Shown: in pieces, positions 1 to 64,000 of the stretch
How positions within the stretch are numbered: position 1 is the stretch's first letter
How the letters are laid out: every line of letters begins with the position of its first letter
Source: Sphaerochaeta globosa str. Buddy
GTDB lineage: Bacteria; Spirochaetota; Spirochaetia; Sphaerochaetales; Sphaerochaetaceae
Reading direction: 5' to 3'
DNA length: 64,000 bases
NCBI RefSeq assembly: GCF_000190435.1
Contig: NC_015152.1
Coordinates: 1,246,458-1,310,457 of the forward strand
Made by a program: the position numbers and the translations under genes
Notes under the pieces: generated by a model
What the model was told of the DNA's origin: nothing
Database searches by the model: none
Seen by the model: only the letters and a program-made list of their open reading frames with translations

Positions 1-1
1 A

Positions 2-832
2 ATCTTTCTTATCAGTTACATCCAAAGCTATTTCCCACCTGAACGCACCAAACGCATTCTAGGCAGGTTTTCGGGCTGGAAAGCTTACACCCTTTCAGCC
101 TTGCTTGGAACGGTTACCCCGTTTTGCTCGTGTTCATCCATACCCCTGTTCATTGGCTTTACCGCCGCCGGCTTGCCGTTGGGGGTAACCTTCTCATTTC
201 TGATTTCTTCGCCATTGGTCGATCTCGGATCGCTGCTTCTACTTTCCAGCATCTTCGGCTTTCAGACTGCAATCGTGTATGTCATTGTTGGTCTGGTGCT
301 CGCCGTTGTAGGAGGCAGTCTGATCAACCGTTTTGGTCGTGAGGAGGATATTGAAGGCTTTATCAGGACGATCAATGTCCAGGAAACAGCCGAATCGACT
401 ATGACAAGGAAGGAGCGGCTGGAGTATGCATCCAGTCAGGTCAAATCGACGGTGCATAAGGTATTCTGGTACGTCATCGTTGGAGTGGGTATTGGAGCGG
501 TCATCCACAATTGGATTCCCACGTCTCTCATCCTTTCCGTTCTCGGCTCATCCAATCCCTTCTCGGTCATCCTTGCCACGATTGTGGGGGTGCCGATGTA
601 TGCCGATATTTTTGGTACGCTTCCGATTGCAGAAGCCTTATGGGCGAAGGGTGTGGGACTGGGTACCATTCTGGCATTTATGATGGGGGTGACTGCACTC
701 TCCCTGCCATCTCTCATCCTCTTACGCAAAGCAGTGAAACCACGGTTGCTTGCCCAGTTCTTTGTGATTGTTACGGTAGGCATTATACTCATCGGGTATT
801 TGTTCAATTTCATAGGACCATTCCTAGCATAG
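2..832 (+). CDS. ArsP/DUF318-family permease (5' end outside window)
   Basis: Integral membrane permease of the ArsP/UPF0718 (DUF318) type, which exports organoarsenicals or related solutes in characterised members. The frame is open from base 2, so the N-terminus lies upstream; the first in-window start-like codon, at 101, falls inside the conserved part. The family motif TPFCSCSSIP with paired cysteines lies in an early membrane helix, followed by several hydrophobic segments and a charged cytoplasmic loop (roughly 330-450). It is 15 nt upstream of a small thioredoxin and an arsenate reductase on the same strand, which supports an arsenic or thiol-metal role. The substrate is inferred. Confidence 0.85.
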   Translation: MFLISYIQSYFPPERTKRILGRFSGWKAYTLSALLGTVTPFCSCSSIPLFIGFTAAGLPLGVTFSFLISSPLVDLGSLLLLSSIFGFQTAIVYVIVGLVLAVVGGSLINRFGREEDIEGFIRTINVQETAESTMTRKERLEYASSQVKSTVHKVFWYVIVGVGIGAVIHNWIPTSLILSVLGSSNPFSVILATIVGVPMYADIFGTLPIAEALWAKGVGLGTILAFMMGVTALSLPSLILLRKAVKPRLLAQFFVIVTVGIILIGYLFNFIGPFLA

Positions 833-847
833 GATTAAGGAGAAATT

Positions 848-1144
848 ATGGCACTCTTTGGATTAGGTAAAAAACAGAAAACAAGTGCTGAGCAATCCTC
901 AGCCATCAAGATTCTCGGCTCAGGATGTGCAGCTTGCAATGCTTTGGAAGCGAATACCAAGAAGGCTTTTTCCCTGCTCGGCCAGGAAACGGAAGTCGAG
1001 CATGTCACTGATTTTGCCAAGATTGCCACCTATGGTGTGATGACAACACCGGCTTTGGTGGTGGATGGGAAGGTACTGGTATCAGGCAGGGTGGCTGAGG
1101 TTGATCAGATTGTCTCACTCATCAAGGAAGCAAGAGCGCTGTAA
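848..1144 (+). CDS. small thioredoxin-fold redox protein (CAAC active site)
   Basis: 98-residue protein of the small archaeal/bacterial 'redox-active disulfide protein 2' type (Thioredoxin_3). After a short basic N-terminus the ILGSGCAACNALE segment gives a CxxC active site (CAAC), and MTTPALVVDGKV carries the cis-proline that follows the thioredoxin fold core. An RBS (aaggaga) precedes the ATG. Members are frequently found beside ArsP-type permeases. Here the stop codon overlaps the arsC start by one base, so the two are co-translated. It may supply reducing equivalents to the reductase or act on metal-bound thiols; the partner is inferred from context. Confidence 0.85.
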   Translation: MALFGLGKKQKTSAEQSSAIKILGSGCAACNALEANTKKAFSLLGQETEVEHVTDFAKIATYGVMTTPALVVDGKVLVSGRVAEVDQIVSLIKEARAL

Positions 1145-1554
1145 TGAAAAAAATGAATGTTGCTTTCATATGTGTTCATAATTCTTGTCGCAGCCAAATT
1201 GCCGAAGCATTGGCAAAAGCAACGTACAGCCACCTGTTCAATGCGTATTCAGCTGGGACTGAGACCAAGCCGGCAATAAACCAAGATGCTGTAAGAATTA
1301 TGAAAGAATTGTATGATATTGATATGGAATCAACACAGAAGTCAAAGCTTCTGGAAGAACTTCCTCCGATCGATATCGTTGTTACCATGGGTTGCAATGT
1401 CAATTGTCCTTATCTTCCGTGTAAAAGCAGGGAAGATTGGGGTTTGGACGACCCCAGCGGCAAGGATGATGCAACGTTCAGGCAAACAATCAGCAGTATT
1501 GAAGCAAAGCTTGAGGACTTGGCAGAGCGGATTCGTCAGGGTTTGGGCGCTTAA
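1144..1554 (+). CDS. arsC: arsenate reductase, LMW-phosphatase fold (thioredoxin-coupled type)
   Basis: 136-residue member of the low-molecular-weight phosphatase-like arsenate reductases, which reduce arsenate to arsenite through a cysteine relay. The P-loop CVHNSCRS starts at Cys10, the nucleophile. The resolving cysteine cluster is MGCNVNCPYLPCK (Cys84, Cys88, Cys93), and the catalytic aspartate is in the DWGLDDPSG motif. The ATG at 1144 overlaps the stop of the thioredoxin gene; an in-frame ATG at 1153 is an alternative that would shorten the lead to the P-loop. With the permease and thioredoxin it forms a three-gene arsenic-type operon. No ArsR regulator lies immediately beside it. Confidence 0.88.
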   Translation: MKKMNVAFICVHNSCRSQIAEALAKATYSHLFNAYSAGTETKPAINQDAVRIMKELYDIDMESTQKSKLLEELPPIDIVVTMGCNVNCPYLPCKSREDWGLDDPSGKDDATFRQTISSIEAKLEDLAERIRQGLGA

Positions 1555-1568
1555 TCGCTTGACAGGGG

Positions 1569-1588
1569 ATGCTGGTGTGTACCAGCAT
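1569..1588 (+). promoter_or_regulatory. perfect 8-bp hairpin between arsC and the EamA gene
   Basis: ATGCTGGT-GTGT-ACCAGCAT forms a perfect 8-bp stem with a 4-nt loop. It starts 15 nt after the arsC stop and 5 nt after a TTGACA (1559-1564). No T-run follows, so it is not a classical terminator. It ends 9 nt before the only sensible start of the next gene and could mask or pause at that start, or serve as an operator. Confidence 0.45.
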
Positions 1589-1597
1589 GCAAGCATT

Positions 1598-2512
1598 ATG
1601 AAGCTGGATATTCAAAAAATTGAGGGATACGCGCTGGTAGCCCTTTCCGCCTGTTGTTTTGGCATAATGCCGATTTTTGCCCGCATCGCCTATGCTTCGG
1701 GTGTAGATACCACAACGCTGCTGCTTGGCAGGTTTCTCATTGGAGGCTTTCTTCTCTCTTTCATCGCATGGAGAAACCATGCTTTACTGCCACCCAGGCA
1801 ATCATGGCCGGTTCTGTTTTTGCTAGGAGTAGTAGGGTATACCGGAACCTCATTCTGTTATTTCAATGCCCTCAACCATGCTTCAGCTTCACTGGTTGCC
1901 CTGTTGTTGTATGCCTATCCCGCCTTGGTGACCTTGCTGGGCTTTTTCTTCATCCATGAAAAACTTTCCAAAACCAGCTTGATCGCCCTGTTGTGTGCGA
2001 CCAGCGGATGCGTCCTGGTCATTGGCTTGTCAGGCGAAGGTGATAGCGTGGGATTAGCGCTTGCACTGACTGCTGCCGTTGTGTATTCAGTGTACATTAT
2101 CATCAGTTCCCAGGTGGTGGGGAAAAGGACGGCAATGGCCAGTAGTGCCTTCATCATCCTCTCAGCATCGCTTTCCTATTGCGTCATAGCTCTTTTCAAA
2201 GGTGTCTCACTGCCGAAGACTGGTTCCGGTGCGATGGCAATTCTCGCAATTGCATTTTTCTCTACGGTAGTGGCCTTTTGGTCTTTTTTCGCAGGATTGG
2301 GGAGGATAGGGGCGGCAAAAGCTTCCTTGGTGTCGACACTCGAGCCTTTAGTCACCGTACTGTGTGCAATACTTTTCTTGGGGGAATCATTAACCATTTC
2401 TACATTGCTTGGCGGCCTGCTCATTGTTGGTTCCTTAGTGTTATCAGCATTGCCTTGTCCGGGCCAAGCAAAGCAAGAGTATCAGGGGAAATCGAACACC
2501 GAAACCCTGTGA
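1598..2512 (+). CDS. EamA/DMT-family transporter
   Basis: Ten-helix drug/metabolite transporter of the EamA (RhaT/YdcZ-like) family, 304 residues, with two EamA repeats. The first repeat begins at IEGYALVALSACCFGIMPIFAR; the second ends with an LEPLVTVLCAILFLGE helix, the usual EamA signature near the C-terminus. An open frame extends upstream through arsC, but homology begins near the ATG at 1598, which has no clear RBS and sits just behind a strong hairpin. Substrate unknown; such carriers export amino acids or metabolites. It may be read through from the ars operon, since only 43 nt separate it from arsC. Confidence 0.82.
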   Translation: MKLDIQKIEGYALVALSACCFGIMPIFARIAYASGVDTTTLLLGRFLIGGFLLSFIAWRNHALLPPRQSWPVLFLLGVVGYTGTSFCYFNALNHASASLVALLLYAYPALVTLLGFFFIHEKLSKTSLIALLCATSGCVLVIGLSGEGDSVGLALALTAAVVYSVYIIISSQVVGKRTAMASSAFIILSASLSYCVIALFKGVSLPKTGSGAMAILAIAFFSTVVAFWSFFAGLGRIGAAKASLVSTLEPLVTVLCAILFLGESLTISTLLGGLLIVGSLVLSALPCPGQAKQEYQGKSNTETL

Positions 2513-2647
2513 TCGGAATGGCTCGGAACTAGCATGTTTTTGAGTATTTCCTGCAGGCTTGAAGGAGAAAAATTTTTGTCTTGCAGCACCATCCAGTGCA
2601 ACTTTTTGGTTATCACTAATTCTTCTTTGCTTAAGTTCTGACAGTAG

Positions 2648-2676
2648 TGGACATTTATGCCAAATAACGGTATTAC
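2648..2676 (+). promoter_or_regulatory. predicted sigma70 promoter for the MFS gene
   Basis: TGGACA (2648-2653), a 17-nt spacer, then TATTAC (2671-2676). This lies 54 bp before the ATG at 2730, which has its own GGAGAG ribosome binding site. Confidence 0.45.
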
Positions 2677-2729
2677 ATAGGGGTAGCTCTCGCTACTACC
2701 TATCGTATTGAATGCTCCAGGAGAGAATA

Positions 2730-3926
2730 ATGAACTCGTTGGCATCCCTGCTCAAGGTCAAACGGGATGATGTGCCCTTGATGTATACTGTCTATTTTGC
2801 CTTTTTCACCAGCGGGATGATGAGTACCCTCATCGGAGCCCTGCTTCCCTTCATGAAAACCGAATACAACATGAGTTATGTGCTTAGCGGCGCAGTCATT
2901 TCTGCCCATCAGATCGGCAACTTCTGCGCTTTGCTCATCGCTGGGTATCTGCCCTATATAATCGGCCGAAAGAGAAGCACTCTGACCCTGTCCTTAGGCA
3001 TTGTGATTGGTTTTTTGTTGATGACGCTGACCTCCAATCCCGTGTTGCTGCTTATCGCTTTTGCTTTCACCGGCATCGGCCGGGGAACCATGAGCAATAT
3101 TACCAACGTTGTGATGAGCGAAATAGCTGAGAACAAGACAGCAAGCTTGAATCTGCTGCATGCTTCCTTCGCCGTAGGAGCTTTCCTTGCTCCCTTCCTT
3201 GCAATTCTCTCCACCTCAGTCTTTGGGGTGTATTGGAGGATCAGCGCTTGGATATTGGTGATGTTTGAGGTGCTTGTCCTTTTCTTTATCAGTAGGTCTA
3301 CACTTTCTGGAAAGCCGAAAGCAAAGAACAAAGATGGTGGGACTGATTTCATGAAGAGCGGCCGCTTTTGGCTCAATACGTTCATTCTGTTCTTTTATCT
3401 CTGCGGGGAAGCTTCGGTCATCGGATGGCTGGTTACGTATTTTACCGATACAGGCCGTCTCAGTCCGGCTCTAGCACAGACCACCAGCTCGGCTTTATGG
3501 ATTTTTATCCTTATCGGACGACTTGCGTGTGCTTCTCTCTCCGTAAAAATAAATAAAAATCTCCTTTTGGTGGTTTTGGGATTCCTGCAAATTGTCTTTT
3601 TTGTCATGATGATCAGCGTACAGAACGTTGTACTGATTTATATAAGTCTGTTCGGGTTCGGGCTTGCTATGAGTGGAACGTATCCAACTACGCTTTCAAC
3701 TATGGATAGGAAGTTTAATGCTTCCACCATCGCAACAGGAACCTGTATTGCCACTGCTACTGTAGGGGCAATCACCATGCCGATTATTGTCGGCTCGGTT
3801 GCACAAGCCGTAGGTATAGCCGGGGGACTGGCTACTATCAGCTTGAGCATCCTATGTATGTTCTCTCTTATCCTGGTCAAATATGTTCTCGCAAGAAAAC
3901 ACAATACAGAAAGAGAGGAGGCCTAG
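2730..3926 (+). CDS. major facilitator superfamily transporter
   Basis: 398-residue MFS carrier with about 12 hydrophobic helices. The conserved loop between helices 2 and 3 reads AGYLPYIIGRKRS, and the family resembles FucP/sugar-type MFS carriers and fosmidomycin-resistance-like proteins. The ATG at 2730 is preferred over an upstream in-frame ATG at 2712 because GGAGAG lies 5 nt before it. A central basic loop (SGKPKAKNKDGG) divides the two six-helix halves. It is followed 18 nt later by typA, probably read through. Substrate not deducible; a sugar is possible given glycosidases elsewhere in the window. Confidence 0.8.
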   Translation: MNSLASLLKVKRDDVPLMYTVYFAFFTSGMMSTLIGALLPFMKTEYNMSYVLSGAVISAHQIGNFCALLIAGYLPYIIGRKRSTLTLSLGIVIGFLLMTLTSNPVLLLIAFAFTGIGRGTMSNITNVVMSEIAENKTASLNLLHASFAVGAFLAPFLAILSTSVFGVYWRISAWILVMFEVLVLFFISRSTLSGKPKAKNKDGGTDFMKSGRFWLNTFILFFYLCGEASVIGWLVTYFTDTGRLSPALAQTTSSALWIFILIGRLACASLSVKINKNLLLVVLGFLQIVFFVMMISVQNVVLIYISLFGFGLAMSGTYPTTLSTMDRKFNASTIATGTCIATATVGAITMPIIVGSVAQAVGIAGGLATISLSILCMFSLILVKYVLARKHNTEREEA

Positions 3927-3944
3927 GCCTAGGTAAGGAATTTC

Positions 3945-5786
3945 ATGATTACTCAGAATACAAAGATTCGGAACATCGCCATTATCGCACACGTCGACCA
4001 TGGTAAGACCACCTTGGTTGACGGGCTGTTCAGACAGAGCGGCTTGGTCAAGGATAGCGGCCAGGACCGAATTATGGACAGCGGCGCCATCGAGCGGGAG
4101 CGCGGTATTACCATCAGCGCCAAAAACTGCGCCATTTCATGGAAAGGCGTGAAGATCAATATCATCGATACTCCCGGACACGCCGATTTCGGTGGTGAAG
4201 TGGAACGGGGACTTTCGATGGTCGACGGAGTAGTATTGCTTGTCGATGCGGCAGAAGGCCCCCTTCCCCAAACACGATTTGTGCTTGAGAAAGCGCTCAG
4301 ACTCAATCTGAAGCCGATTATCATCATCAACAAAGTGGACCGTCAGGATGCCCGTGGAGAGGAAGTCCTCCAGGAAGTCTATGAACTGCTGCTGGAACTT
4401 GCCAATGATTCCAGCATGCTCGAGGTCCCCATTTTCTATGCCATCGGAAAGAGCGGTCGTTGCGGTCTCTCTCCGGATACCATGGGTGAAAACCTGCACC
4501 CCTTGATGGACTGCATTCTTTCCTATATCCCAGCTCCTGTGTTTGATGATGAACAGCCGTTCCAGATGCTGGTCAGTGATCTTTCCTACAGCGATTATCT
4601 GGGACGTCTTGCTGTCGGCAAGGTAGTCAATGGTAGTGCATCAATCTATGACAGCTTAGTCTGTGTTCAGGAAAATGACGTACATAAACCTCTGAGGGTC
4701 ACGAAATTGCAAACGTATAGTGGTCCTACCTTCTCGGAGACCACCCTGGTACAGAGTGGGGATATTATCGTGCTCAGCGGTGTTGAGGATGTTCATATCG
4801 GTGATACCATCTGTACAGCCGACTATCCCAAGGCTTTGGATCGGATTCACATCGATGAACCCACCGTTTCGATGCAGTTCTCCAAGAACATCAGTCCTCT
4901 TTCAGGTAAGGACGGGAACCAGGTAACATCTGCAAAAATCTGGGAACGTCTGCAGAAAGAAAGTCTGCGTAACGTTTCAATCCGGGTGGAGAGAAATGCC
5001 GATGACACCTTCAGTGTGAAGGGACGCGGTGAGTTCCAGCTCTCAATTATCGTTGAGCAAATGCGGCGGGAAGGGTTTGAACTCTGTGTCGGAAGACCCC
5101 GGACAATTTTCAGAACCGATGAGAATGGGAAAAAGACCGAACCGATAGAATTCTTGTATGTCGATTGTCCGGAAGAAAACAGTGGTACTGTCATGGATAA
5201 GCTTTCCAAACGAAAGGCCCAGATGAGGGATATCACCTATACAGGAAATGGAAGGGTGAAAATGAAGTTTGAGATTCCTGCACGTGGCTTGATCGGCTAT
5301 CATGACGAGTTCATGACCGACACCAGAGGCAATGGAATCATGAACACGTACATGAAGGGCTATGAGCTCTATAAGGGTGATTTCCCTGACCGTCTCAGCG
5401 GCTCATTGATCAGCGATCGAAGCGGCAACGCTGTAGCCTATGGGTTGTGGCAGCTCGAGGACCGTGGTAGATGGTTCATCGTTCCCGGTGATCCAATCTA
5501 TGAAGGCCAGGTAGTCGGTGAGCGCAACCGCGATGGGGATTTGCTGCTTAACCCGACCCGCACCAAGAAATTGACTAACATGCGTGCGAGCGGAAAAGAC
5601 GAAGCAGTGACGTTGACGCCGGTAGCCAAACCTACGTTGGAACAGGCGATCCAGTTCATCAAGGATGATGAATTGGTAGAGGTTACGCCTCTATCTATTC
5701 GGATGTGCAAGAAAATCCTTGATGGGCAACAGCGAAAAGTATTCGAGAATCGAGGCGAAATTCCTCAGTATTTGTTGAACAAGTAA
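3945..5786 (+). CDS. typA: ribosome-associated GTPase TypA/BipA
   Basis: 613-residue translational GTPase of the EF-G-like superfamily that binds the ribosome and assists assembly and translation under stress or cold. The G domain carries AHVDHGKT (residues 15-22), the ERERGITI switch I segment, DTPGHADF and NKVD. Later come the EF-G-like domains and the BipA-specific C-terminus (ARGLIGYHDEFMTDTRG). Length matches the family (about 600-615). An RBS (aaggaa) precedes the ATG. A strong bidirectional hairpin follows the stop. Confidence 0.97.
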   Translation: MITQNTKIRNIAIIAHVDHGKTTLVDGLFRQSGLVKDSGQDRIMDSGAIERERGITISAKNCAISWKGVKINIIDTPGHADFGGEVERGLSMVDGVVLLVDAAEGPLPQTRFVLEKALRLNLKPIIIINKVDRQDARGEEVLQEVYELLLELANDSSMLEVPIFYAIGKSGRCGLSPDTMGENLHPLMDCILSYIPAPVFDDEQPFQMLVSDLSYSDYLGRLAVGKVVNGSASIYDSLVCVQENDVHKPLRVTKLQTYSGPTFSETTLVQSGDIIVLSGVEDVHIGDTICTADYPKALDRIHIDEPTVSMQFSKNISPLSGKDGNQVTSAKIWERLQKESLRNVSIRVERNADDTFSVKGRGEFQLSIIVEQMRREGFELCVGRPRTIFRTDENGKKTEPIEFLYVDCPEENSGTVMDKLSKRKAQMRDITYTGNGRVKMKFEIPARGLIGYHDEFMTDTRGNGIMNTYMKGYELYKGDFPDRLSGSLISDRSGNAVAYGLWQLEDRGRWFIVPGDPIYEGQVVGERNRDGDLLLNPTRTKKLTNMRASGKDEAVTLTPVAKPTLEQAIQFIKDDELVEVTPLSIRMCKKILDGQQRKVFENRGEIPQYLLNK

Positions 5787-5795
5787 GACTATACT

Positions 5796-5819
5796 AAAGG
5801 GAGCCGAAAGGCTCCCTTT
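5796..5819. terminator. bidirectional terminator between typA and xth
   Basis: Perfect 10-bp stem AAAGGGAGCC with a GAAA tetraloop. The A- and T-rich arms provide U-runs on both strands. It lies between the converging typA (+) and xth (-) genes. Confidence 0.85.
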
Positions 5820-5827
5820 ATGCAGTA

Positions 5828-6580
5828 TCAGGCATTAAGATAGAGAATCACCGGAGCATGATCGCTTCCCTGTGTTTCCGTATCGATGGTGCTATCCAGG
5901 ATACTCTGCCTGAGCTCTTCACTGACCAGCCAGTAGTCGATACGCCACCCTGCATTATTCTCCCTTGCCTTGAAACGGTATGACCACCAGGAATAGATTC
6001 CCTCGCGATTCGGATACAGGTAGCGGAAGGTATCTATGAATCCTGCATCCAGCAGACTGGTGAATTGATTCCTCTCTTCAATGGAGTACCCTGCATTTCG
6101 TTCGTTGGCTTTGGGGTGTCTCAAGTCTATGCTCTGATGGGCTACATTGAGGTCCCCGCATATGATGACGGGCTTCATTGAAGCGAGCGAGCATACATAA
6201 CTTCTGAACGCCTCATCCCAATCCATACGGGTGTCCAGACGGGCCAGAGCCTCCTGACTGTTCGGCGTGTAGCAGCACACAACATAAAACTGCTCAAATT
6301 CTGCAGTAACGGTCCTGCCTTCGTTGTCCAAGGGATGACCGATACCGCGTTGTACCGACACAGGCTCCTGCTTTGAGAAAAGAGCTGTGCCGCTATATCC
6401 CTTTTTCTCGGCGAAACTCCAATATGTATGATACCCCTCAGTTACCAAGGATATTTGGTCCTCTTGCAGTTTGGTCTCTTGCAAACAGAAAATGTCGGCA
6501 TTACTCTGCTTCAAATACTCATCGAAGCCCTTTTTCTGTATTGCCCGAAGGCCGTTTACATTCCAACTGACGAGTTTCAT
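5828..6580 (-). CDS. xth: exodeoxyribonuclease III
   Basis: 250-residue endonuclease/exonuclease/phosphatase-fold enzyme that cleaves at abasic sites and trims 3' ends in base-excision repair. Visible motifs run in order: SWNVNGLRA at the N-terminus, LQETKL with the metal-binding glutamate, GDLNVAH, RIDYWL, and the terminal GSDHAPV containing the catalytic histidine. Length is normal. The ATG is preceded by AGGAGGA. It lies directly downstream of asnA on the same strand (8 nt gap) and may be co-transcribed with it. Confidence 0.95.
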   Translation of the reverse strand: MKLVSWNVNGLRAIQKKGFDEYLKQSNADIFCLQETKLQEDQISLVTEGYHTYWSFAEKKGYSGTALFSKQEPVSVQRGIGHPLDNEGRTVTAEFEQFYVVCCYTPNSQEALARLDTRMDWDEAFRSYVCSLASMKPVIICGDLNVAHQSIDLRHPKANERNAGYSIEERNQFTSLLDAGFIDTFRYLYPNREGIYSWWSYRFKARENNAGWRIDYWLVSEELRQSILDSTIDTETQGSDHAPVILYLNA

Positions 6581-6588
6581 ACTTCCTC

Positions 6589-7623
6589 CTACATCAGGAA
6601 AACCTGCAGGGTTTTCGCTTCCGAGAGAACATCCTCAGGCCAAACAGACGCTTGGACTTCTCCTATGTGGGCTTTTTTCAGTAAATACATGCATAACCGG
6701 CTCTGACCGATACCACCACCTACTGTCTGGGGAAGCTCTCCCGCAAGCAGACGCTTATGCCAGTAGAGATTGGCACGATCTTGGGCATTGCGTATCTGTA
6801 GCTGTCTGAGCAAGGTTTCCCGATCAACGCGGATTCCCATCGATGAGAGTTCCATGGAATCCTGACGAACGGCATCCCATACGATGATATCGCCGTTCAG
6901 GCCGGTATGCTGGTCATCAGTTTTTGTCGACCAATCGTCATAGTCGGGAGCTCTGCCGCCTTGGCTGATCCCATCAGCAAGGGGGAGGCCGATGCCGATA
7001 AGGAATATTGCCCCGTACTGCTGTGCCAGAACTTTCTCCCTCTGTTGGGGAGTAAGGTTTGGATACTGCTTCTGAGCATCCTCGGTATGGATGAAGGTGA
7101 TCTGGTCGGGAAGAGTCGGGGGACAGGAGGAAAACATCTCGCTGACCAAAAATTCGGTCCGCTTCATTGCTGAATAAATCTTACGTACGACTTGCTTCAG
7201 GAATTCAAGGTTTCGGTCATGTTTTGCCATAACCAACTCCCAGTCCCACTGGTCTACGTAGATTGAATGGATGGCATCCAGGTCATCATCCGGTCGGATG
7301 GCGTTCATGTCGGTATAGAGTCCTGTTCCATGTTTGAAACCAAGATCTGCAAGGGCCATTCGTTTCCACTTGGCCAGTGACTGCACTATCTCCATCTCTC
7401 GATTCTCAAGGTTTCCGATCTGAAAGCGTACAGGTCTCTCTACTCCGTTCAAATCGTCATTGATACCCGATCCGCGGGGGACAAATAACGGGCTGGTAAC
7501 CCTGCTGAGCTTCAAGCCTCCGCTGAGCTCACGCTCAAACGTATCCTTGACGTACTTAATCGCTTTCTCTGTCTGCTTCTGCTCCATGGCAGGGACGTAT
7601 CCTTCTGGGAAAAACCTCGGCAT
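6589..7623 (-). CDS. asnA: aspartate--ammonia ligase (asparagine synthetase A)
   Basis: 344-residue class II aaRS-like enzyme making asparagine from aspartate, ammonia and ATP. Diagnostic segments include RVTSPLFVPRGSGINDDLNG, the QSLAKWKR region, HSIYVDQWDWE and the C-terminal GGGIGQSRLCMYLL. The frame is open a further 34 codons upstream, but the family N-terminus and a TAAGGAGT ribosome binding site place the start at 7623. It uses ammonia directly, so it fits a lifestyle with available ammonium. Confidence 0.96.
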   Translation of the reverse strand: MPRFFPEGYVPAMEQKQTEKAIKYVKDTFERELSGGLKLSRVTSPLFVPRGSGINDDLNGVERPVRFQIGNLENREMEIVQSLAKWKRMALADLGFKHGTGLYTDMNAIRPDDDLDAIHSIYVDQWDWELVMAKHDRNLEFLKQVVRKIYSAMKRTEFLVSEMFSSCPPTLPDQITFIHTEDAQKQYPNLTPQQREKVLAQQYGAIFLIGIGLPLADGISQGGRAPDYDDWSTKTDDQHTGLNGDIIVWDAVRQDSMELSSMGIRVDRETLLRQLQIRNAQDRANLYWHKRLLAGELPQTVGGGIGQSRLCMYLLKKAHIGEVQASVWPEDVLSEAKTLQVFLM

Positions 7624-7681
7624 ACAAGACTCCTTATTTGACGAAGCATACTGTATTTTATTAAAGAGGAAAAGCACTGGA

Positions 7682-8335
7682 ATGAAGCTGTTTGCTATGC
7701 TATCATCGCTCTCTATGAATACCAATTTTGCACTGATTATGGTTGATATGGGTGGGGTGCTTGCACTTCACACCGACACCGGTATGGAAAAACTCCTGCT
7801 TAGGGATTTTGGCCTACAAGAGTATGACAGTTTTTCAGAGCTCGATCCTACGCTTCCCGACTTGCTGCAGGAACATAGCAAGAATTGCATCACTGAAGAA
7901 CAGATGTGGGAACGATTCACCCAGAAAACCGGTATTGTTGTTCCCCCTTACAAAGGTTCGCTATGGGCTAAGTACTTCCAACCGGAACTTGATCAGGCAA
8001 TGCTTCAACTTCTTTCTGAGCTGAAACAGAATGGGTATCGGGTGGTCTGTGCTACCAATACGGAGGCGGCTCATTATGAGCACCATAAGACTATGCAGCA
8101 CTATGCAGTTTTCGATACCGTCTATGCTTCATGCGAGATCGGAAAGGCAAAGCCCGAACCTGAGTTCTTTACCCATATACTGCAATGTGAGAATGTCCAG
8201 GGCGAGCAGGTGATTTTCATAGATGATAATGCAAAGAACTGCGAAGTGGCCTCCAGCCTTGGTATCCGGGCATATCATTATGAAGATATTTCAGATTTAC
8301 GATGGGCTCTTTTAGATATGGAAATGATTCAATAG
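7682..8335 (+). CDS. HAD-superfamily hydrolase (FDxGGV type)
   Basis: HAD-fold hydrolase, about 217 residues, resembling the YihX/epoxide-hydrolase-N subgroup. Motif I is MVDMGGVL, motif II is CATNTE, motif III lysine is in GKAKPEPEFF and motif IV is IDDNAKNC. The substrate is unknown; members dephosphorylate small sugar phosphates. The start is uncertain: ATG 7682 has a GAGGA about 11 nt upstream, but ATG 7715 or 7739 would leave a more typical short lead to motif I. It is divergent from asnA and shares the short intergenic region; a TTGACG (7638-7643) is a possible -35 box. Confidence 0.75.
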   Translation: MKLFAMLSSLSMNTNFALIMVDMGGVLALHTDTGMEKLLLRDFGLQEYDSFSELDPTLPDLLQEHSKNCITEEQMWERFTQKTGIVVPPYKGSLWAKYFQPELDQAMLQLLSELKQNGYRVVCATNTEAAHYEHHKTMQHYAVFDTVYASCEIGKAKPEPEFFTHILQCENVQGEQVIFIDDNAKNCEVASSLGIRAYHYEDISDLRWALLDMEMIQ

Positions 8336-8406
8336 TAATATAAAATTTAAGTCGTAATTACATGAAAATATGCAGAAACCATTGTATTTGTTTGGTTGGT
8401 ACACTG

Positions 8407-8423
8407 GTAGAACTTTGTTCTAC
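8407..8423. promoter_or_regulatory. 17-bp perfect palindrome, candidate operator of the beta-glucosidase gene
   Basis: GTAGAAC-TTT-GTTCTAC, two exact 7-bp arms round a 3-nt centre. It lies 14 bp upstream of the -35 box of the bgl promoter. There is no T-run, so a transcription-factor site is more likely than a terminator. Confidence 0.45.
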
Positions 8424-8436
8424 AAATTACGTAAGC

Positions 8437-8465
8437 TTGTCTAGTGGATTCACCCATGGTAGCAT
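8437..8465 (+). promoter_or_regulatory. predicted promoter of the GH1 gene
   Basis: TTGTCT (8437-8442), 17-nt spacer, TAGCAT (8460-8465), leaving a leader of about 45 nt before the ATG at 8517. Confidence 0.5.
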
Positions 8466-8516
8466 GCCTAGTGTATTTGTTGCAGAGATAAAATAAGGAC
8501 TGTGAAGGAAAAAGCC

Positions 8517-9845
8517 ATGCAGAACATTGTGTTTGATAAGGATTTCTTGTGGGGTTGTGCTACAGCCAGCTATCAGGTGGAAGGGGCAATTGAAGAGGAT
8601 GGAAGAAAACCTTCCATTTGGGATACCTTCTGCAGCCAAGACGGAACCATTATGAATGGAGATGATGGCAGCATAGCCGCCGATCAGTATCATCGATACA
8701 AGGAAGATGTACAACTGATGAGCGACCTGAATTTTCAGGCGTATCGCTTCTCCATTGCATGGCCTCGCATCCTTCCTGAAGGACGTGGTACGGTAAACCA
8801 GAAGGGTTTGGAATATTACATCAACCTCAGCCAGGAATTACACAGCAAGGGAATCAAAGTAGTGGCGACACTCTACCATTGGGACCTGCCGCAAGTGTTG
8901 CAGGATGAAGGAGGCTGGGCTGTTCGTTCCACCGCATATGCATTTGCTGAGTATGCGAAGGTCTGCTTTGAAGCTCTTGGTCCCTACGTGGACCAGTGGA
9001 TCACGCTCAATGAACCGTTCTGCACCGCATACCTTGGATATTTGCAAGGCATACATGCTCCTGGTATCAAAAATCCGCAACAAGCCTACAATGCTGTCCA
9101 TTATCTGAACCTGGCACATGGCTTAGCCATACTGGAATATAGAAAGAGCGGTCTGAAGGCTCAGATTGGTACCACCCTCAATCCCAGTCTTCCTAGACCT
9201 GCATCCAGGAAGGCCGAGGATGTGCGAGCCGCACGCTATGCAAGAGCCATTTTCACCGATGTATTTCTGTTACCATTGGTAGGAAAGGGATATCCCGTGG
9301 AAGTGACACAGGACATGCATATCAGTTTTCCAATCCAAAGTGGTGATATGCAAATCATCGCCCAACCCATTGATTTCATCGGCATCAATTATTATATGGA
9401 AAGGGCGGTAGTTCTTGATGAGTCGGATCTGTTCCTTCATAGGGAAGTCCCCTCATGGCAACGAACTACCAACCAGGATTGGCCGATTGTACCCTATGGG
9501 CTTCTCAGGATTCTCAAATATTTCGATACGGTTACAAACGGACTTGCTCTGTACATCACAGAGAACGGTTGTGCCAGTGATGATGAGCTTGTTGAGGGCA
9601 GGGTTCATGACCATTTCCGCTGTGATTACATCAATGAGCATCTTGCTGCATGCAAGCAAGCAATCGATGAGGGTGTGAATCTCAAAGGATACTTTGTTTG
9701 GTCGTTCATGGATAATTTTGAATGGGCATGGGGATATAGTAGAAGATTTGGTATTATCTATGTGGATTATGAAAGTCAAGAAAGATTCCCCAAAGATAGT
9801 GCCTACATGATGCGTGATATTATATCAGGATACTGTGAATACTAG
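8517..9845 (+). CDS. GH1 beta-glucosidase (cytoplasmic)
   Basis: 442-residue family 1 glycoside hydrolase with no signal peptide, so it acts on imported beta-glucosides such as cellobiose. The FLWGCATASYQVEGA motif opens the barrel. The acid/base glutamate is Glu166 in TLNEP and the nucleophile is Glu349 in ITENG; the C-terminal SFMDNFEWAWGYSRRFG signature is intact. The GTG at 8502 is in frame, but the ATG at 8517 has AAGGA 7 nt upstream. The name bglA or bglB would be a guess. It is followed by a strong terminator and then the AT-rich island. Since the sugar is not phosphorylated in most such enzymes, a beta-glucosidase is favoured over a 6-phospho enzyme, though the sequence alone does not settle this. 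Confidence 0.93.
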   Translation: MQNIVFDKDFLWGCATASYQVEGAIEEDGRKPSIWDTFCSQDGTIMNGDDGSIAADQYHRYKEDVQLMSDLNFQAYRFSIAWPRILPEGRGTVNQKGLEYYINLSQELHSKGIKVVATLYHWDLPQVLQDEGGWAVRSTAYAFAEYAKVCFEALGPYVDQWITLNEPFCTAYLGYLQGIHAPGIKNPQQAYNAVHYLNLAHGLAILEYRKSGLKAQIGTTLNPSLPRPASRKAEDVRAARYARAIFTDVFLLPLVGKGYPVEVTQDMHISFPIQSGDMQIIAQPIDFIGINYYMERAVVLDESDLFLHREVPSWQRTTNQDWPIVPYGLLRILKYFDTVTNGLALYITENGCASDDELVEGRVHDHFRCDYINEHLAACKQAIDEGVNLKGYFVWSFMDNFEWAWGYSRRFGIIYVDYESQERFPKDSAYMMRDIISGYCEY

Positions 9846-9881
9846 ATAGAAAATATAGTAAAGTAATATAAATAACTATAT

Positions 9882-9913
9882 AAACCTATAATATATGAAT
9901 GTGTTATAGGTTT
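9882..9913 (+). terminator. rho-independent terminator of the GH1 gene
   Basis: Perfect 10-bp stem AAACCTATAA / TTATAGGTTT with a 12-nt loop, followed by ATTTTTATATTTT. Confidence 0.75.
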
Positions 9914-10780
9914 ATTTTTATATTTTAAGAATATGAAAAATATAAACTAAAATATTGATATAGATGTTATATACATTTATAACGATATGGAAATAATTAA
10001 AAACAGTTTAAATATAATATGTAATTAAGTCAGATAGATACTATAACTATGTCTAAACACTAGGTACTATATGTATTACGTACCAATTGCATAGTATGAG
10101 AAATGTTAATAGTAATTTTAAAAACATATCATAAATATATAGAAAACGTATAGAAAAATAATAGATGAAAATTAAAACAATACTTATACAATAGTATTTT
10201 ACGTAGTATTACTGGTGAAAGTAATATATAGTACTAATGTGTTTGAAATTGCCCAGAAATTGCACGTAGAGTAATTCGTAACGAGCTGCTTTCGTTGTCT
10301 CCTGGCTTGGTGATTCTTTGAAGTCACTGAGTCTTGATCAAGCCAAGGAATCTCTCTCACCTATGCTCTGGAATACAAAAGATATGAGGACCAAAATATT
10401 TCCTGCTTCCTAGAATTGGATTCCATGAAAATTCTTATAAGGATTCTTTTGTAATACAATCGGTTGGAACGTATGCTAATATGGCTTAACCAATAGTATT
10501 TCTAGTGTATAATTCAGAAATAGCAGGATAATTTGACATGCGTTTAGACAAATGGATGATTGTGTATGAATATATATAAAAACACATTAAGATATATATA
10601 AGAATAAATAGAAATACCATGTAAAAAAAGTGAAATAATATTGTTTTAACTGTAATACACTTAGTAATACTTTTATTTGTATTGTATTTATATAGTATTA
10701 TATACGTAGATACACAAGTTTTAGAATAATACTTGTACGACGAAAAAACTCGGAGTATACTAATTACCAAGGTTAAAAAT
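9914..10780. other. AT-rich non-coding flank upstream of parA, with iterated AATACT/AGTATT motifs
   Basis: About 870 bp without a credible gene, far more AT-rich than the rest of the window. It contains many copies of AGTATT/AATACT and TACGTA in both orientations. Small dyads include GGTAC-N12-GTACC (near 10065-10086), AATACT-N8-AGTATT and TATTACT-N6-AGTAATA (near 10176-10230). A short, more GC-rich stretch near 10240-10430 contains TGGCTTG and CAAGCCA arms. The last 130 bp before parA are especially dense in TAATAC repeats, as would suit a parS-like centromere or an autoregulatory operator. Confidence 0.45.
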
Positions 10781-11542
10781 ATGGCGAGGACGATATCTTT
10801 CCACCTGCAAAAGGGTGGTGTAGGGAAAACTACTATCTCAGGTACATTAGCATGCCAATCCGCTCTGGATGGGTATCGTACTCTGTTGGTTGATGTTGAT
10901 CCCCAAGGTAATGCATCGTCTTGGTTTCTCAATGAAGCGCCTACCTTTGAATTGGCCGATGTCGTGCAAGGAAAGTGTTTTATCCAGGATGCAATTGTAT
11001 CTGTTGCACAAGTACCGAACCTTTTTGTTCTTCCTACGTTTGGGATCGGAGGAACCCTCAAGCTTTATTCTGAAACTAAATTGGCTGAAGAACCGTATGT
11101 ATTGCAAGATTTGATAAAAGAAGTATCAGAAAATTATGATCGAATTATTCTTGATCTGTCTCCGGGCTTAGGACGTCTAGAACGCGCAGCACTCATATCA
11201 AGTGACGAAGTTATTACACCGATGACCCCTGAAGTTTTCAGTCTAGATGGATTGGAGATTTTTATTGATGAGCTGAATAAGTTGAGAAAAAACTTACGCT
11301 CACCTGTCAGGCATACAAAGATTATTATAAATTCCTTTGACAATAGGATCAGACAGCATAGGGATATTTATTCTGCAGCATGTGAAGGCGTTTTTACTGT
11401 ATATAAGATTCCGGTTGATCCATTGTTCAGAAAAGCACAAGAAGCAGGTTGTGCGCCTCAACTATTCAAGGTACGAGGTAAAGGATTGAAAGAGAGCACT
11501 GTTGACGCGATTCAGACACTTAATAAAGAGATTTGGAGATAG
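10781..11542 (+). CDS. ParA-family partition ATPase
   Basis: 253-residue deviant-Walker ATPase of the ParA/Soj/MinD class. The Walker A motif KGGVGKTT (residues 11-18) contains the signature lysine. LVDVDPQGN is the Walker A' motif and IILDLSPGLG replaces the usual D-x-x-P/G Walker B region. The N-terminus runs directly into Walker A, with no DNA-binding extension, as in type Ib plasmid ParA and Soj. The ATG at 10781 has only a weak RBS (AAGG). It is followed 2 nt later by a small RHH-like protein rather than a ParB, which suggests a plasmid-type or mobile partition cassette. It sits alone between two AT-rich non-coding flanks. Confidence 0.88.
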   Translation: MARTISFHLQKGGVGKTTISGTLACQSALDGYRTLLVDVDPQGNASSWFLNEAPTFELADVVQGKCFIQDAIVSVAQVPNLFVLPTFGIGGTLKLYSETKLAEEPYVLQDLIKEVSENYDRIILDLSPGLGRLERAALISSDEVITPMTPEVFSLDGLEIFIDELNKLRKNLRSPVRHTKIIINSFDNRIRQHRDIYSAACEGVFTVYKIPVDPLFRKAQEAGCAPQLFKVRGKGLKESTVDAIQTLNKEIWR

Positions 11543-11544
11543 GT

Positions 11545-11799
11545 ATGGCACTTAAGAGAAACCCAGAGGCAGAGAACGAAGTAATCCCCGAAAACAGTAT
11601 TAGCGGGCAAAAGGCTAAACAACTTTTTTCCCAGGAGACAAGGGCTCCAAAGAAAGAGAACAAGGTGTTAACAACCTTTTCAATCGAACCGTCATTCAAG
11701 CGGGAGTTGGAAGAGCTGTTCTCGAGTATGGGGTTGGGTTGGGCTGCCGGAATAAGGTTTTCTTTAAAAGAATTCTCCAAAAAGCATTCTCAGGAATAG
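11545..11799 (+). CDS. small ribbon-helix-helix-like partner of ParA
   Basis: 84-residue hydrophilic protein beginning 2 nt after the parA stop, with GGAGAT as its ribosome binding site. The N-terminal 45 residues are charged and probably disordered. The C-terminal part (VLTTFSIEPSFKRELEELFSS, then GLGWAAGIRFSLKEF) has the beta-strand/helix/helix pattern of ribbon-helix-helix DNA-binding domains such as ParG and omega. Its likely role is centromere binding and repression of the parA promoter, with the N-terminal tail stimulating the ATPase. No specific family was recognised, so this rests on pattern and position. Confidence 0.6.
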   Translation: MALKRNPEAENEVIPENSISGQKAKQLFSQETRAPKKENKVLTTFSIEPSFKRELEELFSSMGLGWAAGIRFSLKEFSKKHSQE

Positions 11800-12228
11800 T
11801 ACTGATATTCGCAACACTGTCGATTTGCAACCAGGAAAGAATTGTAGTTTTTACTACAATTCTATTGGTATGTCATTAATATTTACTGGTATAGTTAATA
11901 ATTATGCTATTAAATATATATTATAATCATTTTAAATATGAATATAAAATGTATCGAAATAATACAAAATACTATAAAAATAAATATCAAAATAATATAT
12001 TAGTTATGGTAATATTTGTAGTTGGTTATGAGTAATACAGATATATCATATACATATTAAATATATAATAAATAGCATTATATAGATACTTAACCGATAT
12101 AGAAAATAATGGATACACTATGGTAATATAATAAAAATATATAATAAAAGACTGTAATAGTATATAAAAAGTAGCATACTAGAAAGTAATGCTATAACAG
12201 AAAAATTTTATAGGTCTGTAAAATTCTT
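11800..12228. other. AT-rich non-coding flank downstream of the ParA cassette
   Basis: About 430 bp with no gene, composed largely of A/T and again rich in TAATA, AATAC and AGTAT words (for example near 11955-12035 and 12120-12180). Composition resembles the upstream flank and differs sharply from both neighbouring glycosidase genes, so the two flanks plus parA appear to be one inserted or specially evolving block of about 2.3 kb. Confidence 0.45.
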
Positions 12229-12257
12229 TTGTCCCCAAAGATAACCTACAGTATACT
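12229..12257 (+). promoter_or_regulatory. predicted promoter of the GH13 gene
   Basis: TTGTCC (12229-12234), 17-nt spacer, TATACT (12252-12257). The predicted +1 is near 12264 and GAGGAGCGAG serves as the ribosome binding site before ATG 12277. Confidence 0.6.
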
Positions 12258-12276
12258 GGCTGCGAGGAGCGAGAAC

Positions 12277-13887
12277 ATGGCAGAAGCATGGTATCAAGAT
12301 TGTGTTGTGTACCAAATCTATCCGAGGAGTTTTCAGGATAGCAATGGGGATGGAATAGGGGATATCCCTGGAATTATTCAGCGACTGGATTACCTGCAAA
12401 CACTGCTGATCGATGCTATTTGGCTCAGTCCCATTTTTCTCTCTCCTATGGCTGATTTTGGGTATGATGTTTCAAACTACTGCGCAATCGATCCTGTTTT
12501 TGGAACCATGGAGGACGTTGAAAATCTTATTGCAGAAGCTCATACGCGAAATATTCGGGTTGTATTCGATTTGGTTCTCAATCATACATCAAAGGAACAT
12601 CCTTGGTTCATTGAAAGTAAACAATCCCGCGATACTGAGAAGTCAGATTTCTATATATGGTCCGATACCATTCCCAACAATTGGTATGCAGCCTTCGGCG
12701 GGCGGGCTTGGACATATGATTCTCTTCGAAAACAGTACTACTTGCATTCGTTTTTGCCTGATCAACCGGATCTGAACTGGAGAAATCCCAAAGCTGTGGA
12801 TGCGATTTTCAGTCAGTTGAAGTTTTGGTTGGATAAGGGTGTTGATGGGTTTCGATTGGACGTCATCAATTGCATCATCAAAGACGATGCCTTTCGAAAT
12901 AATCCCAAAATACTTGGATCCCGTCCTCGTCCCTATGATATGCAGCGCCATATTTTTGACCGCAACAGACCTGAATCACATCAGAAATTAAAAATGATGC
13001 GTAAACTGATCGACGGTTATGATCAGCGTATGCTTGTAGGCGAGATAATGGTGGAGCTGCCAGGAGAGCCTGAGCTGGCTGCCTCATATTTGGGAAGGTT
13101 TCAGGATGAGCTACATCTTTGCTTTGATTTCTCGCTTGCCTATACACGGTTTTCTGCTCTGAAATGGAAAAGAGTAGCCAAGCGTTGGTATGAGGCTGTA
13201 GGAAAACATAGGGTTCCGACTTGGGTATTAAACAATCATGACCTTCCGAGACTAATAAGCCGTTTACGGGGAAATGAAAATAAGGCACGATTGGCAGCGA
13301 TGTTTCTGCTCACCCAGCGTGGTGCAATTTTCTTGTATTATGGCGAGGAATTGGGAATCCCCAACTCCAAGGTATCCCGATCAGCAATGTATGATCCTTT
13401 GGGAAAGCGGTATTGGCCATTTCATCCAGGTCGTGATCCTGAGCGTGGTCCTATGATTTGGAGCACGGGAGAAGGGAACGGTTTCACTACGGGAGAAAGT
13501 TGGCTCCCCTTTGCAAAAGCAGCGAACCGTTATTCGGTTGAGAATCAGGAACTTGAAGATGATTCAATGCTTCATTTCTATAGAAAGCTGTTAGGATTGC
13601 GCAATAAGGATTCTGTTTTACGTCTTGGCTTGTGTTCGTTCATTGACACGACCTGCATCCATATTCTTGCCTATTGCAGGGAACTTGATGAAGATCAAAG
13701 GCTGATTCTTCTCAATATGAGTGGAAAGATACAGACGTTCGGTATCCCATTGTTGCAGGACAAAGACATCCGCTGTGAGAAGCTGTTCTCTACTCATATG
13801 GTGCAGGAACCTGAAATGGACAGCCTGCATGCAATTACCATGCAGCCCTACCAAGGCAGCATCTATCGTTTGGTGTCCAAACAATAG
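12277..13887 (+). CDS. GH13 alpha-glucosidase / oligo-1,6-glucosidase type
   Basis: 536-residue cytoplasmic alpha-amylase superfamily hydrolase of the alpha-glucosidase/oligo-1,6-glucosidase group. It opens with WYQDCVVYQIYPRSFQDSNGDGIGD, typical of that group. The catalytic triad is visible: nucleophile Asp195 in GFRLD, acid/base Glu256 in VGEIM and Asp322 in NNHD. No signal peptide, so it acts on imported maltose- or isomaltose-type sugars. Start chosen at 12277 by the GAGGAG ribosome binding site. It ends 20 nt before the convergent glnN gene. Exact bond specificity is not assigned. Confidence 0.92.
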   Translation: MAEAWYQDCVVYQIYPRSFQDSNGDGIGDIPGIIQRLDYLQTLLIDAIWLSPIFLSPMADFGYDVSNYCAIDPVFGTMEDVENLIAEAHTRNIRVVFDLVLNHTSKEHPWFIESKQSRDTEKSDFYIWSDTIPNNWYAAFGGRAWTYDSLRKQYYLHSFLPDQPDLNWRNPKAVDAIFSQLKFWLDKGVDGFRLDVINCIIKDDAFRNNPKILGSRPRPYDMQRHIFDRNRPESHQKLKMMRKLIDGYDQRMLVGEIMVELPGEPELAASYLGRFQDELHLCFDFSLAYTRFSALKWKRVAKRWYEAVGKHRVPTWVLNNHDLPRLISRLRGNENKARLAAMFLLTQRGAIFLYYGEELGIPNSKVSRSAMYDPLGKRYWPFHPGRDPERGPMIWSTGEGNGFTTGESWLPFAKAANRYSVENQELEDDSMLHFYRKLLGLRNKDSVLRLGLCSFIDTTCIHILAYCRELDEDQRLILLNMSGKIQTFGIPLLQDKDIRCEKLFSTHMVQEPEMDSLHAITMQPYQGSIYRLVSKQ

Positions 13888-13906
13888 ATGCTGGGTGCTT
13901 CAGTTC

Positions 13907-16027
13907 CTAGAGCCTGAAAAGCAAATCGTCATAACTGGGGAACGGCCAGAATGTCTTATCCGTGTAGGTTTCCATGAGGTCGAGATGGCTTCTCAAGTTT
14001 TGCATTTGTGAAACTACTTCATCGCGATAGATTTGTGCTTGTTTGAGTACTTCATCCTTGTAGGAAAGAGCCTTGGCAATACAGACATGCAACAGTTCCG
14101 TTCCTTCGATTGCCTGATTCAAGGCGTTTTGGACCGTAGAAATTGTCTGCCGCTGAATTGCAACCTCAAACCCTATGGCCTCTTGTTTCGCAATGGAGTC
14201 AGCAAGAGTGCCAACGTAGCGTATGACTGAAGGAATGACAAACTTTCTGCACATTTCAACCATGATGGAAGCTTCAATATTGATCTGTTTGCTGTAGGTC
14301 TGCAAATTGATTTCCAGCCGTGAGGAGATTTCCGATCGGGTAAAAATCTTTTGCTTTTCAAAAAGCTCGATGCTTTTCTCGTTTACCAACTGAGGCAGTG
14401 CACTTACTGTATCCTTGAAATCAGGAAGGCCTCTACTAAGGGCTTCTTCCTTCCATTCCTTGCTATAGCCGTTGCCGTTGAAAACGATTCGTTTGTGGTC
14501 CTGATAGAATTCACGGATGATTGCATGCGACTCGAGTGCGATATCCTGTGCACCCTCAAGACGGAGGGCGACTTCTTCCAGAACATGGGCAACAGCAGCA
14601 TTGATATAGATGTTGGGATCGGCCATCGATTGAGAAGAGCCTACCATACGATATTCAAACTTGTTTCCGGTAAAGGCGATGGGGCTGGTGCGGTTGCGGT
14701 CCGTCAGATCCTTGGGCAGCTGCGGCAGCATGGTCATACCCATTTTGACGAACTGGCGGTCACTCTTGGCACAGCATCCTTCCATGGTAATGGTATCGAG
14801 AATGGAAGTAAGCTGATCACCCAGGTATATGCTGATAATGGCTGGAGGCGCTTCGGATGCACCCAGGCGATGGTCGTTGCCGGCCGTTGCCGCTCCACAA
14901 CGGATGAGTGGGGCATACTCATCCATCGCTTTGATGAATGAGGTGAGGAAAATCAAGAACTGGAGATTGTCCTCCACATTGCTGCCCGGTGCAAGCAGGT
15001 TGGTCCCGTCTTCGGTAGAGAGCGACCAGTTGTCATGCTTGCCCGACCCGTTGACACCCAGAAAGGGTTTCTCATGCAAAAGCGCTACCATGCCATGCCG
15101 AAGTGCTACCATCTGCAGTACATCCATCAACAGCTGGTTGTGGTCGGTGGATAAGTTTGCAGCATCGTAGACGACGGCAATCTCGAACTGGTTGGGAGCA
15201 GCTTCCTTGTGCTGTGTCTTGCTGCTGATACCGAGCTTCCACAGCTCATAGTTGAGCTCGCTCATAAAAACCGTAACACGGTCTCCGATAGTCCCATAGT
15301 AATGGTCGTTGAGCTCCTGGCCTTTTGCTGCGAGGTTTCCCATGACAGTCCGACCGGAGAGCCTTAAGTCGGGTCTCTGATCGTAGAACTTCTTGTCCAC
15401 CAGGAAGTACTCCTGTTCAGGACCGATATTGATTACAACTCGTTTCGCCTTGGTATTGCCCAACGCCCTGAGGACTCGCAAGGTCTGTTTTTCCAAAGCC
15501 TGATTGGAACGCAGAAGGGGCACTTTCTTGTCCAGAGCCTCTCCATTGTAGGAGAAGAATGCAGTGGGGATGTATAAGGTTTTTACTCCATTCACATCCT
15601 TGAGAAAAGCAGGTGATGAAGTGTCCCATGCAGTGTAGCCTCGCGCCTCAAATGTGGCCCTGAGCCCTCCATTGGGGAATGAGGAAGCATCGCCTTCGCC
15701 TTTTATCAACTCTTTGCCGGAAAATTCCAGCAAGACTTTTCCCCCCTTGGTAGGGCTGATGAAGGAGTCATGCTTCTCAGCGGTAAGCCCGGTCAACGGC
15801 TGGAACCAATGGCAAAAATGCGTTGCTCCCTTGGAAAGGGCCCATTGCTTCATTGCACTGGCAACATAATCAGCAAGCTCACTGGTAAGTTCGCGTTGAC
15901 CACGCTGGACCTCTTTCAGCTCCCTGATGGTGGGGTCGCTGAGATATTTACCCATTTCTGTTTCAGTAAAGCAGTTGATGCCGTAGAAATCGGTAACCGG
16001 GGTTTTTGCGTAGTCGATATCGAACAT
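13907..16027 (-). CDS. glnN: glutamine synthetase type III
   Basis: 706-residue GSIII, the long glutamine synthetase of Bacteroidetes, cyanobacteria and some spirochaetes. It condenses glutamate and ammonia with ATP. Diagnostic segments are the N-terminal GATHFCHWFQPLTGLTAEKHD region, the NIGPEQEYFLVD metal-binding stretch, the QFEIAVVYDAAN / STDHNQLLM region and GVNGSGKHDNWSLST. Length is about 700 as expected, far from the roughly 450 of GSI. The ATG at 16027 follows GGAGGAAGGG. The gene is convergent with the GH13 gene. No adjacent PII gene was seen. Confidence 0.97.
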   Translation of the reverse strand: MFDIDYAKTPVTDFYGINCFTETEMGKYLSDPTIRELKEVQRGQRELTSELADYVASAMKQWALSKGATHFCHWFQPLTGLTAEKHDSFISPTKGGKVLLEFSGKELIKGEGDASSFPNGGLRATFEARGYTAWDTSSPAFLKDVNGVKTLYIPTAFFSYNGEALDKKVPLLRSNQALEKQTLRVLRALGNTKAKRVVINIGPEQEYFLVDKKFYDQRPDLRLSGRTVMGNLAAKGQELNDHYYGTIGDRVTVFMSELNYELWKLGISSKTQHKEAAPNQFEIAVVYDAANLSTDHNQLLMDVLQMVALRHGMVALLHEKPFLGVNGSGKHDNWSLSTEDGTNLLAPGSNVEDNLQFLIFLTSFIKAMDEYAPLIRCGAATAGNDHRLGASEAPPAIISIYLGDQLTSILDTITMEGCCAKSDRQFVKMGMTMLPQLPKDLTDRNRTSPIAFTGNKFEYRMVGSSQSMADPNIYINAAVAHVLEEVALRLEGAQDIALESHAIIREFYQDHKRIVFNGNGYSKEWKEEALSRGLPDFKDTVSALPQLVNEKSIELFEKQKIFTRSEISSRLEINLQTYSKQINIEASIMVEMCRKFVIPSVIRYVGTLADSIAKQEAIGFEVAIQRQTISTVQNALNQAIEGTELLHVCIAKALSYKDEVLKQAQIYRDEVVSQMQNLRSHLDLMETYTDKTFWPFPSYDDLLFRL

Positions 16028-16111
16028 GATGCCCTTCCTCCCTAATCGTATGTTTCTGACAATACACACTTTTGTAGGAGTATTGCAAGAAGAGAAGCTT
16101 CTTAGCTGATT

Positions 16112-17185
16112 CTAGATAGTGTCGATTGGTGTGATATTGACAGTAATGGTATCAGAGTAGAGGCCTGCAGGAGCCATTTCAGCTTTGAAACTATCGACCC
16201 TTGTAGCTTCGATATCCCTGATAAACGTTCCGTTGTTCAGCCCGGTCCAACTGATCGGCGATCCTCCTAGTACATCCTGGCTGTTGAACCGCAGTGTATA
16301 GGGAATGGCATATTGGTTGGTAATCCCATCCAGATGCAGGCTGAAACTGGGACTGTTGTATTGGTTGGTGAACACAACATTCACCCCATATGTTTTTGAG
16401 GTGAGTGCATTGGCCACACTCAGTTGGGCGCGGGCCACCTTCGCAATACTTGTTCCATAGGCACCCGTGATAGTAAAGCTCTGCTCATCGAGAATGCTGA
16501 GCGTGTACGTAACCTGGCTTACCGGCTCTCCGTAGGGGACAGGCGGGGGAGGGGCGGACGTGCCACTGCTCAAGATTGGGGTGGTATCGGTAGGGCTGCT
16601 GTTGTTCACGGGAATAAGGGTGTCATTCCCAGGCCAATAGCCGCCGCCGTTATCGGCGACAGCCACTTGGAAACCTCCAAAGGTGCCGCTGGTAAGCGTG
16701 TACTGAGCCCCTGGCTGGAAACGCCTCCAATCCTGGTCGCTTACCAAATACAAGTCGGCAATGAACACTGCAAGGTTTAGATTGCCGTTTTCTGTACGCA
16801 AGGGTTGCGACCCGTCACTTTGGTATAACGGATTGACCTGGGTGGCACCCTTTACTGTTGATACTGCGTACAAGGTGAAGTAGGTGGCCTGATTGTTGTA
16901 AATAGGTAAGCCGGTTTGCCAATCATTGCTCCAGGTGATGGGGCCGGTGAACTGAAAACTAGTCGAAAGGTTTATGTTGAGAATGTTGGGATCAAAGAGT
17001 TGGCTTCCCCCAGTAGTAATCGTCAAGGTACCCATATGGGCAACCAGCTTGTTGGAATTGAGCGGACTGAATCCTTGCTCAAAGTAGAGCACATCCTTGG
17101 GTACCCACGTAGCAGTAATCTGAGCAGACAGGTGGGCAGATAACAATAGTAGGCATATTAGCAAGAGTGTCCGAATTTTTCCCAT
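16112..17185 (-). CDS. exported protein of unknown function, paralogue A
   Basis: 357-residue protein, no recognised family. A signal peptide (MGKIRTLLLICLLLLSAHLSA, cleavage probably before QITATW) sends it across the inner membrane. The mature N-terminus reads ATWVPK, like AxYVPES in the two paralogues downstream. A DTTPIL segment and a proline-rich linker (PPPPVPYGEP) separate two beta-rich halves. The last strand, GLYSDTITVNI, resembles the C-terminal strand of fimbrial or spore-coat-U-like subunits, but no chaperone or usher lies nearby. A TTGTCT-17-TAGCAT promoter ends 6 nt before the ATG. It is the most divergent of the three paralogues. Confidence 0.7.
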   Translation of the reverse strand: MGKIRTLLLICLLLLSAHLSAQITATWVPKDVLYFEQGFSPLNSNKLVAHMGTLTITTGGSQLFDPNILNINLSTSFQFTGPITWSNDWQTGLPIYNNQATYFTLYAVSTVKGATQVNPLYQSDGSQPLRTENGNLNLAVFIADLYLVSDQDWRRFQPGAQYTLTSGTFGGFQVAVADNGGGYWPGNDTLIPVNNSSPTDTTPILSSGTSAPPPPVPYGEPVSQVTYTLSILDEQSFTITGAYGTSIAKVARAQLSVANALTSKTYGVNVVFTNQYNSPSFSLHLDGITNQYAIPYTLRFNSQDVLGGSPISWTGLNNGTFIRDIEATRVDSFKAEMAPAGLYSDTITVNITPIDTI

Positions 17186-17191
17186 ATCCTT

Positions 17192-17220
17192 ATGCTACCG
17201 AAGAAGCTTTCATAAGACAA
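17192..17220 (-). promoter_or_regulatory. promoter of exported paralogue A, -10 six nt from start
   Basis: On the minus strand: TTGTCT (17220-17215), 17-nt spacer, TAGCAT (17197-17192), then six bases and the ATG at 17185. The transcript would begin at or next to the start codon. Confidence 0.55.
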
Positions 17221-17948
17221 GAGGATGTTGTTGAATAAGCAGGGTTCATTTGATTCTGAACGAAAGAGGGTAATTTTTCTCCAAGCTTACGGGGTAGGCG
17301 TATTGACTACTCCTATGCTACTTTAGCTGCCTTCAGGAGCCCTTTGCACAATACCCTGGTCTATACCGGCAACTCCAATTTTCTTTGCTTTGAGAATTCC
17401 TTACATTTCAAAATTCCCACCCCCAAATCTATTGGTACTCTGGATAACTTTGCCCCTAGCGGCTGTTAGTGTACGGATGTACCTCTACAGATCCCTCAAA
17501 AGAGAGGTAGGTGATGAACAATCTATTCTCCAAAACAGCTATAAAAGCTTATTCATAATAGCGTACAAAATGGGTGGATGCAGTTGCCTTTTTGGTAGTG
17601 CAGAAAGTTCCAATGCAGGAAAAGGTGTATTGACAATTTATAAATGGGTTTCACATTCCAGCATGCTAGGGAATCGATATCTTCTTATGAATTGGTCTAG
17701 GTGTGACATACCAGAAATGATGAATGTATGTCCTATCCTTTTGTTTAAATTACAAACCAACTATTATAAAAGAGTGAATTTCCTTAATAGTTAAGGATTA
17801 GACAGACAGTTACTCAATGGTGTATACTTATTACTATTCCAATATGGACTACAAATAGTCCTTGGTACCATGGTTGTTGAAATTAACCTATAACATATGA
17901 CATATCATGTGCGTAGTAGCAGTATGATAGGTGAATATGAAGGAATGA
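17221..17948. other. non-coding stretch between exported paralogues A and B
   Basis: About 730 bp. A 134-codon frame (17390-17794) starts at TTG, has no RBS and no recognisable motif. The left part (about 17290-17470) has ordinary GC, the right part is AT-rich. It may hold a decayed gene but I cannot identify one. Confidence 0.3.
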
Positions 17949-19100
17949 ATGGATATGAGAGCAAAATTGATCTTAGTAGTGCTTTTATCAAGTGTGGTAT
18001 TTCCACATTTGTTTGCTGCCGTAGTAGCGACATATGTTCCAGAATCACAGATTACTTTAGAAATTGCTCCCGGGCCATTTACCAGTGATACGGTTTTAGG
18101 GGCAAAACTGGGCACATTTATTATCACCTCTACAACGGGAGAGATTTATACCCCCTCGCTGGTAAATATTGGTGAAGCCAGCGATGGCATACAGGTTACT
18201 GGCTTAATGAAGGACTACCAAAACGGCCCATTTGTGCAAAACACCAATACGTTTTATATCATCAGCGCTGCATATCCAAGTGGGTTGGGTGGAGAGCCTG
18301 TACTCCAAACGCTATACAACAACCTGTGGCCGATTATTGATTGGGATTCCAACACGATAACCCAGTCGGTTTTCTATGTTGAAATGTATCTGGTAAACAC
18401 GAATAAAACAAATCGGAACGCCCAGAGTCTATGGCGGAAAGCACAGTTTTTCAAATTGGATTCTCCATATCTCCTGCCTTCCGGTTTCAACCCACGATTC
18501 AGTGTAGCCGTTGCTATGGATGAAGACACAAACTTGGGATCATATACTAATGATGATGGTACTGTGAATGAAGTTGAAGGGGACTATGTCGTAACCGATA
18601 GTGTTGATGGCCCGGACAGTACGCCAATCATCGGATCAGGCGGGTATACCAATCCTGATGATCCTGGTTCTCCAGGATTCTATTATGGGGATGTTCCCCT
18701 CTTTCCTACGTTTTATTTCAATTTTTTTGAGCCTGAAGTCTCTTTTTCTTTGGAGTCAGCTTTTGGGAGTGGAAAAGTAACAGTCAACCAAGCAATTATT
18801 CAAGTGGATAATGGGGTAGCAGGAGATACGTATACAAAAAATTTGACCTTTACCGACACCAGTACTGCCACCAGTTTTCAACTTTTCCCTTCAATTGGAT
18901 CAGCTTCTCCAATCGATTACCAGCTCTATTTGGACAATGATCCAATCACCAAAGGGACGCCATTTCTTTGGCAAAATATTAATCCAGGACTAAATGCCAA
19001 GGATTTGATGATCGGTGGTATCAATGAATCTGATGTTATCAACAAGGTCAGCGGCACATACTCGGGTACGATTACGGTAACAATTAGCACACCCAACTAA
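17949..19100 (+). CDS. exported protein of unknown function, paralogue B
   Basis: 383-residue exported protein with a signal peptide ending near HLFAA. The mature N-terminus reads VATYVPES. The first domain contains LGTFIITS and a FYVEMYLVNTN segment. A PDSTPII motif and a PGSPGFYYGD linker lead to a C-terminal domain ending SGTYSGTITVTISTPN. It shares all these features with the next gene (paralogue C), the two plainly arising by duplication. GAAGGA lies 5 nt before the ATG. Immediately after its stop lies a fossil of the uvrD/rep 3' end. Predicted surface or periplasmic beta-protein; function unknown. Confidence 0.72.
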   Translation: MDMRAKLILVVLLSSVVFPHLFAAVVATYVPESQITLEIAPGPFTSDTVLGAKLGTFIITSTTGEIYTPSLVNIGEASDGIQVTGLMKDYQNGPFVQNTNTFYIISAAYPSGLGGEPVLQTLYNNLWPIIDWDSNTITQSVFYVEMYLVNTNKTNRNAQSLWRKAQFFKLDSPYLLPSGFNPRFSVAVAMDEDTNLGSYTNDDGTVNEVEGDYVVTDSVDGPDSTPIIGSGGYTNPDDPGSPGFYYGDVPLFPTFYFNFFEPEVSFSLESAFGSGKVTVNQAIIQVDNGVAGDTYTKNLTFTDTSTATSFQLFPSIGSASPIDYQLYLDNDPITKGTPFLWQNINPGLNAKDLMIGGINESDVINKVSGTYSGTITVTISTPN

Positions 19101-19250
19101 CCGCTGATTCTTGATGCTAACCGTTCATGTACTAGTCTTAGCTTTTTCAGTATTAGTTCGATGGTAAGTTTTTCCTGCAGGATCATCTTTATCAAAAACC
19201 TATTTTGAATCTCTTCCAAGAAACGAAAGCAACGGTTGGTAGTCTCTTTG
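19097..19250 (-). pseudogene. fossil of the uvrD/rep 3' end, left by tandem duplication
   Basis: Read on the minus strand, this segment gives RFLEEIQNRFLIKMI... ending KKLRLVHERLASRISG and a TAG. The real helicase at 20897 ends with 42 residues from RFLEEI through DKLRLLRERLTSRNGS and a TAG. The two align without gaps over those 42 residues, with 17 identities by my count. The four-base overlap of the convergent stop codons (CTAA) is preserved in both places. The copy has become more AT-rich. It lies exactly 1,800 bp from the original, the spacing of the duplicated unit. Similarity upstream of about 19250 fades. Confidence 0.85.
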
Positions 19251-19616
19251 TTTCCCAAGTTCAGTTCGAAGTAAACCTTTCAGCAGAGGATGACAAGGAC
19301 ATTGCTTACGATGAGAAAAGTCTCCCATTTCGCCTCCACCTACGTGGAAGCTCAGTCCTGAAGCCTGGGGTATTCCATCCTCTCGGCAGCAATCTTCAAC
19401 GAGCAGACTCTTGCCAAAGGGCTATGGATTAGGCTTTAGTTGCCCTGGCTTTCAATTCCAGCGCAACCAGCGATTGCTGGTGGGTTCGGTAGCCACACAT
19501 TGGATGTGCATTTTTGTCTTTATCAAATGAAGGTCTAGGGATCTTGATACTTTACACAATTGTGTTTCAATTGCTCAAATCATTATAAGTAGAGAATGTA
19601 ATTTCAAAACTACAAC
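19251..19616. other. non-coding stretch before paralogue C
   Basis: About 370 bp. It should contain the junction of the tandem duplication. An imperfect dyad CCAGCGATTGCTGG lies near 19470. A 75-codon frame (19205-19432) overlaps the helicase fossil and has no gene-like signals. No tRNA or IS was recognised. Confidence 0.3.
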
Positions 19617-19645
19617 TTGATAGTGTAAGAATTTAGTGATATAAA
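19617..19645 (+). promoter_or_regulatory. predicted promoter of exported paralogue C
   Basis: TTGATA (19617-19622), 17-nt spacer, TATAAA (19640-19645), giving a leader of roughly 50 nt to the ATG at 19701. Confidence 0.5.
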
Positions 19646-19700
19646 GAAGTTTGATGTGGCTTCGTTTATGCAAGGAGTGTTTTCAAAGGAAATACTATCA

Positions 19701-20900
19701 ATGATGAAGAGAAAGCGATATTTCTTATGTCTACTTCTCATAACACTAACTGTCAGTGTGCCGCTAGTTGCTTTGGTTCTCGAAGCGTCGTATGTACCGG
19801 AATCTCCCCTGTATTTGGAACTTGCCCCTGGTATTTTTTCCGATCAGTCGGTTGTAGGGACTAAATTAGGGACTTTTATCATCACTTCTGATGGTCCGTT
19901 CTACAATCCATCATTTCTCAATACCAGCGAAATTGGAAGTGGAATTACCATGACAGGACTCTACAAGGATTGGGAAGGCGGAGCTTATACTACTCGAACA
20001 TATTTACCTTTCAAGGTTTTAAGTGTTTCCTATCCTACTGGTTATGGGGGTTCCCCAGTTATTGAAACCTTATATGGTGATAAATGGCCTATGATTGAGC
20101 AAAATAACCAGTGGGATGGTGTGACAATTACAGCAAAGCCTTTTTATGTTGAGATTTATTTGGTCAACACTAATTCTGATAATGGCAGAAGGTATGATGC
20201 TTCTTTACCTGCAAATCTAGGCACCGATGGCCGATTCTTCAAACTTGACACGCCGTATATCATTAATGGTTCCTTTAGTCCCTATTTCAGCATCGGGGTT
20301 GCTGTCTCTCCCGAAATCGGAGTAGGTACCTATGCAAGCGGGGCCAACAGCACAATCACTGATCCAACTGAAGGAGTCTATGTATCCGTAGAAGGGATTA
20401 CAGGTCCGGATTCAACACCAATTCTCAATCCGAGTTCATTCACTGCTGTCCCCGGAGATCCAGGGACTCCGGGGTTTTATTATGGAGACGCGCCGGAACT
20501 CCCAACATTTGTTTTTAACTTCCATACCCAGCAAGCATCTTTTTTACTAGAGTCAGCAATTAGTAATCAGAGGTCAGTAGTGAATCAAGCAAAAATTGAG
20601 GTACTGAATGGAGTGTCAGGGACTTATTACACGCAAATACTTACTTTCAACGATAACAGCCCTACTAACCCAGAATTTTTACTCCTGCCTCTCGATGGGC
20701 AAGGCCTTCCAATTAGTTACAAACTTTTTCTCGATACTCAACACATTATCAAGGGCACTCCCTACACCTGGGAGAATCTGACGTATGGCAGTAATTCAAA
20801 GGACCTGATAATCGGGGAAATCAGTCAAACAGAGGTTGATTCGAGAGCGAGTGGGATTTATCAGGGCACGATAACCGTGACAATCACTACGCCCAACTAA
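19701..20900 (+). CDS. exported protein of unknown function, paralogue C
   Basis: 399-residue exported protein. The signal peptide starts MMKRKRYFLCLLLI and the mature protein begins near LEASYVPES. It matches paralogue B in order: LGTFIITS, FYVEIYLVNTN, GPDSTPIL, PGTPGFYYGD linker, KGTPYTWENL and the terminal GTITVTITTPN strand. The upstream in-frame ATG at 19671 would place basic and non-signal residues first, so 19701 (with AAAGGA upstream) is chosen. Its TAA overlaps the TAG of the convergent helicase gene by three bases within CTAA. Function unknown; a structural surface or periplasmic subunit is the simplest guess. Confidence 0.72.
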   Translation: MMKRKRYFLCLLLITLTVSVPLVALVLEASYVPESPLYLELAPGIFSDQSVVGTKLGTFIITSDGPFYNPSFLNTSEIGSGITMTGLYKDWEGGAYTTRTYLPFKVLSVSYPTGYGGSPVIETLYGDKWPMIEQNNQWDGVTITAKPFYVEIYLVNTNSDNGRRYDASLPANLGTDGRFFKLDTPYIINGSFSPYFSIGVAVSPEIGVGTYASGANSTITDPTEGVYVSVEGITGPDSTPILNPSSFTAVPGDPGTPGFYYGDAPELPTFVFNFHTQQASFLLESAISNQRSVVNQAKIEVLNGVSGTYYTQILTFNDNSPTNPEFLLLPLDGQGLPISYKLFLDTQHIIKGTPYTWENLTYGSNSKDLIIGEISQTEVDSRASGIYQGTITVTITTPN

Positions 20901-22915
20901 CTGCCGTTTCTCGATGTCAACCGCTCACGTAACAGCCTAAGCTTGTCGACCACCTGTTCGGAGGAAAGTTCCTTGGCAGGGTCCTCCTCATCGAAAAGGG
21001 CCTTGGGAATCTCCTCGAGAAAGCGGGAGGGGAGGCTGGTTACCTCATCATGCCCTTTCTTGCGTTTTTCGCACGTGCTGATGATCAGGCTGCGGCGTGC
21101 ACGGGTAATAGCCACATAGAACAGGCGTCTCTCTTCATCAATATTGGCAGGATTCTCCTCGATGGCCCGTGCGTGGGGTATGTATTGGTCTTCCACCCCA
21201 GCCAAGTACACGGTATCGAACTCGAGTCCTTTTGAAGCATGGATGGTCATAAGGGCTATCTTGCCTGCATCCTCCTGTTCAGTACTCTCCTTGCCGGCGA
21301 GACTGATGCGGTTCAGATAATCGAAAATTGAGGCCTTTGCATTCTCGGGGTTGCGTTCCCATCGAGCAAGCATGTCGCACAACATGTTGATGCCCTTCAT
21401 TTTATAGGCAACAACGTTCTCGTTGTCCGGATGCTCAGCCTCAAGATATGCCTTGTATCCGATTTCCTGGATAAGCGTGCGAAGCACCATGTTGCGCTGT
21501 GTTCTTGTCTCAAAGAGTTGGTGATGATACTCCTCAATGAAGTCGGCAAACCGCTTGAGGGTTTTCTGCATCCCTTCCTTGATCTGCCCATCGGTTGCAA
21601 CCGACATGAGCGTCAATGCACTATACAACGAACAGTGGTGGTCATCGGCCACCTTGCGCATCTTTTCCAGCGTTGTACGTCCGATTCCCCGTCTAGGAGT
21701 GTTAATCACCCTCAGAAGGTTGATATCATCGTCCTGGTTGGCGATTACCTTCAGGTAGCTGATGATGTCACGAATCTCCTTACGGTCGAAAAAGCTCTGC
21801 CCGCCGGTTACCTGGGAAGGAATACCGCGTTCGGTAAACTTGGTTTCCAAGGAATCGATGAGGCCGTTGGTTCTCACCAGAACCCCGAAGTCGGAGAAAG
21901 GTCGGTCCTCTTTCTTATGTATCATCAAAATCTCATCGGCGATGACGGAAGCTTCATCCTCATCATTGGCGGGGTGGATCAAACGGATTGAGGAGCCTTT
22001 GCCGCTGTCGGTCCACAGCTTTTTCTCCTTGCGCACCTGGTTGTTTACAATCAGGGAGTTCGCTGCCTCCAAAATGGTGCCGGTCGAACGATAATTGCGC
22101 TCCAGCTTGACCTCAAGACGCTCGGGGAAGTCCCGTTCGAACATCACCAGGTTTTCGTAGTTCGCTCCACGCCAACTATAGATGCTCTGGTCGTCATCAC
22201 CTACAACACAGAGGTTGCGGCTCTCTTGGGCGAGCAATTCCACCATGCGATACTGGGATAGCGATGTATCCTGGAATTCATCAACAAGGATGTGGGTATA
22301 CCGGCTTCTCAAAGCCTCAAGGACTTCGGGTCTTTTCTCAAACAAGTCCAATGGTTTCATGATCAAATCATCAAAGTCGAGCGCATTGTAAGCCTTCAGA
22401 TGTTTTTCGTACTCACTATAGAGGTTCTTGATTTTGTCTGAAGCATTTGCCCCAAAAACCTTGCGTTTCGTCTTGATATCACTGAAAAGCGAAGAGAGTT
22501 CATACAGGTCGAAGGTTTCGACCACGTAATCGAGGTTCTGGATAACCTCCTTGATCAAAGCCATGCGGTCATTGGTGTCATAGATGGTAAAGTTGTTTTT
22601 GAAACCAAGATATTGGATGTATTGTTTCAATACGCCCATGCCGAACGAGTGGAAAGTGGTGGTCGTCAGCTTCTTCAGCTTGAGATTGGTCAGTGAACGG
22701 ATTCGTTCTCCCATCTCCTTCGCTGCCTTATTGGTGAAGGTGAGGGCGAGTATCGATTCTTCCTTGATGCCGTTCTGCAGCATGTTGGCGATTCGATAGG
22801 TGAGCATACGGGTTTTCCCGCTGCCGGCTCCTGCAATGACAAGCAGCGGGCCATATAGGGTTGCAGCAGCTTTGCACTGCTGGTCATTGAGTTCCTTCTC
22901 TATATTGAAATACAT
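20897..22915 (-). CDS. UvrD/Rep/PcrA-family DNA helicase
   Basis: 672-residue superfamily 1A 3'-5' DNA helicase acting in repair and replication restart. Motifs run in order: Q motif NDQQCKAA, motif I AGAGSGKT, Ia TFTNKAAKEM, II DEFQDTS, III GDDDQSIYSWRGA, IV NYRST, V MTIHASKGLEFD, VI VAITRARR. Length (about 670) is closer to Rep than to UvrD/PcrA (about 720-750), so rep is possible. The start has GAGGT upstream. It is probably co-transcribed with the membrane protein upstream (6 nt gap). Its 3' end has been partly copied 1.8 kb away. Confidence 0.93.
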   Translation of the reverse strand: MYFNIEKELNDQQCKAAATLYGPLLVIAGAGSGKTRMLTYRIANMLQNGIKEESILALTFTNKAAKEMGERIRSLTNLKLKKLTTTTFHSFGMGVLKQYIQYLGFKNNFTIYDTNDRMALIKEVIQNLDYVVETFDLYELSSLFSDIKTKRKVFGANASDKIKNLYSEYEKHLKAYNALDFDDLIMKPLDLFEKRPEVLEALRSRYTHILVDEFQDTSLSQYRMVELLAQESRNLCVVGDDDQSIYSWRGANYENLVMFERDFPERLEVKLERNYRSTGTILEAANSLIVNNQVRKEKKLWTDSGKGSSIRLIHPANDEDEASVIADEILMIHKKEDRPFSDFGVLVRTNGLIDSLETKFTERGIPSQVTGGQSFFDRKEIRDIISYLKVIANQDDDINLLRVINTPRRGIGRTTLEKMRKVADDHHCSLYSALTLMSVATDGQIKEGMQKTLKRFADFIEEYHHQLFETRTQRNMVLRTLIQEIGYKAYLEAEHPDNENVVAYKMKGINMLCDMLARWERNPENAKASIFDYLNRISLAGKESTEQEDAGKIALMTIHASKGLEFDTVYLAGVEDQYIPHARAIEENPANIDEERRLFYVAITRARRSLIISTCEKRKKGHDEVTSLPSRFLEEIPKALFDEEDPAKELSSEQVVDKLRLLRERLTSRNGS

Positions 22916-22921
22916 GATACC

Positions 22922-23404
22922 TCAGATTCGTTTGATAAATACCGAATCGATTCCTACCCCAAGCGCTACCAACGAGGTGACAATCAGACCGGAGACGATA
23001 ACACCGCCGAATACTGCCATCATGGTCTTTCGCTTGTCAAGACCCAAAATCCAGGAACCCAAGGTCCCCGTCCACGCTCCGGTTACCGGAAGGGGAACTG
23101 CAACGAAGAGCAAAATTCCCCAGTATCCGTACTTGTTGACCTTTGGGCTCACTTTCAATTGGGCTTTGGCGACAAAACGGTCGAAGAACGAAGCGTACCA
23201 GAGCCAATGGGCATGGAAGACCTTATGGAGGGTAGCCAAGAACGTATAGGCGATCGGTGCTACAAGAGCATTGACAAAAATGCACAACGGGGCGGCAAGG
23301 AACAAGGAGACGCCGTTGAAATAGGCATACGGGATAGCCCCGCGCAACTCACTGATGGGAAGCAAGGAAAGCAGGATACTGATAAAAAGTGTGGATGGTT
23401 CCAT
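22922..23404 (-). CDS. small multi-drug export family membrane protein (COG2426-like)
   Basis: 160-residue integral membrane protein of the 'small multi-drug export' family (PF06695 type). The N-terminal helix followed by LLPISELRGAIPYA is the family signature. About four hydrophobic segments are visible, with a PLPVTGAWTGTLGSWILGL stretch containing the second conserved region. Despite the family name, transport function is poorly established. It lies between the DUF362 protein (11 nt gap) and the helicase (6 nt gap) in one minus-strand operon. Confidence 0.8.
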   Translation of the reverse strand: MEPSTLFISILLSLLPISELRGAIPYAYFNGVSLFLAAPLCIFVNALVAPIAYTFLATLHKVFHAHWLWYASFFDRFVAKAQLKVSPKVNKYGYWGILLFVAVPLPVTGAWTGTLGSWILGLDKRKTMMAVFGGVIVSGLIVTSLVALGVGIDSVFIKRI

Positions 23405-23415
23405 AAAGCAATCCT

Positions 23416-24534
23416 TTAGGAGGTAATGACTTCATCGACAGCGATGGCTGATGCCGGGCAGACCTCATGACAACAATAGCAACGTATGCATACACTTGGG
23501 TCGATAATGATGCGTTTATGCTCCATCGTCAAGGCATTTGCAGGACAGATGTCAATGCACTTACGGCATTGGATACACGGATCGGGAAGAAAAACAGGGG
23601 CCTTGCGCTCCCGCTTTACCTTCCAGCGGACATATTTGCCTACTAGGAAGGGAATGATCAGGGAGTGGAAGAACCGAGTCTTTTTATCCATCTCAATGCG
23701 AAGGAAATCGGGGAGAATGAGCTGTCTTGCATCCAAAGCAGGATAGACGGTAGGAGCCGAACCCAACGAGCGTCTGAGCCCTTCGGCAATGATGGGAATG
23801 CTCTTGGGCTCATACCCCATGATGGTGGCTTGGGCATAATCAAGGGCAAGAGCATCGCAGCTGGCAAGCAGCAGTCCTACATGCCGCGGTCTCCCATTGG
23901 CAGGACCGGGGCCTTCCATACCGATAATGCCATCCATCAGACTGAAGGAAGGTTTTACTACCGTAGCGATGCCGACCATCAGGGCGGCAAACTGCTCCCT
24001 GGTGGGAAATTGGACATGGCACGGACTTTTGTAGAGGTTGGGAACCAACCCGAAAAGGTTTTTTACCGCCCCTGTGGTATACATGAGTTGATGGGTCTTG
24101 AACTTGGGAAGAGAGAACACCATATCCACTTCATCCAGGATGGAAGCAAGCGGCAACTGCTTGCCATGGGTATAGGGGATGGAGGTAAGGCGGGGTTGCT
24201 TGGTAAAGTCGACCCATTCGGCTCCTTCCTGTGTACAGACTTCGTAGATGCCGCAGGCCTTGGGCAGAAATGAAGGTTTTTGCAAACCGGGTGAATCGCC
24301 GATCAGAATCCGCTTTGCCCCCTGTTCTTTCAACAGCCTCACCATCGATCGAACCACCTGGGAATTGGTGGTGATAGAGCGGTCTTCCTTGGCATCGGAA
24401 AGGATATTCGGTTTGAGCAGGATGGTCTTTCCTGCAACATTCGGCATATTGGCTAGCAGACAAGCCTCGTGTACGGCGGCATCGACTGCAATCTGGTCAT
24501 AACTCTCGCAACGTACAATGGCGACAGTGCTCAT
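23416..24534 (-). CDS. DUF362 protein with C-terminal 2[4Fe-4S] ferredoxin domain
   Basis: 372-residue protein. The DUF362 domain (about residues 1-300) starts STVAIVRCESYD and contains LLKPNILSD and VFSLPKFKTHQLMYTTGAVKN. The C-terminus carries two CxxCxxCxxxCP clusters (CIQCRKCIDICP and CIRCYCCHEVCP), typical of 8Fe-8S ferredoxins. Such proteins are common in anaerobes; their reaction is not established. Start at 24534 is chosen for its AGGAGA ribosome binding site. It overlaps the end of the upstream methyltransferase gene by 4 nt, so the two are translationally coupled. Confidence 0.85.
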   Translation of the reverse strand: MSTVAIVRCESYDQIAVDAAVHEACLLANMPNVAGKTILLKPNILSDAKEDRSITTNSQVVRSMVRLLKEQGAKRILIGDSPGLQKPSFLPKACGIYEVCTQEGAEWVDFTKQPRLTSIPYTHGKQLPLASILDEVDMVFSLPKFKTHQLMYTTGAVKNLFGLVPNLYKSPCHVQFPTREQFAALMVGIATVVKPSFSLMDGIIGMEGPGPANGRPRHVGLLLASCDALALDYAQATIMGYEPKSIPIIAEGLRRSLGSAPTVYPALDARQLILPDFLRIEMDKKTRFFHSLIIPFLVGKYVRWKVKRERKAPVFLPDPCIQCRKCIDICPANALTMEHKRIIIDPSVCIRCYCCHEVCPASAIAVDEVITS

Positions 24535-25319
24535 ACTGTTCTCCTGATCAGGCAAAAATAGAGAGGTCCCCGTCCCGAAGCAGTATCGCTGAGGATAATG
24601 GAACCATGACGGCAGCTTTCGCTCGAGGGGGGATCAAGTTTTTCCAAGGTAAATCGACCCTCGCGTTTGTCGAACAGCTTATCGATCACCATCTCATTCT
24701 CCATCGGATTGATCGAGCAGGTGCTATACAGGATATAGCCCCCCACTTTCACCGCTTCCAAGGCTGAAGCAAGCATGGCAAATTGCTGGATGGCAAGGTG
24801 CTTCGGCCGCGATGGAGACCAGATGGCCAAAGCCTTAGGGTCTGAGAGGACATGGCGTTCACTCGAGCACGGAGCATCGAGTAAAATCCGGTCATACTTG
24901 TTTTGCTCGTAGAGCGACCAGCGCGTTGCATCGTGGCCGGTAACCATAATTCGGGTGAATAGCTCTTCAGGCAAATGCTCCTTAAGCACTTGCTTCAAGC
25001 GTCCCCTACGAGTCGCGGAACGGTCGTTGGCGACCAGACTTCCTTGTGTTTTCAAAGCAGCCGCCATGACCAGTGACTTGCCTCCGGGGGCGGCACACAT
25101 GTCCAGTACAGAATCTCCATCCTGGACCCCGAGCAACTTTGCAGCAATGACTGATGCTTCATCAAGATAGTAGGGTTGGGTTAATCCTTCTTCAAAAGCG
25201 ATCGGTTTCCGCTCGAGCAGCAACGCTTGCTTCAGTGACTCCCACCGTCCTTGATACAACTGAGCATAGTACGATTCAAATGCATCAAAACCTTGCTGTT
25301 TTCCCTTCTGTTTGGCCAT
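24531..25319 (-). CDS. RsmB/NOP-family RNA (cytosine-C5) methyltransferase
   Basis: 262-residue SAM-dependent m5C RNA methyltransferase without the N-terminal NusB-like domain of full-length RsmB. The SAM motif I is DMCAAPGGKS. Motif IV is LLDAPCSSE, whose cysteine releases the product, and motif VI is YSTCSINPMENE, whose cysteine is the nucleophile. The target base (rRNA or tRNA) cannot be told. The ATG has no ribosome binding site; instead a promoter with TACAGT ends 6 nt before it. First gene of the minus-strand operon running to the helicase. Confidence 0.88.
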   Translation of the reverse strand: MAKQKGKQQGFDAFESYYAQLYQGRWESLKQALLLERKPIAFEEGLTQPYYLDEASVIAAKLLGVQDGDSVLDMCAAPGGKSLVMAAALKTQGSLVANDRSATRRGRLKQVLKEHLPEELFTRIMVTGHDATRWSLYEQNKYDRILLDAPCSSERHVLSDPKALAIWSPSRPKHLAIQQFAMLASALEAVKVGGYILYSTCSINPMENEMVIDKLFDKREGRFTLEKLDPPSSESCRHGSIILSDTASGRGPLYFCLIRRTV

Positions 25320-25325
25320 GGACTG

Positions 25326-25376
25326 ACTGTATCAACTTTTTGGGCTCTTGTGAACCTTTTTGACCTATGCTATGCT
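25326..25376. promoter_or_regulatory. divergent back-to-back promoters with overlapping -35 boxes, both predicted leaderless
   Basis: Plus strand: TTGTGA (25348-25353), 17-nt spacer, TATGCT (25371-25376), then 5 nt to the ATG at 25382. Minus strand: TTCACA (25354-25349), 17-nt spacer, TACAGT (25331-25326), then 6 nt to the ATG at 25319. The two -35 hexamers share five base pairs, so the two polymerases would compete. Confidence 0.6.
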
Positions 25377-25381
25377 CAGCC

Positions 25382-26053
25382 ATGGCATACTTTACCGCAT
25401 TCCTCGAAGGAATAATCAGTTTCATAAGTCCCTGCATTCTGCCCATCCTGCCACTGTATTTTTCCTACCTTGCAGGCGGGGTGGTTCAGAAAGACCAAGA
25501 GAAGGGTGTTCTGCTTAAAAACAGCATTGCCTTCGTCGTCGGGTTCACGATTCTTTTTGTTGCCCTCGGGGCAGCTTCGACAACGGTAGGAAAGTACCTA
25601 AGCACACACCTGTTGCTGCTCAACCGCATCGGCGGGGTTCTTGTCATTCTTTTCGCCCTCAATAATCTGGGATTCGTCCTCATTCCGGCTCTCAACGATA
25701 ATCACAAAGTCCAGATGAAAAGTCTGAAAAATATGAACATACCCAAATCGATGTTGTTCGGTCTGGTGTTCGCCATCGGATGGACTCCGTGCGTCGGGCC
25801 GCTGTTGGGCTCGGCCCTCATGATGGCTGCGAATGCAGAACTTGTGTATAAGGGGATGCTCACCCTGTTCTTCTATGCAATGGGGTTGGCAATTCCTTTT
25901 CTCTTTTCAGCCCTTTTGCTGGAGCAGCTCGAAGGTGTGTTTTCAACCATCAAGAAGCATGCCAAACTCATCACCATCATAAGCGGACTGTTCCTTTTGG
26001 CCTTCGGCGTTGCCTTGACCCTTGGATTCAACCCAGCCGCACTCTTTTTATAG
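25382..26053 (+). CDS. ccdA: CcdA-type cytochrome c biogenesis/thiol-disulfide transporter
   Basis: 223-residue membrane protein of the CcdA/DsbD-beta family with six hydrophobic helices, which carries electrons from cytoplasmic thioredoxin to extracytoplasmic thiol proteins. The two conserved cysteines are in ISPCILPILPLY (helix 1) and GWTPCVGPLLGS (helix 4). ATG 25382 is preferred because a TATGCT -10 box ends 5 nt before it, with an in-frame ATG at 25367 lying upstream inside the promoter. Nine bases downstream begins a TlpA-like thioredoxin, its likely redox partner. Confidence 0.9.
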   Translation: MAYFTAFLEGIISFISPCILPILPLYFSYLAGGVVQKDQEKGVLLKNSIAFVVGFTILFVALGAASTTVGKYLSTHLLLLNRIGGVLVILFALNNLGFVLIPALNDNHKVQMKSLKNMNIPKSMLFGLVFAIGWTPCVGPLLGSALMMAANAELVYKGMLTLFFYAMGLAIPFLFSALLLEQLEGVFSTIKKHAKLITIISGLFLLAFGVALTLGFNPAALFL

Positions 26054-26062
26054 GAGTCTCCT

Positions 26063-26749
26063 ATGCATAAGAAATCTCGCAATCTGATTATATTGGTCCT
26101 TTCGTTTGTCGCTCTCATTGTTGTTGCCTCGGTGGCCTACAACCAGTTGCGTGACAGTACACCCTCCGTATCATTTACGCCCCAGGTGGTAGCAGTACCC
26201 GGCTCGGATGCGAAACCAAAGGTCCAAACCAACATTTCCGAGCCTGTCCCTGCAAAGGCTGAGGAGATACAGACCAAAGAGGTAGGACAAGAGCCAACGG
26301 CTACGACGCAAGGCCCTGAAGAAGAGCCCAGAATGCCCAATATCCCTCTGTTCACCTTGGATGGGAATGAGACTACGTTTGCGCAAGTCAGCCAAGGAAA
26401 GCCCGTGGTGATCAACTACTTTGCCTCGTGGTGCCCACCCTGCAAGCAGGAACTTCCCCATTTCCAGAAAGAATACGACACCTATAAGGACCAAATAAGC
26501 TTTATTTTCCTGGATGCACTAGACGGCCAGCGAGAGACTCTGGAGACGGTAAAGGCCTTCATCCGCGACTTCCCGTTTACCGGACCGGTCTATTACGATG
26601 AAGGCCTTTTTGCCTATATATTCCAGACCAACAGCCTACCTACAACAGTGTTCATCAATGCTGATGGTACGTTGGCAAATGGATATTTGGGTTTTGTAAG
26701 TGAGTCAGTTCTTCAGGAAAACCTGGATAGCCTGCTTACACAAGAGTAA
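26063..26749 (+). CDS. membrane-anchored TlpA/ResA-like thioredoxin
   Basis: 228-residue extracytoplasmic thiol-disulfide oxidoreductase. An N-terminal membrane anchor (NLIILVLSFVALIVVASVAY) is followed by a Pro/Glu-rich linker of about 60 residues, then an AhpC/TSA-Redoxin thioredoxin fold with the FASWCPPCKQELPHF active site (CPPC) and SLPTTVFI cis-proline loop. It lies directly behind ccdA, and the pair forms a standard system for keeping exported proteins or c-type apocytochromes reduced. RBS AGGAG precedes the ATG. Confidence 0.9.
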   Translation: MHKKSRNLIILVLSFVALIVVASVAYNQLRDSTPSVSFTPQVVAVPGSDAKPKVQTNISEPVPAKAEEIQTKEVGQEPTATTQGPEEEPRMPNIPLFTLDGNETTFAQVSQGKPVVINYFASWCPPCKQELPHFQKEYDTYKDQISFIFLDALDGQRETLETVKAFIRDFPFTGPVYYDEGLFAYIFQTNSLPTTVFINADGTLANGYLGFVSESVLQENLDSLLTQE

Positions 26750-27401
26750 TCATATACCCCGCAAAGAACAGCGCACTTCCCCCGATACAGAACAGATGCC
26801 AAATGGCATGGTAGTGGGGGATGCGTTTGCTTGCGTAAAATATGACTCCTATACTGTAGGTCAATCCAGCTGCAATCACCCAACCCAAGAGCCCTTGTGG
26901 CAGAAAGGGAACGATGTCCTTCCAGAAAATTACGATCAACCAACCCATCGCCAAGTATAAGAGTACATGCAAGGCTTTCAGCTTTCCCCAGAAAACAAGG
27001 GTGAATACTATTCCCAGCAGGGCAATCGCCCAGACCAGAATAACCACCTTGTATGCTATGCTCGTGTTGATCGAGAGCATCAGGGGTGTATAGGTCCCGG
27101 CAATGAGGAAATAGATGTTGCTATGATCGAGAATTCTGCAGATGCGCTTTGCATTACCGTAGGGAAGAGCGTGATAGAGCGCTGAGGCTCCATACAGCAG
27201 TATCATGCTAAGCGCCCAGACTACCATGCCCAAGCGTAGTGCAGGTGACTCTATCGATGGCAGCCGTAAGAGAATTGCCACAAAGGCAACACATGCCAAA
27301 GCGACGCCCACCACGTGGGTGATTGCGTTCTCCCTTTCAGCGTTCGGGTCGTCATACGTATGCAAAGTAATATGCTTTTCGAGCCATTGCGTGAATGTCA
27401 T
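26736..27401 (-). CDS. hemolysin III / PAQR-family membrane protein
   Basis: 221-residue seven-helix membrane protein of the hemolysin III (YqfA/PAQR) family. Visible family segments include NAITHVVGVALA with the first conserved histidine, SALYHALP and HYHAIWHLFCIGG near the C-terminus, which carry the metal-binding histidines. The start at 27401 is preferred over the ATG at 27425: AGAGGAGA precedes it, and a TTGATT-17-TATCGT promoter (27454-27426) would start transcription between the two. Its 3' end overlaps the TlpA-like gene by 14 nt in convergent orientation. Role unproven; probably not a toxin. Confidence 0.88.
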   Translation of the reverse strand: MTFTQWLEKHITLHTYDDPNAERENAITHVVGVALACVAFVAILLRLPSIESPALRLGMVVWALSMILLYGASALYHALPYGNAKRICRILDHSNIYFLIAGTYTPLMLSINTSIAYKVVILVWAIALLGIVFTLVFWGKLKALHVLLYLAMGWLIVIFWKDIVPFLPQGLLGWVIAAGLTYSIGVIFYASKRIPHYHAIWHLFCIGGSALFFAGYMITLV

Positions 27402-27425
27402 ACCGTGAAATCTCCTCTGGGGCAT

Positions 27426-27454
27426 ACGATAGTGTTCCCAGCTCCTTGAATCAA
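27426..27454 (-). promoter_or_regulatory. predicted promoter of the hemolysin III-like gene
   Basis: Minus strand TTGATT (27454-27449), 17-nt spacer, TATCGT (27431-27426). The -10 abuts an in-frame ATG at 27425, which therefore cannot be in the transcript; this fixes the start at 27401. Confidence 0.5.
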
Positions 27455-27506
27455 TGGTAGATTTGAACCCTTATGCCACTAGTAGAAATCTATCAGCTAT
27501 GAAAAA

Positions 27507-27522
27507 GGGGCCTTGCGGCCCC
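27507..27522 (-). terminator. terminator of the ABC transporter ATPase gene
   Basis: GGGGCC-TTGC-GGCCCC hairpin. On the minus strand it is followed by CTTTTTC, five nt after the stop of the ATPase gene. Confidence 0.8.
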
Positions 27523-27526
27523 ATTT

Positions 27527-28270
27527 TCAGAGAATATGCTCCAAAAAAAGTTTGGTGCGTTCGTTCGTGGGATTGCTGAACATCTGATCGGGTTTGCCGA
27601 TCTCAACAATGTTTCCCTCATCCATGAAGACCACCTTGTCTGCGGCAGCCCTGGCGAATCCCATTTCATGGGTAACCAACAGCATCGTCATGCCGCTCTT
27701 GGCAAGCTTGAGCATGACATCCAGAACCTCCTTGATCATCTCCGGGTCCAATGCACTGGTCGGTTCATCAAAGAGCATTACTTTTGGTTGCATCGCCAAA
27801 GCCCGGGCGATCGCTACGCGCTGTTGTTGCCCTCCGGAGAGCTGGGGAGGGTAGACTTGGGCTTTTTCCTCAAGTCCGACCAACCTCAGCAAATCCATGG
27901 CTTGCTTCTCAGCTTCTTTTTTGGAGAGCTTCTTAACCTTAAGCGGAGCAAGGGTGATGTTCTCCATCACCGAAAGATGAGGAAAAAGGTTGAAGGATTG
28001 GAATACCATGCCTACTTCCTCACGAATTTTTCTGAGGTCGACATCGGGATCGGTCACCTCATCCTCATCGATGAAGATTTTTCCTCCGGTAGGATGTTCG
28101 AGTTTATTTACGCTGCGCAGCAGTGTGGATTTCCCACTGCCCGAAGGTCCGATGATAACCACAACCTCCCCGTGCTCAACCGTTAGGTTGGCATGTCTGA
28201 CAGCCTTCACCACGGTATGGTTGGTAGTAATATAATCTTTGGAGAGATCTTCAATGCGTATTCTAGCCAT
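27527..28270 (-). CDS. polar amino-acid ABC transporter ATP-binding protein (predicted arginine)
   Basis: 247-residue GlnQ/ArtP-like ATPase. Walker A is GPSGSGKS, the signature is [16 protein letters not shown], Walker B is [14 protein letters not shown] and the switch histidine is in VTHEMGFAR. The frame is open farther upstream, but homology starts at [11 protein letters not shown], at 28270. It overlaps the 3' end of the permease gene by 8 nt and is co-transcribed with it. Operators of ArgR type upstream of the permease and of both binding-protein genes suggest that arginine or a relative is the substrate. Confidence 0.93.
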
Positions 28271-29123
28271 TTTCGTGCAACCTTTCCTCCAGCATGCCAA
28301 CCAGGCGGGAGAGCAGGAGGGTGATGATGAGATAGATGAGGGCAACGACCAACATGGTCTCAAGCGAAAGGAAGGTTCTGGAGATATACTCCCTGCCTTT
28401 GCGCAGGATGTCGCTCAGTGCAATCGTGGAAACCAATGAGGAATCCTTCAGCATGGAGATGAACTCGTTGCCTATTGCCGGCAGGACGACCTTGATGGTC
28501 TGGGGAAGTATTACATACCGGAACGCCTGCGAGCGGGACAGCCCTAAAGCGATTGCGGCTTCCATCTGGCCTTTGGGAATAGCCTGAATGCCTGCTCGTA
28601 CAATTTCACCCATATAGGCGCCAAAGCAGATTGACAGGGCCACAACGGCTGCAATCATGCCTTCAATCTTGAAGAACCTTCCCATTGCGTAATAGATGAA
28701 GATCAACTGGACCAAAAGAGGGATGCCTCTGATAAGTTCGACATATACGCCGCTTACCATGTTGACCCATCTTTTCTTACTCACCGATCCTAGGCCGGTG
28801 ATGGTGCCGATGACCAAGGCCCCGATGATGGCAAAAATGGTTGCTTGGAAGGTTACCGGTGCACCCTTGATTGTTACCAGGAAAATATCCATGTACGGTT
28901 TGGGTTTGAAAATAACCAGTGCAGCAAGCAAAGCAATCGCACTGAAGAATGTAATTCTCCAAGAGTTGAGTATGTGCCCGTCGTCCTTGCGGGGGATGAG
29001 CACTCCATCAGTCATCTGGATGGTGAGAGGTTTCTTTTTTTGGGCATTGGGATCGACGGAAACTACTTTCTTTCGAACCGCTTGCAGTTTGTACTCGTCA
29101 ATATCAGTAGGTGTATGTTCCAT
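28263..29123 (-). CDS. polar amino-acid ABC transporter permease
   Basis: 286-residue HisM/GlnP-type permease. The first 70 residues are an unusual hydrophilic extension (rich in Lys and Asp) before the first helix; the family is usually about 220 residues. The EAA loop is seen at [36 protein letters not shown] segment is typical of the family. Only one permease is present, so it would act as a homodimer. Its own promoter (29160-29188) carries two ArgR-like boxes, and the ribosome binding site is weak. Confidence 0.92.
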
Positions 29124-29159
29124 ATATACTCACAGGGAAAGAATTTTTGATACAGGGTA

Positions 29160-29209
29160 GTACTACATAATTATACAGTTAAAGTCAAGCTATGATGCAT
29201 AATTATTCA
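29160..29209 (-). promoter_or_regulatory. promoter of the ABC permease with two ArgR-like boxes
   Basis: Minus-strand -35 TTGACT (29188-29183) and -10 TAGTAC (29165-29160). Inner box at 29164-29177 reads TGTATAATTATGTA on the minus strand. Outer box at 29196-29209 reads TGCATAATTATTCA on the plus strand, a full match to TGNAT-N4-ATNCA. Box starts are 32 bp apart. Confidence 0.65.
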
Positions 29210-29242
29210 AGCAATCCCAAGTTTCTTCCCTCCTAAATGTAA

Positions 29243-29264
29243 CAAGCCACCCGAAGGTGGCTTG
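29243..29264 (-). terminator. hairpin after binding-protein gene 1
   Basis: Perfect 9-bp stem CAAGCCACC-CGAA-GGTGGCTTG downstream of the gene ending at 29291. The minus-strand tail (TTACATTT) is only moderately T-rich, so read-through is possible. Confidence 0.55.
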
Positions 29265-29290
29265 CACTCGAAACAACGGAACTCAGATTA

Positions 29291-30073
29291 TTACAGGATG
29301 TTCCACTTCTTTTTCAGTTCGGCCATCTTGCCGCTCTCTTCAATCTGCTTCAGACCGTTGTTCACCAAATCAAGTACTTCCTTGTTTCCCTTGAGCATGG
29401 CGATGGCAATCGGTTCGGGATCTCCAAGGTCACTTGCACTTCCCGCCACCTTCAGTTTGCTGGCATAGTTGGGATTGGATAATACAAAGTCGCTTGCAAT
29501 GACACTGTCGGTGACCACAGCCTGCAGATTGCCGTTGAGCATATCCTCGATGGCAAAGCCAATCTCGTCATACGCCTTGATGGTAGCCTTGAAGGAAGGA
29601 TTCTGCTTCATGAAATCGTCGAGGAAAATATGTCCGGTGGTACCAAGCTGAACGCCGACGACCTTGCCGTTGAGGCTTGCGGTATTGGAGAGTGTTGTGT
29701 CTGCAATCGGTGCCAGGATAGCCTGGGTGATGATCATGATGGGAGTGGAGAAGTCCATGGTTGCCTTGCGTTCCTCGGTTACCGAAACACCGCTTGCCAC
29801 TGCATCGTAAGCACCGTTTGCGAGACCTGCAAAAATGCCTTCCCATGCTACGTTGCGGATGGTGATCTGTACATTGTTCACCTTTGCAATCTCATTGACC
29901 AGATCGATTTCAAAGCCGACGACATCCCCTTTCTCATCGACGAACTCGAGCGGAGGCCAAGCGCAGTTTGCTGCAAAGACGTACGATTTTGTGCTCTCTT
30001 TCTGCCCCTGGGCAAAAAGGAATGCAGAGCCTACGAGCAAAATGATCAGAGCGAGGGTTCCAAGCTTTTTCAT
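29291..30073 (-). CDS. amino-acid ABC transporter substrate-binding protein 1
   Basis: 260-residue periplasmic binding protein of family 3 (SBP_bac_3). The signal peptide ends near AFLFAQG. The mature protein starts with YVFAANCAWPPLEFVDEKGDVVGFEIDL, the family's opening pattern, and continues with VTEERKATMDFSTPI and a GVQLGTTGH loop. It is a clear paralogue of the protein encoded at 30249. AAGGAG precedes the ATG. Its promoter has the same two ArgR-like boxes as the permease. Confidence 0.93.
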   Translation of the reverse strand: MKKLGTLALIILLVGSAFLFAQGQKESTKSYVFAANCAWPPLEFVDEKGDVVGFEIDLVNEIAKVNNVQITIRNVAWEGIFAGLANGAYDAVASGVSVTEERKATMDFSTPIMIITQAILAPIADTTLSNTASLNGKVVGVQLGTTGHIFLDDFMKQNPSFKATIKAYDEIGFAIEDMLNGNLQAVVTDSVIASDFVLSNPNYASKLKVAGSASDLGDPEPIAIAMLKGNKEVLDLVNNGLKQIEESGKMAELKKKWNIL

Positions 30074-30101
30074 GGTAAAACTCCTTAATTTGGATATGCG
30101 T

Positions 30102-30151
30102 ATAATGCATACTTATACATTGAATGTCAACTATAAGAGAATAAATATGCA
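30102..30151 (-). promoter_or_regulatory. promoter of binding-protein gene 1 with two ArgR-like boxes
   Basis: Minus-strand -35 TTGACA (30130-30125), 17-nt spacer, -10 CATTAT (30107-30102). Inner box 30106-30119 (plus strand TGCATACTTATACA). Outer box 30138-30151 (plus strand AGAATAAATATGCA, one mismatch). Box starts are 32 bp apart and the outer box begins 8 nt beyond the -35 box. Confidence 0.65.
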
Positions 30152-30210
30152 TAAAAAATAGCATTATTTGAATATCTTTGAACAAAAATGCGGAATTTTG
30201 ACAGAAAAAA

Positions 30211-30228
30211 GGGGAGCAAAAGCTCCCC
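30211..30228 (-). terminator. terminator of binding-protein gene 2
   Basis: GGGGAGC-AAAA-GCTCCCC, 7-bp perfect stem. The minus strand continues with TTTTTTCTG. Confidence 0.85.
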
Positions 30229-30248
30229 TCATCCTGCACCTGCAGTAC

Positions 30249-30998
30249 TTACAGCAAATTCCACTTCTGCTTCAATGCGTCGAAGCTACCATCAGCCTTG
30301 GCAAGTTCGAGACCCTTGTTGATCAGATCAAGAAGGGTCTTGTTGCCCTTCTGAACAGCAATGGCGATATCCTCTTCGGTAAACGGAGCACCTGCAACCA
30401 TCAAGCGATTCTTATAGTTCTCATTGGCAAGGACAAAGTCACTTGCAATCAGGGAGTCACACACCGCTGCATCAACGTTGCCGTTCAACAGGTCTTCGAT
30501 GGCAAGCCCGATATCGTCATAGGCTTTTCTCTGAACAGGGTAGTTCTCCAAGGCAAAGTCACCGGTGGTGCCGATCTGTACGCCGATTTTCTTATTCGTG
30601 AGGTCGCCGATACCCTTTACCTTGGCGCTGTCGCTGCTTCGGATGATTACCACCTGACCGGCAGTAAGGATGGGAGTGGAAAAATCCATGGAAGCCTTGC
30701 GTTCTTCTGTCACGGTTACTCCACTGGCGACTCCATCATACGCCCCATTTGCCAGCCCTGCGAAAATTGTGTCCCAAGGGATATTCTTCACGCTCATCTG
30801 GGTGCCAACCTTCTCGCCGATAAGAGGCATCAGCTCGACTTCAAAGCCGGTGAGCTGCCCATTTTCCACAAATTCGAGGGGAGGCCAGGTAGCGTCGGAT
30901 GCGAAGATATATCCGCTTTTATCTTCTTTCTTTCCCTGTGCGAACATCAACGTGGTCGCCAGAGCGAGGATTGAGATGATCAGTAGTGTTTTTTTCAT
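30249..30998 (-). CDS. amino-acid ABC transporter substrate-binding protein 2
   Basis: 249-residue periplasmic binding protein, family 3, with signal peptide MKKTLLIISILALATTLMFA and mature start QGKKEDKSGYIFASDATWPPLEFVENGQLTGFEVELM. VTEERKASMDFSTPIL and IGVQIGTTGDFAL match its paralogue. The start at 30998 has AAGGAG; the frame is open 20 codons farther but those residues precede the signal peptide. It has its own promoter and terminator, so two binding proteins of likely different affinity or specificity feed one membrane complex. Confidence 0.93.
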   Translation of the reverse strand: MKKTLLIISILALATTLMFAQGKKEDKSGYIFASDATWPPLEFVENGQLTGFEVELMPLIGEKVGTQMSVKNIPWDTIFAGLANGAYDGVASGVTVTEERKASMDFSTPILTAGQVVIIRSSDSAKVKGIGDLTNKKIGVQIGTTGDFALENYPVQRKAYDDIGLAIEDLLNGNVDAAVCDSLIASDFVLANENYKNRLMVAGAPFTEEDIAIAVQKGNKTLLDLINKGLELAKADGSFDALKQKWNLL

Positions 30999-31029
30999 AA
31001 AAACTCCTTGTACGAGTGTCTTACAAGGC

Positions 31030-31079
31030 ATCATGCATACATATGCACTAAAAGTCAAGCAAAGGTGAATATCTATGCA
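31030..31079 (-). promoter_or_regulatory. promoter of binding-protein gene 2 with two ArgR-like boxes
   Basis: Minus-strand -35 TTGACT (31058-31053), 17-nt spacer, -10 CATGAT (31035-31030). Inner box 31034-31047 is TGCATACATATGCA, a perfect palindrome apart from its centre. Outer box 31066-31079 is TGAATATCTATGCA. The spacing of 32 bp is the same as in the other two promoters. Confidence 0.68.
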
Positions 31080-31089
31080 AACATAGACT

Positions 31090-31554
31090 TTACAACCCTA
31101 CGATGGCGTTTGTGATGAATAAACCCACAATAAGGCCAAGAAAGGTTCCACCCAGCACTTGGCTGAAAGAGTGGCCCAACATGGTCTTCAGATTCTCCGG
31201 GGTGAATTGGCCTTCCCGATGGATATCGCTGAGGATTCTGCTCCATTCGTTGATGACCTCGGCTTGCTTGCCTGCCGCCCTTCTGATACCCATGGCATCG
31301 TGGATGACAACTGCAGCGAAGGTTGCTGCTATGGCAAAGTAGACGGTCCCGATGCCTTGGGTGAGGGCGATGCTGGTCACCAATGCGATGACTCCTGCCG
31401 TATGACTGGAGGGCATCCCGCCTGTGCTGATAAGCAAATGCCAATCGAAGCGGCGCTCAAACAAGGCATTGACGAACGGCTTGAGCAGTTGCGCAAGGAA
31501 AAATGAGAGGGCTGCTGAAAGAAAGGGGGCATTGCCAAACAAGTCGTTGTTCAT
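31090..31554 (-). CDS. divergent PAP2 family (DUF212/YuiD-like) membrane protein
   Basis: 154-residue membrane protein of the divergent PAP2 (DUF212) family. The conserved GGMPSSHTAGVIAL motif matches the PAP2 phosphatase motif with its SxH, and VIHDAMGIRRAAGKQAEVIN is the family's second signature. Four hydrophobic helices. Activity is unproven; a lipid phosphate substrate would be guessed from the fold. No ribosome binding site: a TTGCGC-17-TACTGT promoter ends 5 nt before the ATG. Divergent from the MFS gene with overlapping -35 boxes. Confidence 0.88.
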   Translation of the reverse strand: MNNDLFGNAPFLSAALSFFLAQLLKPFVNALFERRFDWHLLISTGGMPSSHTAGVIALVTSIALTQGIGTVYFAIAATFAAVVIHDAMGIRRAAGKQAEVINEWSRILSDIHREGQFTPENLKTMLGHSFSQVLGGTFLGLIVGLFITNAIVGL

Positions 31555-31559
31555 ACCCT

Positions 31560-31608
31560 ACAGTAGCCTGTTTTTCCTGCTTGCGCAATAATCACTCTTC
31601 GCTATACA
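31560..31608. promoter_or_regulatory. divergent promoter pair sharing the palindrome TTGCGCAA
   Basis: Minus: TTGCGC (31588-31583), 17-nt spacer, TACTGT (31565-31560), 5 nt to ATG 31554. Plus: TTGCGC (31581-31586), 16-nt spacer, TATACA (31603-31608), for the MFS gene at 31637. Both -35 boxes come from one 8-bp palindrome. Confidence 0.55.
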
Positions 31609-31636
31609 GTGTCCGTATCATCATCTGGAGCCAACC

Positions 31637-32824
31637 ATGTACCTATCGTCCTCAAAAACAGACACCATCCAATTCTGGGTCCTGAACGTCTCCTCTTTTC
31701 TCGCACAATTGACCATTGCCATGGTCAACCTTGCTCTGGTGTACCACCTCAGACGTGTTTTCGCCCTAAGTGCAGACCGTATCGGCCTTGCCGCTTCCAT
31801 CAGCCCTGCCACCTACCTTGTATTTTGCATTCTTCTCTCTCCTTATACTATTCATTACCGGCCACGCCACTTGGTACAACTGTCACTGTTGGGCATGGCT
31901 TTTGCAGTATACCTCTTTGTCAGCACGCATTCTTTGCCGGTTGCCTATCTTGCCCTGGCGCTCTATGGCGGTTTCATGAGCCTTTTATGGCCGCAGATTG
32001 AAGGATGGTTTTCCCGTGGGAAAGAAGGGGCAAGCCTCAATAGGGTAGCGAATGCGTTCAATTTCTCCTGGTCTTTCGGGGTGGGGGTAAGCTCGTATAT
32101 TGCAGGTCTCTTGGTTGAGTTTTCCACGACGATGCCGTTTTTTGTCGGCTTGGCAATATTCGGTGTCGTCTATCTCATCATTTCAATCAGTAGTGCTTTG
32201 GTGCCGGGTATCCGAGCTGTTCAGAGTGAGCACACCGAGAACAAAACCAATTCCAAAATCGATCAGAGCACCCCGTTTCGCTTTTATGCCTGGGCTGGAA
32301 TTATCGCCCTGTACAGTGGCATGAGCGTAATTCTTACCATTTTCCCTCTCTATGCCCAGGATGTGCTTGGCATCAGTGAAAGCCAGACCGGCCTGCTGCT
32401 GCTCATACGCGGTGTGGCAACCTGCCTCTCCTTTCTCGCTTTGGGAAAGCTTGAGTTCTGGCATTTCAAAAAGCGCTATATTTTCCTGGTTCAGATTCTC
32501 TTTGCCCTGTTCTGTCTTCTGGCTACCAGCTTTACATCCCCGATTCCGTACGCGTTCTTCTTTTTGGTATTCGGTTTTCTGTTTGCCTTCGCCTACGACC
32601 AAAGCATGTTTCATGGTGCAAGCGGCAGTGTCAACCGCTCCCAGCGCATGATAATCCACGAGGTTCTGCTTACCATCGGCACCATTTTGGGAGCTGTGGG
32701 GGGAGGGTATGTGTATGAACATCTTTCCTTTTCACGGCTTTTATTCGTGGTCGCCATCTGCGCGCTTGTTTTGGTGAGTGTTGAGATGGCAATTGCATTG
32801 TTTTGGGAACGGAGGAAGCATTAG
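31637..32824 (+). CDS. major facilitator superfamily transporter
   Basis: 395-residue MFS protein with about 12 helices. It opens with a hydrophilic stretch (MYLSSSKTDTIQFWV), and the central loop between the two halves is rich in Asn, Lys and Ser (EHTENKTNSKIDQST). A GGAGCC sequence precedes the ATG. The substrate is unknown; no signature allowed a subfamily call. It ends 61 nt before aconitase, which has its own promoter. Confidence 0.78.
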   Translation: MYLSSSKTDTIQFWVLNVSSFLAQLTIAMVNLALVYHLRRVFALSADRIGLAASISPATYLVFCILLSPYTIHYRPRHLVQLSLLGMAFAVYLFVSTHSLPVAYLALALYGGFMSLLWPQIEGWFSRGKEGASLNRVANAFNFSWSFGVGVSSYIAGLLVEFSTTMPFFVGLAIFGVVYLIISISSALVPGIRAVQSEHTENKTNSKIDQSTPFRFYAWAGIIALYSGMSVILTIFPLYAQDVLGISESQTGLLLLIRGVATCLSFLALGKLEFWHFKKRYIFLVQILFALFCLLATSFTSPIPYAFFFLVFGFLFAFAYDQSMFHGASGSVNRSQRMIIHEVLLTIGTILGAVGGGYVYEHLSFSRLLFVVAICALVLVSVEMAIALFWERRKH

Positions 32825-32825
32825 G

Positions 32826-32853
32826 TTTTACACAATGCAGCTGATTCGTATAC
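32826..32853 (+). promoter_or_regulatory. predicted promoter of the aconitase-isocitrate dehydrogenase operon
   Basis: TTTACA followed by a 16-nt spacer and TATACA (TATACAAT), ending about 30 nt before the aconitase ATG, which is preceded by GGAG. Confidence 0.5.
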
Positions 32854-32885
32854 AATGGTTGCATCATCTGAGATAGGAGTGGTAT

Positions 32886-34823
32886 ATGGGCAAGACGCTG
32901 ACAGAAAAAATTCTTCTTTCACACGTGAAGGAGGGAACGCTTGAGACTGGAAAGCCGATAGGCATTCTCATCGACCAAACACTGACCCAGGATGCTACAG
33001 GCACGATGGCGTATCTCCAATTTGAAGCAATGGGCTTGGCCCGTGTGCAGAATGAACTGGCAGTAAGCTATGTCGACCACAATACCATTCAAGTCGGTTA
33101 TGAAAATGCCGATGACCATCGGTACCTGCAAACGGTAGCAGCCGCAAAAGGCGTAATTTTCTCCCGTCCGGGCAACGGCATCTGCCATCAGGTTCATTTG
33201 GAACGCTTCGGCAAACCCGGTAAGACCATGCTTGGAAGCGACAGCCATACTCCTACCGGAGGTGGCATCGGTATGATCGCCATCGGAGCCGGAGGCTTGG
33301 ATGTTGCAGTCGCCATGGCCGGTGGTCCCTTCCATCTCATCAGCCCCAAGGTTATCGAAATCAGGCTTACCGGAAAACTACGCCCTTGGGTGGCTGCAAA
33401 GGATGTAATCCTAACCGTTCTTGAACACTACGGGGTGAAAGGCAATGTGAATTGCATTTTCGAGTACACCGGGACAGGCGTTGCCTCTATGGAAGTGCCT
33501 GAGCGCGCCACCATCTGCAATATGGGAGCCGAGTGCGGAGTTACCACCAGTATTTTCCCTTCCGATGAGAAAACCAGGATCTTCCTCAAAGCCCAGGGCA
33601 GGGAAGAGGACTGGGTTGCTTTATCTAGCGATGAGGATGCCTCCTACGACGGCCTTTTTGAGATCGACCTATCGACGCTTGAACCCAAAATGGCTTGTCC
33701 GCATTCACCGGGAAACATTGAGAAGGTTTCCAAGCTTGCCGGCAAGCGTGTCGAGCAGGTTCTTATCGGTTCCTGCACCAACTCAAGCTATGCAGACATG
33801 AAGAAGGTAGCCGATATTTTGGATGGCCACACGGTAGCAGAGCATGTGAGTCTGGGTATTGCACCCGGAAGCCGCGAGGTACTGTTGATGCTCAGCAAAG
33901 ACGGCTCGTTGGGCAAGTTCATCCAAAGTGGTGCACGCATTCTCGAAAGTGCCTGTGGGTTTTGCATCGGCAACCATCAGAGCCCCGGAACCGAAGGGGT
34001 GAGCTTGAGGACAAGCAACCGAAACTTCGAAGGACGAAGCGGCACCAAGAGTGGACAAGTCTACCTTGTAAGTCCCGAGACTGCTGCCTTGGCGGCAATT
34101 ACCGGGGTGTTCACCGACCCGCTCAGTGATCACGGTATTCCTTACCCGAAAGTAGTGCATCCGACCCAATTTCTGGTTGATGACTCCATGATTGTATTTC
34201 CCCCAGAGGATGGCTCGAAGGTGGAAATCTTCCGCGGTCCCAATATCGGCGAACCTCCCAAGAATACTGCATTGAAAGAGCATTTGGAGGGGTACGTAAC
34301 CATCAAGGTTGGGGACAAAATCACCACGGACCATATTATGCCGGCGGGGAGTCGACTCAAGTACCGCTCCAATATTCCCGTATACTCCAAGTATGTCTTT
34401 GAACCGATCGATGAACACTTCAGTCAGCGATGTACCGAAAATCAGGACAGGGGCAAGGACAACTTCATTGTTGCCGGTTCTTCGTACGGCCAAGGTTCCA
34501 GTCGTGAACATGCCGCCATTTGTCCGATGTACCTGGGAGTGAAGGCAGTCATCGCTGTTTCGATCGAGCGCATCCACCAGAACAATCTCTGCAACTTCGG
34601 CATCATTCCGCTTACCTTCCTCCATGAAGAGGATTATGCAAAATTTGAAGCCAACGATGAATTGCTGCTGGAAAACGTGAAAGAGCAAATCAAAGGCGGT
34701 GAAGTGGTACTGAAAAACAAGACAAGGAGTACCGAGATCACCCTCTGTTGCGATATCACCGATGAACAGCGCAGCATGCTCATCAGCGGTGGGTTGCTCA
34801 ACATTTTGAAGGAGAGAGCTTGA
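32886..34823 (+). CDS. aconitate hydratase
   Basis: 645-residue [4Fe-4S] aconitase of the shorter, mitochondrial-like bacterial type, converting citrate to isocitrate. Cluster cysteines are in [10 protein letters not shown] and [12 protein letters not shown]. Other conserved segments are [38 protein letters not shown] and [14 protein letters not shown] with active-site Ser/Arg. The stop overlaps the start of the isocitrate dehydrogenase gene (TGATG), which makes the two an obvious pathway operon. Whether to call it acnA is a matter of naming, so no symbol is given. Confidence 0.95.
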
Positions 34824-36052
34824 TGGACAAAGCGATTAGCATAGAAAACGGTAAGCTTTCGGTACCCGATCACGTAACCATTCCCTGTATTGAAGGCGAT
34901 GGTGTCGGTCCTGAGATCACCAGCGTCATGAAAAACGTTGTCGACCAAGCTGTTCAAAAAGCTTACCAGGGAAGGCGCTCGATCCAATTCATCGAAGTAC
35001 TGGCAGGCCAAAAAGCCAAGGATACCGTAGGCACCTACCTCCCCGAAGAGACTATGGAAGCAGTCAATACCTATAAGGTAGCTATCAAGGGGCCGCTTAC
35101 CACCCCGGTCGGCAAGGGTATCAGATCGCTGAATGTAACGTTGCGCCAAAGTCTGGACCTCTATGTATGCCTGAGGCCGGTGGAATATTTTGCCGGTGTT
35201 CCCTCACCAGTGAAACACCCTGAGAAGGTCGATATGGTGGTATTCCGTGAGAATACTGAGGATATTTACGCCGGTATCGAGTGGGAGGCGGGAAGCAGTG
35301 GTGTACAGAAGGTTCTGAACTTTCTTACCGATGAGATGGGGGTGAAAAACATTCGCTTTCCCAACAGCAGTGCACTGGGCATAAAGCCCGTAAGCCGTGA
35401 GGGCAGTGAACGTTTGATCCGCTCGGCGATTACCTATGCCCTTGAACACAACCGACGCAATGTTACGCTGGTGCACAAGGGTAACATTATGAAGTTTACA
35501 GAAGGAGGGTTCAACGCCTGGGGGTATGAGCTTGCCAAACGTGAGTTTGGTGCCCAGGAGGATGCGAAGAAACGCGTATTCATTCCCCGAACAGAGGGAG
35601 AACCTTTATATATCCAGGACTGCATCTGTGATGCCTTTTTACAGAATATCCTGCTCAAGCCTGAGGCCTACGATGTGATAGCCACCTTGAACCTCAACGG
35701 TGACTATGTCTCCGATGCCTTGGCGGCGGAAGTAGGGGGGATCGGTATTGCTCCAGGGGCAAATATCAATTATGACAATGGGTATGCAATTTTTGAAGCT
35801 ACTCACGGGACAGCCCCCGATATTGCAGGCAAAGACTTGGTCAACCCGCTCTCCCTGGTCCTTTCGGCAGTGATGATGCTCAATTATCTGGGATGGGATG
35901 AAGCTGCTTCCCTGATCAAGTGTGCGGTTGGAAAGGCCATTGAGGCTGGCGCTGTAACGTCTGATTTCTACCAAGCGATGGTCAAGGAAGGAAGGGCCTG
36001 CACCCAGTTGGGGACGCAAGCTTTCGGCCAAAGGTTGGTTGCGTTACTCTAA
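34823..36052 (+). CDS. icd: isocitrate dehydrogenase, NAD-type cofactor residues
   Basis: 409-residue member of the bacterial type I isocitrate dehydrogenases, making 2-oxoglutarate and CO2. The substrate site has [12 protein letters not shown] with the serine equivalent to E. coli Ser113, and [14 protein letters not shown] follows. At the cofactor pocket E. coli HGTAPKY becomes HGTAPDI: Asp333 and Ile334 replace Lys344 and Tyr345, which in the E. coli enzyme bind the NADP phosphate. Downstream, E. coli VTYDFE is VTSDFY. This is the pattern of NAD-using enzymes. ATG 34823 overlaps the aconitase stop and has GGAGAG upstream. Confidence 0.93.
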
Positions 36053-36709
36053 GGCAAATTGCGAAAAGTCGTTTAGTAGGCCATGGACACCCTCCATGGC
36101 CTTAATTGTCTGAGTATCACTGCCAGGGCTGAGAACTGCCCAAATACTGCCGATTCCTGCAGCCTGGGCTGACAGGATGCCGGCCTTGGTATCCTCAAAG
36201 ACAATGCATTGTCGCCCTTCCATTCCCAGTGCCTTGCAGGCATCGAGGTAGATGTCGGGTTCTGGCTTCCCTTTGCGCAGGCCGTTATCGTATATGATCA
36301 GATTCTCATCGATGAAGTCGGTCAGTTTGAACCAAGCCTTGTATCGCTCAATGTTGGACTTGCCTGCACTGGTGGCGATGGCCATCCTTACTCCCTGCTC
36401 TTTGGCACGAACTACCAAATCCAAAAACCCTGGAGCAAGGAGCAAAGGCTGATTCTTCATACAAATCTCTTGATACAGCAACTCTTTGTCTTCACTGATG
36501 CGTGCCAATTGCTCAGCATCGGGCATATGTCCCAACAAGTAGGCGATGGTTTCGCTGTTGGTTCTTCCATTCAGGTAATGACTTTCAGCGAGTGATAACG
36601 GCTTATTGCGATAGAGGACGGAGACGCTGCTCCAGGCTATCCGATGATATTCGGTATCCCAGAACAGCGTACCATTGAAGTCGAAAGTCAGAGCCTTATC
36701 GGTCCTCAA
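36044..36709 (-). CDS. HAD hydrolase, beta-phosphoglucomutase-like, DFNGT motif
   Basis: 221-residue HAD hydrolase with a helical cap. Motif I is [11 protein letters not shown], with Asn instead of the usual second Asp (DxD to DxN), so phosphatase chemistry may be altered. Motif II is [10 protein letters not shown], motif III lysine is in [10 protein letters not shown] and motif IV is [13 protein letters not shown]. The start appears to be a TTG at 36709 inside the end of gltA, giving translational coupling with 14 nt overlap. Its 3' end overlaps icd by 9 nt, convergent. Substrate unknown. Confidence 0.78.
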
Positions 36710-37991
36710 GCGGAACTACCTTACGCACAAGCGGGCCCGAGTATACCTGTCTGGGTCTGCCGATTTTCTGGTAGGGATCGTGCCTCCACTCCAACCAATG
36801 GGCGATCCATCCAGGAAGCCTGCCCATGGCGAATAGTACCGTGAACATCGATTCGGGAATTCCCATGGCGTGAAAGATGATGCCGGTGTAGAAGTCTACA
36901 TTGGGGTAGAGATTGCGTTCAATGAAGTACGGGTCCTTGAGAGCCGCCTGCTCGAGCTCCATGGCAATTTGCAGTAAAGGATCGGTTTGGCTGTCAGCCC
37001 CAAGGATTTGTTGGCACAGCTTCTTGGCAATTTTGGCCCTTGGATCATAGGTTTTATAGACACGATGCCCAAATCCATAGAGCAGGAATGTTGAGTCTTT
37101 GCTCTTGGCCAACTCCAATACCTTCTCGATACTCAAGCCTTCGGAATAGATTTGGTTGAGCATCTGCATCACTGCCTGGTTGGCCCCACCGTGCTTGCTT
37201 CCCCATAATGCGCAGCAACCGGCGGCAACCGAGGCATAGAGATTTGCTTCACTGCTGGCAACCAGGCGTACTGCGCTGGTGGAACAGTTCTGCTCATGGT
37301 CGGCGTGAAGAATCAAAAGAATGTTCAAAGCTTTTACATGCAAGGGGTCCGGAATATAGGCATTTACCGGAGTGTTGAACATCATGTTCAAAAAGTTCTC
37401 ACAGTAGGAGAACTTGTAGGAAGGGTCGACGAAATCCAAACCGTTCATCTGCCGATAGCTGAAAGCGGCAATGGTTCTCATTTTTGAAAGAAGTCTACTG
37501 ACGGTGAGGTCGACGTTTTCCTCAGGATCTACATCTTCAAGTTCGGGGTAGAATGCCGATAGGGAAGCAACCATGGCTGAAAGAATCGACATCGGATGGG
37601 CTTCCTGCGGATAATCGCGGAAGAAATTGCGCATGTCCACGTGCAGCAGAGAATGGCGGTTGAGCATTTCGGCATACGTATGCCGTTGAGCCAGAGTCGG
37701 AAGTTCTCCTTTGATGAGCAGGTAAGCAACCTCGACGAAGTCACAGTTATCCACCAAATCCTCGATATCGTATCCGCGATAGCGAAGAATGCCTCGTTCA
37801 CCGTCAACGAAGCAAATGGAGCTCATACAGGAGCCGGTATTTACAAATCCGGGATCATAGGTTATGAAACCTGTTTGTTTGCGCAGGGAGGTAATATCAA
37901 TCGATTTTCCTCCCATATTGTCCGTGATGACGGTGAGGTCCACTTCTTTGTCGCCAAGTACAAGCTTGGCAGCTTCTTTCTGAATATCCAT
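36696..37991 (-). CDS. gltA: citrate synthase
   Basis: 431-residue type II-like citrate synthase condensing oxaloacetate and acetyl-CoA. Visible signatures are FVNTGSCMSSICFVDGERGILRYRGYDIEDL, the active-site HADHEQNCSTSAVRL with the first catalytic histidine, GSKHGGANQAV, and GFGHRVYKTYDPRAK with the second histidine. Start at 37991 is set by AAGGAGG. It lies opposite acn-icd, and the three enzymes together make 2-oxoglutarate for glutamate synthesis. No other TCA-cycle gene is in the window. Confidence 0.96.
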   Translation of the reverse strand: MDIQKEAAKLVLGDKEVDLTVITDNMGGKSIDITSLRKQTGFITYDPGFVNTGSCMSSICFVDGERGILRYRGYDIEDLVDNCDFVEVAYLLIKGELPTLAQRHTYAEMLNRHSLLHVDMRNFFRDYPQEAHPMSILSAMVASLSAFYPELEDVDPEENVDLTVSRLLSKMRTIAAFSYRQMNGLDFVDPSYKFSYCENFLNMMFNTPVNAYIPDPLHVKALNILLILHADHEQNCSTSAVRLVASSEANLYASVAAGCCALWGSKHGGANQAVMQMLNQIYSEGLSIEKVLELAKSKDSTFLLYGFGHRVYKTYDPRAKIAKKLCQQILGADSQTDPLLQIAMELEQAALKDPYFIERNLYPNVDFYTGIIFHAMGIPESMFTVLFAMGRLPGWIAHWLEWRHDPYQKIGRPRQVYSGPLVRKVVPLEDR

Positions 37992-38129
37992 ATACCTGCC
38001 TCCTTTAGGGGGTCTGTTGCATATAATTCGCGGGAAAGTGAGATCTTTCGGCCTACCACTGGACACGATATGTCAAAAATGTATCCTAAATTCCGGTTTT
38101 TGAGAATACAGCTGCACTGAATCCTTTAC

Positions 38130-38158
38130 TTTTCATTTCAATTTGCACACTATATACT
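38130..38158 (+). promoter_or_regulatory. promoter of the ArsR-family gene, -10 six nt from start
   Basis: TTTTCA (38130-38135), 17-nt spacer, TATACT (38153-38158), then 6 nt to the ATG at 38165. A TGCACAC direct repeat brackets the -10 and the start codon (38144-38150 and 38166-38172), a possible operator. Confidence 0.5.
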
Positions 38159-38164
38159 ATTTAT

Positions 38165-38491
38165 ATGCACACACCGAATGCCACAAAAGAAGAAATCGTT
38201 TTACCGTTGGAAGAAGAAATTGTAGATATTGCCGATTTCTTCAAGGTCTTTGGAGACCCGACTCGCCTTAAGATCCTTTTTCTGCTGGAACAAGGGGAGA
38301 AGGGTGTGAACGCGATCAGTGAGGAGCTTGGCATGCAACAGAGTACCATCAGCCAACAGTTGAAACTGCTGAGGGCTTGCCGTTTGGTTCGATTTCGCAA
38401 GGATGGTCGCAACGTTCTGTATCGACTCAACGACGAACACATTCACGAAATTTTGGCATTGGGAACCGAGCACTATCAGGAATTGCAGTAA
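38165..38491 (+). CDS. SmtB/ArsR-family metal-sensing repressor (alpha5 Zn site)
   Basis: 108-residue winged-helix repressor. FKVFGDPTRLKILFLL and ISEELGMQQSTISQQLKLLR form the HTH, and RFRKDGRNVLYRL the wing. The C-terminal helix carries Asp90-x-His92 and His103-x-x-Glu106, the exact DxH(x10)Hxx[E] spacing of the SmtB alpha5 zinc site; the alpha3N cysteine site is absent. Zinc, cobalt or nickel sensing is therefore favoured over arsenic. No metal transporter lies beside it, so its targets are elsewhere or it is autoregulated. It lacks a ribosome binding site and has a -10 box 6 nt before the ATG. Confidence 0.88.
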   Translation: MHTPNATKEEIVLPLEEEIVDIADFFKVFGDPTRLKILFLLEQGEKGVNAISEELGMQQSTISQQLKLLRACRLVRFRKDGRNVLYRLNDEHIHEILALGTEHYQELQ

Positions 38492-38492
38492 C

Positions 38493-38963
38493 TCAATACA
38501 ACGTTTTGTCGAGCGCTGCATATTCCTCAAATAGTACAAGGCAAGCCGACCGGTCGCTCTGCTTGAGTGTAAGTACTGAAGGATCATCACATCCCTCGTT
38601 GATATACCGATAGATGAAATCATCGCGGAATCCAATGGCCTCGGCATCCTGGGCGGTACAGCCGTAATATACTTCCTTGATGTTTGCCCAAATGCAGGCT
38701 GACAGGCACATGGGGCAGGGATAGCAGGTGGTATAGAGAATACAACCTTGCAGGTCATGGGTCCCTTTCTGCTTGCATACCTGTCTGATTACGTTTACTT
38801 CGGCATGCGCTGTCGGGTCGTTACTTCCCAATACTGTATTGGAAGCGACAAACACTTGGCCTTGGGTATCGACAAGCAGAGCCCCAAAAGGTCCCCCCAG
38901 ATTTTGGAGCATTGTTTCTCGTGCCTTCTCTACTGCTTGGATCAAGTACGTGCGCTCATCCAT
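38493..38963 (-). CDS. guanine deaminase-like cytidine/deoxycytidylate deaminase family enzyme
   Basis: 156-residue zinc deaminase. The zinc site is HAEVNVI plus PCPMC (TCYPCPMCLSACIWA). SNDPTAHAEV and GFRDDFIYRYI resemble Bacillus subtilis GuaD closely, so guanine to xanthine deamination is the best guess, although related enzymes use other bases. AAGGAG lies before the ATG. Convergent with the metal sensor gene, whose stop lies 1 nt from its own. Confidence 0.85.
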   Translation of the reverse strand: MDERTYLIQAVEKARETMLQNLGGPFGALLVDTQGQVFVASNTVLGSNDPTAHAEVNVIRQVCKQKGTHDLQGCILYTTCYPCPMCLSACIWANIKEVYYGCTAQDAEAIGFRDDFIYRYINEGCDDPSVLTLKQSDRSACLVLFEEYAALDKTLY

Positions 38964-39019
38964 GAAAGCTCCTTGTACGGGAATTGTACCATGAAAAAGG
39001 CCGGCAATTCCATAAAAAA

Positions 39020-39040
39020 ACCGCCTCGAGAAGAGGCGGT
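39020..39040 (-). terminator. terminator of argG
   Basis: ACCGCCTC-GAGAA-GAGGCGGT, 8-bp perfect stem. The minus strand continues with TTTTTTTATGG. Confidence 0.85.
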
Positions 39041-39047
39041 AGAGGTT

Positions 39048-40268
39048 CTAGGAATCCCGCTTGGCACTTGCCATAAGGCGGATGGCGTTGATGTTGATGA
39101 ATCCCTTACAGTCCACCGGTTGGTATCCTCCAGCCTTATCCATGGAACCGAGTGCCTCATTGTAGAGGGAAACGGGGCTCGAGATTCCGGCGAAGATGAC
39201 ATTGCCCTTGTACAGAACAACCTTGCTGGTTCCGCTGACATTCTTTTGGCTCTGCTCGAAGGCGGCAGTAAGCATTTTGAACTCAGGTGCTCCCCAGTAA
39301 CCATTGTAAATGAGCTCGGCATATTTGCTGATGAGGCCGTCACGCAGGTGCATCACTTCCTTATCCATGGTTATGCCTTCGAGGTTGTGATGGGCTTTCC
39401 ACAGTATTTCGCAACCAGGAGTCTCGTACACACCGCGGCTCTTGATGCCGATGTAGCGGTTTTCAACCATGTCAACGCGACCGATGGCATTGTCGTGCCC
39501 GAGCTTGTTCAGATAGAGAATCATCTCTAGCGGATCGGTAACCACAGTTTTGTCTTCCTCATTGGTCACAGAGACAGGAATTCCATCCTTGAACTCAAAG
39601 GTGAGTAGGGTTTCTTTGTCATTGGCTTTCTGGGGGCTGAGGGTCAAACTGAACACATCCTCTTCGCATCTCTTGGAGGGATCTTCCAAAATCCCTGCTT
39701 CATGACTGATGTGGATGAGATTCTCATCCTCACTGTACGGCTTTTTTGTGGAAGCCTTGATTGGGATGCCATATTTCTGGGCATAGGCGATCATATCGCT
39801 TCTTCCCTCAAACTGACTGAGCCATTCAGGGTCTTTCCAAGGGCTGATGATTTTGACTTCGGGCATGTGCATGTAATAGCCGAACTCAAAGCGAACCTGG
39901 TCGTTGCCCTTGCCGGTAGCACCATGTGCTACATAGACGGTCCCTTCCTTGCGGGCGATTTCAATCTGGCGTTTAGCGATGATCGGCCGGGCCAAGGAAG
40001 TCCCCAACATATAGGTACCTTCATAGATGGTATTTGCTTTCAAGGCAGGGAAAATATAGTCGGTTACCAATTCTTTGCGCAGGTCCTCAACATAGACCTT
40101 GGAAGCGCCTGTGGCCAGTGCCTTTTTCTCGATAGCGGCAAAATCCTCATTCTGCCCGACGTTGGCAACATAGGCGATGACGTCAAAGCCTTTATTGGCC
40201 AACCACTTGAGGATGACAGAGGTGTCCAGCCCTCCGCTATACGCAAGAATGATTTTTTCCTTGTTCAT
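39048..40268 (-). CDS. argG: argininosuccinate synthase
   Basis: 406-residue ATP-dependent ligase joining citrulline and aspartate. The N-type ATP-pyrophosphatase loop is [11 protein letters not shown]. Other conserved parts are [23 protein letters not shown] and [20 protein letters not shown] precedes the ATG. Upstream is a TTGTCA-17-TACACT promoter with ArgR-like boxes. No other arginine biosynthesis gene is adjacent. Confidence 0.97.
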
Positions 40269-40306
40269 ATGATTTCTCCCTGTTCGGTATGTTTAATCTG
40301 GATGTA

Positions 40307-40419
40307 GTGTAGTAAACAGCGATAAGAATGACAAGAGGTTTTTGCATAAATATTCTATAAATGGTTGAAATATGCAGTTTTATCAGAAAATATTCCTAAT
40401 AATCATGAATTAATATTCA
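40307..40419 (-). promoter_or_regulatory. argG: argG promoter with two ArgR-like boxes
   Basis: Minus-strand -35 TTGTCA (40334-40329), 17-nt spacer, -10 TACACT (40312-40307). Box 1 at 40343-40356 (TGCATAAATATTCT) begins 8 nt beyond the -35, the same offset as the outer boxes of the three ABC promoters. Box 2 at 40406-40419 is TGAATTAATATTCA, a near-ideal symmetric ARG box, 63 bp farther out. Confidence 0.65.
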
Positions 40420-40452
40420 ATAAAACTAATTCGAAAATTATCGAAATAGAAC

Positions 40453-40481
40453 TTGTCAAAGTAATAATTCCCTTCTATACT
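40453..40481 (+). promoter_or_regulatory. promoter of the ABC exporter, -10 six nt from start
   Basis: TTGTCA (40453-40458), 17-nt spacer, TATACT (40476-40481), then six bases to the ATG at 40488. Confidence 0.65.
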
Positions 40482-40487
40482 GCAGGC

Positions 40488-41228
40488 ATGTTGGAATGTA
40501 AACACCTTACTAAGCGCTATGGAAATCAGAAAAGGAATGCGGTTGATGATCTATCGCTTTCCATCGGAAGTGGCCAGATTTTCGGTTTTCTCGGTCCGAA
40601 CGGAGCCGGAAAAAGTACCACCATTAAAATGCTGGTCGGTCTGTTGACCGCTGATCAGGGAGCCATCCTCTTTGATGGCAAGGATAGCAAAACCGACGCT
40701 CTTTCTTACAAGCAGAATATCGGGTATGTCCCCGATGAGCCGGTGTTCTATGAACGGATGACCGGGATGGAGCATCTCTCTTTCATAGCTGATATTTATG
40801 AAGTGGAGCAGACTATTCGCAAGGAACGCATTGAAACCTTGGCAAAGACCTTATTGCTGTATGATGCGCTCTCTGATCAGATTTCCAGCTATTCGCATGG
40901 GATGAAACAAAAACTCTCGGTAATTGCAGCGTTGCTTCCCTCTCCCAAGCTGTTGATCCTGGATGAACCAATGGTCGGTCTCGACCCGAAGGCTTCCTAT
41001 ATCCTTAAACAGTTGCTCAAAGATTATGCACAGGCGGGCAACACCGTGTTCTTCTCCACCCATGTCCTTGAAGTCGCCCAGCAGCTGTGTGATACCTTGG
41101 GTATTATCTCCAAAGGAAAGCTGCTCTATAGCGGCACCTTTGAAGCGTTGCAGGCAAAGAAAGGGGAGGGGACGGAAAACCTTGAGCAACTCTTCTTGGA
41201 GTTGACCGAAGAAGGGAAGCTCTCATGA
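40488..41228 (+). CDS. ABC transporter ATP-binding protein (ABC-2 exporter type)
   Basis: About 246-residue ATPase. Walker A is GPNGAGKST, signature is SSYSHGMKQKLSVIAALL (variant SHGMKQ instead of SGGQ), Walker B is LLILDEPMVGLDPK and the switch histidine is in STHVLEVAQ. The start is set at 40488 because the TATACT box ends 6 nt upstream; the open frame extends 41 codons further through the promoter and is not credible. Its stop overlaps the ATG of the permease (ATGA), so the two form an operon. Substrate unknown. Confidence 0.9.
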   Translation: MLECKHLTKRYGNQKRNAVDDLSLSIGSGQIFGFLGPNGAGKSTTIKMLVGLLTADQGAILFDGKDSKTDALSYKQNIGYVPDEPVFYERMTGMEHLSFIADIYEVEQTIRKERIETLAKTLLLYDALSDQISSYSHGMKQKLSVIAALLPSPKLLILDEPMVGLDPKASYILKQLLKDYAQAGNTVFFSTHVLEVAQQLCDTLGIISKGKLLYSGTFEALQAKKGEGTENLEQLFLELTEEGKLS

Positions 41229-42880
41229 ACGGGAAAACCATTATTCTTTTGGTCAAGGCCTATTGGTTGGGCAACAAACCGATTGCAAGTGCTCTTGAGC
41301 GTCTGAGTTTTTCAAAGAAAGGAAGCAGGTCCAAGTTGCTTTCCGTACTGCTTACGCTGATGCTCATTGTCATGTTTGTCTACTTTTCACTGTTGCTTGG
41401 GGTCAATTATTATGGGTACCAAATGCTTGGAATGTTGATGGATACCCCACTGTTGGGACTTTTTTTAGGATCAGCTACCTCATTTTTTGTTGTTCTGTTG
41501 TTCAGCATGACATCCATCCATGATTTTCTGTATACCGCCAAGGATATTCTGCTGGTTCGTTCGCTGAAGGTGTCCGAATCCTCCCTGTCGATAAGCCGTT
41601 TGATACTCTTGTACCTTCACTACGCACCACTGTATTGGTTTATCACGCTACCTTCGCTTGTGATTGGAACCTTCATCCAAGGTATTTCCCTGAGCTATGT
41701 CCTCTTTGGTATCCTGCATTTGTTAATCGGTCCCATACTGCCGCTTTGTTGCTCGGTTGCCCTTTCCCTGCTGTTTATCGTCATAAGCGGGGGCAAGCGG
41801 TTTCGGTTTCTCCAGGAGATCGGTCCGATGGTCTTGCTGGTGGCCCTCATTGTAGGAATGAGTGCTTCATTCACCAGAAATCTCGGCCAAGACTCATTGT
41901 TGGACTTCCAATATGAGGCCATGCTGACAAATCTTGCTCCGCTTCTTACTACCCTGCAACAGAAACTGACCTTGTTCAAACTGCAGTCGGAGCAGCTTTT
42001 CTCCTTTGCTTCCGTCCTCAAGACCCTAGCCCTTACCTTGGTCTGCCTTGGGGCGGTAGGCTTCTTGGTGGTCGGCACGTATCAGGCGAATCTCTCCAAG
42101 CTGTTAAGCAATCAGAGCGCCCGCTCACGCAGACGTGGTGCTGTTGCTTTCAAAGCAACCAGTCAGATGGCCGCACTGCTCAAGCGGGAGCTGGTAGTCA
42201 TCCGATCCAATTCCAGTTTTCTTTTTGAATTAGCCGGCGAACTTTTCATCCCCGTTATCCTGATTGTTGTCTATATGCTGACCGGTGTTATGGATGAGAT
42301 GGCTGTAATGGCTGACACCCTCAAGGCGTTTCCCTTCTTTGCACAGCTTCTCTTTCTGATTATGCTCTTGGTGGCAAACCTAGGCATGCTCAGTTCCACC
42401 AGCGTTTCCAGACAGGGGCGCATGTTCATCTATGACCGGCTGTATCCTGTTTCTCCCTCAGTCTATGTACAGGCAAAGTTGTTGCTGCACCTTTTGCTGG
42501 TAGGTTTTCCCAATTTGGTCTATATAAGCTTGTCGTTGGTTTTTTTCAAATTGAGCTTGTTTCATCTGATCTGGATGGCCCCTCTATCACTGTCCTTGAT
42601 TCTCTTATCTTCTATTTTGCATCTTGGCATTGATTACCAACATCCCAAACTCGATTGGACCTTGGCCCAGCAAGCAATGAAGAGCAACACCAATGGATTG
42701 ATCGGATTGGGAATCTCGTTTGTGCTGGAGGTGGTGGCAGCCGCCTTCCTCATTCTTCCCTCCCTTGTGAATATCCCCTTCATATATTTTGCATGCCTGC
42801 TCTTTGCCCTTGTCCTGCTGCTTGTGCGGTATGCCTATCGTCTGTGTGTCGACCAGGCGTCTCAAGCCCTGTCAAGGTAG
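41225..42880 (+). CDS. ABC-2-type exporter permease, large
   Basis: 551-residue membrane protein with about 12 hydrophobic segments, which partners the ATPase just upstream. Its size and layout resemble bacterial ABC-2-like permeases that fuse two halves (YhaP- or EcsB-like, roughly 500 residues). Residues near LLSNQSARSRRRGAVAFKA form a basic cytoplasmic linker between the halves. Its last 19 nt overlap the convergent HAD gene. Substrate not deducible. Confidence 0.82.
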   Translation: MNGKTIILLVKAYWLGNKPIASALERLSFSKKGSRSKLLSVLLTLMLIVMFVYFSLLLGVNYYGYQMLGMLMDTPLLGLFLGSATSFFVVLLFSMTSIHDFLYTAKDILLVRSLKVSESSLSISRLILLYLHYAPLYWFITLPSLVIGTFIQGISLSYVLFGILHLLIGPILPLCCSVALSLLFIVISGGKRFRFLQEIGPMVLLVALIVGMSASFTRNLGQDSLLDFQYEAMLTNLAPLLTTLQQKLTLFKLQSEQLFSFASVLKTLALTLVCLGAVGFLVVGTYQANLSKLLSNQSARSRRRGAVAFKATSQMAALLKRELVVIRSNSSFLFELAGELFIPVILIVVYMLTGVMDEMAVMADTLKAFPFFAQLLFLIMLLVANLGMLSSTSVSRQGRMFIYDRLYPVSPSVYVQAKLLLHLLLVGFPNLVYISLSLVFFKLSLFHLIWMAPLSLSLILLSSILHLGIDYQHPKLDWTLAQQAMKSNTNGLIGLGISFVLEVVAAAFLILPSLVNIPFIYFACLLFALVLLLVRYAYRLCVDQASQALSR

Positions 42881-43533
42881 GTTAGGATACGGGTGCAAAT
42901 GCTGCTAAGACTGCTATGCGTCTCAAATGGGTAGTCTCTCTGTTTCTTGTTCCAATCGATGATCAGGCCAAAATCTGAGGCCTGCAACATAGGCAGATCG
43001 GTAGGACCGTCACCGACGGCAATGATCGAGCGGTAGGTAAGCCTCAGTTCCTCCAAGGCTGTTGCCTTGGCTTCGGGCCTGTCGATGTCCACAATCAGTT
43101 GAGCCTTTGCGCTTTCATCCCAGATTATTCGTTTGCCCCTGATAAGAAAGAAGTGGTTTTCCAAGCCTACGTATCTCAAAAAAGCTTCCACCAGATTCTC
43201 CGTACCGCAGGTCAGCACCGCAAGGTCTGCCTGCTTGGCTACATCTGATAAGGCTTGCACATCTGAATCAGTAACCAGGGAGGATACGTCATGGGCGACA
43301 TTTTCAATCATCTGTGGGGTGACACTTCGAATGAGGCGGGCATACTGTCGATGAAAAGCTCCATCAAGGAGCTTTCCGGCTTGGTCTTGTGCGATGAGTC
43401 GCTTGGTCCTCATCCTGAAAAGCGTCCCCTTGCCCTCGGCATTCTTGCGTAGTAATCGCTGCTCGCTGTCATAGGGAGCAATAGGGTAGAGGGTCCCATC
43501 GAAGTCGAAGAGTATGCAATCTCGCTTGCTCAT
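42862..43533 (-). CDS. HAD-IB phosphoserine phosphatase-like hydrolase
   Basis: 223-residue HAD hydrolase. Motif I is LFDFDGTLYPI, motif II is LAVLTCGTEN and motif IV is AVGDGPTDLPMLQASDFG, typical of the phosphoserine phosphatase/MtnX-like branch. The frame is open farther upstream, but homology starts at 43533. A TACACT box 7 nt before this ATG and the absence of a ribosome binding site suggest a leaderless start; the -35 is poor. Substrate unknown. Confidence 0.75.
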   Translation of the reverse strand: MSKRDCILFDFDGTLYPIAPYDSEQRLLRKNAEGKGTLFRMRTKRLIAQDQAGKLLDGAFHRQYARLIRSVTPQMIENVAHDVSSLVTDSDVQALSDVAKQADLAVLTCGTENLVEAFLRYVGLENHFFLIRGKRIIWDESAKAQLIVDIDRPEAKATALEELRLTYRSIIAVGDGPTDLPMLQASDFGLIIDWNKKQRDYPFETHSSLSSICTRILTYLDRA

Positions 43534-43563
43534 GCGTGAAAGTGTAGCAAATGGGCAAAAAAA

Positions 43564-43588
43564 GAGGAAGGGATATTCTCCCTTCCTC
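43564..43588 (-). terminator. terminator of hflKC
   Basis: GAGGAAGGG-ATATTCT-CCCTTCCTC, 9-bp stem; the minus strand continues TTTTTTTGCCC, 22 nt beyond the hflC stop. Confidence 0.85.
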
Positions 43589-43610
43589 CAAACAATCGGA
43601 ATCAAGTAGC

Positions 43611-44615
43611 CTAGATAAAGTCTTTTCCATAAAGCATATCGAAATATTGCATATCAGTACTCAGAATCTTATTCAAGGCAGGAATGGTTTTGCGATACGA
43701 CTCCAGGGTTCTCCACAGCTCGAAGAACTCAGGATCGGCTTCATAGGCCTCGGCATAAATCTGGGCAGCCTTCGCATCAGCGATACCTTTTTTCGTTTCA
43801 CTGGTTGCATATGCAGCAGAAAGAATCTGGCGTTGCTCGCTCTCGGTCTTGCCTTGCCACTGGGCAAGCTGACCGCGTCCATACGAGCGGTATGCCTCGG
43901 CGATCTGATTACGTTCCTTGATCATCCTCTGGTAGACGCTCTCTGTCAGGTCGTCGCTGTAGCGAATCTGACGGACTACGATATCGATCAGCTCAATGCC
44001 AAATCCATCAGTAAACGGCTTTGCCTGATTGTACATCCTGGTTGAAAGCCCATCACGACCGATGGAGATGACTTCCTGCCGGGATTGGGTGACCGTGAGG
44101 TTTCTCAGCGTCTCAGCATCCTCGTTGCTCTCAACATCCAGACTCTGTACTTGTTCTTCTACAACCATGGAATTGATCTGGTTGGTGTTTCGTACAGCTT
44201 CATTGAGGTAGTTCTCGCTGATGATGGTGCGAATCGAAGAGTCAAGAATGTCATTGAGCCTGGAAAGACCATTGTTGACGGTATTCACCGTCTCATAGTA
44301 CTTGGCTGGATCTGAAATTTTCCAACGTGCAGTGGTATCAACCCAAATGAACTGATTCTCTTTGGTGGGGATACGCTGTGCAGCGCCGTCCCAGCTGAGA
44401 ATTTTCTTGGGATAGATGATTACGTTGTCGATGAGCGGCATTTTGAACTTCAAGCCGGAGTCACTCGCAGAATCAACAATTTTGCCGAAGCGGGTGACAA
44501 CCGACTGCTGGCCTTCATACAGAATGTAGAAGGGGCCGAGCAGGATGAACACCACCAAGAATACAACTACAACTACCAAAGTGGTAATAAGTTTTCTGTT
44601 GGTACGTGCTTTCAT
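43611..44615 (-). CDS. hflC: HflC, SPFH-domain regulator of FtsH
   Basis: 334-residue SPFH/prohibitin-like membrane protein. A single N-terminal anchor (LITTLVVVVVFLVVFILL) precedes an SPFH domain (YEGQQSVVTRFGKIVDS) and a long coiled-coil region with the RQIRYSDDLTESVYQRMIKERNQIAEAYRSYG signature of HflC. With HflK it assembles a cage around FtsH and modulates membrane-protein degradation. ATG overlaps the hflK stop (ATGA). A terminator follows. Confidence 0.92.
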   Translation of the reverse strand: MKARTNRKLITTLVVVVVFLVVFILLGPFYILYEGQQSVVTRFGKIVDSASDSGLKFKMPLIDNVIIYPKKILSWDGAAQRIPTKENQFIWVDTTARWKISDPAKYYETVNTVNNGLSRLNDILDSSIRTIISENYLNEAVRNTNQINSMVVEEQVQSLDVESNEDAETLRNLTVTQSRQEVISIGRDGLSTRMYNQAKPFTDGFGIELIDIVVRQIRYSDDLTESVYQRMIKERNQIAEAYRSYGRGQLAQWQGKTESEQRQILSAAYATSETKKGIADAKAAQIYAEAYEADPEFFELWRTLESYRKTIPALNKILSTDMQYFDMLYGKDFI

Positions 44616-45595
44616 TTTGTACCTCCTTCAAGCATCTGGATCGGAAGGAAGTTGGCCAAATTCTTATCAACCAAGGTGACCGAACCTTCGCTGGTGGGGT
44701 TGATGATTGACTCCATCGCTTCAATATAGAGACGAGTACGGGTAATATTCTTGCTCTGCTCGTACACTTCTCGCACGCTGTTGAAACGTGCTACGTCACC
44801 GGTTGCCTGGTTTACGCGTTCACTGGCATAGCCTTCTGCAATCTGGATGACCTGGTTGGCTTCACCGCGGGCTGAAGGAATGATTTTGTTGTAGTTCTGC
44901 TTACCTTCGTTGATTAAGCGGTTCATGTCCTGGATTGCTTTGTTTACATCCTCAAAAGCATCCTGTACCTGCCCCACGGGAGGAACGATGTTCTGCAGCT
45001 TAACGGTGACAACTCTTACTCCCAAGCCGAAATCATCGAACAACTTTTGCATGTTGTCCTGGGCTTCTACCTCGATTCGGGTACGCTGACTGGTCATGAC
45101 TGAAAGAATGGGAAGGTCTCCAACCAGTTTGTTCATGACGCTCTGGCTGATATCACGGATGGTGGTCTCCCTGGACTCAACGTTGAACATCCATTTTACA
45201 GGGTCTTCAATCTTGTACTGCACAATCCACTGTACATCGATGATGTTCAAATCACCGGTAAGCATCAATGACTCATTGGTGTAGTCGGTGTTCCCAAACA
45301 GCGAAGAGGTACTGCTGTTCTGGCGATACCCGAAGGTCATGGTTTGCACAACTTGCGTTGGAACGTTATAACTAGCCTCGATTCCCAGGGGAATCTTGGT
45401 CTGAAGGCCTGGGCCGACGGTTCTGTTATACTTGCCGAGGCGAAGCACAACTGCCTGTTCAGTCTGGTCGACGACGAAGAAACTGCTGAGAACCAACATG
45501 ACGAGCACGATTGCGACAATAACCCAGATTACTAGCTTAGGGCTGATATTGTTCACTTTTCGCGCAGGCCTCGGTGGTTGCTGCATGGTATCCAT
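44612..45595 (-). CDS. hflK: HflK, SPFH-domain regulator of FtsH
   Basis: 327-residue SPFH protein with an N-terminal cytoplasmic tail, one transmembrane helix (KLVIWVIVAIVLVMLVLSSFFVV) and the HflK-specific TEQAVVLRLGKYNRTVGPGL stretch. The C-terminal coiled-coil has VKLQNIVPPVGQVQDAFEDVNKAIQDMNRLINEG. First gene of a two-gene operon with hflC. A TTGACG-17-TACATT promoter lies upstream. Confidence 0.92.
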   Translation of the reverse strand: MDTMQQPPRPARKVNNISPKLVIWVIVAIVLVMLVLSSFFVVDQTEQAVVLRLGKYNRTVGPGLQTKIPLGIEASYNVPTQVVQTMTFGYRQNSSTSSLFGNTDYTNESLMLTGDLNIIDVQWIVQYKIEDPVKWMFNVESRETTIRDISQSVMNKLVGDLPILSVMTSQRTRIEVEAQDNMQKLFDDFGLGVRVVTVKLQNIVPPVGQVQDAFEDVNKAIQDMNRLINEGKQNYNKIIPSARGEANQVIQIAEGYASERVNQATGDVARFNSVREVYEQSKNITRTRLYIEAMESIINPTSEGSVTLVDKNLANFLPIQMLEGGTK

Positions 45596-45627
45596 AATAA
45601 CTCCTGTTGGTGCCGTAGCACTCTTTC

Positions 45628-45656
45628 AATGTACCCATACAGTTGGGTATCGTCAA
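45628..45656 (-). promoter_or_regulatory. predicted hflK promoter
   Basis: Minus strand TTGACG (45656-45651), 17-nt spacer, TACATT (45633-45628), 33 bp upstream of the hflK ATG. Confidence 0.5.
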
Positions 45657-45690
45657 GGTCGTAATCTTGGTAACAATGTCCAGTTTGCCA

Positions 45691-45719
45691 TTGAAATAAA
45701 CGCTTTTGAGGGCTATGAT
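45691..45719 (+). promoter_or_regulatory. metG: metG promoter, -10 seven nt from start
   Basis: TTGAAA (45691-45696), 17-nt spacer, TATGAT (45714-45719), then 7 nt to the ATG at 45727, with no room for a ribosome binding site. Confidence 0.65.
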
Positions 45720-45726
45720 GTCCCCT

Positions 45727-47943
45727 ATGAAAAAGAGACTCGTAACCAGTGCACTTCCGTATGTTAATAATATCCCGCATCTGGGAAACTTGACCCAAGT
45801 TCTCTCAGCTGATGTATTTGCACGTTTCTGCCGTTCCAAAGGGTATGAGACCCTCTACATCTGCGGTACCGATGAGTATGGTACGGCAACCGAGACCCGC
45901 GCCTTGAAAGAAGGGGTGAGCCCCCGAGAATTGTGCGACCGCTATCATGCGATTCATCGTGATATTTACGCATGGTTCAACATAGCATTCGATTATTTCG
46001 GCAGAACCAGTACCCCGGAACAAACCAAGATTGTGCAGGACATCTTCACTAAAGTGGATGCTGCCGGGTACATCAGCGAGCATGAATTGGAGCAGCTTTA
46101 CTGCCCTTCATGCCAACGCTTTTTGGCCGATCGTTTCGTTGAGGGCACCTGCCCGCACTGCCATTCAGAAGGAGCAAGGGGGGATCAGTGCGACAGCTGC
46201 CAGACCCTGCTTGATCCCATCGAGTTGATAAACCCCCGGTGCGGCGTATGCGGCACCCGTCCTGTTCCGAAGAAAACAAAACACCTCTATATAGATCTCC
46301 CCAAAGCTTTGCCGCTTCTGGAAGGCTGGATGGAGAAGGCAAGCAAAGAGGGCTTTTGGGCCAACAATGCCATTCAGGTTACCAAGTCCTGGATTCGTGA
46401 CGGTCTGAAGGAACGTTGTATCACCCGTGATTTGAAGTGGGGCATTCCTGTACCCAAGCCGGGGTACGAGGATAAGGTATTCTATGTCTGGTTCGATGCA
46501 CCGATCGGGTATGTCTCCATCAGTGCCAATGCAACCAAGGACTGGAAGAAGTGGTGGGGGGATCCAGAAAACACCGAGTTGTTTCAATTCATCGGCAAGG
46601 ACAATATTCCCTTTCACACAGTAATTTTCCCCTCTTGCCAATTGGCATCCGGCGAGACTTGGACCATGCTGCACCACATGAGCAGTACTGAGTACCTCAA
46701 TTATGAAGGTGGAAAGTTCAGCAAGAGCCTCGGTATCGGTATTTTTGGCAACGATGTACAGGACACAGGCATTCCTGCAGATGTCTGGCGATTCTATATG
46801 TTCTACAACCGTCCCGAGAAGAGCGATGTTACCTTTACCTGGGCAGATTTCCAGGAGAAGGTCAACGGAGAGCTTATCGGCAATCTTTCGAACTTGGTGA
46901 ACCGAACCCTTACGTTCATCCAGCGGTTCTATCCGGATGCATCCCTTCTTAAGGCTTCTCTCGATGAGGAGCTGTGGAAGCAGGTCATTGCTAAGGAAGC
47001 TGAGATTGATGCACTGCTCGAGCGTGCCGAAGAGCGTGAAGGCTTGCGCCAGATTCTCGCCCTCTCATCAATCGGTAATAAAGCCTTTCAGGATGGGGAG
47101 CCTTGGAAACTGAAGAACAGCGATCCCCAAAAAGCTATGAGTCTACTCAAGACATTGATCTATCTCATCAGGGACTTGGGTATTATGGTCGAGCCTTACA
47201 TGCCGACCACCAGTACTCGCATTCTCGCTTTCCTGGGTTCTGAAAACGCTCGTTGGACCGACTTGGGAAAAGCTGAGGGAATCGGAGCGTTCACCCAGCC
47301 CGAATTGCTTTTCACCAAGCTCGAGGATGAACGTATTGAGAGTCTGAGAACTCGTTTCAGCGGATCGCAGGAAGAACGCAAATTAAAAGAACAAACCACG
47401 TTGTTGGAGAAGAAAATGGAACAAAAAGAAGACCAGGTAAGCCTGGCTGAACAGTTTGCCAAGAGAGTCATTCTCAAGGTTGCGAAAATCGTCAATGTTG
47501 AAAAACACCCCCAGGGTGATAAGTTGTACATCCTCACCCTCGATATGAAGGAAGAGGAAAGCCGGACCATTGTCAGTTCGATAGTACCGTACTACAACGC
47601 TGAGCAACTGGAGGGTCAGCATATCGTGGTGGTGAGCAACCTCAAGCCTGCCAATTTCCGCGGTGTGAAAAGCTGTGGAATGTTGCTTGCTGCAAGTGAT
47701 CCCCAGGCAGAGGAACACACTACGTGCGAAGTGTTGTTTGCTCCTCAGTTTGCAGTAGGCACCATGCTTACTCCTGAGGGCTATGAAGCACCAACTGAAG
47801 CCTTGCCATATGTGAAGGCTGATCATTTCTTCTCCATACCTATCGTTACGGAAGGTGGGGTGGTGAAGATCGACGGCAAGAGTGTCGGGAAAGATGGAGT
47901 GTACCTAACCTCCAAGCAGTACCTGGACGGTCCGGTGGGTTGA
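45727..47943 (+). CDS. metG: methionyl-tRNA synthetase
   Basis: 738-residue class I synthetase. The HIGH-like motif is PHLGN near residue 18 and the KMSKS-like motif is KFSKS. Two zinc knuckles lie between (CPSCQRFLADRFVEGTCPHC and a second CDSC/CGVC pair), placing it in the MetRS1 type with long zinc insertion. A C-terminal EMAP/Trbp111-like tRNA-binding domain follows (KVAKIVNVEKHPQGDKLYILTLD). ATG 45727 is chosen over upstream ATGs at 45706 to 45721 because these lie within the promoter. A strong hairpin terminator follows. Confidence 0.97.
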   Translation: MKKRLVTSALPYVNNIPHLGNLTQVLSADVFARFCRSKGYETLYICGTDEYGTATETRALKEGVSPRELCDRYHAIHRDIYAWFNIAFDYFGRTSTPEQTKIVQDIFTKVDAAGYISEHELEQLYCPSCQRFLADRFVEGTCPHCHSEGARGDQCDSCQTLLDPIELINPRCGVCGTRPVPKKTKHLYIDLPKALPLLEGWMEKASKEGFWANNAIQVTKSWIRDGLKERCITRDLKWGIPVPKPGYEDKVFYVWFDAPIGYVSISANATKDWKKWWGDPENTELFQFIGKDNIPFHTVIFPSCQLASGETWTMLHHMSSTEYLNYEGGKFSKSLGIGIFGNDVQDTGIPADVWRFYMFYNRPEKSDVTFTWADFQEKVNGELIGNLSNLVNRTLTFIQRFYPDASLLKASLDEELWKQVIAKEAEIDALLERAEEREGLRQILALSSIGNKAFQDGEPWKLKNSDPQKAMSLLKTLIYLIRDLGIMVEPYMPTTSTRILAFLGSENARWTDLGKAEGIGAFTQPELLFTKLEDERIESLRTRFSGSQEERKLKEQTTLLEKKMEQKEDQVSLAEQFAKRVILKVAKIVNVEKHPQGDKLYILTLDMKEEESRTIVSSIVPYYNAEQLEGQHIVVVSNLKPANFRGVKSCGMLLAASDPQAEEHTTCEVLFAPQFAVGTMLTPEGYEAPTEALPYVKADHFFSIPIVTEGGVVKIDGKSVGKDGVYLTSKQYLDGPVG

Positions 47944-47970
47944 GTACCCATACGCGTATCTAGTACTACT

Positions 47971-47989
47971 GGGGGCCGTGGGGGCCCCC
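47971..47989 (+). terminator. terminator of metG
   Basis: GGGGGCC-GTGGG-GGCCCCC, 7-bp GC stem followed by ATTGTTT. It lies before the ATG of the next gene, which excludes the TTG at 47991 as a start. Confidence 0.75.
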
Positions 47990-48017
47990 ATTGTTTCATA
48001 AAGGGAAGGTGGGAAGG

Positions 48018-49052
48018 ATGGTTGTCCGGTCGATTGATTATAAAAAGTTTGTATGCACCGGATCGGTATTGCAGAGCAGCTTCTGGGCTGCTGTGAAACA
48101 CGGTACCGGATGGATACCGTATGCTTTTGAAGTTGAGGATGAAGACAGGACTTTTTCAGTTTTGGTGCTCGTCAAACAGGTGATGCCCCTGCTGAAAATT
48201 GCCTACATACCGTTTGGGCCGCCGCTTTCCTCCCAGGTCGGAGAACTTCTCAAGCACCTTGCGAAGGCGTTGCGCAAGAGCCTTCCTTCTTCCGTTTTCG
48301 CCCTGCGATTCGATCTTCCCTTCGAGGAGGTCAATGACCAGAACGTCATGCTGATCAATGGCCCACGCTTCAAGACCTGCAGGGAAAGTGTACAACCCGA
48401 AGGTACGGTACGCATTGATCTCCACTGGGGATACCATGCAGTGACCCTGGGCTATCGCGACCGGGCAAAGCGTGCGCTGCGCAAGGCAAGCCAAGTCTTC
48501 GAAGTCGGGCTCTGGGGTTCCGATGGAGCCTCGTTCAAGCGGTGGTATGAAATCTATCTGGAAACAGCAAAGCGAGATGGTTTTTCCCCGCGCCCAGCCA
48601 AGTATCTGAAGGCCCTCTTGGCCCTCGATGGTAAAGTCTCCGGCGATGTAGATTGCAAGCTTCTGTTGGCTACTGAGAAACGAAAAATTGTAGGTGGAAT
48701 CATTGTTTTGTTTTCCAAAACCGAGGCTGTGTATCTGTATGGGGCTTCCCAACGGTTTGATTCATTGTCTTGCTCGCATGTTTTACAGGATTACGCCATC
48801 AAGATGGCCTGTGAAAAAGGATGCGCCACCTATGACCTGTATGGGATTTCTGGTCCGAAGGGAAGAGGCAGCCATTTGGCGGGTTTGGAGGTTTTCAAGC
48901 TTTCCTTCGGGGGACAGGCGTATTATCGTACACCGTCCACCGACTATGTCTATGCATTTCTTCCTTGGAAACTCTACGCAATTTCAGAGTATGTCAGATA
49001 CAAGTTCAAGCGCAGGGTCAAGCCTCAAGAAGGAGCCCAACCAAATTCTTGA
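48018..49052 (+). CDS. FemAB/FemX-like peptidoglycan bridge aminoacyltransferase
   Basis: 344-residue protein with two GNAT-like domains, of the FemAB family, which adds amino acids from aminoacyl-tRNA to the peptidoglycan precursor. Visible features: QSSFWAAVKHGTGW near the N-terminus, RAKRALRKASQ in the helical region, and YLYGASQRFDSLSCSHVLQDYAIKMACEKGCATYDLYGI, matching the FemAB C-terminal GNAT core. Neighbouring murD supports an envelope role. Target residue unknown. Start at 48018 lies after GGGAAGG. Its end overlaps the convergent murD gene by 35 nt. Confidence 0.85.
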   Translation: MVVRSIDYKKFVCTGSVLQSSFWAAVKHGTGWIPYAFEVEDEDRTFSVLVLVKQVMPLLKIAYIPFGPPLSSQVGELLKHLAKALRKSLPSSVFALRFDLPFEEVNDQNVMLINGPRFKTCRESVQPEGTVRIDLHWGYHAVTLGYRDRAKRALRKASQVFEVGLWGSDGASFKRWYEIYLETAKRDGFSPRPAKYLKALLALDGKVSGDVDCKLLLATEKRKIVGGIIVLFSKTEAVYLYGASQRFDSLSCSHVLQDYAIKMACEKGCATYDLYGISGPKGRGSHLAGLEVFKLSFGGQAYYRTPSTDYVYAFLPWKLYAISEYVRYKFKRRVKPQEGAQPNS

Positions 49053-50343
49053 ATTGGTTGCCCCGATCAAATTCATTGGCAAAGAGTTCAAACGATGCAC
49101 TGCCTGGTGAGAGCAGGATTGCCTGGGGCAAGTCAGGCAGATCGTGCTGTTTTGCCTGTGCTGCATCGTAACTCGCCTGCAAGGCATCACCCATGGACTT
49201 GAATGGTCCCCTATAGGGGATATCATGCTGCTTCAGTAGTGGGAGCAGTTTGTTCTGGGTGAAACTTCCATCCAGCAAGGAGATGCTGGTTGCATGCTTC
49301 ACTTCCTCGAGCATGGCATCAGCTTTCAGGTTCTTGTCCGTTCCCCCGCATATCAAGTGTACCGCCATCGAACGAAATTTGGCATAGGAGAAGTGTACCG
49401 CCTCGGGTATGGTTGCCGCGCTGTCGTTGACAAAGAGAATGGAGCCAAGCGACCCCACCTGCTCAATGCGGTGAGGGACGCCTTGGAAACTCTCCAAAGC
49501 CTTGAGGATGCTTTTGTACTTGAGGCCCAGCGCCAACAGAATTGCATACGCACTTTGCAGATGCGGTTGCTGCTCCAGTTCCTTCGGGCATGAGCGGTCA
49601 ATGCCCCTGATGTGCCGTCGGTCGAGCTTCGTCTGCTTTTGGATTCTCTTCATCATGACATCGGGAACTACGGCCATATGGATGGATGGTGTGAACAACT
49701 CAAGTTTGTCCTCGAGATACTGTTCGATGGATTGGTATGAATTCAGGTGATCAGGGTAGAAATTGGTGAGGGCGCATACTTCCATGATGGGAAGTTGTCC
49801 ATGCAAGGCCTGTACTGAGTCACGTATCTGCCAGGAGGAGAACTCAACCACCAAAAAATCGGGAAGTCTCCGTCCCTGTTCATGGCGTCGTTCCCACTCC
49901 CTGAGTACGGTAAATGCACTGATGCCCATATTGCCGCATTGCATCGCTTCATACCCTGCATGCGTCAATACATGTGCTACAGCGGCACTGGTTGTCGTTT
50001 TCCCCTTGGTTCCCGTGATCCCAATAATTTTGACTTGTTCACACCAAGGAGAGGAAAAAAGCCAAGCAAAGTCATTGACTACCATGCGGGCATGGGCAAG
50101 CATTGGATGATTGGGTGGGATGGCAGGGTTCTTTACGACGATGTCGGCCCATAGGAAATCTTCACTTCGGTGCGTTCCCGATATGCACAAGGCACCTCGA
50201 AGAGTGAGCGCTTCCATTTCAGAACCTAAATCGCAGGCTCCTTTCAGGTCGGTAATTCTCACTTCATCGCCATGGTCGAGAAAATAGGAAGCGGCGGAAT
50301 ATCCACCACCATGCATTCCCAATCCGAAGATCAGAACCTTCAT
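49018..50343 (-). CDS. murD: UDP-N-acetylmuramoylalanine--D-glutamate ligase
   Basis: 441-residue Mur ligase adding D-glutamate to UDP-MurNAc-L-Ala. The N-terminal Rossmann motif is IFGLGMHGGGYSAA, the ATP-binding loop is GITGTKGKTTTSAA, and ALTNFYPDHLNSY plus FVNDSAATIPEA are MurD-type central and C-terminal motifs. Start at 50343 is set by GGGGAGG. The C-terminal SPGSASFELFANEFDRGNQF motif is the MurD signature. No other dcw-cluster gene is here. Confidence 0.93.
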   Translation of the reverse strand: MKVLIFGLGMHGGGYSAASYFLDHGDEVRITDLKGACDLGSEMEALTLRGALCISGTHRSEDFLWADIVVKNPAIPPNHPMLAHARMVVNDFAWLFSSPWCEQVKIIGITGTKGKTTTSAAVAHVLTHAGYEAMQCGNMGISAFTVLREWERRHEQGRRLPDFLVVEFSSWQIRDSVQALHGQLPIMEVCALTNFYPDHLNSYQSIEQYLEDKLELFTPSIHMAVVPDVMMKRIQKQTKLDRRHIRGIDRSCPKELEQQPHLQSAYAILLALGLKYKSILKALESFQGVPHRIEQVGSLGSILFVNDSAATIPEAVHFSYAKFRSMAVHLICGGTDKNLKADAMLEEVKHATSISLLDGSFTQNKLLPLLKQHDIPYRGPFKSMGDALQASYDAAQAKQHDLPDLPQAILLSPGSASFELFANEFDRGNQFKNLVGLLLEA

Positions 50344-50560
50344 AGAGCCTCCCCTTAGCTCTATAGTAGGAAGAAAGAGCAAACAGAGCAAGACGAATCG
50401 GTGTTATTTCGTAGGGAAATCTTGTTCAGAAATAGGAATGAATTTTCTCCTTGTCCCCCTTGACCTTGGTTTGGCATACACGCATAATAGTACGGTAATT
50501 ACAAAACCACCCGGATTCGGTACCAACCGAAAAAAGAGCCGGATGGTAAGGAGCTCTACA

Positions 50561-50650
50561 GTGCCTTGTGGAAGAAAAAGAAAAAAGCATAAGATTGCTA
50601 CTCATAAGAGAAAGAAAAAGCTCAGAAAAAATAGACACAAGAACAAATAG
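50561..50650 (+). CDS. 29-residue basic ribosome-associated protein (bTHX/COX24-like)
   Basis: Short, very basic protein, MPCGRKRKKHKIATHKRKKK... ending RKNRHKNK. It resembles the small AURKAIP1/COX24-domain or THX-type proteins found in Bacteroidetes and relatives, which read similarly (GKKRKxHKxATHKRKKRLRKNRH) and sit on the small ribosomal subunit. The GTG start at 50561 has AAGGAG 8 nt upstream. The open frame runs further upstream (to 50438) but without a start signal or homology. A terminator follows at 50690 and the ribosomal rpsF operon begins just after it. Family assignment is from memory of the pattern. Confidence 0.7.
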   Translation: MPCGRKRKKHKIATHKRKKKLRKNRHKNK

Positions 50651-50689
50651 TTTTTTCTGGTAATCTTTAGCTTGGTACCAAAGCAAAAA

Positions 50690-50712
50690 AACCGTCGGTC
50701 GCTCCGGCGGTT
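50690..50712 (+). terminator. terminator after the 29-residue protein gene
   Basis: AACCGTCGG-TCGCT-CCGGCGGTT with one G-T wobble, followed by TTTTT and preceded by an A-run. Confidence 0.85.
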
Positions 50713-50762
50713 TTTTTATCATCCAAGCCCTTATTGCATTATGAGATATCTTGTTGGCTTTG

Positions 50763-50792
50763 TTGACCTAGTTGTAAAAAGTATGGTACGCT
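50763..50792 (+). promoter_or_regulatory. promoter of the rpsF operon
   Basis: TTGACC (50763-50768), 18-nt spacer, TACGCT (50787-50792). It gives a leader of about 50 nt. Confidence 0.6.
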
Positions 50793-50807
50793 ACTGAGAA
50801 CCTCTTT

Positions 50808-50838
50808 ATCCGCTCTTGAGGGCGGATCATTTAGTCCG
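50808..50838 (+). promoter_or_regulatory. possible S6:S18-type autoregulatory leader upstream of rpsF
   Basis: The leader can form ATCCGC-N8-GCGGAT (50808-50827) or CGGA-N8-TCCG (50823-50838). The two share bases and cannot coexist. S6:S18-binding leaders are known in front of rpsF operons and carry a CCG element, which is present here in both arms. The AAGGAGG ribosome binding site starts 2 nt later. Confidence 0.4.
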
Positions 50839-50850
50839 TAAGGAGGAACC

Positions 50851-51132
50851 ATGAGAAATTATGAGTTCACCGTTATCTTCAATGCAAATGAAGAAAACAC
50901 AACCGCTGGCCTAGAGTATGTGACCAGCACCTTTGCAACTGCCGGGGTAGAGATTACCAAGCAGGACGACATGGGCGTCAAGTATCTGGCCTATGACATC
51001 AAGAAACAGGAAAAGGGACACTATGTCTACTTCGAACTGAAGGCTGACCCAAGCACTATCCTCGAATTTGAACGAGGATTCCTCTTGAACGCCAACATTT
51101 TGAAGTATCTGTTTGTAAACACTGAGAAATAA
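50851..51132 (+). CDS. rpsF: 30S ribosomal protein S6
   Basis: 93-residue S6 with the opening MRNYEFTVIFN and KYLAYDIKKQEKGHYVYFELKADP core, of usual length. It pairs with S18 on the small-subunit platform. First gene of rpsF-ssb-rpsR-DUF2232-rplI-dnaB. The Shine-Dalgarno AAGGAGG is near perfect. Confidence 0.97.
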   Translation: MRNYEFTVIFNANEENTTAGLEYVTSTFATAGVEITKQDDMGVKYLAYDIKKQEKGHYVYFELKADPSTILEFERGFLLNANILKYLFVNTEK

Positions 51133-51155
51133 TCTAAGACGAATGGAGCAAAAGA

Positions 51156-51644
51156 ATGGCAAATGACATGAATGTAGTCGCGTTGGTGGGTCGGCTTACG
51201 AGGGAGAGCGAGCTTCGTTATTCCAATGGAGGCATGGCCATCTGTCGTTTTTCCCTTGCAGTCAACCGGAGAAAGAGGACGGCTGACAATAAATGGGAGG
51301 ATGAGGCCAACTTTTTTGACTGCACGATGTTTGGCAAGAGTGCTGAGTCCATCAACCAGTATCTGGAGAAGGGCAGGCAGGTCTCCATCATCGGTGAACT
51401 GAGGCAGAGTCGCTGGGAACAGGACGGACAAAGCCGAAGCCGAGTTGAGATTGCCGTTAATTCTTTGCAGCTCCTTTCCAGTCCCGGTTCTACCGATGGT
51501 AGAAGCGAGAGAAGCTCTGGCGAACAGCCTGTAGCAAGAAATCAGGGGTCATACAGCCCTCGTTCGAATGCCAAGCCGGAATCGATTCCTGTAATGGATA
51601 TCTCCGGTCCTGAGCAATTTGACGACGACCAGATCCCATTCTAA
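51156..51644 (+). CDS. ssb: single-stranded DNA-binding protein
   Basis: 162-residue SSB. The OB-fold starts MNVVALVGRLTRESELRYSNGG and contains EANFFDCTMFGKSAE. After a Ser/Gln/Arg-rich linker the acidic tip ends ISGPEQFDDDQIPF, the canonical partner-binding tail DDxIPF. It sits between rpsF and rpsR, the classical location. Confidence 0.96.
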   Translation: MANDMNVVALVGRLTRESELRYSNGGMAICRFSLAVNRRKRTADNKWEDEANFFDCTMFGKSAESINQYLEKGRQVSIIGELRQSRWEQDGQSRSRVEIAVNSLQLLSSPGSTDGRSERSSGEQPVARNQGSYSPRSNAKPESIPVMDISGPEQFDDDQIPF

Positions 51645-51686
51645 AACGCTGCCCGAGGGCAGCCGATGTTGCAAGGAGAAATATGC

Positions 51687-51977
51687 ATGCGTGATGACGA
51701 TAATGATTCCATGATGAATGATATGGATGGAAAGAATGGAAGAGACAGACGGACAGGGGGTCGCAAGCCCGCTTTCCGTAAGAAGGTTTGCAAGTTTTGC
51801 ACCCAGAACCTTACTCCCGACTACAAGAATCCTGAGATGCTTCGGCGCTATATCACCGAGCGTGGCAAGATTCTTCCCGCCCGCATCACTGGTTGCTGTG
51901 CAAAGCACCAGAGAGCAGTTACCAACGAGATCAAGAAGGCCCGCGTTCTCGCATACCTTCCGTTCGAGAAGAAGTAA
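51687..51977 (+). CDS. rpsR: 30S ribosomal protein S18
   Basis: 96-residue S18. An acidic, Asp/Asn-rich N-terminal extension of about 25 residues precedes the conserved part, [61 protein letters not shown]. Zinc-type cysteines are present (CKFC, CC). Start at 51687 has AAGGAG 8 nt upstream; an in-frame ATG at 51666 lies before that RBS. Confidence 0.95.
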
Positions 51978-51992
51978 TCTGTGTTGGGCGCT

Positions 51993-52961
51993 ATGAACCA
52001 GAAGAATCGTGAAGCTATGAAATTCCTGTTGATCGCAGTGGGTGTCAGCTATGTGCTTTCCCGCTTGATGGTCGGCAATTTCCTCTTCACCATACCCTTG
52101 ATGGTTCTTGCCCCGAAGTTTTCCGATCGCAAAGGAGAACTGCTTCCCGTCATCTTGGTAGGTGCGTTGATTCTGCTCACCGAGTTGATTCGCTCAAGGA
52201 ATGCCTTGGGTAGTGAGGAAGGGAGAATCCTGCTTGTGATTGGATTGTTCATCCCCGCTGTATTGTTGGTGGCTTGTGCAGTATGGATTGCATTGGCAAA
52301 ACAACGGACAGTGAACCGTTATTTGGCTGCTTGCCTCTTTGGGGTGGTCGCCTCTTTTACGGTAGTTATCTGGTTTTCGAAGCCGACCGAGCCATTGATG
52401 CGGGTAAACTCAGCAATGTATGAGACCTTCCGCCTCATTCTCGGACAGGCATCCGGCACGACCGATTCAGTGCTTCCGATGGCAGATGATGCCATTAAAA
52501 GCGTGTATCACATGTCGGTATTGACCATAGGAGCAATATTGGCTCCGTTGTGCATGGCGTTGGTTGGATTTGCCAGTTTTATGGCAATGAGTTACCAAGC
52601 GCGGTTTGACAGTAGCTTTTCCCTTCGGGTGTCCGCCTGGAAGGTTCCCGATCTTTTGATCTGGATTTTCCTAGCCTCCTGGACCATTGTGCTTCTGTTG
52701 ATTTTTGCCAAGGCAGGGTATCTTGTTCGGGCTTTAGCCCTTCAGGTTGCTCTGGGCAGTGCCGTGTTGTATGCTGTGCAAGGTATGGCTATCGTGACGC
52801 ATTTCATGTTACGAAAGGGCATTGCCGTCAATACTGGAAGGTTGGTTACTACAACTTTTCTGCTGGCTTTTCTGATACCTGGGGTGAACCTGCTGGTTGT
52901 CTTTGTACTGCCTTTGTTGGGTGTTACGGAGACTTGGATTGTGTATAGACGTAATGAGTAA
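51993..52961 (+). CDS. DUF2232/YybS-like membrane protein
   Basis: About 322-residue integral membrane protein with eight or so hydrophobic helices, of the YybS/DUF2232 kind usually found between rpsR and rplI or near them in Firmicutes and others. No catalytic motif is visible. The start is uncertain: GTG 51981, ATG 51993 and ATG 52017 are all in frame and none has a good ribosome binding site. Function unknown; its place between ribosomal genes is conserved but unexplained. Confidence 0.75.
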   Translation: MNQKNREAMKFLLIAVGVSYVLSRLMVGNFLFTIPLMVLAPKFSDRKGELLPVILVGALILLTELIRSRNALGSEEGRILLVIGLFIPAVLLVACAVWIALAKQRTVNRYLAACLFGVVASFTVVIWFSKPTEPLMRVNSAMYETFRLILGQASGTTDSVLPMADDAIKSVYHMSVLTIGAILAPLCMALVGFASFMAMSYQARFDSSFSLRVSAWKVPDLLIWIFLASWTIVLLLIFAKAGYLVRALALQVALGSAVLYAVQGMAIVTHFMLRKGIAVNTGRLVTTTFLLAFLIPGVNLLVVFVLPLLGVTETWIVYRRNE

Positions 52962-52973
52962 GGAGTTTTCCCT

Positions 52974-53546
52974 ATGAAAATCATTCTCAATCAGGATGTC
53001 GTCAACCTCGGTGAAGAGGGAGACGTTGTAGTTGTAAAGGACGGGTATGCCCGTAACTATCTGCTTCCTACCGGCATGGCTGTGATGTTCAGTAAGACTA
53101 ATCAGGCCATTTTTGCTTCCCGTACTGCTGCCATTGAAAAGCGCAAGATCGAGAAGCGCGACGCTAGCGCAAGCTTGAGAGAGAAACTGAACAAGGTTGT
53201 ACTCACCATGGTTGTTTCTGCTGGTGAAAGCGGCAAGTTGTTCGGTTCTGTCACCTCCTCCATGGTCCAGGAAGCCCTTGCAAAGCAGGGTATTGAGGTC
53301 GAGCGCAAGAAGATTGAGGTTCCCACCCATGCAATCAAGATGGTTGGCACTTTCTCGGTCCGTGTTCGCCTCTATGAGGACGAGAGTGCTGAGGTGAAGT
53401 TGGTAGTCGAGAGTGACTCGATTGTCAAGGCTCGCCAAGCTGCAGAAGCAAGAGCTGCTTCCGAGGCTGCAAAGGCAGCTGCCAAAGCCGAAGCTGAAGC
53501 TGCAAAGGCTGCCGCCCTTGCCGCCCAGGCTCAAGCCAACGAGTAA
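52974..53546 (+). CDS. rplI: 50S ribosomal protein L9 with long Ala/Glu-rich tail
   Basis: 190-residue L9. The N-domain (MKIILNQDVVNLGEEGDVVVVKDGYARNYLLPTGMAV) and C-domain (GKLFGSVTSSMVQEAL) are normal. The last 40 residues are an extra Ala/Glu/Lys helix-forming tail (EAAKAAAKAEAEAAKAA and similar), beyond the usual 148-150 residue length. Alternating GCA/GCT/GCC and GAA/GAG codons show that it is real coding sequence. An AAGGAG precedes the ATG. Confidence 0.95.
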   Translation: MKIILNQDVVNLGEEGDVVVVKDGYARNYLLPTGMAVMFSKTNQAIFASRTAAIEKRKIEKRDASASLREKLNKVVLTMVVSAGESGKLFGSVTSSMVQEALAKQGIEVERKKIEVPTHAIKMVGTFSVRVRLYEDESAEVKLVVESDSIVKARQAAEARAASEAAKAAAKAEAEAAKAAALAAQAQANE

Positions 53547-53550
53547 GTAG

Positions 53551-54936
53551 ATGGCGTCGAATAGTATGCTCGGGCGCGTTCCCCCCCAGAATGAGGAGGC
53601 CGAACGTGCTGTCTTAGGGGCAATCCTGCTCAATGAGAAGGTCCTTGTAGAAGTGACCGACTTTTTGGGCAAGGACGACTTTTATAAAGTAGCCCACCAG
53701 CAACTGTTCGGTGCCATTGTTGCCTTCAGGCAGGAGAGTTCTGAAACCCTCGACCTTATTACGCTCAGTTCCTATTTGAAGCGTAAGAGCCTGGTTGAGC
53801 AGTGTGGGGGACTCTCCTACATTTCTACCCTCACCAGTGACGTTCCCACCACAACGAACGCCGCTTACTATGCAAAGATTCTTAAAGCCCTCAGCCAAAG
53901 GCGCAAACTTCTTTTGTTTGCCTCCAAGCTCAAGGACAATGCCTTTGACGAGTCGCAGGATATTCAGAAAGTCATCGATGAAGGGGAGCAGTCCCTTTCC
54001 TCATTGAGCAATGAAACTGCCGGCAGTGACAGCTACTACTCGATAAAGGATCTGATCACAAACACCATAAGCGACATCGAGATGCGCAGTACCAGTGGTA
54101 TCAAGAATGGTTTTGAGACAGGTTTCCTCCCGCTCGACTCCATCACCGGTGGTTTCAAGAAGCAGGAGTTCATCATTGTTGGAGCTCGACCGTCCATTGG
54201 TAAAACTGCTTTTGCCCTCTCTTTGACACTCAATATGATTGTGAAGAAGAAGTATCGGGTGGGGTTCTTCTCTCTTGAAATGAGTGCTTCAAGCCTCATG
54301 GAACGCCTGTTGACCGGTCACAGCCGTGTCGATTTTTCCCATATCCGCAAAGCTACCCTGAAGAACAGTGAGATGAGCTCCATCATCGATGCTTCCGGAG
54401 CGTTGTATGAAGCTGAACTGTATATCCAGGATACTCCGAACATGAAGTTGATGGAGTTGAGGGCTCAGGCCCGCAGGATGAAGCTTGAGCATGACATCCA
54501 GGTGATTTACATCGATTACATCGGCCTGATCGATGCCGAGGCGGATGCCCGCATCCCCCGCCATGAACAGATTTCTATCATCAGCCGTTCGCTGAAGCAG
54601 CTTGCCCGTGAACTGGATCTGCCGGTGGTTTGCTTGTGTCAGGTAGGCCGCCAAGCCGATGGTGTGGAACCAAAGCTCAGTGATTTGCGTGATAGCGGTT
54701 CAATCGAACAGGATGCGGACGTAGTAGTCCTCTTACATCGCGATGTCGGCAAGAATCGAACCGACGATGAAGCGGAACGCGAGAAGAACAACATCCAGGA
54801 AACGAAAATCATCATGGCCAAAAACCGAAACGGTGAGACGGGAGTATTCTCGCTTGCATTTGTCAGCAATATTGTACGATTTGAGGAAATGGAATTCAGC
54901 CGCAAATATGTTGCGGGTAATAATCCTAACGCCTGA
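53551..54936 (+). CDS. dnaB: replicative DNA helicase DnaB
   Basis: 461-residue hexameric replicative helicase. An N-terminal domain (PPQNEEAERAVLGAILLN) leads to the RecA-like core with GARPSIGKTAFAL (Walker A), SLEMSASSLMERLL, and VIYIDYIGLID (Walker B), then SRSLKQLARELDLPVVCLCQVGR. No intein. Lies 4 nt after rplI without clear ribosome binding site, so coupled translation is probable; an ATG at 53566 is an alternative. Convergent with rseP, overlapping it by 11 nt. Confidence 0.95.
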   Translation: MASNSMLGRVPPQNEEAERAVLGAILLNEKVLVEVTDFLGKDDFYKVAHQQLFGAIVAFRQESSETLDLITLSSYLKRKSLVEQCGGLSYISTLTSDVPTTTNAAYYAKILKALSQRRKLLLFASKLKDNAFDESQDIQKVIDEGEQSLSSLSNETAGSDSYYSIKDLITNTISDIEMRSTSGIKNGFETGFLPLDSITGGFKKQEFIIVGARPSIGKTAFALSLTLNMIVKKKYRVGFFSLEMSASSLMERLLTGHSRVDFSHIRKATLKNSEMSSIIDASGALYEAELYIQDTPNMKLMELRAQARRMKLEHDIQVIYIDYIGLIDAEADARIPRHEQISIISRSLKQLARELDLPVVCLCQVGRQADGVEPKLSDLRDSGSIEQDADVVVLLHRDVGKNRTDDEAEREKNNIQETKIIMAKNRNGETGVFSLAFVSNIVRFEEMEFSRKYVAGNNPNA

Positions 54937-56311
54937 TCGCCAGAAAATGACGAATATCAACAAGTGTCAGCAGTAAAAAAATCCCAATAATACAAATAAT
55001 TCCCATAAGCTGCAGTATGTAGTAGGTTTTTGGACGTATCTGTTTTTTGCTGACCCATTCGGCAAGGGCTATTACGACCTGTCCGCCATCAAACGCCGGC
55101 AAGGGGATGAGATTTGCTATGGCCAACGAGATGGAGACACCGCCCATGAGGTAGAAGAGGGCATAGAGCCCGCTTTGTGTATTCTGCTCAAGGCCCAGGG
55201 TGGTGATATCACCGATGAGCAATGCCGAGCGGGCCATACCGGTTACTGAGCTTCTCAGGTTCTCTTCATCCCGGGCAAACAGACCCGCAATCATAGTAAA
55301 TGTCTGCCTTACAATTCCGGCTGTACTATTCCATCCATCAAGCAGATTGAACCTTTTTCCGGCTCGTTTTATTGTATCGGCAGCAATCGAGAACTGAAAA
55401 TCTGCTTTGCCTTGTTCATCGGTTTTTGCCTTGAATTGGATATCCAGCTGTTCATTGTTCCGCAGGACGGTCAGCAAATATGTATCCTCGGCAGCATCGA
55501 GCGCACTGAGCAGCTGCAGATGATTGGCAACAGGAACAGCGTTTACCCCGGTAATCCTATCGCCTTCCCGTAAGCCTGCACGATACTCTTCAGAGTTGGG
55601 TCTGACGCTCCCCACCACAGCATCCTGCAGTACGGACAGCCCGTAACGGAAGGACCCTTGGTCGGTACTTTGACCGAAAACGGTTATATCCAGCACTTCT
55701 TGATCTCGCTCAATGGTAAAGATTTCCTTGCCTTTTGAGTTCAGCAATCGATTTTCCAAATCCTCCCAGTCTACAATGGCCTGCCCATTGAGCTTGAGTA
55801 CTCTATCCCCGGTTTGTATTCCTGCATCAGAAGCAGGGCTCACAGTGTCGCCGAATAATTGTGGGTAGTCATCTACTGTTGCCACAATACTCGGCATTGA
55901 GACTACCTGCAGGGGGATGGTGGCAAGCAAGGCATAGAGAAGGATGGCGAACAAGAGGTTGGCCAAAGGTCCTGAAAGGTAGGTGATTACCCGTTTGGAT
56001 GGATGAACCGAGAAAAGCGATCCCTCCTCGGTATGCGTAAAGACGCGTTGTTTGCCGATAAGGGCTTGGCTGAGATCATCCGAACCCTTCAGTCGGCAAT
56101 AGCCTCCCAAAGGAAAGAGGCTGATTCGGTACTCGGTTCCCTTATAGGGTGTACCCCATAGCTTTGGCCCGAGACCGAAGGAAAATATTTCCACCTCAAT
56201 GCCATATATTTTTGCCGCTACAAGGTGACCGATTTCATGGATGACCACCACAATGGTAATACCTACCAATCCTATAAGGTATTTTACCAAGAGGGCGGCG
56301 ATGTCACTCAT
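54926..56311 (-). CDS. rseP: site-2 membrane metalloprotease RseP
   Basis: 461-residue M50 intramembrane protease. The zinc motif HEIGH lies in helix 1 (VVVIHEIGHLVAAK), two PDZ-type domains occupy the middle (TGDRVLKLNGQAIVDWED; REGDRITGVNAVPVAN), and the NLIPLPAFDGGQVV motif in the C-terminal region supplies the third zinc ligand. It cleaves anti-sigma factors or remnant signal peptides. Its ATG overlaps the dxr stop (ATGA). Confidence 0.93.
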   Translation of the reverse strand: MSDIAALLVKYLIGLVGITIVVVIHEIGHLVAAKIYGIEVEIFSFGLGPKLWGTPYKGTEYRISLFPLGGYCRLKGSDDLSQALIGKQRVFTHTEEGSLFSVHPSKRVITYLSGPLANLLFAILLYALLATIPLQVVSMPSIVATVDDYPQLFGDTVSPASDAGIQTGDRVLKLNGQAIVDWEDLENRLLNSKGKEIFTIERDQEVLDITVFGQSTDQGSFRYGLSVLQDAVVGSVRPNSEEYRAGLREGDRITGVNAVPVANHLQLLSALDAAEDTYLLTVLRNNEQLDIQFKAKTDEQGKADFQFSIAADTIKRAGKRFNLLDGWNSTAGIVRQTFTMIAGLFARDEENLRSSVTGMARSALLIGDITTLGLEQNTQSGLYALFYLMGGVSISLAIANLIPLPAFDGGQVVIALAEWVSKKQIRPKTYYILQLMGIICIIGIFLLLTLVDIRHFLAIRR

Positions 56312-57423
56312 ATCAGGCTTCTTGCAACCATTCGGGCTTTGGCATCCAAGGCCAGAATGTGTTCAAACGAATCGATTTCTTCATCCCATTTCTGATCGAG
56401 GGTCCTCATGACTATTTGGACCAATGCAGGGTAGGAGATTTTACGGGCTAAAAAAGCATGAACCGCAACCTCGTCCGCCGCATTGAAGGCAAGGGCACTC
56501 GAGCCTTTTCGTCTGAGAATCTCAAAAGCGAGGCCAAGCAGAGGAAATCGCTTGAAATCGGGTTGCTCAAACGTGAGTGAAAGGTTGGTGAAATCCATGG
56601 GTTTGACCAACGAGGGGCTTCCTGTGCAGAGTGCATTGACTATCGGCAGCGTCATATCGGGATTGCCAAGCTGGGCATAGACCGCCCCGTCACGGGTTCT
56701 GATCATTGAATGGACTATCGACTGAGGATGAACCACCACTTCAATATGATCGGCATCGAACCCAAAAAGATGCGAAGCCTCAATCACTTCCAACGCTTTG
56801 TTGGCTAAGGTTGCGCTGTCGATGCTGATTTTCTTTCCCATGTTCCACGTAGGGTGGGCGAGGGCTTGCTCAACGGTGATGGCGGCAAAATGATCTGCAT
56901 CGAGAGTCCTGAAAGGTCCTCCGCTCGCAGTGATTATCAAGGATTGGACCTGCTGCCGTTCATGGCCTTTGAGCAGCTCTGCAATGGCAGAGTGCTCGCT
57001 GTCCACTGGAATGATTGTGGAACCGTATTTTTTTGCAATTTCAAAAAGGTAGGGTCCTGCACAGACAACACTTTCCTTGTTGGCGAGTGCGAGATCGAAT
57101 CCACATTCGAGGGCAGCCAGGGACGCCCTAAGTCCATCAAAACCTGCGATGGCATTCAGGACAATATCGGCATCAAGGGAGTGGAGCATGCGCTCAAGCC
57201 CGCTGAAATAGCTATAGGTGTTGAGCGAAGACACTTCTTCAAGGGTGGTGGAGGTAAGACAGATTGCCTGAGCTGAGAATTCATGAGCCGAGGCAATCAA
57301 TTGCGGGGCATTGGTATGAGCTGATAGCCCAACTACCTGGAGATCGAGATGTTTGGTTCGAATGGCCTCAAGTGCTGTGCTGCCGATACTACCGGTGCAC
57401 CCGAGGATGATGACCCGTTTCAT
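56308..57423 (-). CDS. dxr: 1-deoxy-D-xylulose 5-phosphate reductoisomerase
   Basis: 371-residue NADPH-dependent enzyme of the MEP isoprenoid pathway. N-terminal ILGCTGSIGSTAL binds the nucleotide, and IIPVDSEHSAI plus SLIITASGGPFR hold metal- and substrate-binding residues; GKKISIDSATLANKALEVIEA is a signature. Start at 57423 by AGGAG, while the frame is open further. Lies in the frr-uppS-cdsA-dxr-rseP cluster. Confidence 0.96.
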   Translation of the reverse strand: MKRVIILGCTGSIGSTALEAIRTKHLDLQVVGLSAHTNAPQLIASAHEFSAQAICLTSTTLEEVSSLNTYSYFSGLERMLHSLDADIVLNAIAGFDGLRASLAALECGFDLALANKESVVCAGPYLFEIAKKYGSTIIPVDSEHSAIAELLKGHERQQVQSLIITASGGPFRTLDADHFAAITVEQALAHPTWNMGKKISIDSATLANKALEVIEASHLFGFDADHIEVVVHPQSIVHSMIRTRDGAVYAQLGNPDMTLPIVNALCTGSPSLVKPMDFTNLSLTFEQPDFKRFPLLGLAFEILRRKGSSALAFNAADEVAVHAFLARKISYPALVQIVMRTLDQKWDEEIDSFEHILALDAKARMVARSLI

Positions 57424-57430
57424 AGAACTC

Positions 57431-58270
57431 CTAGAAGAGCGAGAGCAGTATCCAGAAAATTGGAGCACTTGCCAACATGGAGTCAATGGAATCCAGAAGG
57501 CCTCCGCGGCCCGGTACGAGCGTTCCGCTGTCCTTCACATGAGCAGAGCGCTTGAAGGCACTCTCGATCAAATCACCGATATTTGCTGCTGCACTTGTTG
57601 CCAAGCCCAGAATGATTGCCTGGAAGAGTGAAATATGTTCATTGATTCCTGGAACAAAAAGGCAGAAAAGCACTGAAAGTAGGATGGTGGAGAGCGTCCC
57701 TCCGACAAAGCCGGCAATACTCTTGTTTGGACTGACTTTAACAAAGCCCTTATTGGTCTTGCCGAATGACATGCCAAAGACAAAGGCAAAAATATCATTG
57801 CCGAACACGAGTAGGAAGAAGAGTAAAAATGATTGTGAAGGATAGGCAAGGATGGAGATACGTTGGATGAAGGTGATCAAAAGGCCAGGATAGAGCAGCA
57901 ACAGGCTCTGTCCAGCAATGCGGGAAAGGGATTTGGTAAACGAGTCTTTCGCTCCGAAGACCAGCTCATTGGAGAAGAATCCCAACGCCATCAGTACAAC
58001 GGCCAAATCAACCAACGGAAGGTTGGGGTAATACCCCATCTCAATCCACTGTGCAAGAGGGAGCAACCCGACGACATACGAGGGTAGATGTACGGTGACA
58101 CCTTCGCTTTTCTGATAGAGATCTTTCAGTTCTTTTGCCCCCCAGATTGCCGTGAGCACAGCAAGGAAGGAGAGGGCAACGTATGAATAGTGGGGGAGAA
58201 ACAAAATAATGCAGAACAAGGTAGGAAGCGTAACTACGGTGGTAAGAACCCTCTTTGCCATGGATGTCAT
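57431..58270 (-). CDS. cdsA: phosphatidate cytidylyltransferase
   Basis: 279-residue integral membrane enzyme making CDP-diacylglycerol for phospholipid synthesis. Several hydrophobic helices; the CdsA signature near the C-terminus is KRSAHVKDSGTLVPGRGGLLDSIDSM, with KDSG-TLVPGRGG-LD residues. ATG 58270 overlaps the uppS stop (ATGA), so it is coupled. Normal length. Confidence 0.95.
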   Translation of the reverse strand: MTSMAKRVLTTVVTLPTLFCIILFLPHYSYVALSFLAVLTAIWGAKELKDLYQKSEGVTVHLPSYVVGLLPLAQWIEMGYYPNLPLVDLAVVLMALGFFSNELVFGAKDSFTKSLSRIAGQSLLLLYPGLLITFIQRISILAYPSQSFLLFFLLVFGNDIFAFVFGMSFGKTNKGFVKVSPNKSIAGFVGGTLSTILLSVLFCLFVPGINEHISLFQAIILGLATSAAANIGDLIESAFKRSAHVKDSGTLVPGRGGLLDSIDSMLASAPIFWILLSLF

Positions 58271-58965
58271 TCGATTCCCCCAAATTTCCTTACCCGCTGA
58301 CTATAATCGTGGCAGACAATACGGACATCTTCTTCGTTCCAGTCAGGCCAATATTTCTCATAGAAAGCAAGTTCAGCATATGCGCTGTCCCACAAGAGGA
58401 AATTACTCAACCTCTTCTCATTCGCACTTCTCACTATCATATCGACAGGAGGCACCTGAGGCAAGTCCAAATTATCTGCAATGGAGGCTTCCGTGATGTC
58501 CTGTCCGGGATTGAGGGCGATACATTTGTTTACCGCACGACAAATCTCATCTCGTCCCCCATAGTTTATCGCGACTATTGCAGTAATGGTAGTGTTGTTA
58601 CGCGTCTCAAAGACAGTTTTTTCTATAGCTTGTTGGACATCCATGGGAAGCTTCTGCAAATCACCCCTGGCAAGGATGCGTATTCCGTGTTTGTTATAGA
58701 ACGAAAGTTCTCCATGAATCTTGGCAACGAAGAGGTGCATCAAGTACGCCACTTCCTGCTCACTTCGCTTCCAATTCTCGGTAGAGAACGTATAGAAAGT
58801 GACATACCCGATACCCTGGGCCGCTGCTTCGCATATCACTCGCTTGAGGGCTTTCAATCCCTCTGCATGACCGGCTGTGCGGGGAAGCGATCGCTTCTTA
58901 GCCCAACGGCCGTTTCCATCCATGATTATGCCAAGGTGGACCGGGGCAACGGGTTTGTCTTCCAT
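58267..58965 (-). CDS. uppS: isoprenyl transferase (undecaprenyl diphosphate synthase)
   Basis: 232-residue cis-prenyltransferase. The active site is HLGIIMDGNGRWAKKR with the metal-binding Asp. TFYTFSTENWKRS and DMIVRSANEKRLSNFLLWDSAYAELAF complete the five conserved regions; the common RTxGxxRLSNF is RSANEKRLSNF here. It provides the lipid carrier for wall synthesis. The gene ends in an ATGA overlap with cdsA and begins 1 nt after frr ends. Confidence 0.95.
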   Translation of the reverse strand: MEDKPVAPVHLGIIMDGNGRWAKKRSLPRTAGHAEGLKALKRVICEAAAQGIGYVTFYTFSTENWKRSEQEVAYLMHLFVAKIHGELSFYNKHGIRILARGDLQKLPMDVQQAIEKTVFETRNNTTITAIVAINYGGRDEICRAVNKCIALNPGQDITEASIADNLDLPQVPPVDMIVRSANEKRLSNFLLWDSAYAELAFYEKYWPDWNEEDVRIVCHDYSQRVRKFGGIE

Positions 58966-59520
58966 CTAGATCTCCATGATTTCCTTCTCCTTCTCATCAG
59001 AGAGGGAGTTGATCTGTGTGATGTAGGAATCAGTCATTTTCTGGATTTTACTTTCGGCATCCTTGAGCTCGTCCTCGCTGATGTCACCGCTCTTTTGCAG
59101 TTTCTTCAGCTCATCCATAGCTTCACGCCTGACATTGCGCATTGCAACCCTGCTCTGTTCGGCAGTGTTCTTTGCGCTTTTGACCAGTTGCTTGCGCCTC
59201 TCTTCGTTCAATGGGGGAAAGTTGAGACGAATCAGTTTTCCGTCATTGTTCGGGGGGAGTCCAAGGTCGCTCTTCAGAATTGCCTTTTCGATAGCGCTCA
59301 ATACGCTTTTGTCCCAAGGCTGGATGACGATCATCCGCGCCTCCGGCACGCTGACGGTCGCGACTTGGTTGATGGGGGTCTCAGATCCATAGTAGTCGAC
59401 ACGAATCTTATCCAAAAGGGAAGCCGAAGCTCTTCCGGTTCTGAGACCGGCAAAATCCTTGGAAAGACTCTCAAGACTCTTAAGCATCTTGCTTTCGCAC
59501 GTATCAAGTACCTGTTGCAT
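58966..59520 (-). CDS. frr: ribosome recycling factor
   Basis: 184-residue RRF. Conserved segments are LRTGRASASLLDKIRVDYYGSETPINQVATVSVPEARMIVIQPWD and NFPPLNEERRKQLVK. GGAG lies 6 nt before ATG 59520; in-frame TTG 59532 and ATG 59526 are less likely and the resulting length equals the family norm. pyrH, which often sits between tsf and frr, is absent. Confidence 0.95.
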   Translation of the reverse strand: MQQVLDTCESKMLKSLESLSKDFAGLRTGRASASLLDKIRVDYYGSETPINQVATVSVPEARMIVIQPWDKSVLSAIEKAILKSDLGLPPNNDGKLIRLNFPPLNEERRKQLVKSAKNTAEQSRVAMRNVRREAMDELKKLQKSGDISEDELKDAESKIQKMTDSYITQINSLSDEKEKEIMEI

Positions 59521-59539
59521 AGACATCTCCAATAAAACT

Positions 59540-59561
59540 ACCGCTCACAGGGGTGAGCGGT
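59540..59561 (-). terminator. hairpin between tsf and frr
   Basis: ACCGCTCAC-AGGG-GTGAGCGGT, 9-bp perfect stem. The minus strand continues AGTTTTATT, weakly T-rich, so it is probably a partial terminator after rpsB-tsf. Confidence 0.65.
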
Positions 59562-59580
59562 GGGTATAGGTCGATTGCAG

Positions 59581-60432
59581 TTAGTTGCTGCAGGAAGCCA
59601 CGCCAGCACGAAGGAAGGAGAAGTTGACAATCTCGAGCTTGCCGCCCGCATTCTTTGCCACTTCGGCGACCTTCTTCTCAACACTCATGGAGTCGTCCTT
59701 GACGAACGGCTGCTGGAGGAAGCAGATTTCAGAAAGGTGCTTGCTCAGCTTGCCCTTGACAATCCCTTCCAGCACCTTGGCAGGCTTGTCGAGCTTTGCA
59801 GCCTGAACACTGAAAATCTCAGTCTGTTCTTTGACATATGCCTGGTCGACAGCAGAAGTAGTGAGATAGGAAGGAGTGAAGGCAGCGACGTGCAGAGCAC
59901 AATCGTTGGTAAACTCCTTGACCAGCTCGTTTTCGAACAGTTCAGTCTTGTCTGCCTTGAAAATAACCAACACGCCCAAAGAACCATTCCCATGAACGTA
60001 GCTGGAAGCAAATTCATTAGCACCGAGGTTGAACACACACAGGTTCTTCAGACCCATGTTTTCCTTGATGATGGCGATCAGATCGTTGACCATACCGGTC
60101 AGCTCATCGTTGACCTGGGTATATCCCTTGGCAAGGGCGACATCACAAATCTTGTTTCCGAGTTCGGCGAACTGCTCATTGGAAGCAACAAAGTCAGTTT
60201 CACAGGAAAGCTCAGCCATCACAGCCTTGTCTTTCTGCACTTTAACGAATACACGACCGTTGTCGGTTGCACGGTCCTGGCGCTTTGCAATTGCAGCAAG
60301 CCCCATTTCCTTGAGGAATCTCTCGGCGGCAGCGAAATCACCATCTGCCTGAGTCAATGCCTTCTTGCAATCCATCATACCTGCGCCGGTAAGGTCGCGC
60401 AGTTTTTTTACTACATCAGCGGTAATTGCCAT
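59581..60432 (-). CDS. tsf: elongation factor Ts
   Basis: 283-residue guanine-nucleotide exchange factor for EF-Tu. N-terminal VVKKLRDLTGAGMMDCKKALTQADGD and ELSCETDFVASNEQF are the hallmark motifs. A C-terminal SVEKKVAEVAKNAGGKLEIVNF is normal. AAGGAG precedes the ATG, 11 nt after rpsB. Confidence 0.97.
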   Translation of the reverse strand: MAITADVVKKLRDLTGAGMMDCKKALTQADGDFAAAERFLKEMGLAAIAKRQDRATDNGRVFVKVQKDKAVMAELSCETDFVASNEQFAELGNKICDVALAKGYTQVNDELTGMVNDLIAIIKENMGLKNLCVFNLGANEFASSYVHGNGSLGVLVIFKADKTELFENELVKEFTNDCALHVAAFTPSYLTTSAVDQAYVKEQTEIFSVQAAKLDKPAKVLEGIVKGKLSKHLSEICFLQQPFVKDDSMSVEKKVAEVAKNAGGKLEIVNFSFLRAGVASCSN

Positions 60433-60443
60433 GCTTGTTCTCC

Positions 60444-61334
60444 TTAGTCTTTGTACAGAGTCTCTTCATCAACGAGAAGGTCCTCTTCCTCGCCCTCTTC
60501 CTCATCCTTCTTCTCTACAGACTTCTCCTCGAACTTGGAGAAATCAGCACCTTCATCGGTGGAGAAGACAATGGCTTCCTCTTCCTCGTCCTTCTTGGAA
60601 ACGTCATCATTTTCGTCTTCGTTGCCCAGAGTCTCAATGATCTGGATGCCGGCTTCATTGTCAGCGTCAACTACAGCGTTGGCGATGATTTCAACAAAGA
60701 GGCTGATGGCACGAATGGCGTCATCGTTGCCGGGAATGGGGTAGGTGATATCGGAAGGGTCGCAGTTGGTGTCGACGACAGCAATTACAGGAATACCCAA
60801 GCGCTTTGCCTCAGTAACGGCAATTGCTTCTTTCTTCGTGTCAATAATGAACAGTGCTCCGGGAAGATCCTTCATGTCCTTGATACCGCCGAGGTTCTTC
60901 TCAAGCTTGATCTTCTGCTTGGTAAGCAAGGAGACTTCCTTCTTGGTAAGGGAATCAAAGGTTCCATCGATTTCCATCTTCTCAATCTTCTTGAGGGTTG
61001 CAATGGACTTCTTGATGGTTGAGAAGTTGGTCAACATACCACCGAGCCAGCGGTTATTGACATACGGCATGCCACATCTTTTAGCTTCGGCTTCAATAGC
61101 CTGCTGGGCCTGTTTCTTGGTTCCTACAAACAGAACCGTCTTGCCCTGCTTAACGACTGCACGAACAGCGTCATAAGCTTCAACGATACATGCAGAGGTC
61201 TTCTGCAGATCAATGATGTGAATTCCGTTTCTCTGACTGAAAATAAAACGGGCCATCTTGGGGTTCCACCGTTTGGTCTGGTGGCCGAAATGCACGCCTG
61301 ACTCGAGCAGGCTCTTCATGGTAACTACGGACAT
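60444..61334 (-). CDS. rpsB: 30S ribosomal protein S2 with long acidic tail
   Basis: 296-residue S2. Core motifs are [35 protein letters not shown] and [12 protein letters not shown]. After about residue 225 comes a strongly acidic tail, rich in Asp/Glu, ending [22 protein letters not shown], an extension of about 60 residues past the usual core. Start at 61334 behind AGGAGG; the frame is open 7 codons further. First gene of rpsB-tsf. Confidence 0.95.
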
Positions 61335-61490
61335 AATCCTCCTGTCTGACGACACACCTCTCCCAACGGGACAGGTTTAACTGTGCGTCACCCTTCTACT
61401 CTTACTCACCCCTAGGGGCGGAGATTCCGCTCTGTATACACAGACCGGTACCGCTAAGTATTTCAGAAATTAAAAAGTATGGCAAGTATG
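61335..61490 (-). promoter_or_regulatory. rpsB promoter and structured leader
   Basis: Minus-strand TTGCCA-17-AATACT lies near 61480-61450. The leader of roughly 100 nt contains the palindrome CCCCTAGGGG and a CCTGTC ... GACAGG pair closing just before the AGGAGG ribosome binding site. Such pairing could mediate S2 autoregulation. Confidence 0.4.
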
Positions 61491-61497
61491 AAACGCA

Positions 61498-62916
61498 TCA
61501 GATACCCAATATGGAGGGTAAAAAGAGTGAAAATGCTGGAATATAGGTAATAATCATCAGACAGGCAAGCATCACTACAAACATACCCAACATGGCTTTG
61601 CTGGTTTTCTCAATACTGGTTTTCCCGACCGCACAGCCGACAAAGAGGGCGCTGCCTACCGGCGGAGTGCATAAGCCGACTGCTAAGTTGAAGATGAGCA
61701 TGATGCCGAAATGGATCGGGTTCATCCCGATTACCTCATTGGTGACAATCGGCAGGAGAATCGGAGTCATAATCATAATCAAGGGAGCCATGTCCATGAA
61801 GCAACCAAGGACGAGCAGCAACACGTTGATGATCAGCAGCAATACATATTTATTGTCAGTAATGGAGACCAACGTACGGGTGATAAGATCGGGGATCCTC
61901 AGGTCGGTCATCATATAGCTGAACGCTTTCGCCGTTGCAATCAACGTCAATACAATTGCCAGCGTCTTGAGGGTGTTCTTCAGGATGTGCCCGAAATCAC
62001 GAAGCCTTGCGGTTCTGAAGATGAAATAGGTAAGAATGAATGTATAAAGGCATGCAATGGCTGCACTTTCGGTTGCGGTGAAAACTCCGGTGGCAACTCC
62101 GCCCATGATAATGACAATGGTCATCATCGGCAGGATTGCATTAAGCAGAATCTGGATGCATTTGCCCATTTCCAGCGTAAAAAGTGGAGTTGAAATGATC
62201 AAGAACGTTTCGGCTTTCTTGGTGTACCTCCATTTTTTGTCCATTGTATTACTGAATTTGAGCCAGCGTACACTATCACCTTTACCGATTCGCATCCCCT
62301 CGGGAAAGCGATAGTGGTTGCGAAACAGGAAGCAATAGAGCAAGAGACTCAGCCCAAGGAATATTCCGGGAATGGCACCACCGATGAACATACGGGCAAT
62401 CGAGATACCTCCCCCGGCAGCAAGGGCATAAATGACCATGTTATGGCTTGGCGGTATGAGTACTCCTTGACAGGACGTGACGACAGTAAGGCCGACGGAG
62501 AACTCGGGGCTGTACCCCTGTTTTACCATCAAGGGAACTACCACAGACCCTAAGGAGGAGACGTCGGCGACCGCCGATCCACTGATACCTCCGAAGAACA
62601 TCGAGTCGACGCAGTTCACATACGCCAGTCCGCCCTTGAAGCGGCCGACCACGAGATTTGCCAAATCGATGATTTTGTCCGACACCTTGCCGGCCGACAT
62701 GATTTCACCCATCAGAATGAAAAAGGGGATTGCAAGCAAGGTAAAGTTGTTCACTCCATCAATCATCATCCGGACCATGACGGTGAAATTGGTCCCGCTG
62801 ATGAAAGCAGAGCACAAGGTGGAGATAAGCAAGGCGAATGTTACCGGGACTTTTACAAACATCAGTACAAAAAAACCACCCAGTAAAACAATGGTTGAAA
62901 GTAGTGTTGCATCCAT
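61498..62916 (-). CDS. TRAP transporter large permease DctM
   Basis: 472-residue membrane protein of the TRAP-T DctM family; the usual length is about 425. Conserved parts are IPFFILMGEIMSAG, FGGISGSAVADVSSLGS, IPPSHNMVIYA and NLAVGLCTPPVGSALFVGC. The extra length is an insert near residues 210-265 (KGDSVRWLKFSNTMDKKWRYTK), charged and outside the membrane. Sodium-driven uptake of an organic acid is usual. The ATG overlaps the dctQ stop by one base (TGATG). Confidence 0.93.
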   Translation of the reverse strand: MDATLLSTIVLLGGFFVLMFVKVPVTFALLISTLCSAFISGTNFTVMVRMMIDGVNNFTLLAIPFFILMGEIMSAGKVSDKIIDLANLVVGRFKGGLAYVNCVDSMFFGGISGSAVADVSSLGSVVVPLMVKQGYSPEFSVGLTVVTSCQGVLIPPSHNMVIYALAAGGGISIARMFIGGAIPGIFLGLSLLLYCFLFRNHYRFPEGMRIGKGDSVRWLKFSNTMDKKWRYTKKAETFLIISTPLFTLEMGKCIQILLNAILPMMTIVIIMGGVATGVFTATESAAIACLYTFILTYFIFRTARLRDFGHILKNTLKTLAIVLTLIATAKAFSYMMTDLRIPDLITRTLVSITDNKYVLLLIINVLLLVLGCFMDMAPLIMIMTPILLPIVTNEVIGMNPIHFGIMLIFNLAVGLCTPPVGSALFVGCAVGKTSIEKTSKAMLGMFVVMLACLMIITYIPAFSLFLPSILGI

Positions 62917-63584
62917 CACGACCTTCCTTCCGAAACATTTTCATGTTGCTGTTTTACAATTTTCGTGTAGTCCACTTCTTTCTCGGAATACAAAAGTTCT
63001 TCCCGATCTAGGATTCCTGTCAAAAACAGCAATGAGTCGAAGGTCATGACAAACCCGGCAAGCGGAGCGGGAATATATTGGATGAATGTAGGCCAACCAG
63101 TCATCGGAAGGGTTCCAGGCAGACTCATCAAACGTTTTGTATACTGCCATCCATAGACAAGCAGGAACAAGCCACAAAGGAGAATGCAGACATCGGTGAA
63201 AATCACTAGGGCTTTCCGTACCCAGGAGCCTTCTTTGCAGGAGTTGTATAGGATATTTACAGAAATATGCATATGGTCGCGTACTCCGATGGCACACGCG
63301 AGGAAGGCGAACAGCGTGACGAGCAATCGGGGAACTTCCTCCGCCCAGCCGATGCCTGTATTGAACACATACCGCAGGACAACAGTAAGTATTACCAGTA
63401 CCACCATCAATGCCAGTGCGACTTGGGCAATATACAGAATTAGCTTATGGGTCCAGTGATTGAGGGTTCGTAGCAGTTCAGGAATCAAATGCAGCCCTTT
63501 ATGGTCCGCAACATCAACAATCAAATGGTTCGAGACCAGATAGGAACGAACCTTTGATGAGTAAGGTGATTTAGTTTCTCTCAT
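62916..63584 (-). CDS. TRAP transporter small permease DctQ
   Basis: 222-residue four-helix membrane protein. ALALMVVLVILTVVLRYVFNTGIGWAEEVPRLL with the conserved WAEE motif is the DctQ signature. The N-terminal 45 residues are a hydrophilic extension. Start at 63584 has GAGGG upstream; further in-frame codons lie in the intergenic hairpin zone. The gene is separated from the dctP gene by about 75 nt containing a stable hairpin. Confidence 0.88.
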   Translation of the reverse strand: MRETKSPYSSKVRSYLVSNHLIVDVADHKGLHLIPELLRTLNHWTHKLILYIAQVALALMVVLVILTVVLRYVFNTGIGWAEEVPRLLVTLFAFLACAIGVRDHMHISVNILYNSCKEGSWVRKALVIFTDVCILLCGLFLLVYGWQYTKRLMSLPGTLPMTGWPTFIQYIPAPLAGFVMTFDSLLFLTGILDREELLYSEKEVDYTKIVKQQHENVSEGRS

Positions 63585-63616
63585 GGACAAGCCCTCACGC
63601 TGTGGGGTATTGCATT

Positions 63617-63637
63617 GGGGGGACATTTCGTCCCCCC
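63617..63637 (-). promoter_or_regulatory. intercistronic hairpin between dctP and dctQ
   Basis: GGGGGGAC-ATTTC-GTCCCCCC, 8-bp perfect stem. The minus strand continues AATGCAATACC with no T-run, so it is likely a transcript-stabilising or processing hairpin that lets the binding protein be made in excess. Confidence 0.55.
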
Positions 63638-63659
63638 ATGGTTGTGAAACAGACAAGGC

Positions 63660-64000
63660 TTACTTGAACTGCTTGCCGATTTCCTTGATCTTATTGATGG
63701 TATCAGTGTACGCAGAGCCAAACTCTTGGTACAGCGGAGCCATTTTGCTCTGGAATTCAGCAAAAGCCTCGGGTGAGAGGGAAATGACCGTAGTACCGGC
63801 AGCGCGGACAATCTGCTCCGAGGAAGCCTCTTTCTTGGCCCATTCGGAAATCTCAAATTCCTGGGTCTCTTTAGCAACTTGCTTGATGATCGCCAAGTCT
63901 TCCTTGCTGACCTTTTTCAACGCTTCTACCGAGCCAAGCAGAATTTCTGGAACACGGGTATGCTGGTCAAGAATGTAGTACTTGGCCGCTTCGTAGTCGC
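63660..64000 (-). CDS. TRAP transporter binding protein DctP, C-terminal part (runs off window)
   Basis: The last ~113 residues of a TRAP periplasmic substrate-binding protein. The frame is open to base 64000 (DYEAAKYYILDQHTRVPEILLGS...), so the start lies outside. The segment LAIIKQVAKETQEFEISEWAKKEASSEQIVRAAG and the final FQSKMAPLYQEFGSAYTDTINKI match the C-terminal lobe of DctP proteins. It is the first gene of the dctP-dctQ-dctM operon. Substrate not deducible from this part. Confidence 0.88.
   Translation of the reverse strand, partial: DYEAAKYYILDQHTRVPEILLGSVEALKKVSKEDLAIIKQVAKETQEFEISEWAKKEASSEQIVRAAGTTVISLSPEAFAEFQSKMAPLYQEFGSAYTDTINKIKEIGKQFK

Follow-up and report, generated by a model that had tools for sequence, protein, structure and literature searches.

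What controls the amino-acid transporter genes of this locus, and why do three of their promoters share one and the same arrangement of palindromes? The window, i.e. the whole 64,000-nucleotide stretch of DNA that was analysed, corresponds to positions 1246458-1310457 of the 3.3-Mb chromosome of Sphaerochaeta globosa str. Buddy. A polar-amino-acid ABC transporter is encoded in it on the minus strand, by genes for an ATP-binding subunit, a permease and two separate substrate-binding proteins:

27527..28270, minus strand: ATP-binding subunit of the polar-amino-acid ABC transporter (GlnQ/TcyN/ArtP-type NCBIfam matches, all below the equivalog cut-offs)
28263..29123, minus strand, ATG at 29123: permease subunit (TIGR01726 above cut-off), downstream of the first box pair
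29291..30073, minus strand, ATG at 30073: substrate-binding protein 1 (best NCBIfam match TIGR01096, Lys/Arg/Orn binding, below cut-off), downstream of the second box pair
30249..30998, minus strand, ATG at 30998: substrate-binding protein 2 (best NCBIfam matches cystine and Lys/Arg/Orn binding, below cut-off), downstream of the third box pair

The permease and the two binding proteins each have a promoter of their own, and each of these promoters carries two palindromes, which we name here after the reading that we favor below:

29196..29209, minus strand: outer (upstream) putative ARG box of the permease promoter (TGCATAATTATTCA, exact match), kept in orthologous promoters
29183..29188, minus strand: -35 element TTGACT of the permease promoter, assigned from sequence; it stands between the two boxes, and 53 related promoters have a -35 element equally far from the inner box
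29164..29177, minus strand: inner putative ARG box of the permease promoter (TACATAATTATACA, one mismatch); the pair is kept in orthologues
30138..30151, minus strand: outer putative ARG box of the binding-protein-1 promoter (AGAATAAATATGCA, one mismatch), conserved
30125..30130, minus strand: -35 element TTGACA of the binding-protein-1 promoter, assigned from sequence, position conserved
30106..30119, minus strand: inner putative ARG box of the binding-protein-1 promoter (TGCATACTTATACA, exact match)
31066..31079, minus strand: outer putative ARG box of the binding-protein-2 promoter (TGAATATCTATGCA, exact match)
31053..31058, minus strand: -35 element TTGACT of the binding-protein-2 promoter, assigned from sequence, position conserved
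31034..31047, minus strand: inner putative ARG box of the binding-protein-2 promoter (TGCATACATATGCA, exact match)

The six palindromes start at 29164, 29196, 30106, 30138, 31034 and 31066, and the two starts of a pair are 32 bp apart at all three promoters. The first-pass annotation had described them as paired repeats of the form TGNAT-N4-ATNCA; its coordinates and its 32-bp spacing stand, while the exact form (TGNATNNNNATNCA) is found in four of the six boxes (29196, 30106, 31034 and 31066), those at 29164 and 30138 each departing from it by one mismatch. In the direction of transcription all three promoters read outer box, 7 nt, TTGAC(T/A), 5 nt, inner box; the 7-nt gap upstream of the -35 element matches the annotation's placing of the outer box as beginning 8 nt past it. 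With a 17-bp spacer the -10 elements would be TAGTAC (permease; weak, 3/6), CATTAT (binding protein 1) and CATGAT (binding protein 2). The inner box, as the annotation had also noted, overlaps both the spacer and the -10 element: it lies inside the spacer and reaches two bases into the -10 element in each of the three promoters.

We scanned the genome for the box pair, allowing up to three mismatches. At 0-1 mismatch the pair was found only at the three window promoters; the other matches were few and all at three mismatches, and a reversed control pattern gave 1-2. A composite pattern (box-N7-TTGAC-N6-box, one mismatch allowed) was then scanned over 296 Spirochaetota genomes, where it occurred in only seven places, against none for the control pattern. 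Six of the seven are in the Sphaerochaetaceae, i.e. the three promoters described here and three orthologous transporter promoters in other genera (two of the permease, one of a binding protein). The seventh, with one mismatch, lies in another Spirochaetota family, at positions 1500-1546 of its stretch, upstream of a gene that reads in sequence as citrate synthase-like.

We collected the upstream regions of the permease, binding-protein, argC, argF, argG and argR genes from related genomes and dereplicated them to 245 promoters, accepting boxes that matched at 8/10 or better and counting pairs at 17-70 bp. These promoters contained 432 boxes, compared with 57 in shuffled promoters (about eightfold), and 260 box pairs, compared with 3.5. 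Shuffled sequences were the cleaner control, as permuted palindromes partly match true sites when they are box-like. The boxes could in principle be chance palindromes, as the region is A/T-rich and single boxes are found across the genome. Such an origin is vanishingly improbable and is ruled out by the genome pair scan together with the shuffled-promoter counts, since the paired geometry is unique to three promoters in 3.3 Mb and is kept in dozens of species; the first-pass annotation had likewise judged it hard to explain by chance.

The spacings in the relatives were far from evenly spread. They cluster at 20-23, 30-33, 40-43, 50-52 and 61-63 bp, i.e. at whole helical turns, with few between, and 31-33 bp is the commonest. 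A Rayleigh analysis at a period of 10.5 bp gave R = 0.67 when all 260 pairs were pooled, 0.78 for the transporter promoters and 0.60 for the 136 pairs of arg-gene promoters. The common ancestry of orthologous promoters inflates these values, but arg and transporter genes, and likewise the differing spacings, are in part independent of one another. The annotation had put the distance between the boxes at about three helical turns, and the whole-turn phasing over the 245 promoters supports a position of both boxes on the same face of the helix. A phased pair was present within 200 bp upstream of argC in 25 of 28 relatives, of argG in 21 of 30, of binding protein 1 in 27 of 31, of binding protein 2 in 28 of 56 and of the permease in 35 of 74. 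For argF it was present in 8 of 31, and boxes are often absent there even where argR is present. Of the 126 phased pairs, 53 have a -35 element that begins exactly 11 nt ahead of the inner box whatever the outer spacing; counted from the start of the outer box, it lies 20, 21 or 22 nt further on at spacings of 31, 32 or 33 bp, respectively. Position 13 of the box is T in 21 of 57 inner boxes and in no outer box, as would be expected if the end of the inner box also starts the -10 element.

The half-sites had been said to fit the ARG box bound by ArgR, and the consensus agrees with published ARG boxes. These are AWTGCATRWWYATGCAWT in Streptomyces and TNTGAATWWWWATTCANW in E. coli (PMC4865122); the box found here, TGCATANNTATGCA, closely resembles them and is nearest, indeed nearly identical, to the Streptomyces form. 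The genome also contains the regulator that such boxes call for, at one locus: a single argR-family gene (one PF02863 match, 85.9 bits), whose product matches both PF01316 (DNA-binding) and PF02863 (arginine-binding) above the Pfam cut-offs and scores 129.6 bits against TIGR01529 (argR_whole), just under the cut-off of 130.45. The protein aligns over most of its length to solved ArgR/AhrC structures, among which it is closest in sequence to Bacillus ArgR/AhrC. The alignment includes the SRD and GDDT stretches, which belong to the helix-turn-helix of ArgR and to its arginine site, respectively. Across the family argR was detected in 116 of 119 genomes, including all 73 of good quality, and the three genomes without a detectable copy are all incomplete (72-87% complete). 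We found no report on ArgR in spirochaetes in the collection of open papers that was searched, although one may exist elsewhere; the sole Sphaerochaeta match for 'ArgR' was to ArgRS, a tRNA synthetase.

If ArgR acts at these boxes, arginine biosynthesis genes should carry them as well. The regulon list was drawn up by a pattern scan with the tight box NGNATAWNTATNCA and from selected stretches, and the names argC, argF, argG and argR rest on NCBIfam matches. The tight box has 32 distinct sites in the genome, five of them in the three window promoters and three more in the promoters of argC, argF and argG; most of the other 24 are not at arginine genes. About 0.01 sites would be expected by chance in the promoters of the four arg genes, and the excess (three observed) would stay far above chance even with a tenfold higher density of sites in A/T-rich intergenic DNA. 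The enrichment for arginine genes that the annotation had proposed as a check is present at the arg promoters. Of the two outcomes that it had named as fatal to its reading, a genome lacking an ArgR homologue and matches without enrichment for arginine genes, neither was obtained. Upstream of argC there are three boxes with spacings of 22 and 41 bp (63 bp overall), and argF has a box pair 31 bp apart with the -35 element TTGACA between and the -10 element TACAAT directly after the inner box. The argR gene has an upstream pair of its own, weaker and 21 bp apart. The features of argG, which lies within the window, are as follows:

39048..40268, minus strand: argG, argininosuccinate synthase (TIGR00032, 458 bits, above cut-off)
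40343..40356, minus strand: putative ARG box in the argG promoter region (TGCATAAATATTCT); phased boxes are found in the argG promoters of relatives
40406..40419, minus strand: a second putative ARG box of argG, six turns (63 bp) farther upstream (TGAATTAATATTCA, exact match)

Boxes were also seen at genes of other kinds. A perfect box, TGCATACTTATGCA, stands directly upstream of the purine gene purE (chromosome position 2338110), which is not clearly tied to arginine; another, TGCATATTTATGCA (position 1890987), is flanked by the genes of a polyamine-type binding protein and of a sodium:solute symporter (PF00474, SSF). A single box, TGTATATTTATACA, is located just upstream of the ribosome-binding site of gdhA, the gene for NADP-glutamate dehydrogenase (position 2120921), and possibly links glutamate supply to ArgR. 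A second polar-amino-acid ABC operon, with a Lys/Arg/Orn-type binding protein, has one strong box in its promoter region (position 1010263). Additional boxes (stretch positions 4698 and 7289) lie near a methionine-type ABC transporter cluster, so named from reading its sequence, that adjoins argF.

Our main reading is that the six palindromes are operators of the chromosomal ArgR, which would repress with arginine here and also at argC, argF, argG and probably argR; we give this a probability of about 0.9. Sequence evidence strongly supports the assignment of the boxes to ArgR, and the remaining elements, i.e. ArgR binding, a need for arginine, cooperativity, repression and an arginine-type transport substrate, are what we would infer from it, with repression, arginine dependence and cooperation predicted by analogy with the ArgR family. 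Counting against this reading are the ArgR score just under the TIGR01529 cut-off, the sparse argF boxes in relatives and the strong single boxes at purE and the SSF symporter. The last of these, which have no clear arginine role, could instead mean that another amino-acid regulator with a similar palindrome acts at the boxes, but since the box matches the published ARG box, the arginine biosynthesis genes carry it and nearly every genome of the family has argR, we regard such a regulator as very improbable.

Operation of the boxes by ArgR would proceed as follows. At high arginine levels, arginine-bound ArgR would occupy the inner box, covering the spacer and the first two bases of the -10 element, and would also grip the outer box, which lies on the same helix face three turns farther upstream, so that the -35 element would be enclosed between them. 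RNA polymerase would thereby be excluded, and less permease and less of both binding proteins would be made; the same repressor would act on argC, argF, argG and probably argR. The inner box would be set by the promoter and the outer box would be free to move by whole turns.

What the 32-bp spacing says about mechanism can be read in several ways. One is that these are ArgR sites whose spacing reflects placement relative to RNA polymerase alone, with no contact between ArgR molecules. The locking of the inner box 11 nt from the -35 element in 53 promoters does indicate that promoter geometry constrains the inner box, but the outer box moves in whole-turn jumps (31-33 or 41-43 bp in transporter promoters; 22, 41, 32 and 63 bp at argC/argG), with few positions between, and on this evidence we consider placement alone unlikely. 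The whole-turn shifts argue for contact through protein, with either one hexamer bridging the boxes or two hexamers touching. Alternatively, one promoter might have been duplicated along with its gene, in which case the identical spacing would be inherited and would tell little of mechanism. Binding proteins 1 and 2 are paralogues and their inter-box sequences have TTGAC and A/T-rich flanks in common, as duplication would predict. The permease, however, is not paralogous to these two proteins; the boxes also precede unrelated genes, namely argG and argF, the latter with 31 bp and the -35 element in the same place; and the phasing persists in the arg-gene promoters alone (the 136 pairs above), which makes duplication a rather doubtful explanation. 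Beyond the assignment of the boxes to ArgR, we considered a specific operator design for the Sphaerochaetaceae. In this design the core promoter would fix the place of the inner box, which would also supply part of the -10 element, the outer box could lie two, three, four or six turns off, and one or two hexamers would span the -35 element by bending or looping the short stretch of DNA, forming a three-turn 'sandwich' at promoters such as those described here. We put this design at roughly even odds.

The putative ArgR boxes hint at arginine, or an amino acid related to it, as the substrate of the ABC transporter. The permease has relatives of 80-96% identity among Sphaerochaeta and other Spirochaetales genomes, and every equivalog NCBIfam match of both binding proteins is below cut-off. 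Compared with solved structures, binding protein 1 shows likeness to AncQR and ArtJ and binding protein 2 has AncQR as its best match; AncQR is an ancestral Gln/Arg binder. At a position that is usually part of the ligand site in this fold, binding protein 1 has Asn (AANCAW), while ArtJ (TDAAF) and binding protein 2 (SDATW) have Asp; the substrates of the two binding proteins may accordingly not be the same. Adjoining the transporter locus, at 32886-36052, are aconitase-like and isocitrate-dehydrogenase-like genes, named by sequence reading only, whose products both lead to 2-oxoglutarate and from there to glutamate and arginine.

In E. coli, ArgR is a hexameric, arginine-dependent repressor that acts at paired boxes of the TGAATN4ATTCA type on one face of the DNA, and at artJ, artPIQM, hisJ and the arginine biosynthesis genes paired boxes likewise overlap the promoters of biosynthesis and transport genes (PMC6640053). 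In the E. coli pairs, however, a gap of 3 bp (2 bp in argR) separates two 18-bp boxes, whose starts are thus 20-21 bp apart, whereas the spacing here is mostly 31-33 bp with the -35 element between (PMC6640053; PMC3293853). The 2-3-bp gap of E. coli is absent from the window promoters, and spacings of 21-22 bp occur at argR and within the argC set. Adjacent boxes 2 bp apart are also found in the argC operon of S. clavuligerus and are kept at argC, argG, arcB and argH of S. coelicolor (PMC3293853). A closer parallel is B. subtilis argC, where two promoter-region boxes for AhrC, also a hexameric regulator, are likewise wider apart than in E. coli (PMC3293853). Their gap is 11 bp, compared with 18 bp between the 14-bp cores here (14 bp when 18-bp boxes are counted), and B. 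subtilis argC has a third box in its coding region, the comparison here being one of promoter regions (PMC3293853). As judged from sequence, the Sphaerochaeta operators appear to fit all of the testable defining features of an ArgR regulon and to depart only in their spacing and in the -35 element between the boxes, which points to a known kind of control with a variant operator geometry.

These results bring the Sphaerochaetaceae into the range of the ArgR regulon and supply a clear list of its genes there. They also offer, among the operators of a single repressor, a natural series of spacings (about 21, 32, 42 and 63 bp) on which the bridging reach of the ArgR hexamer could be probed. If true, the three-turn 'sandwich' would be a form of ArgR repression unlike the adjacent-box form of E. 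coli and Streptomyces.
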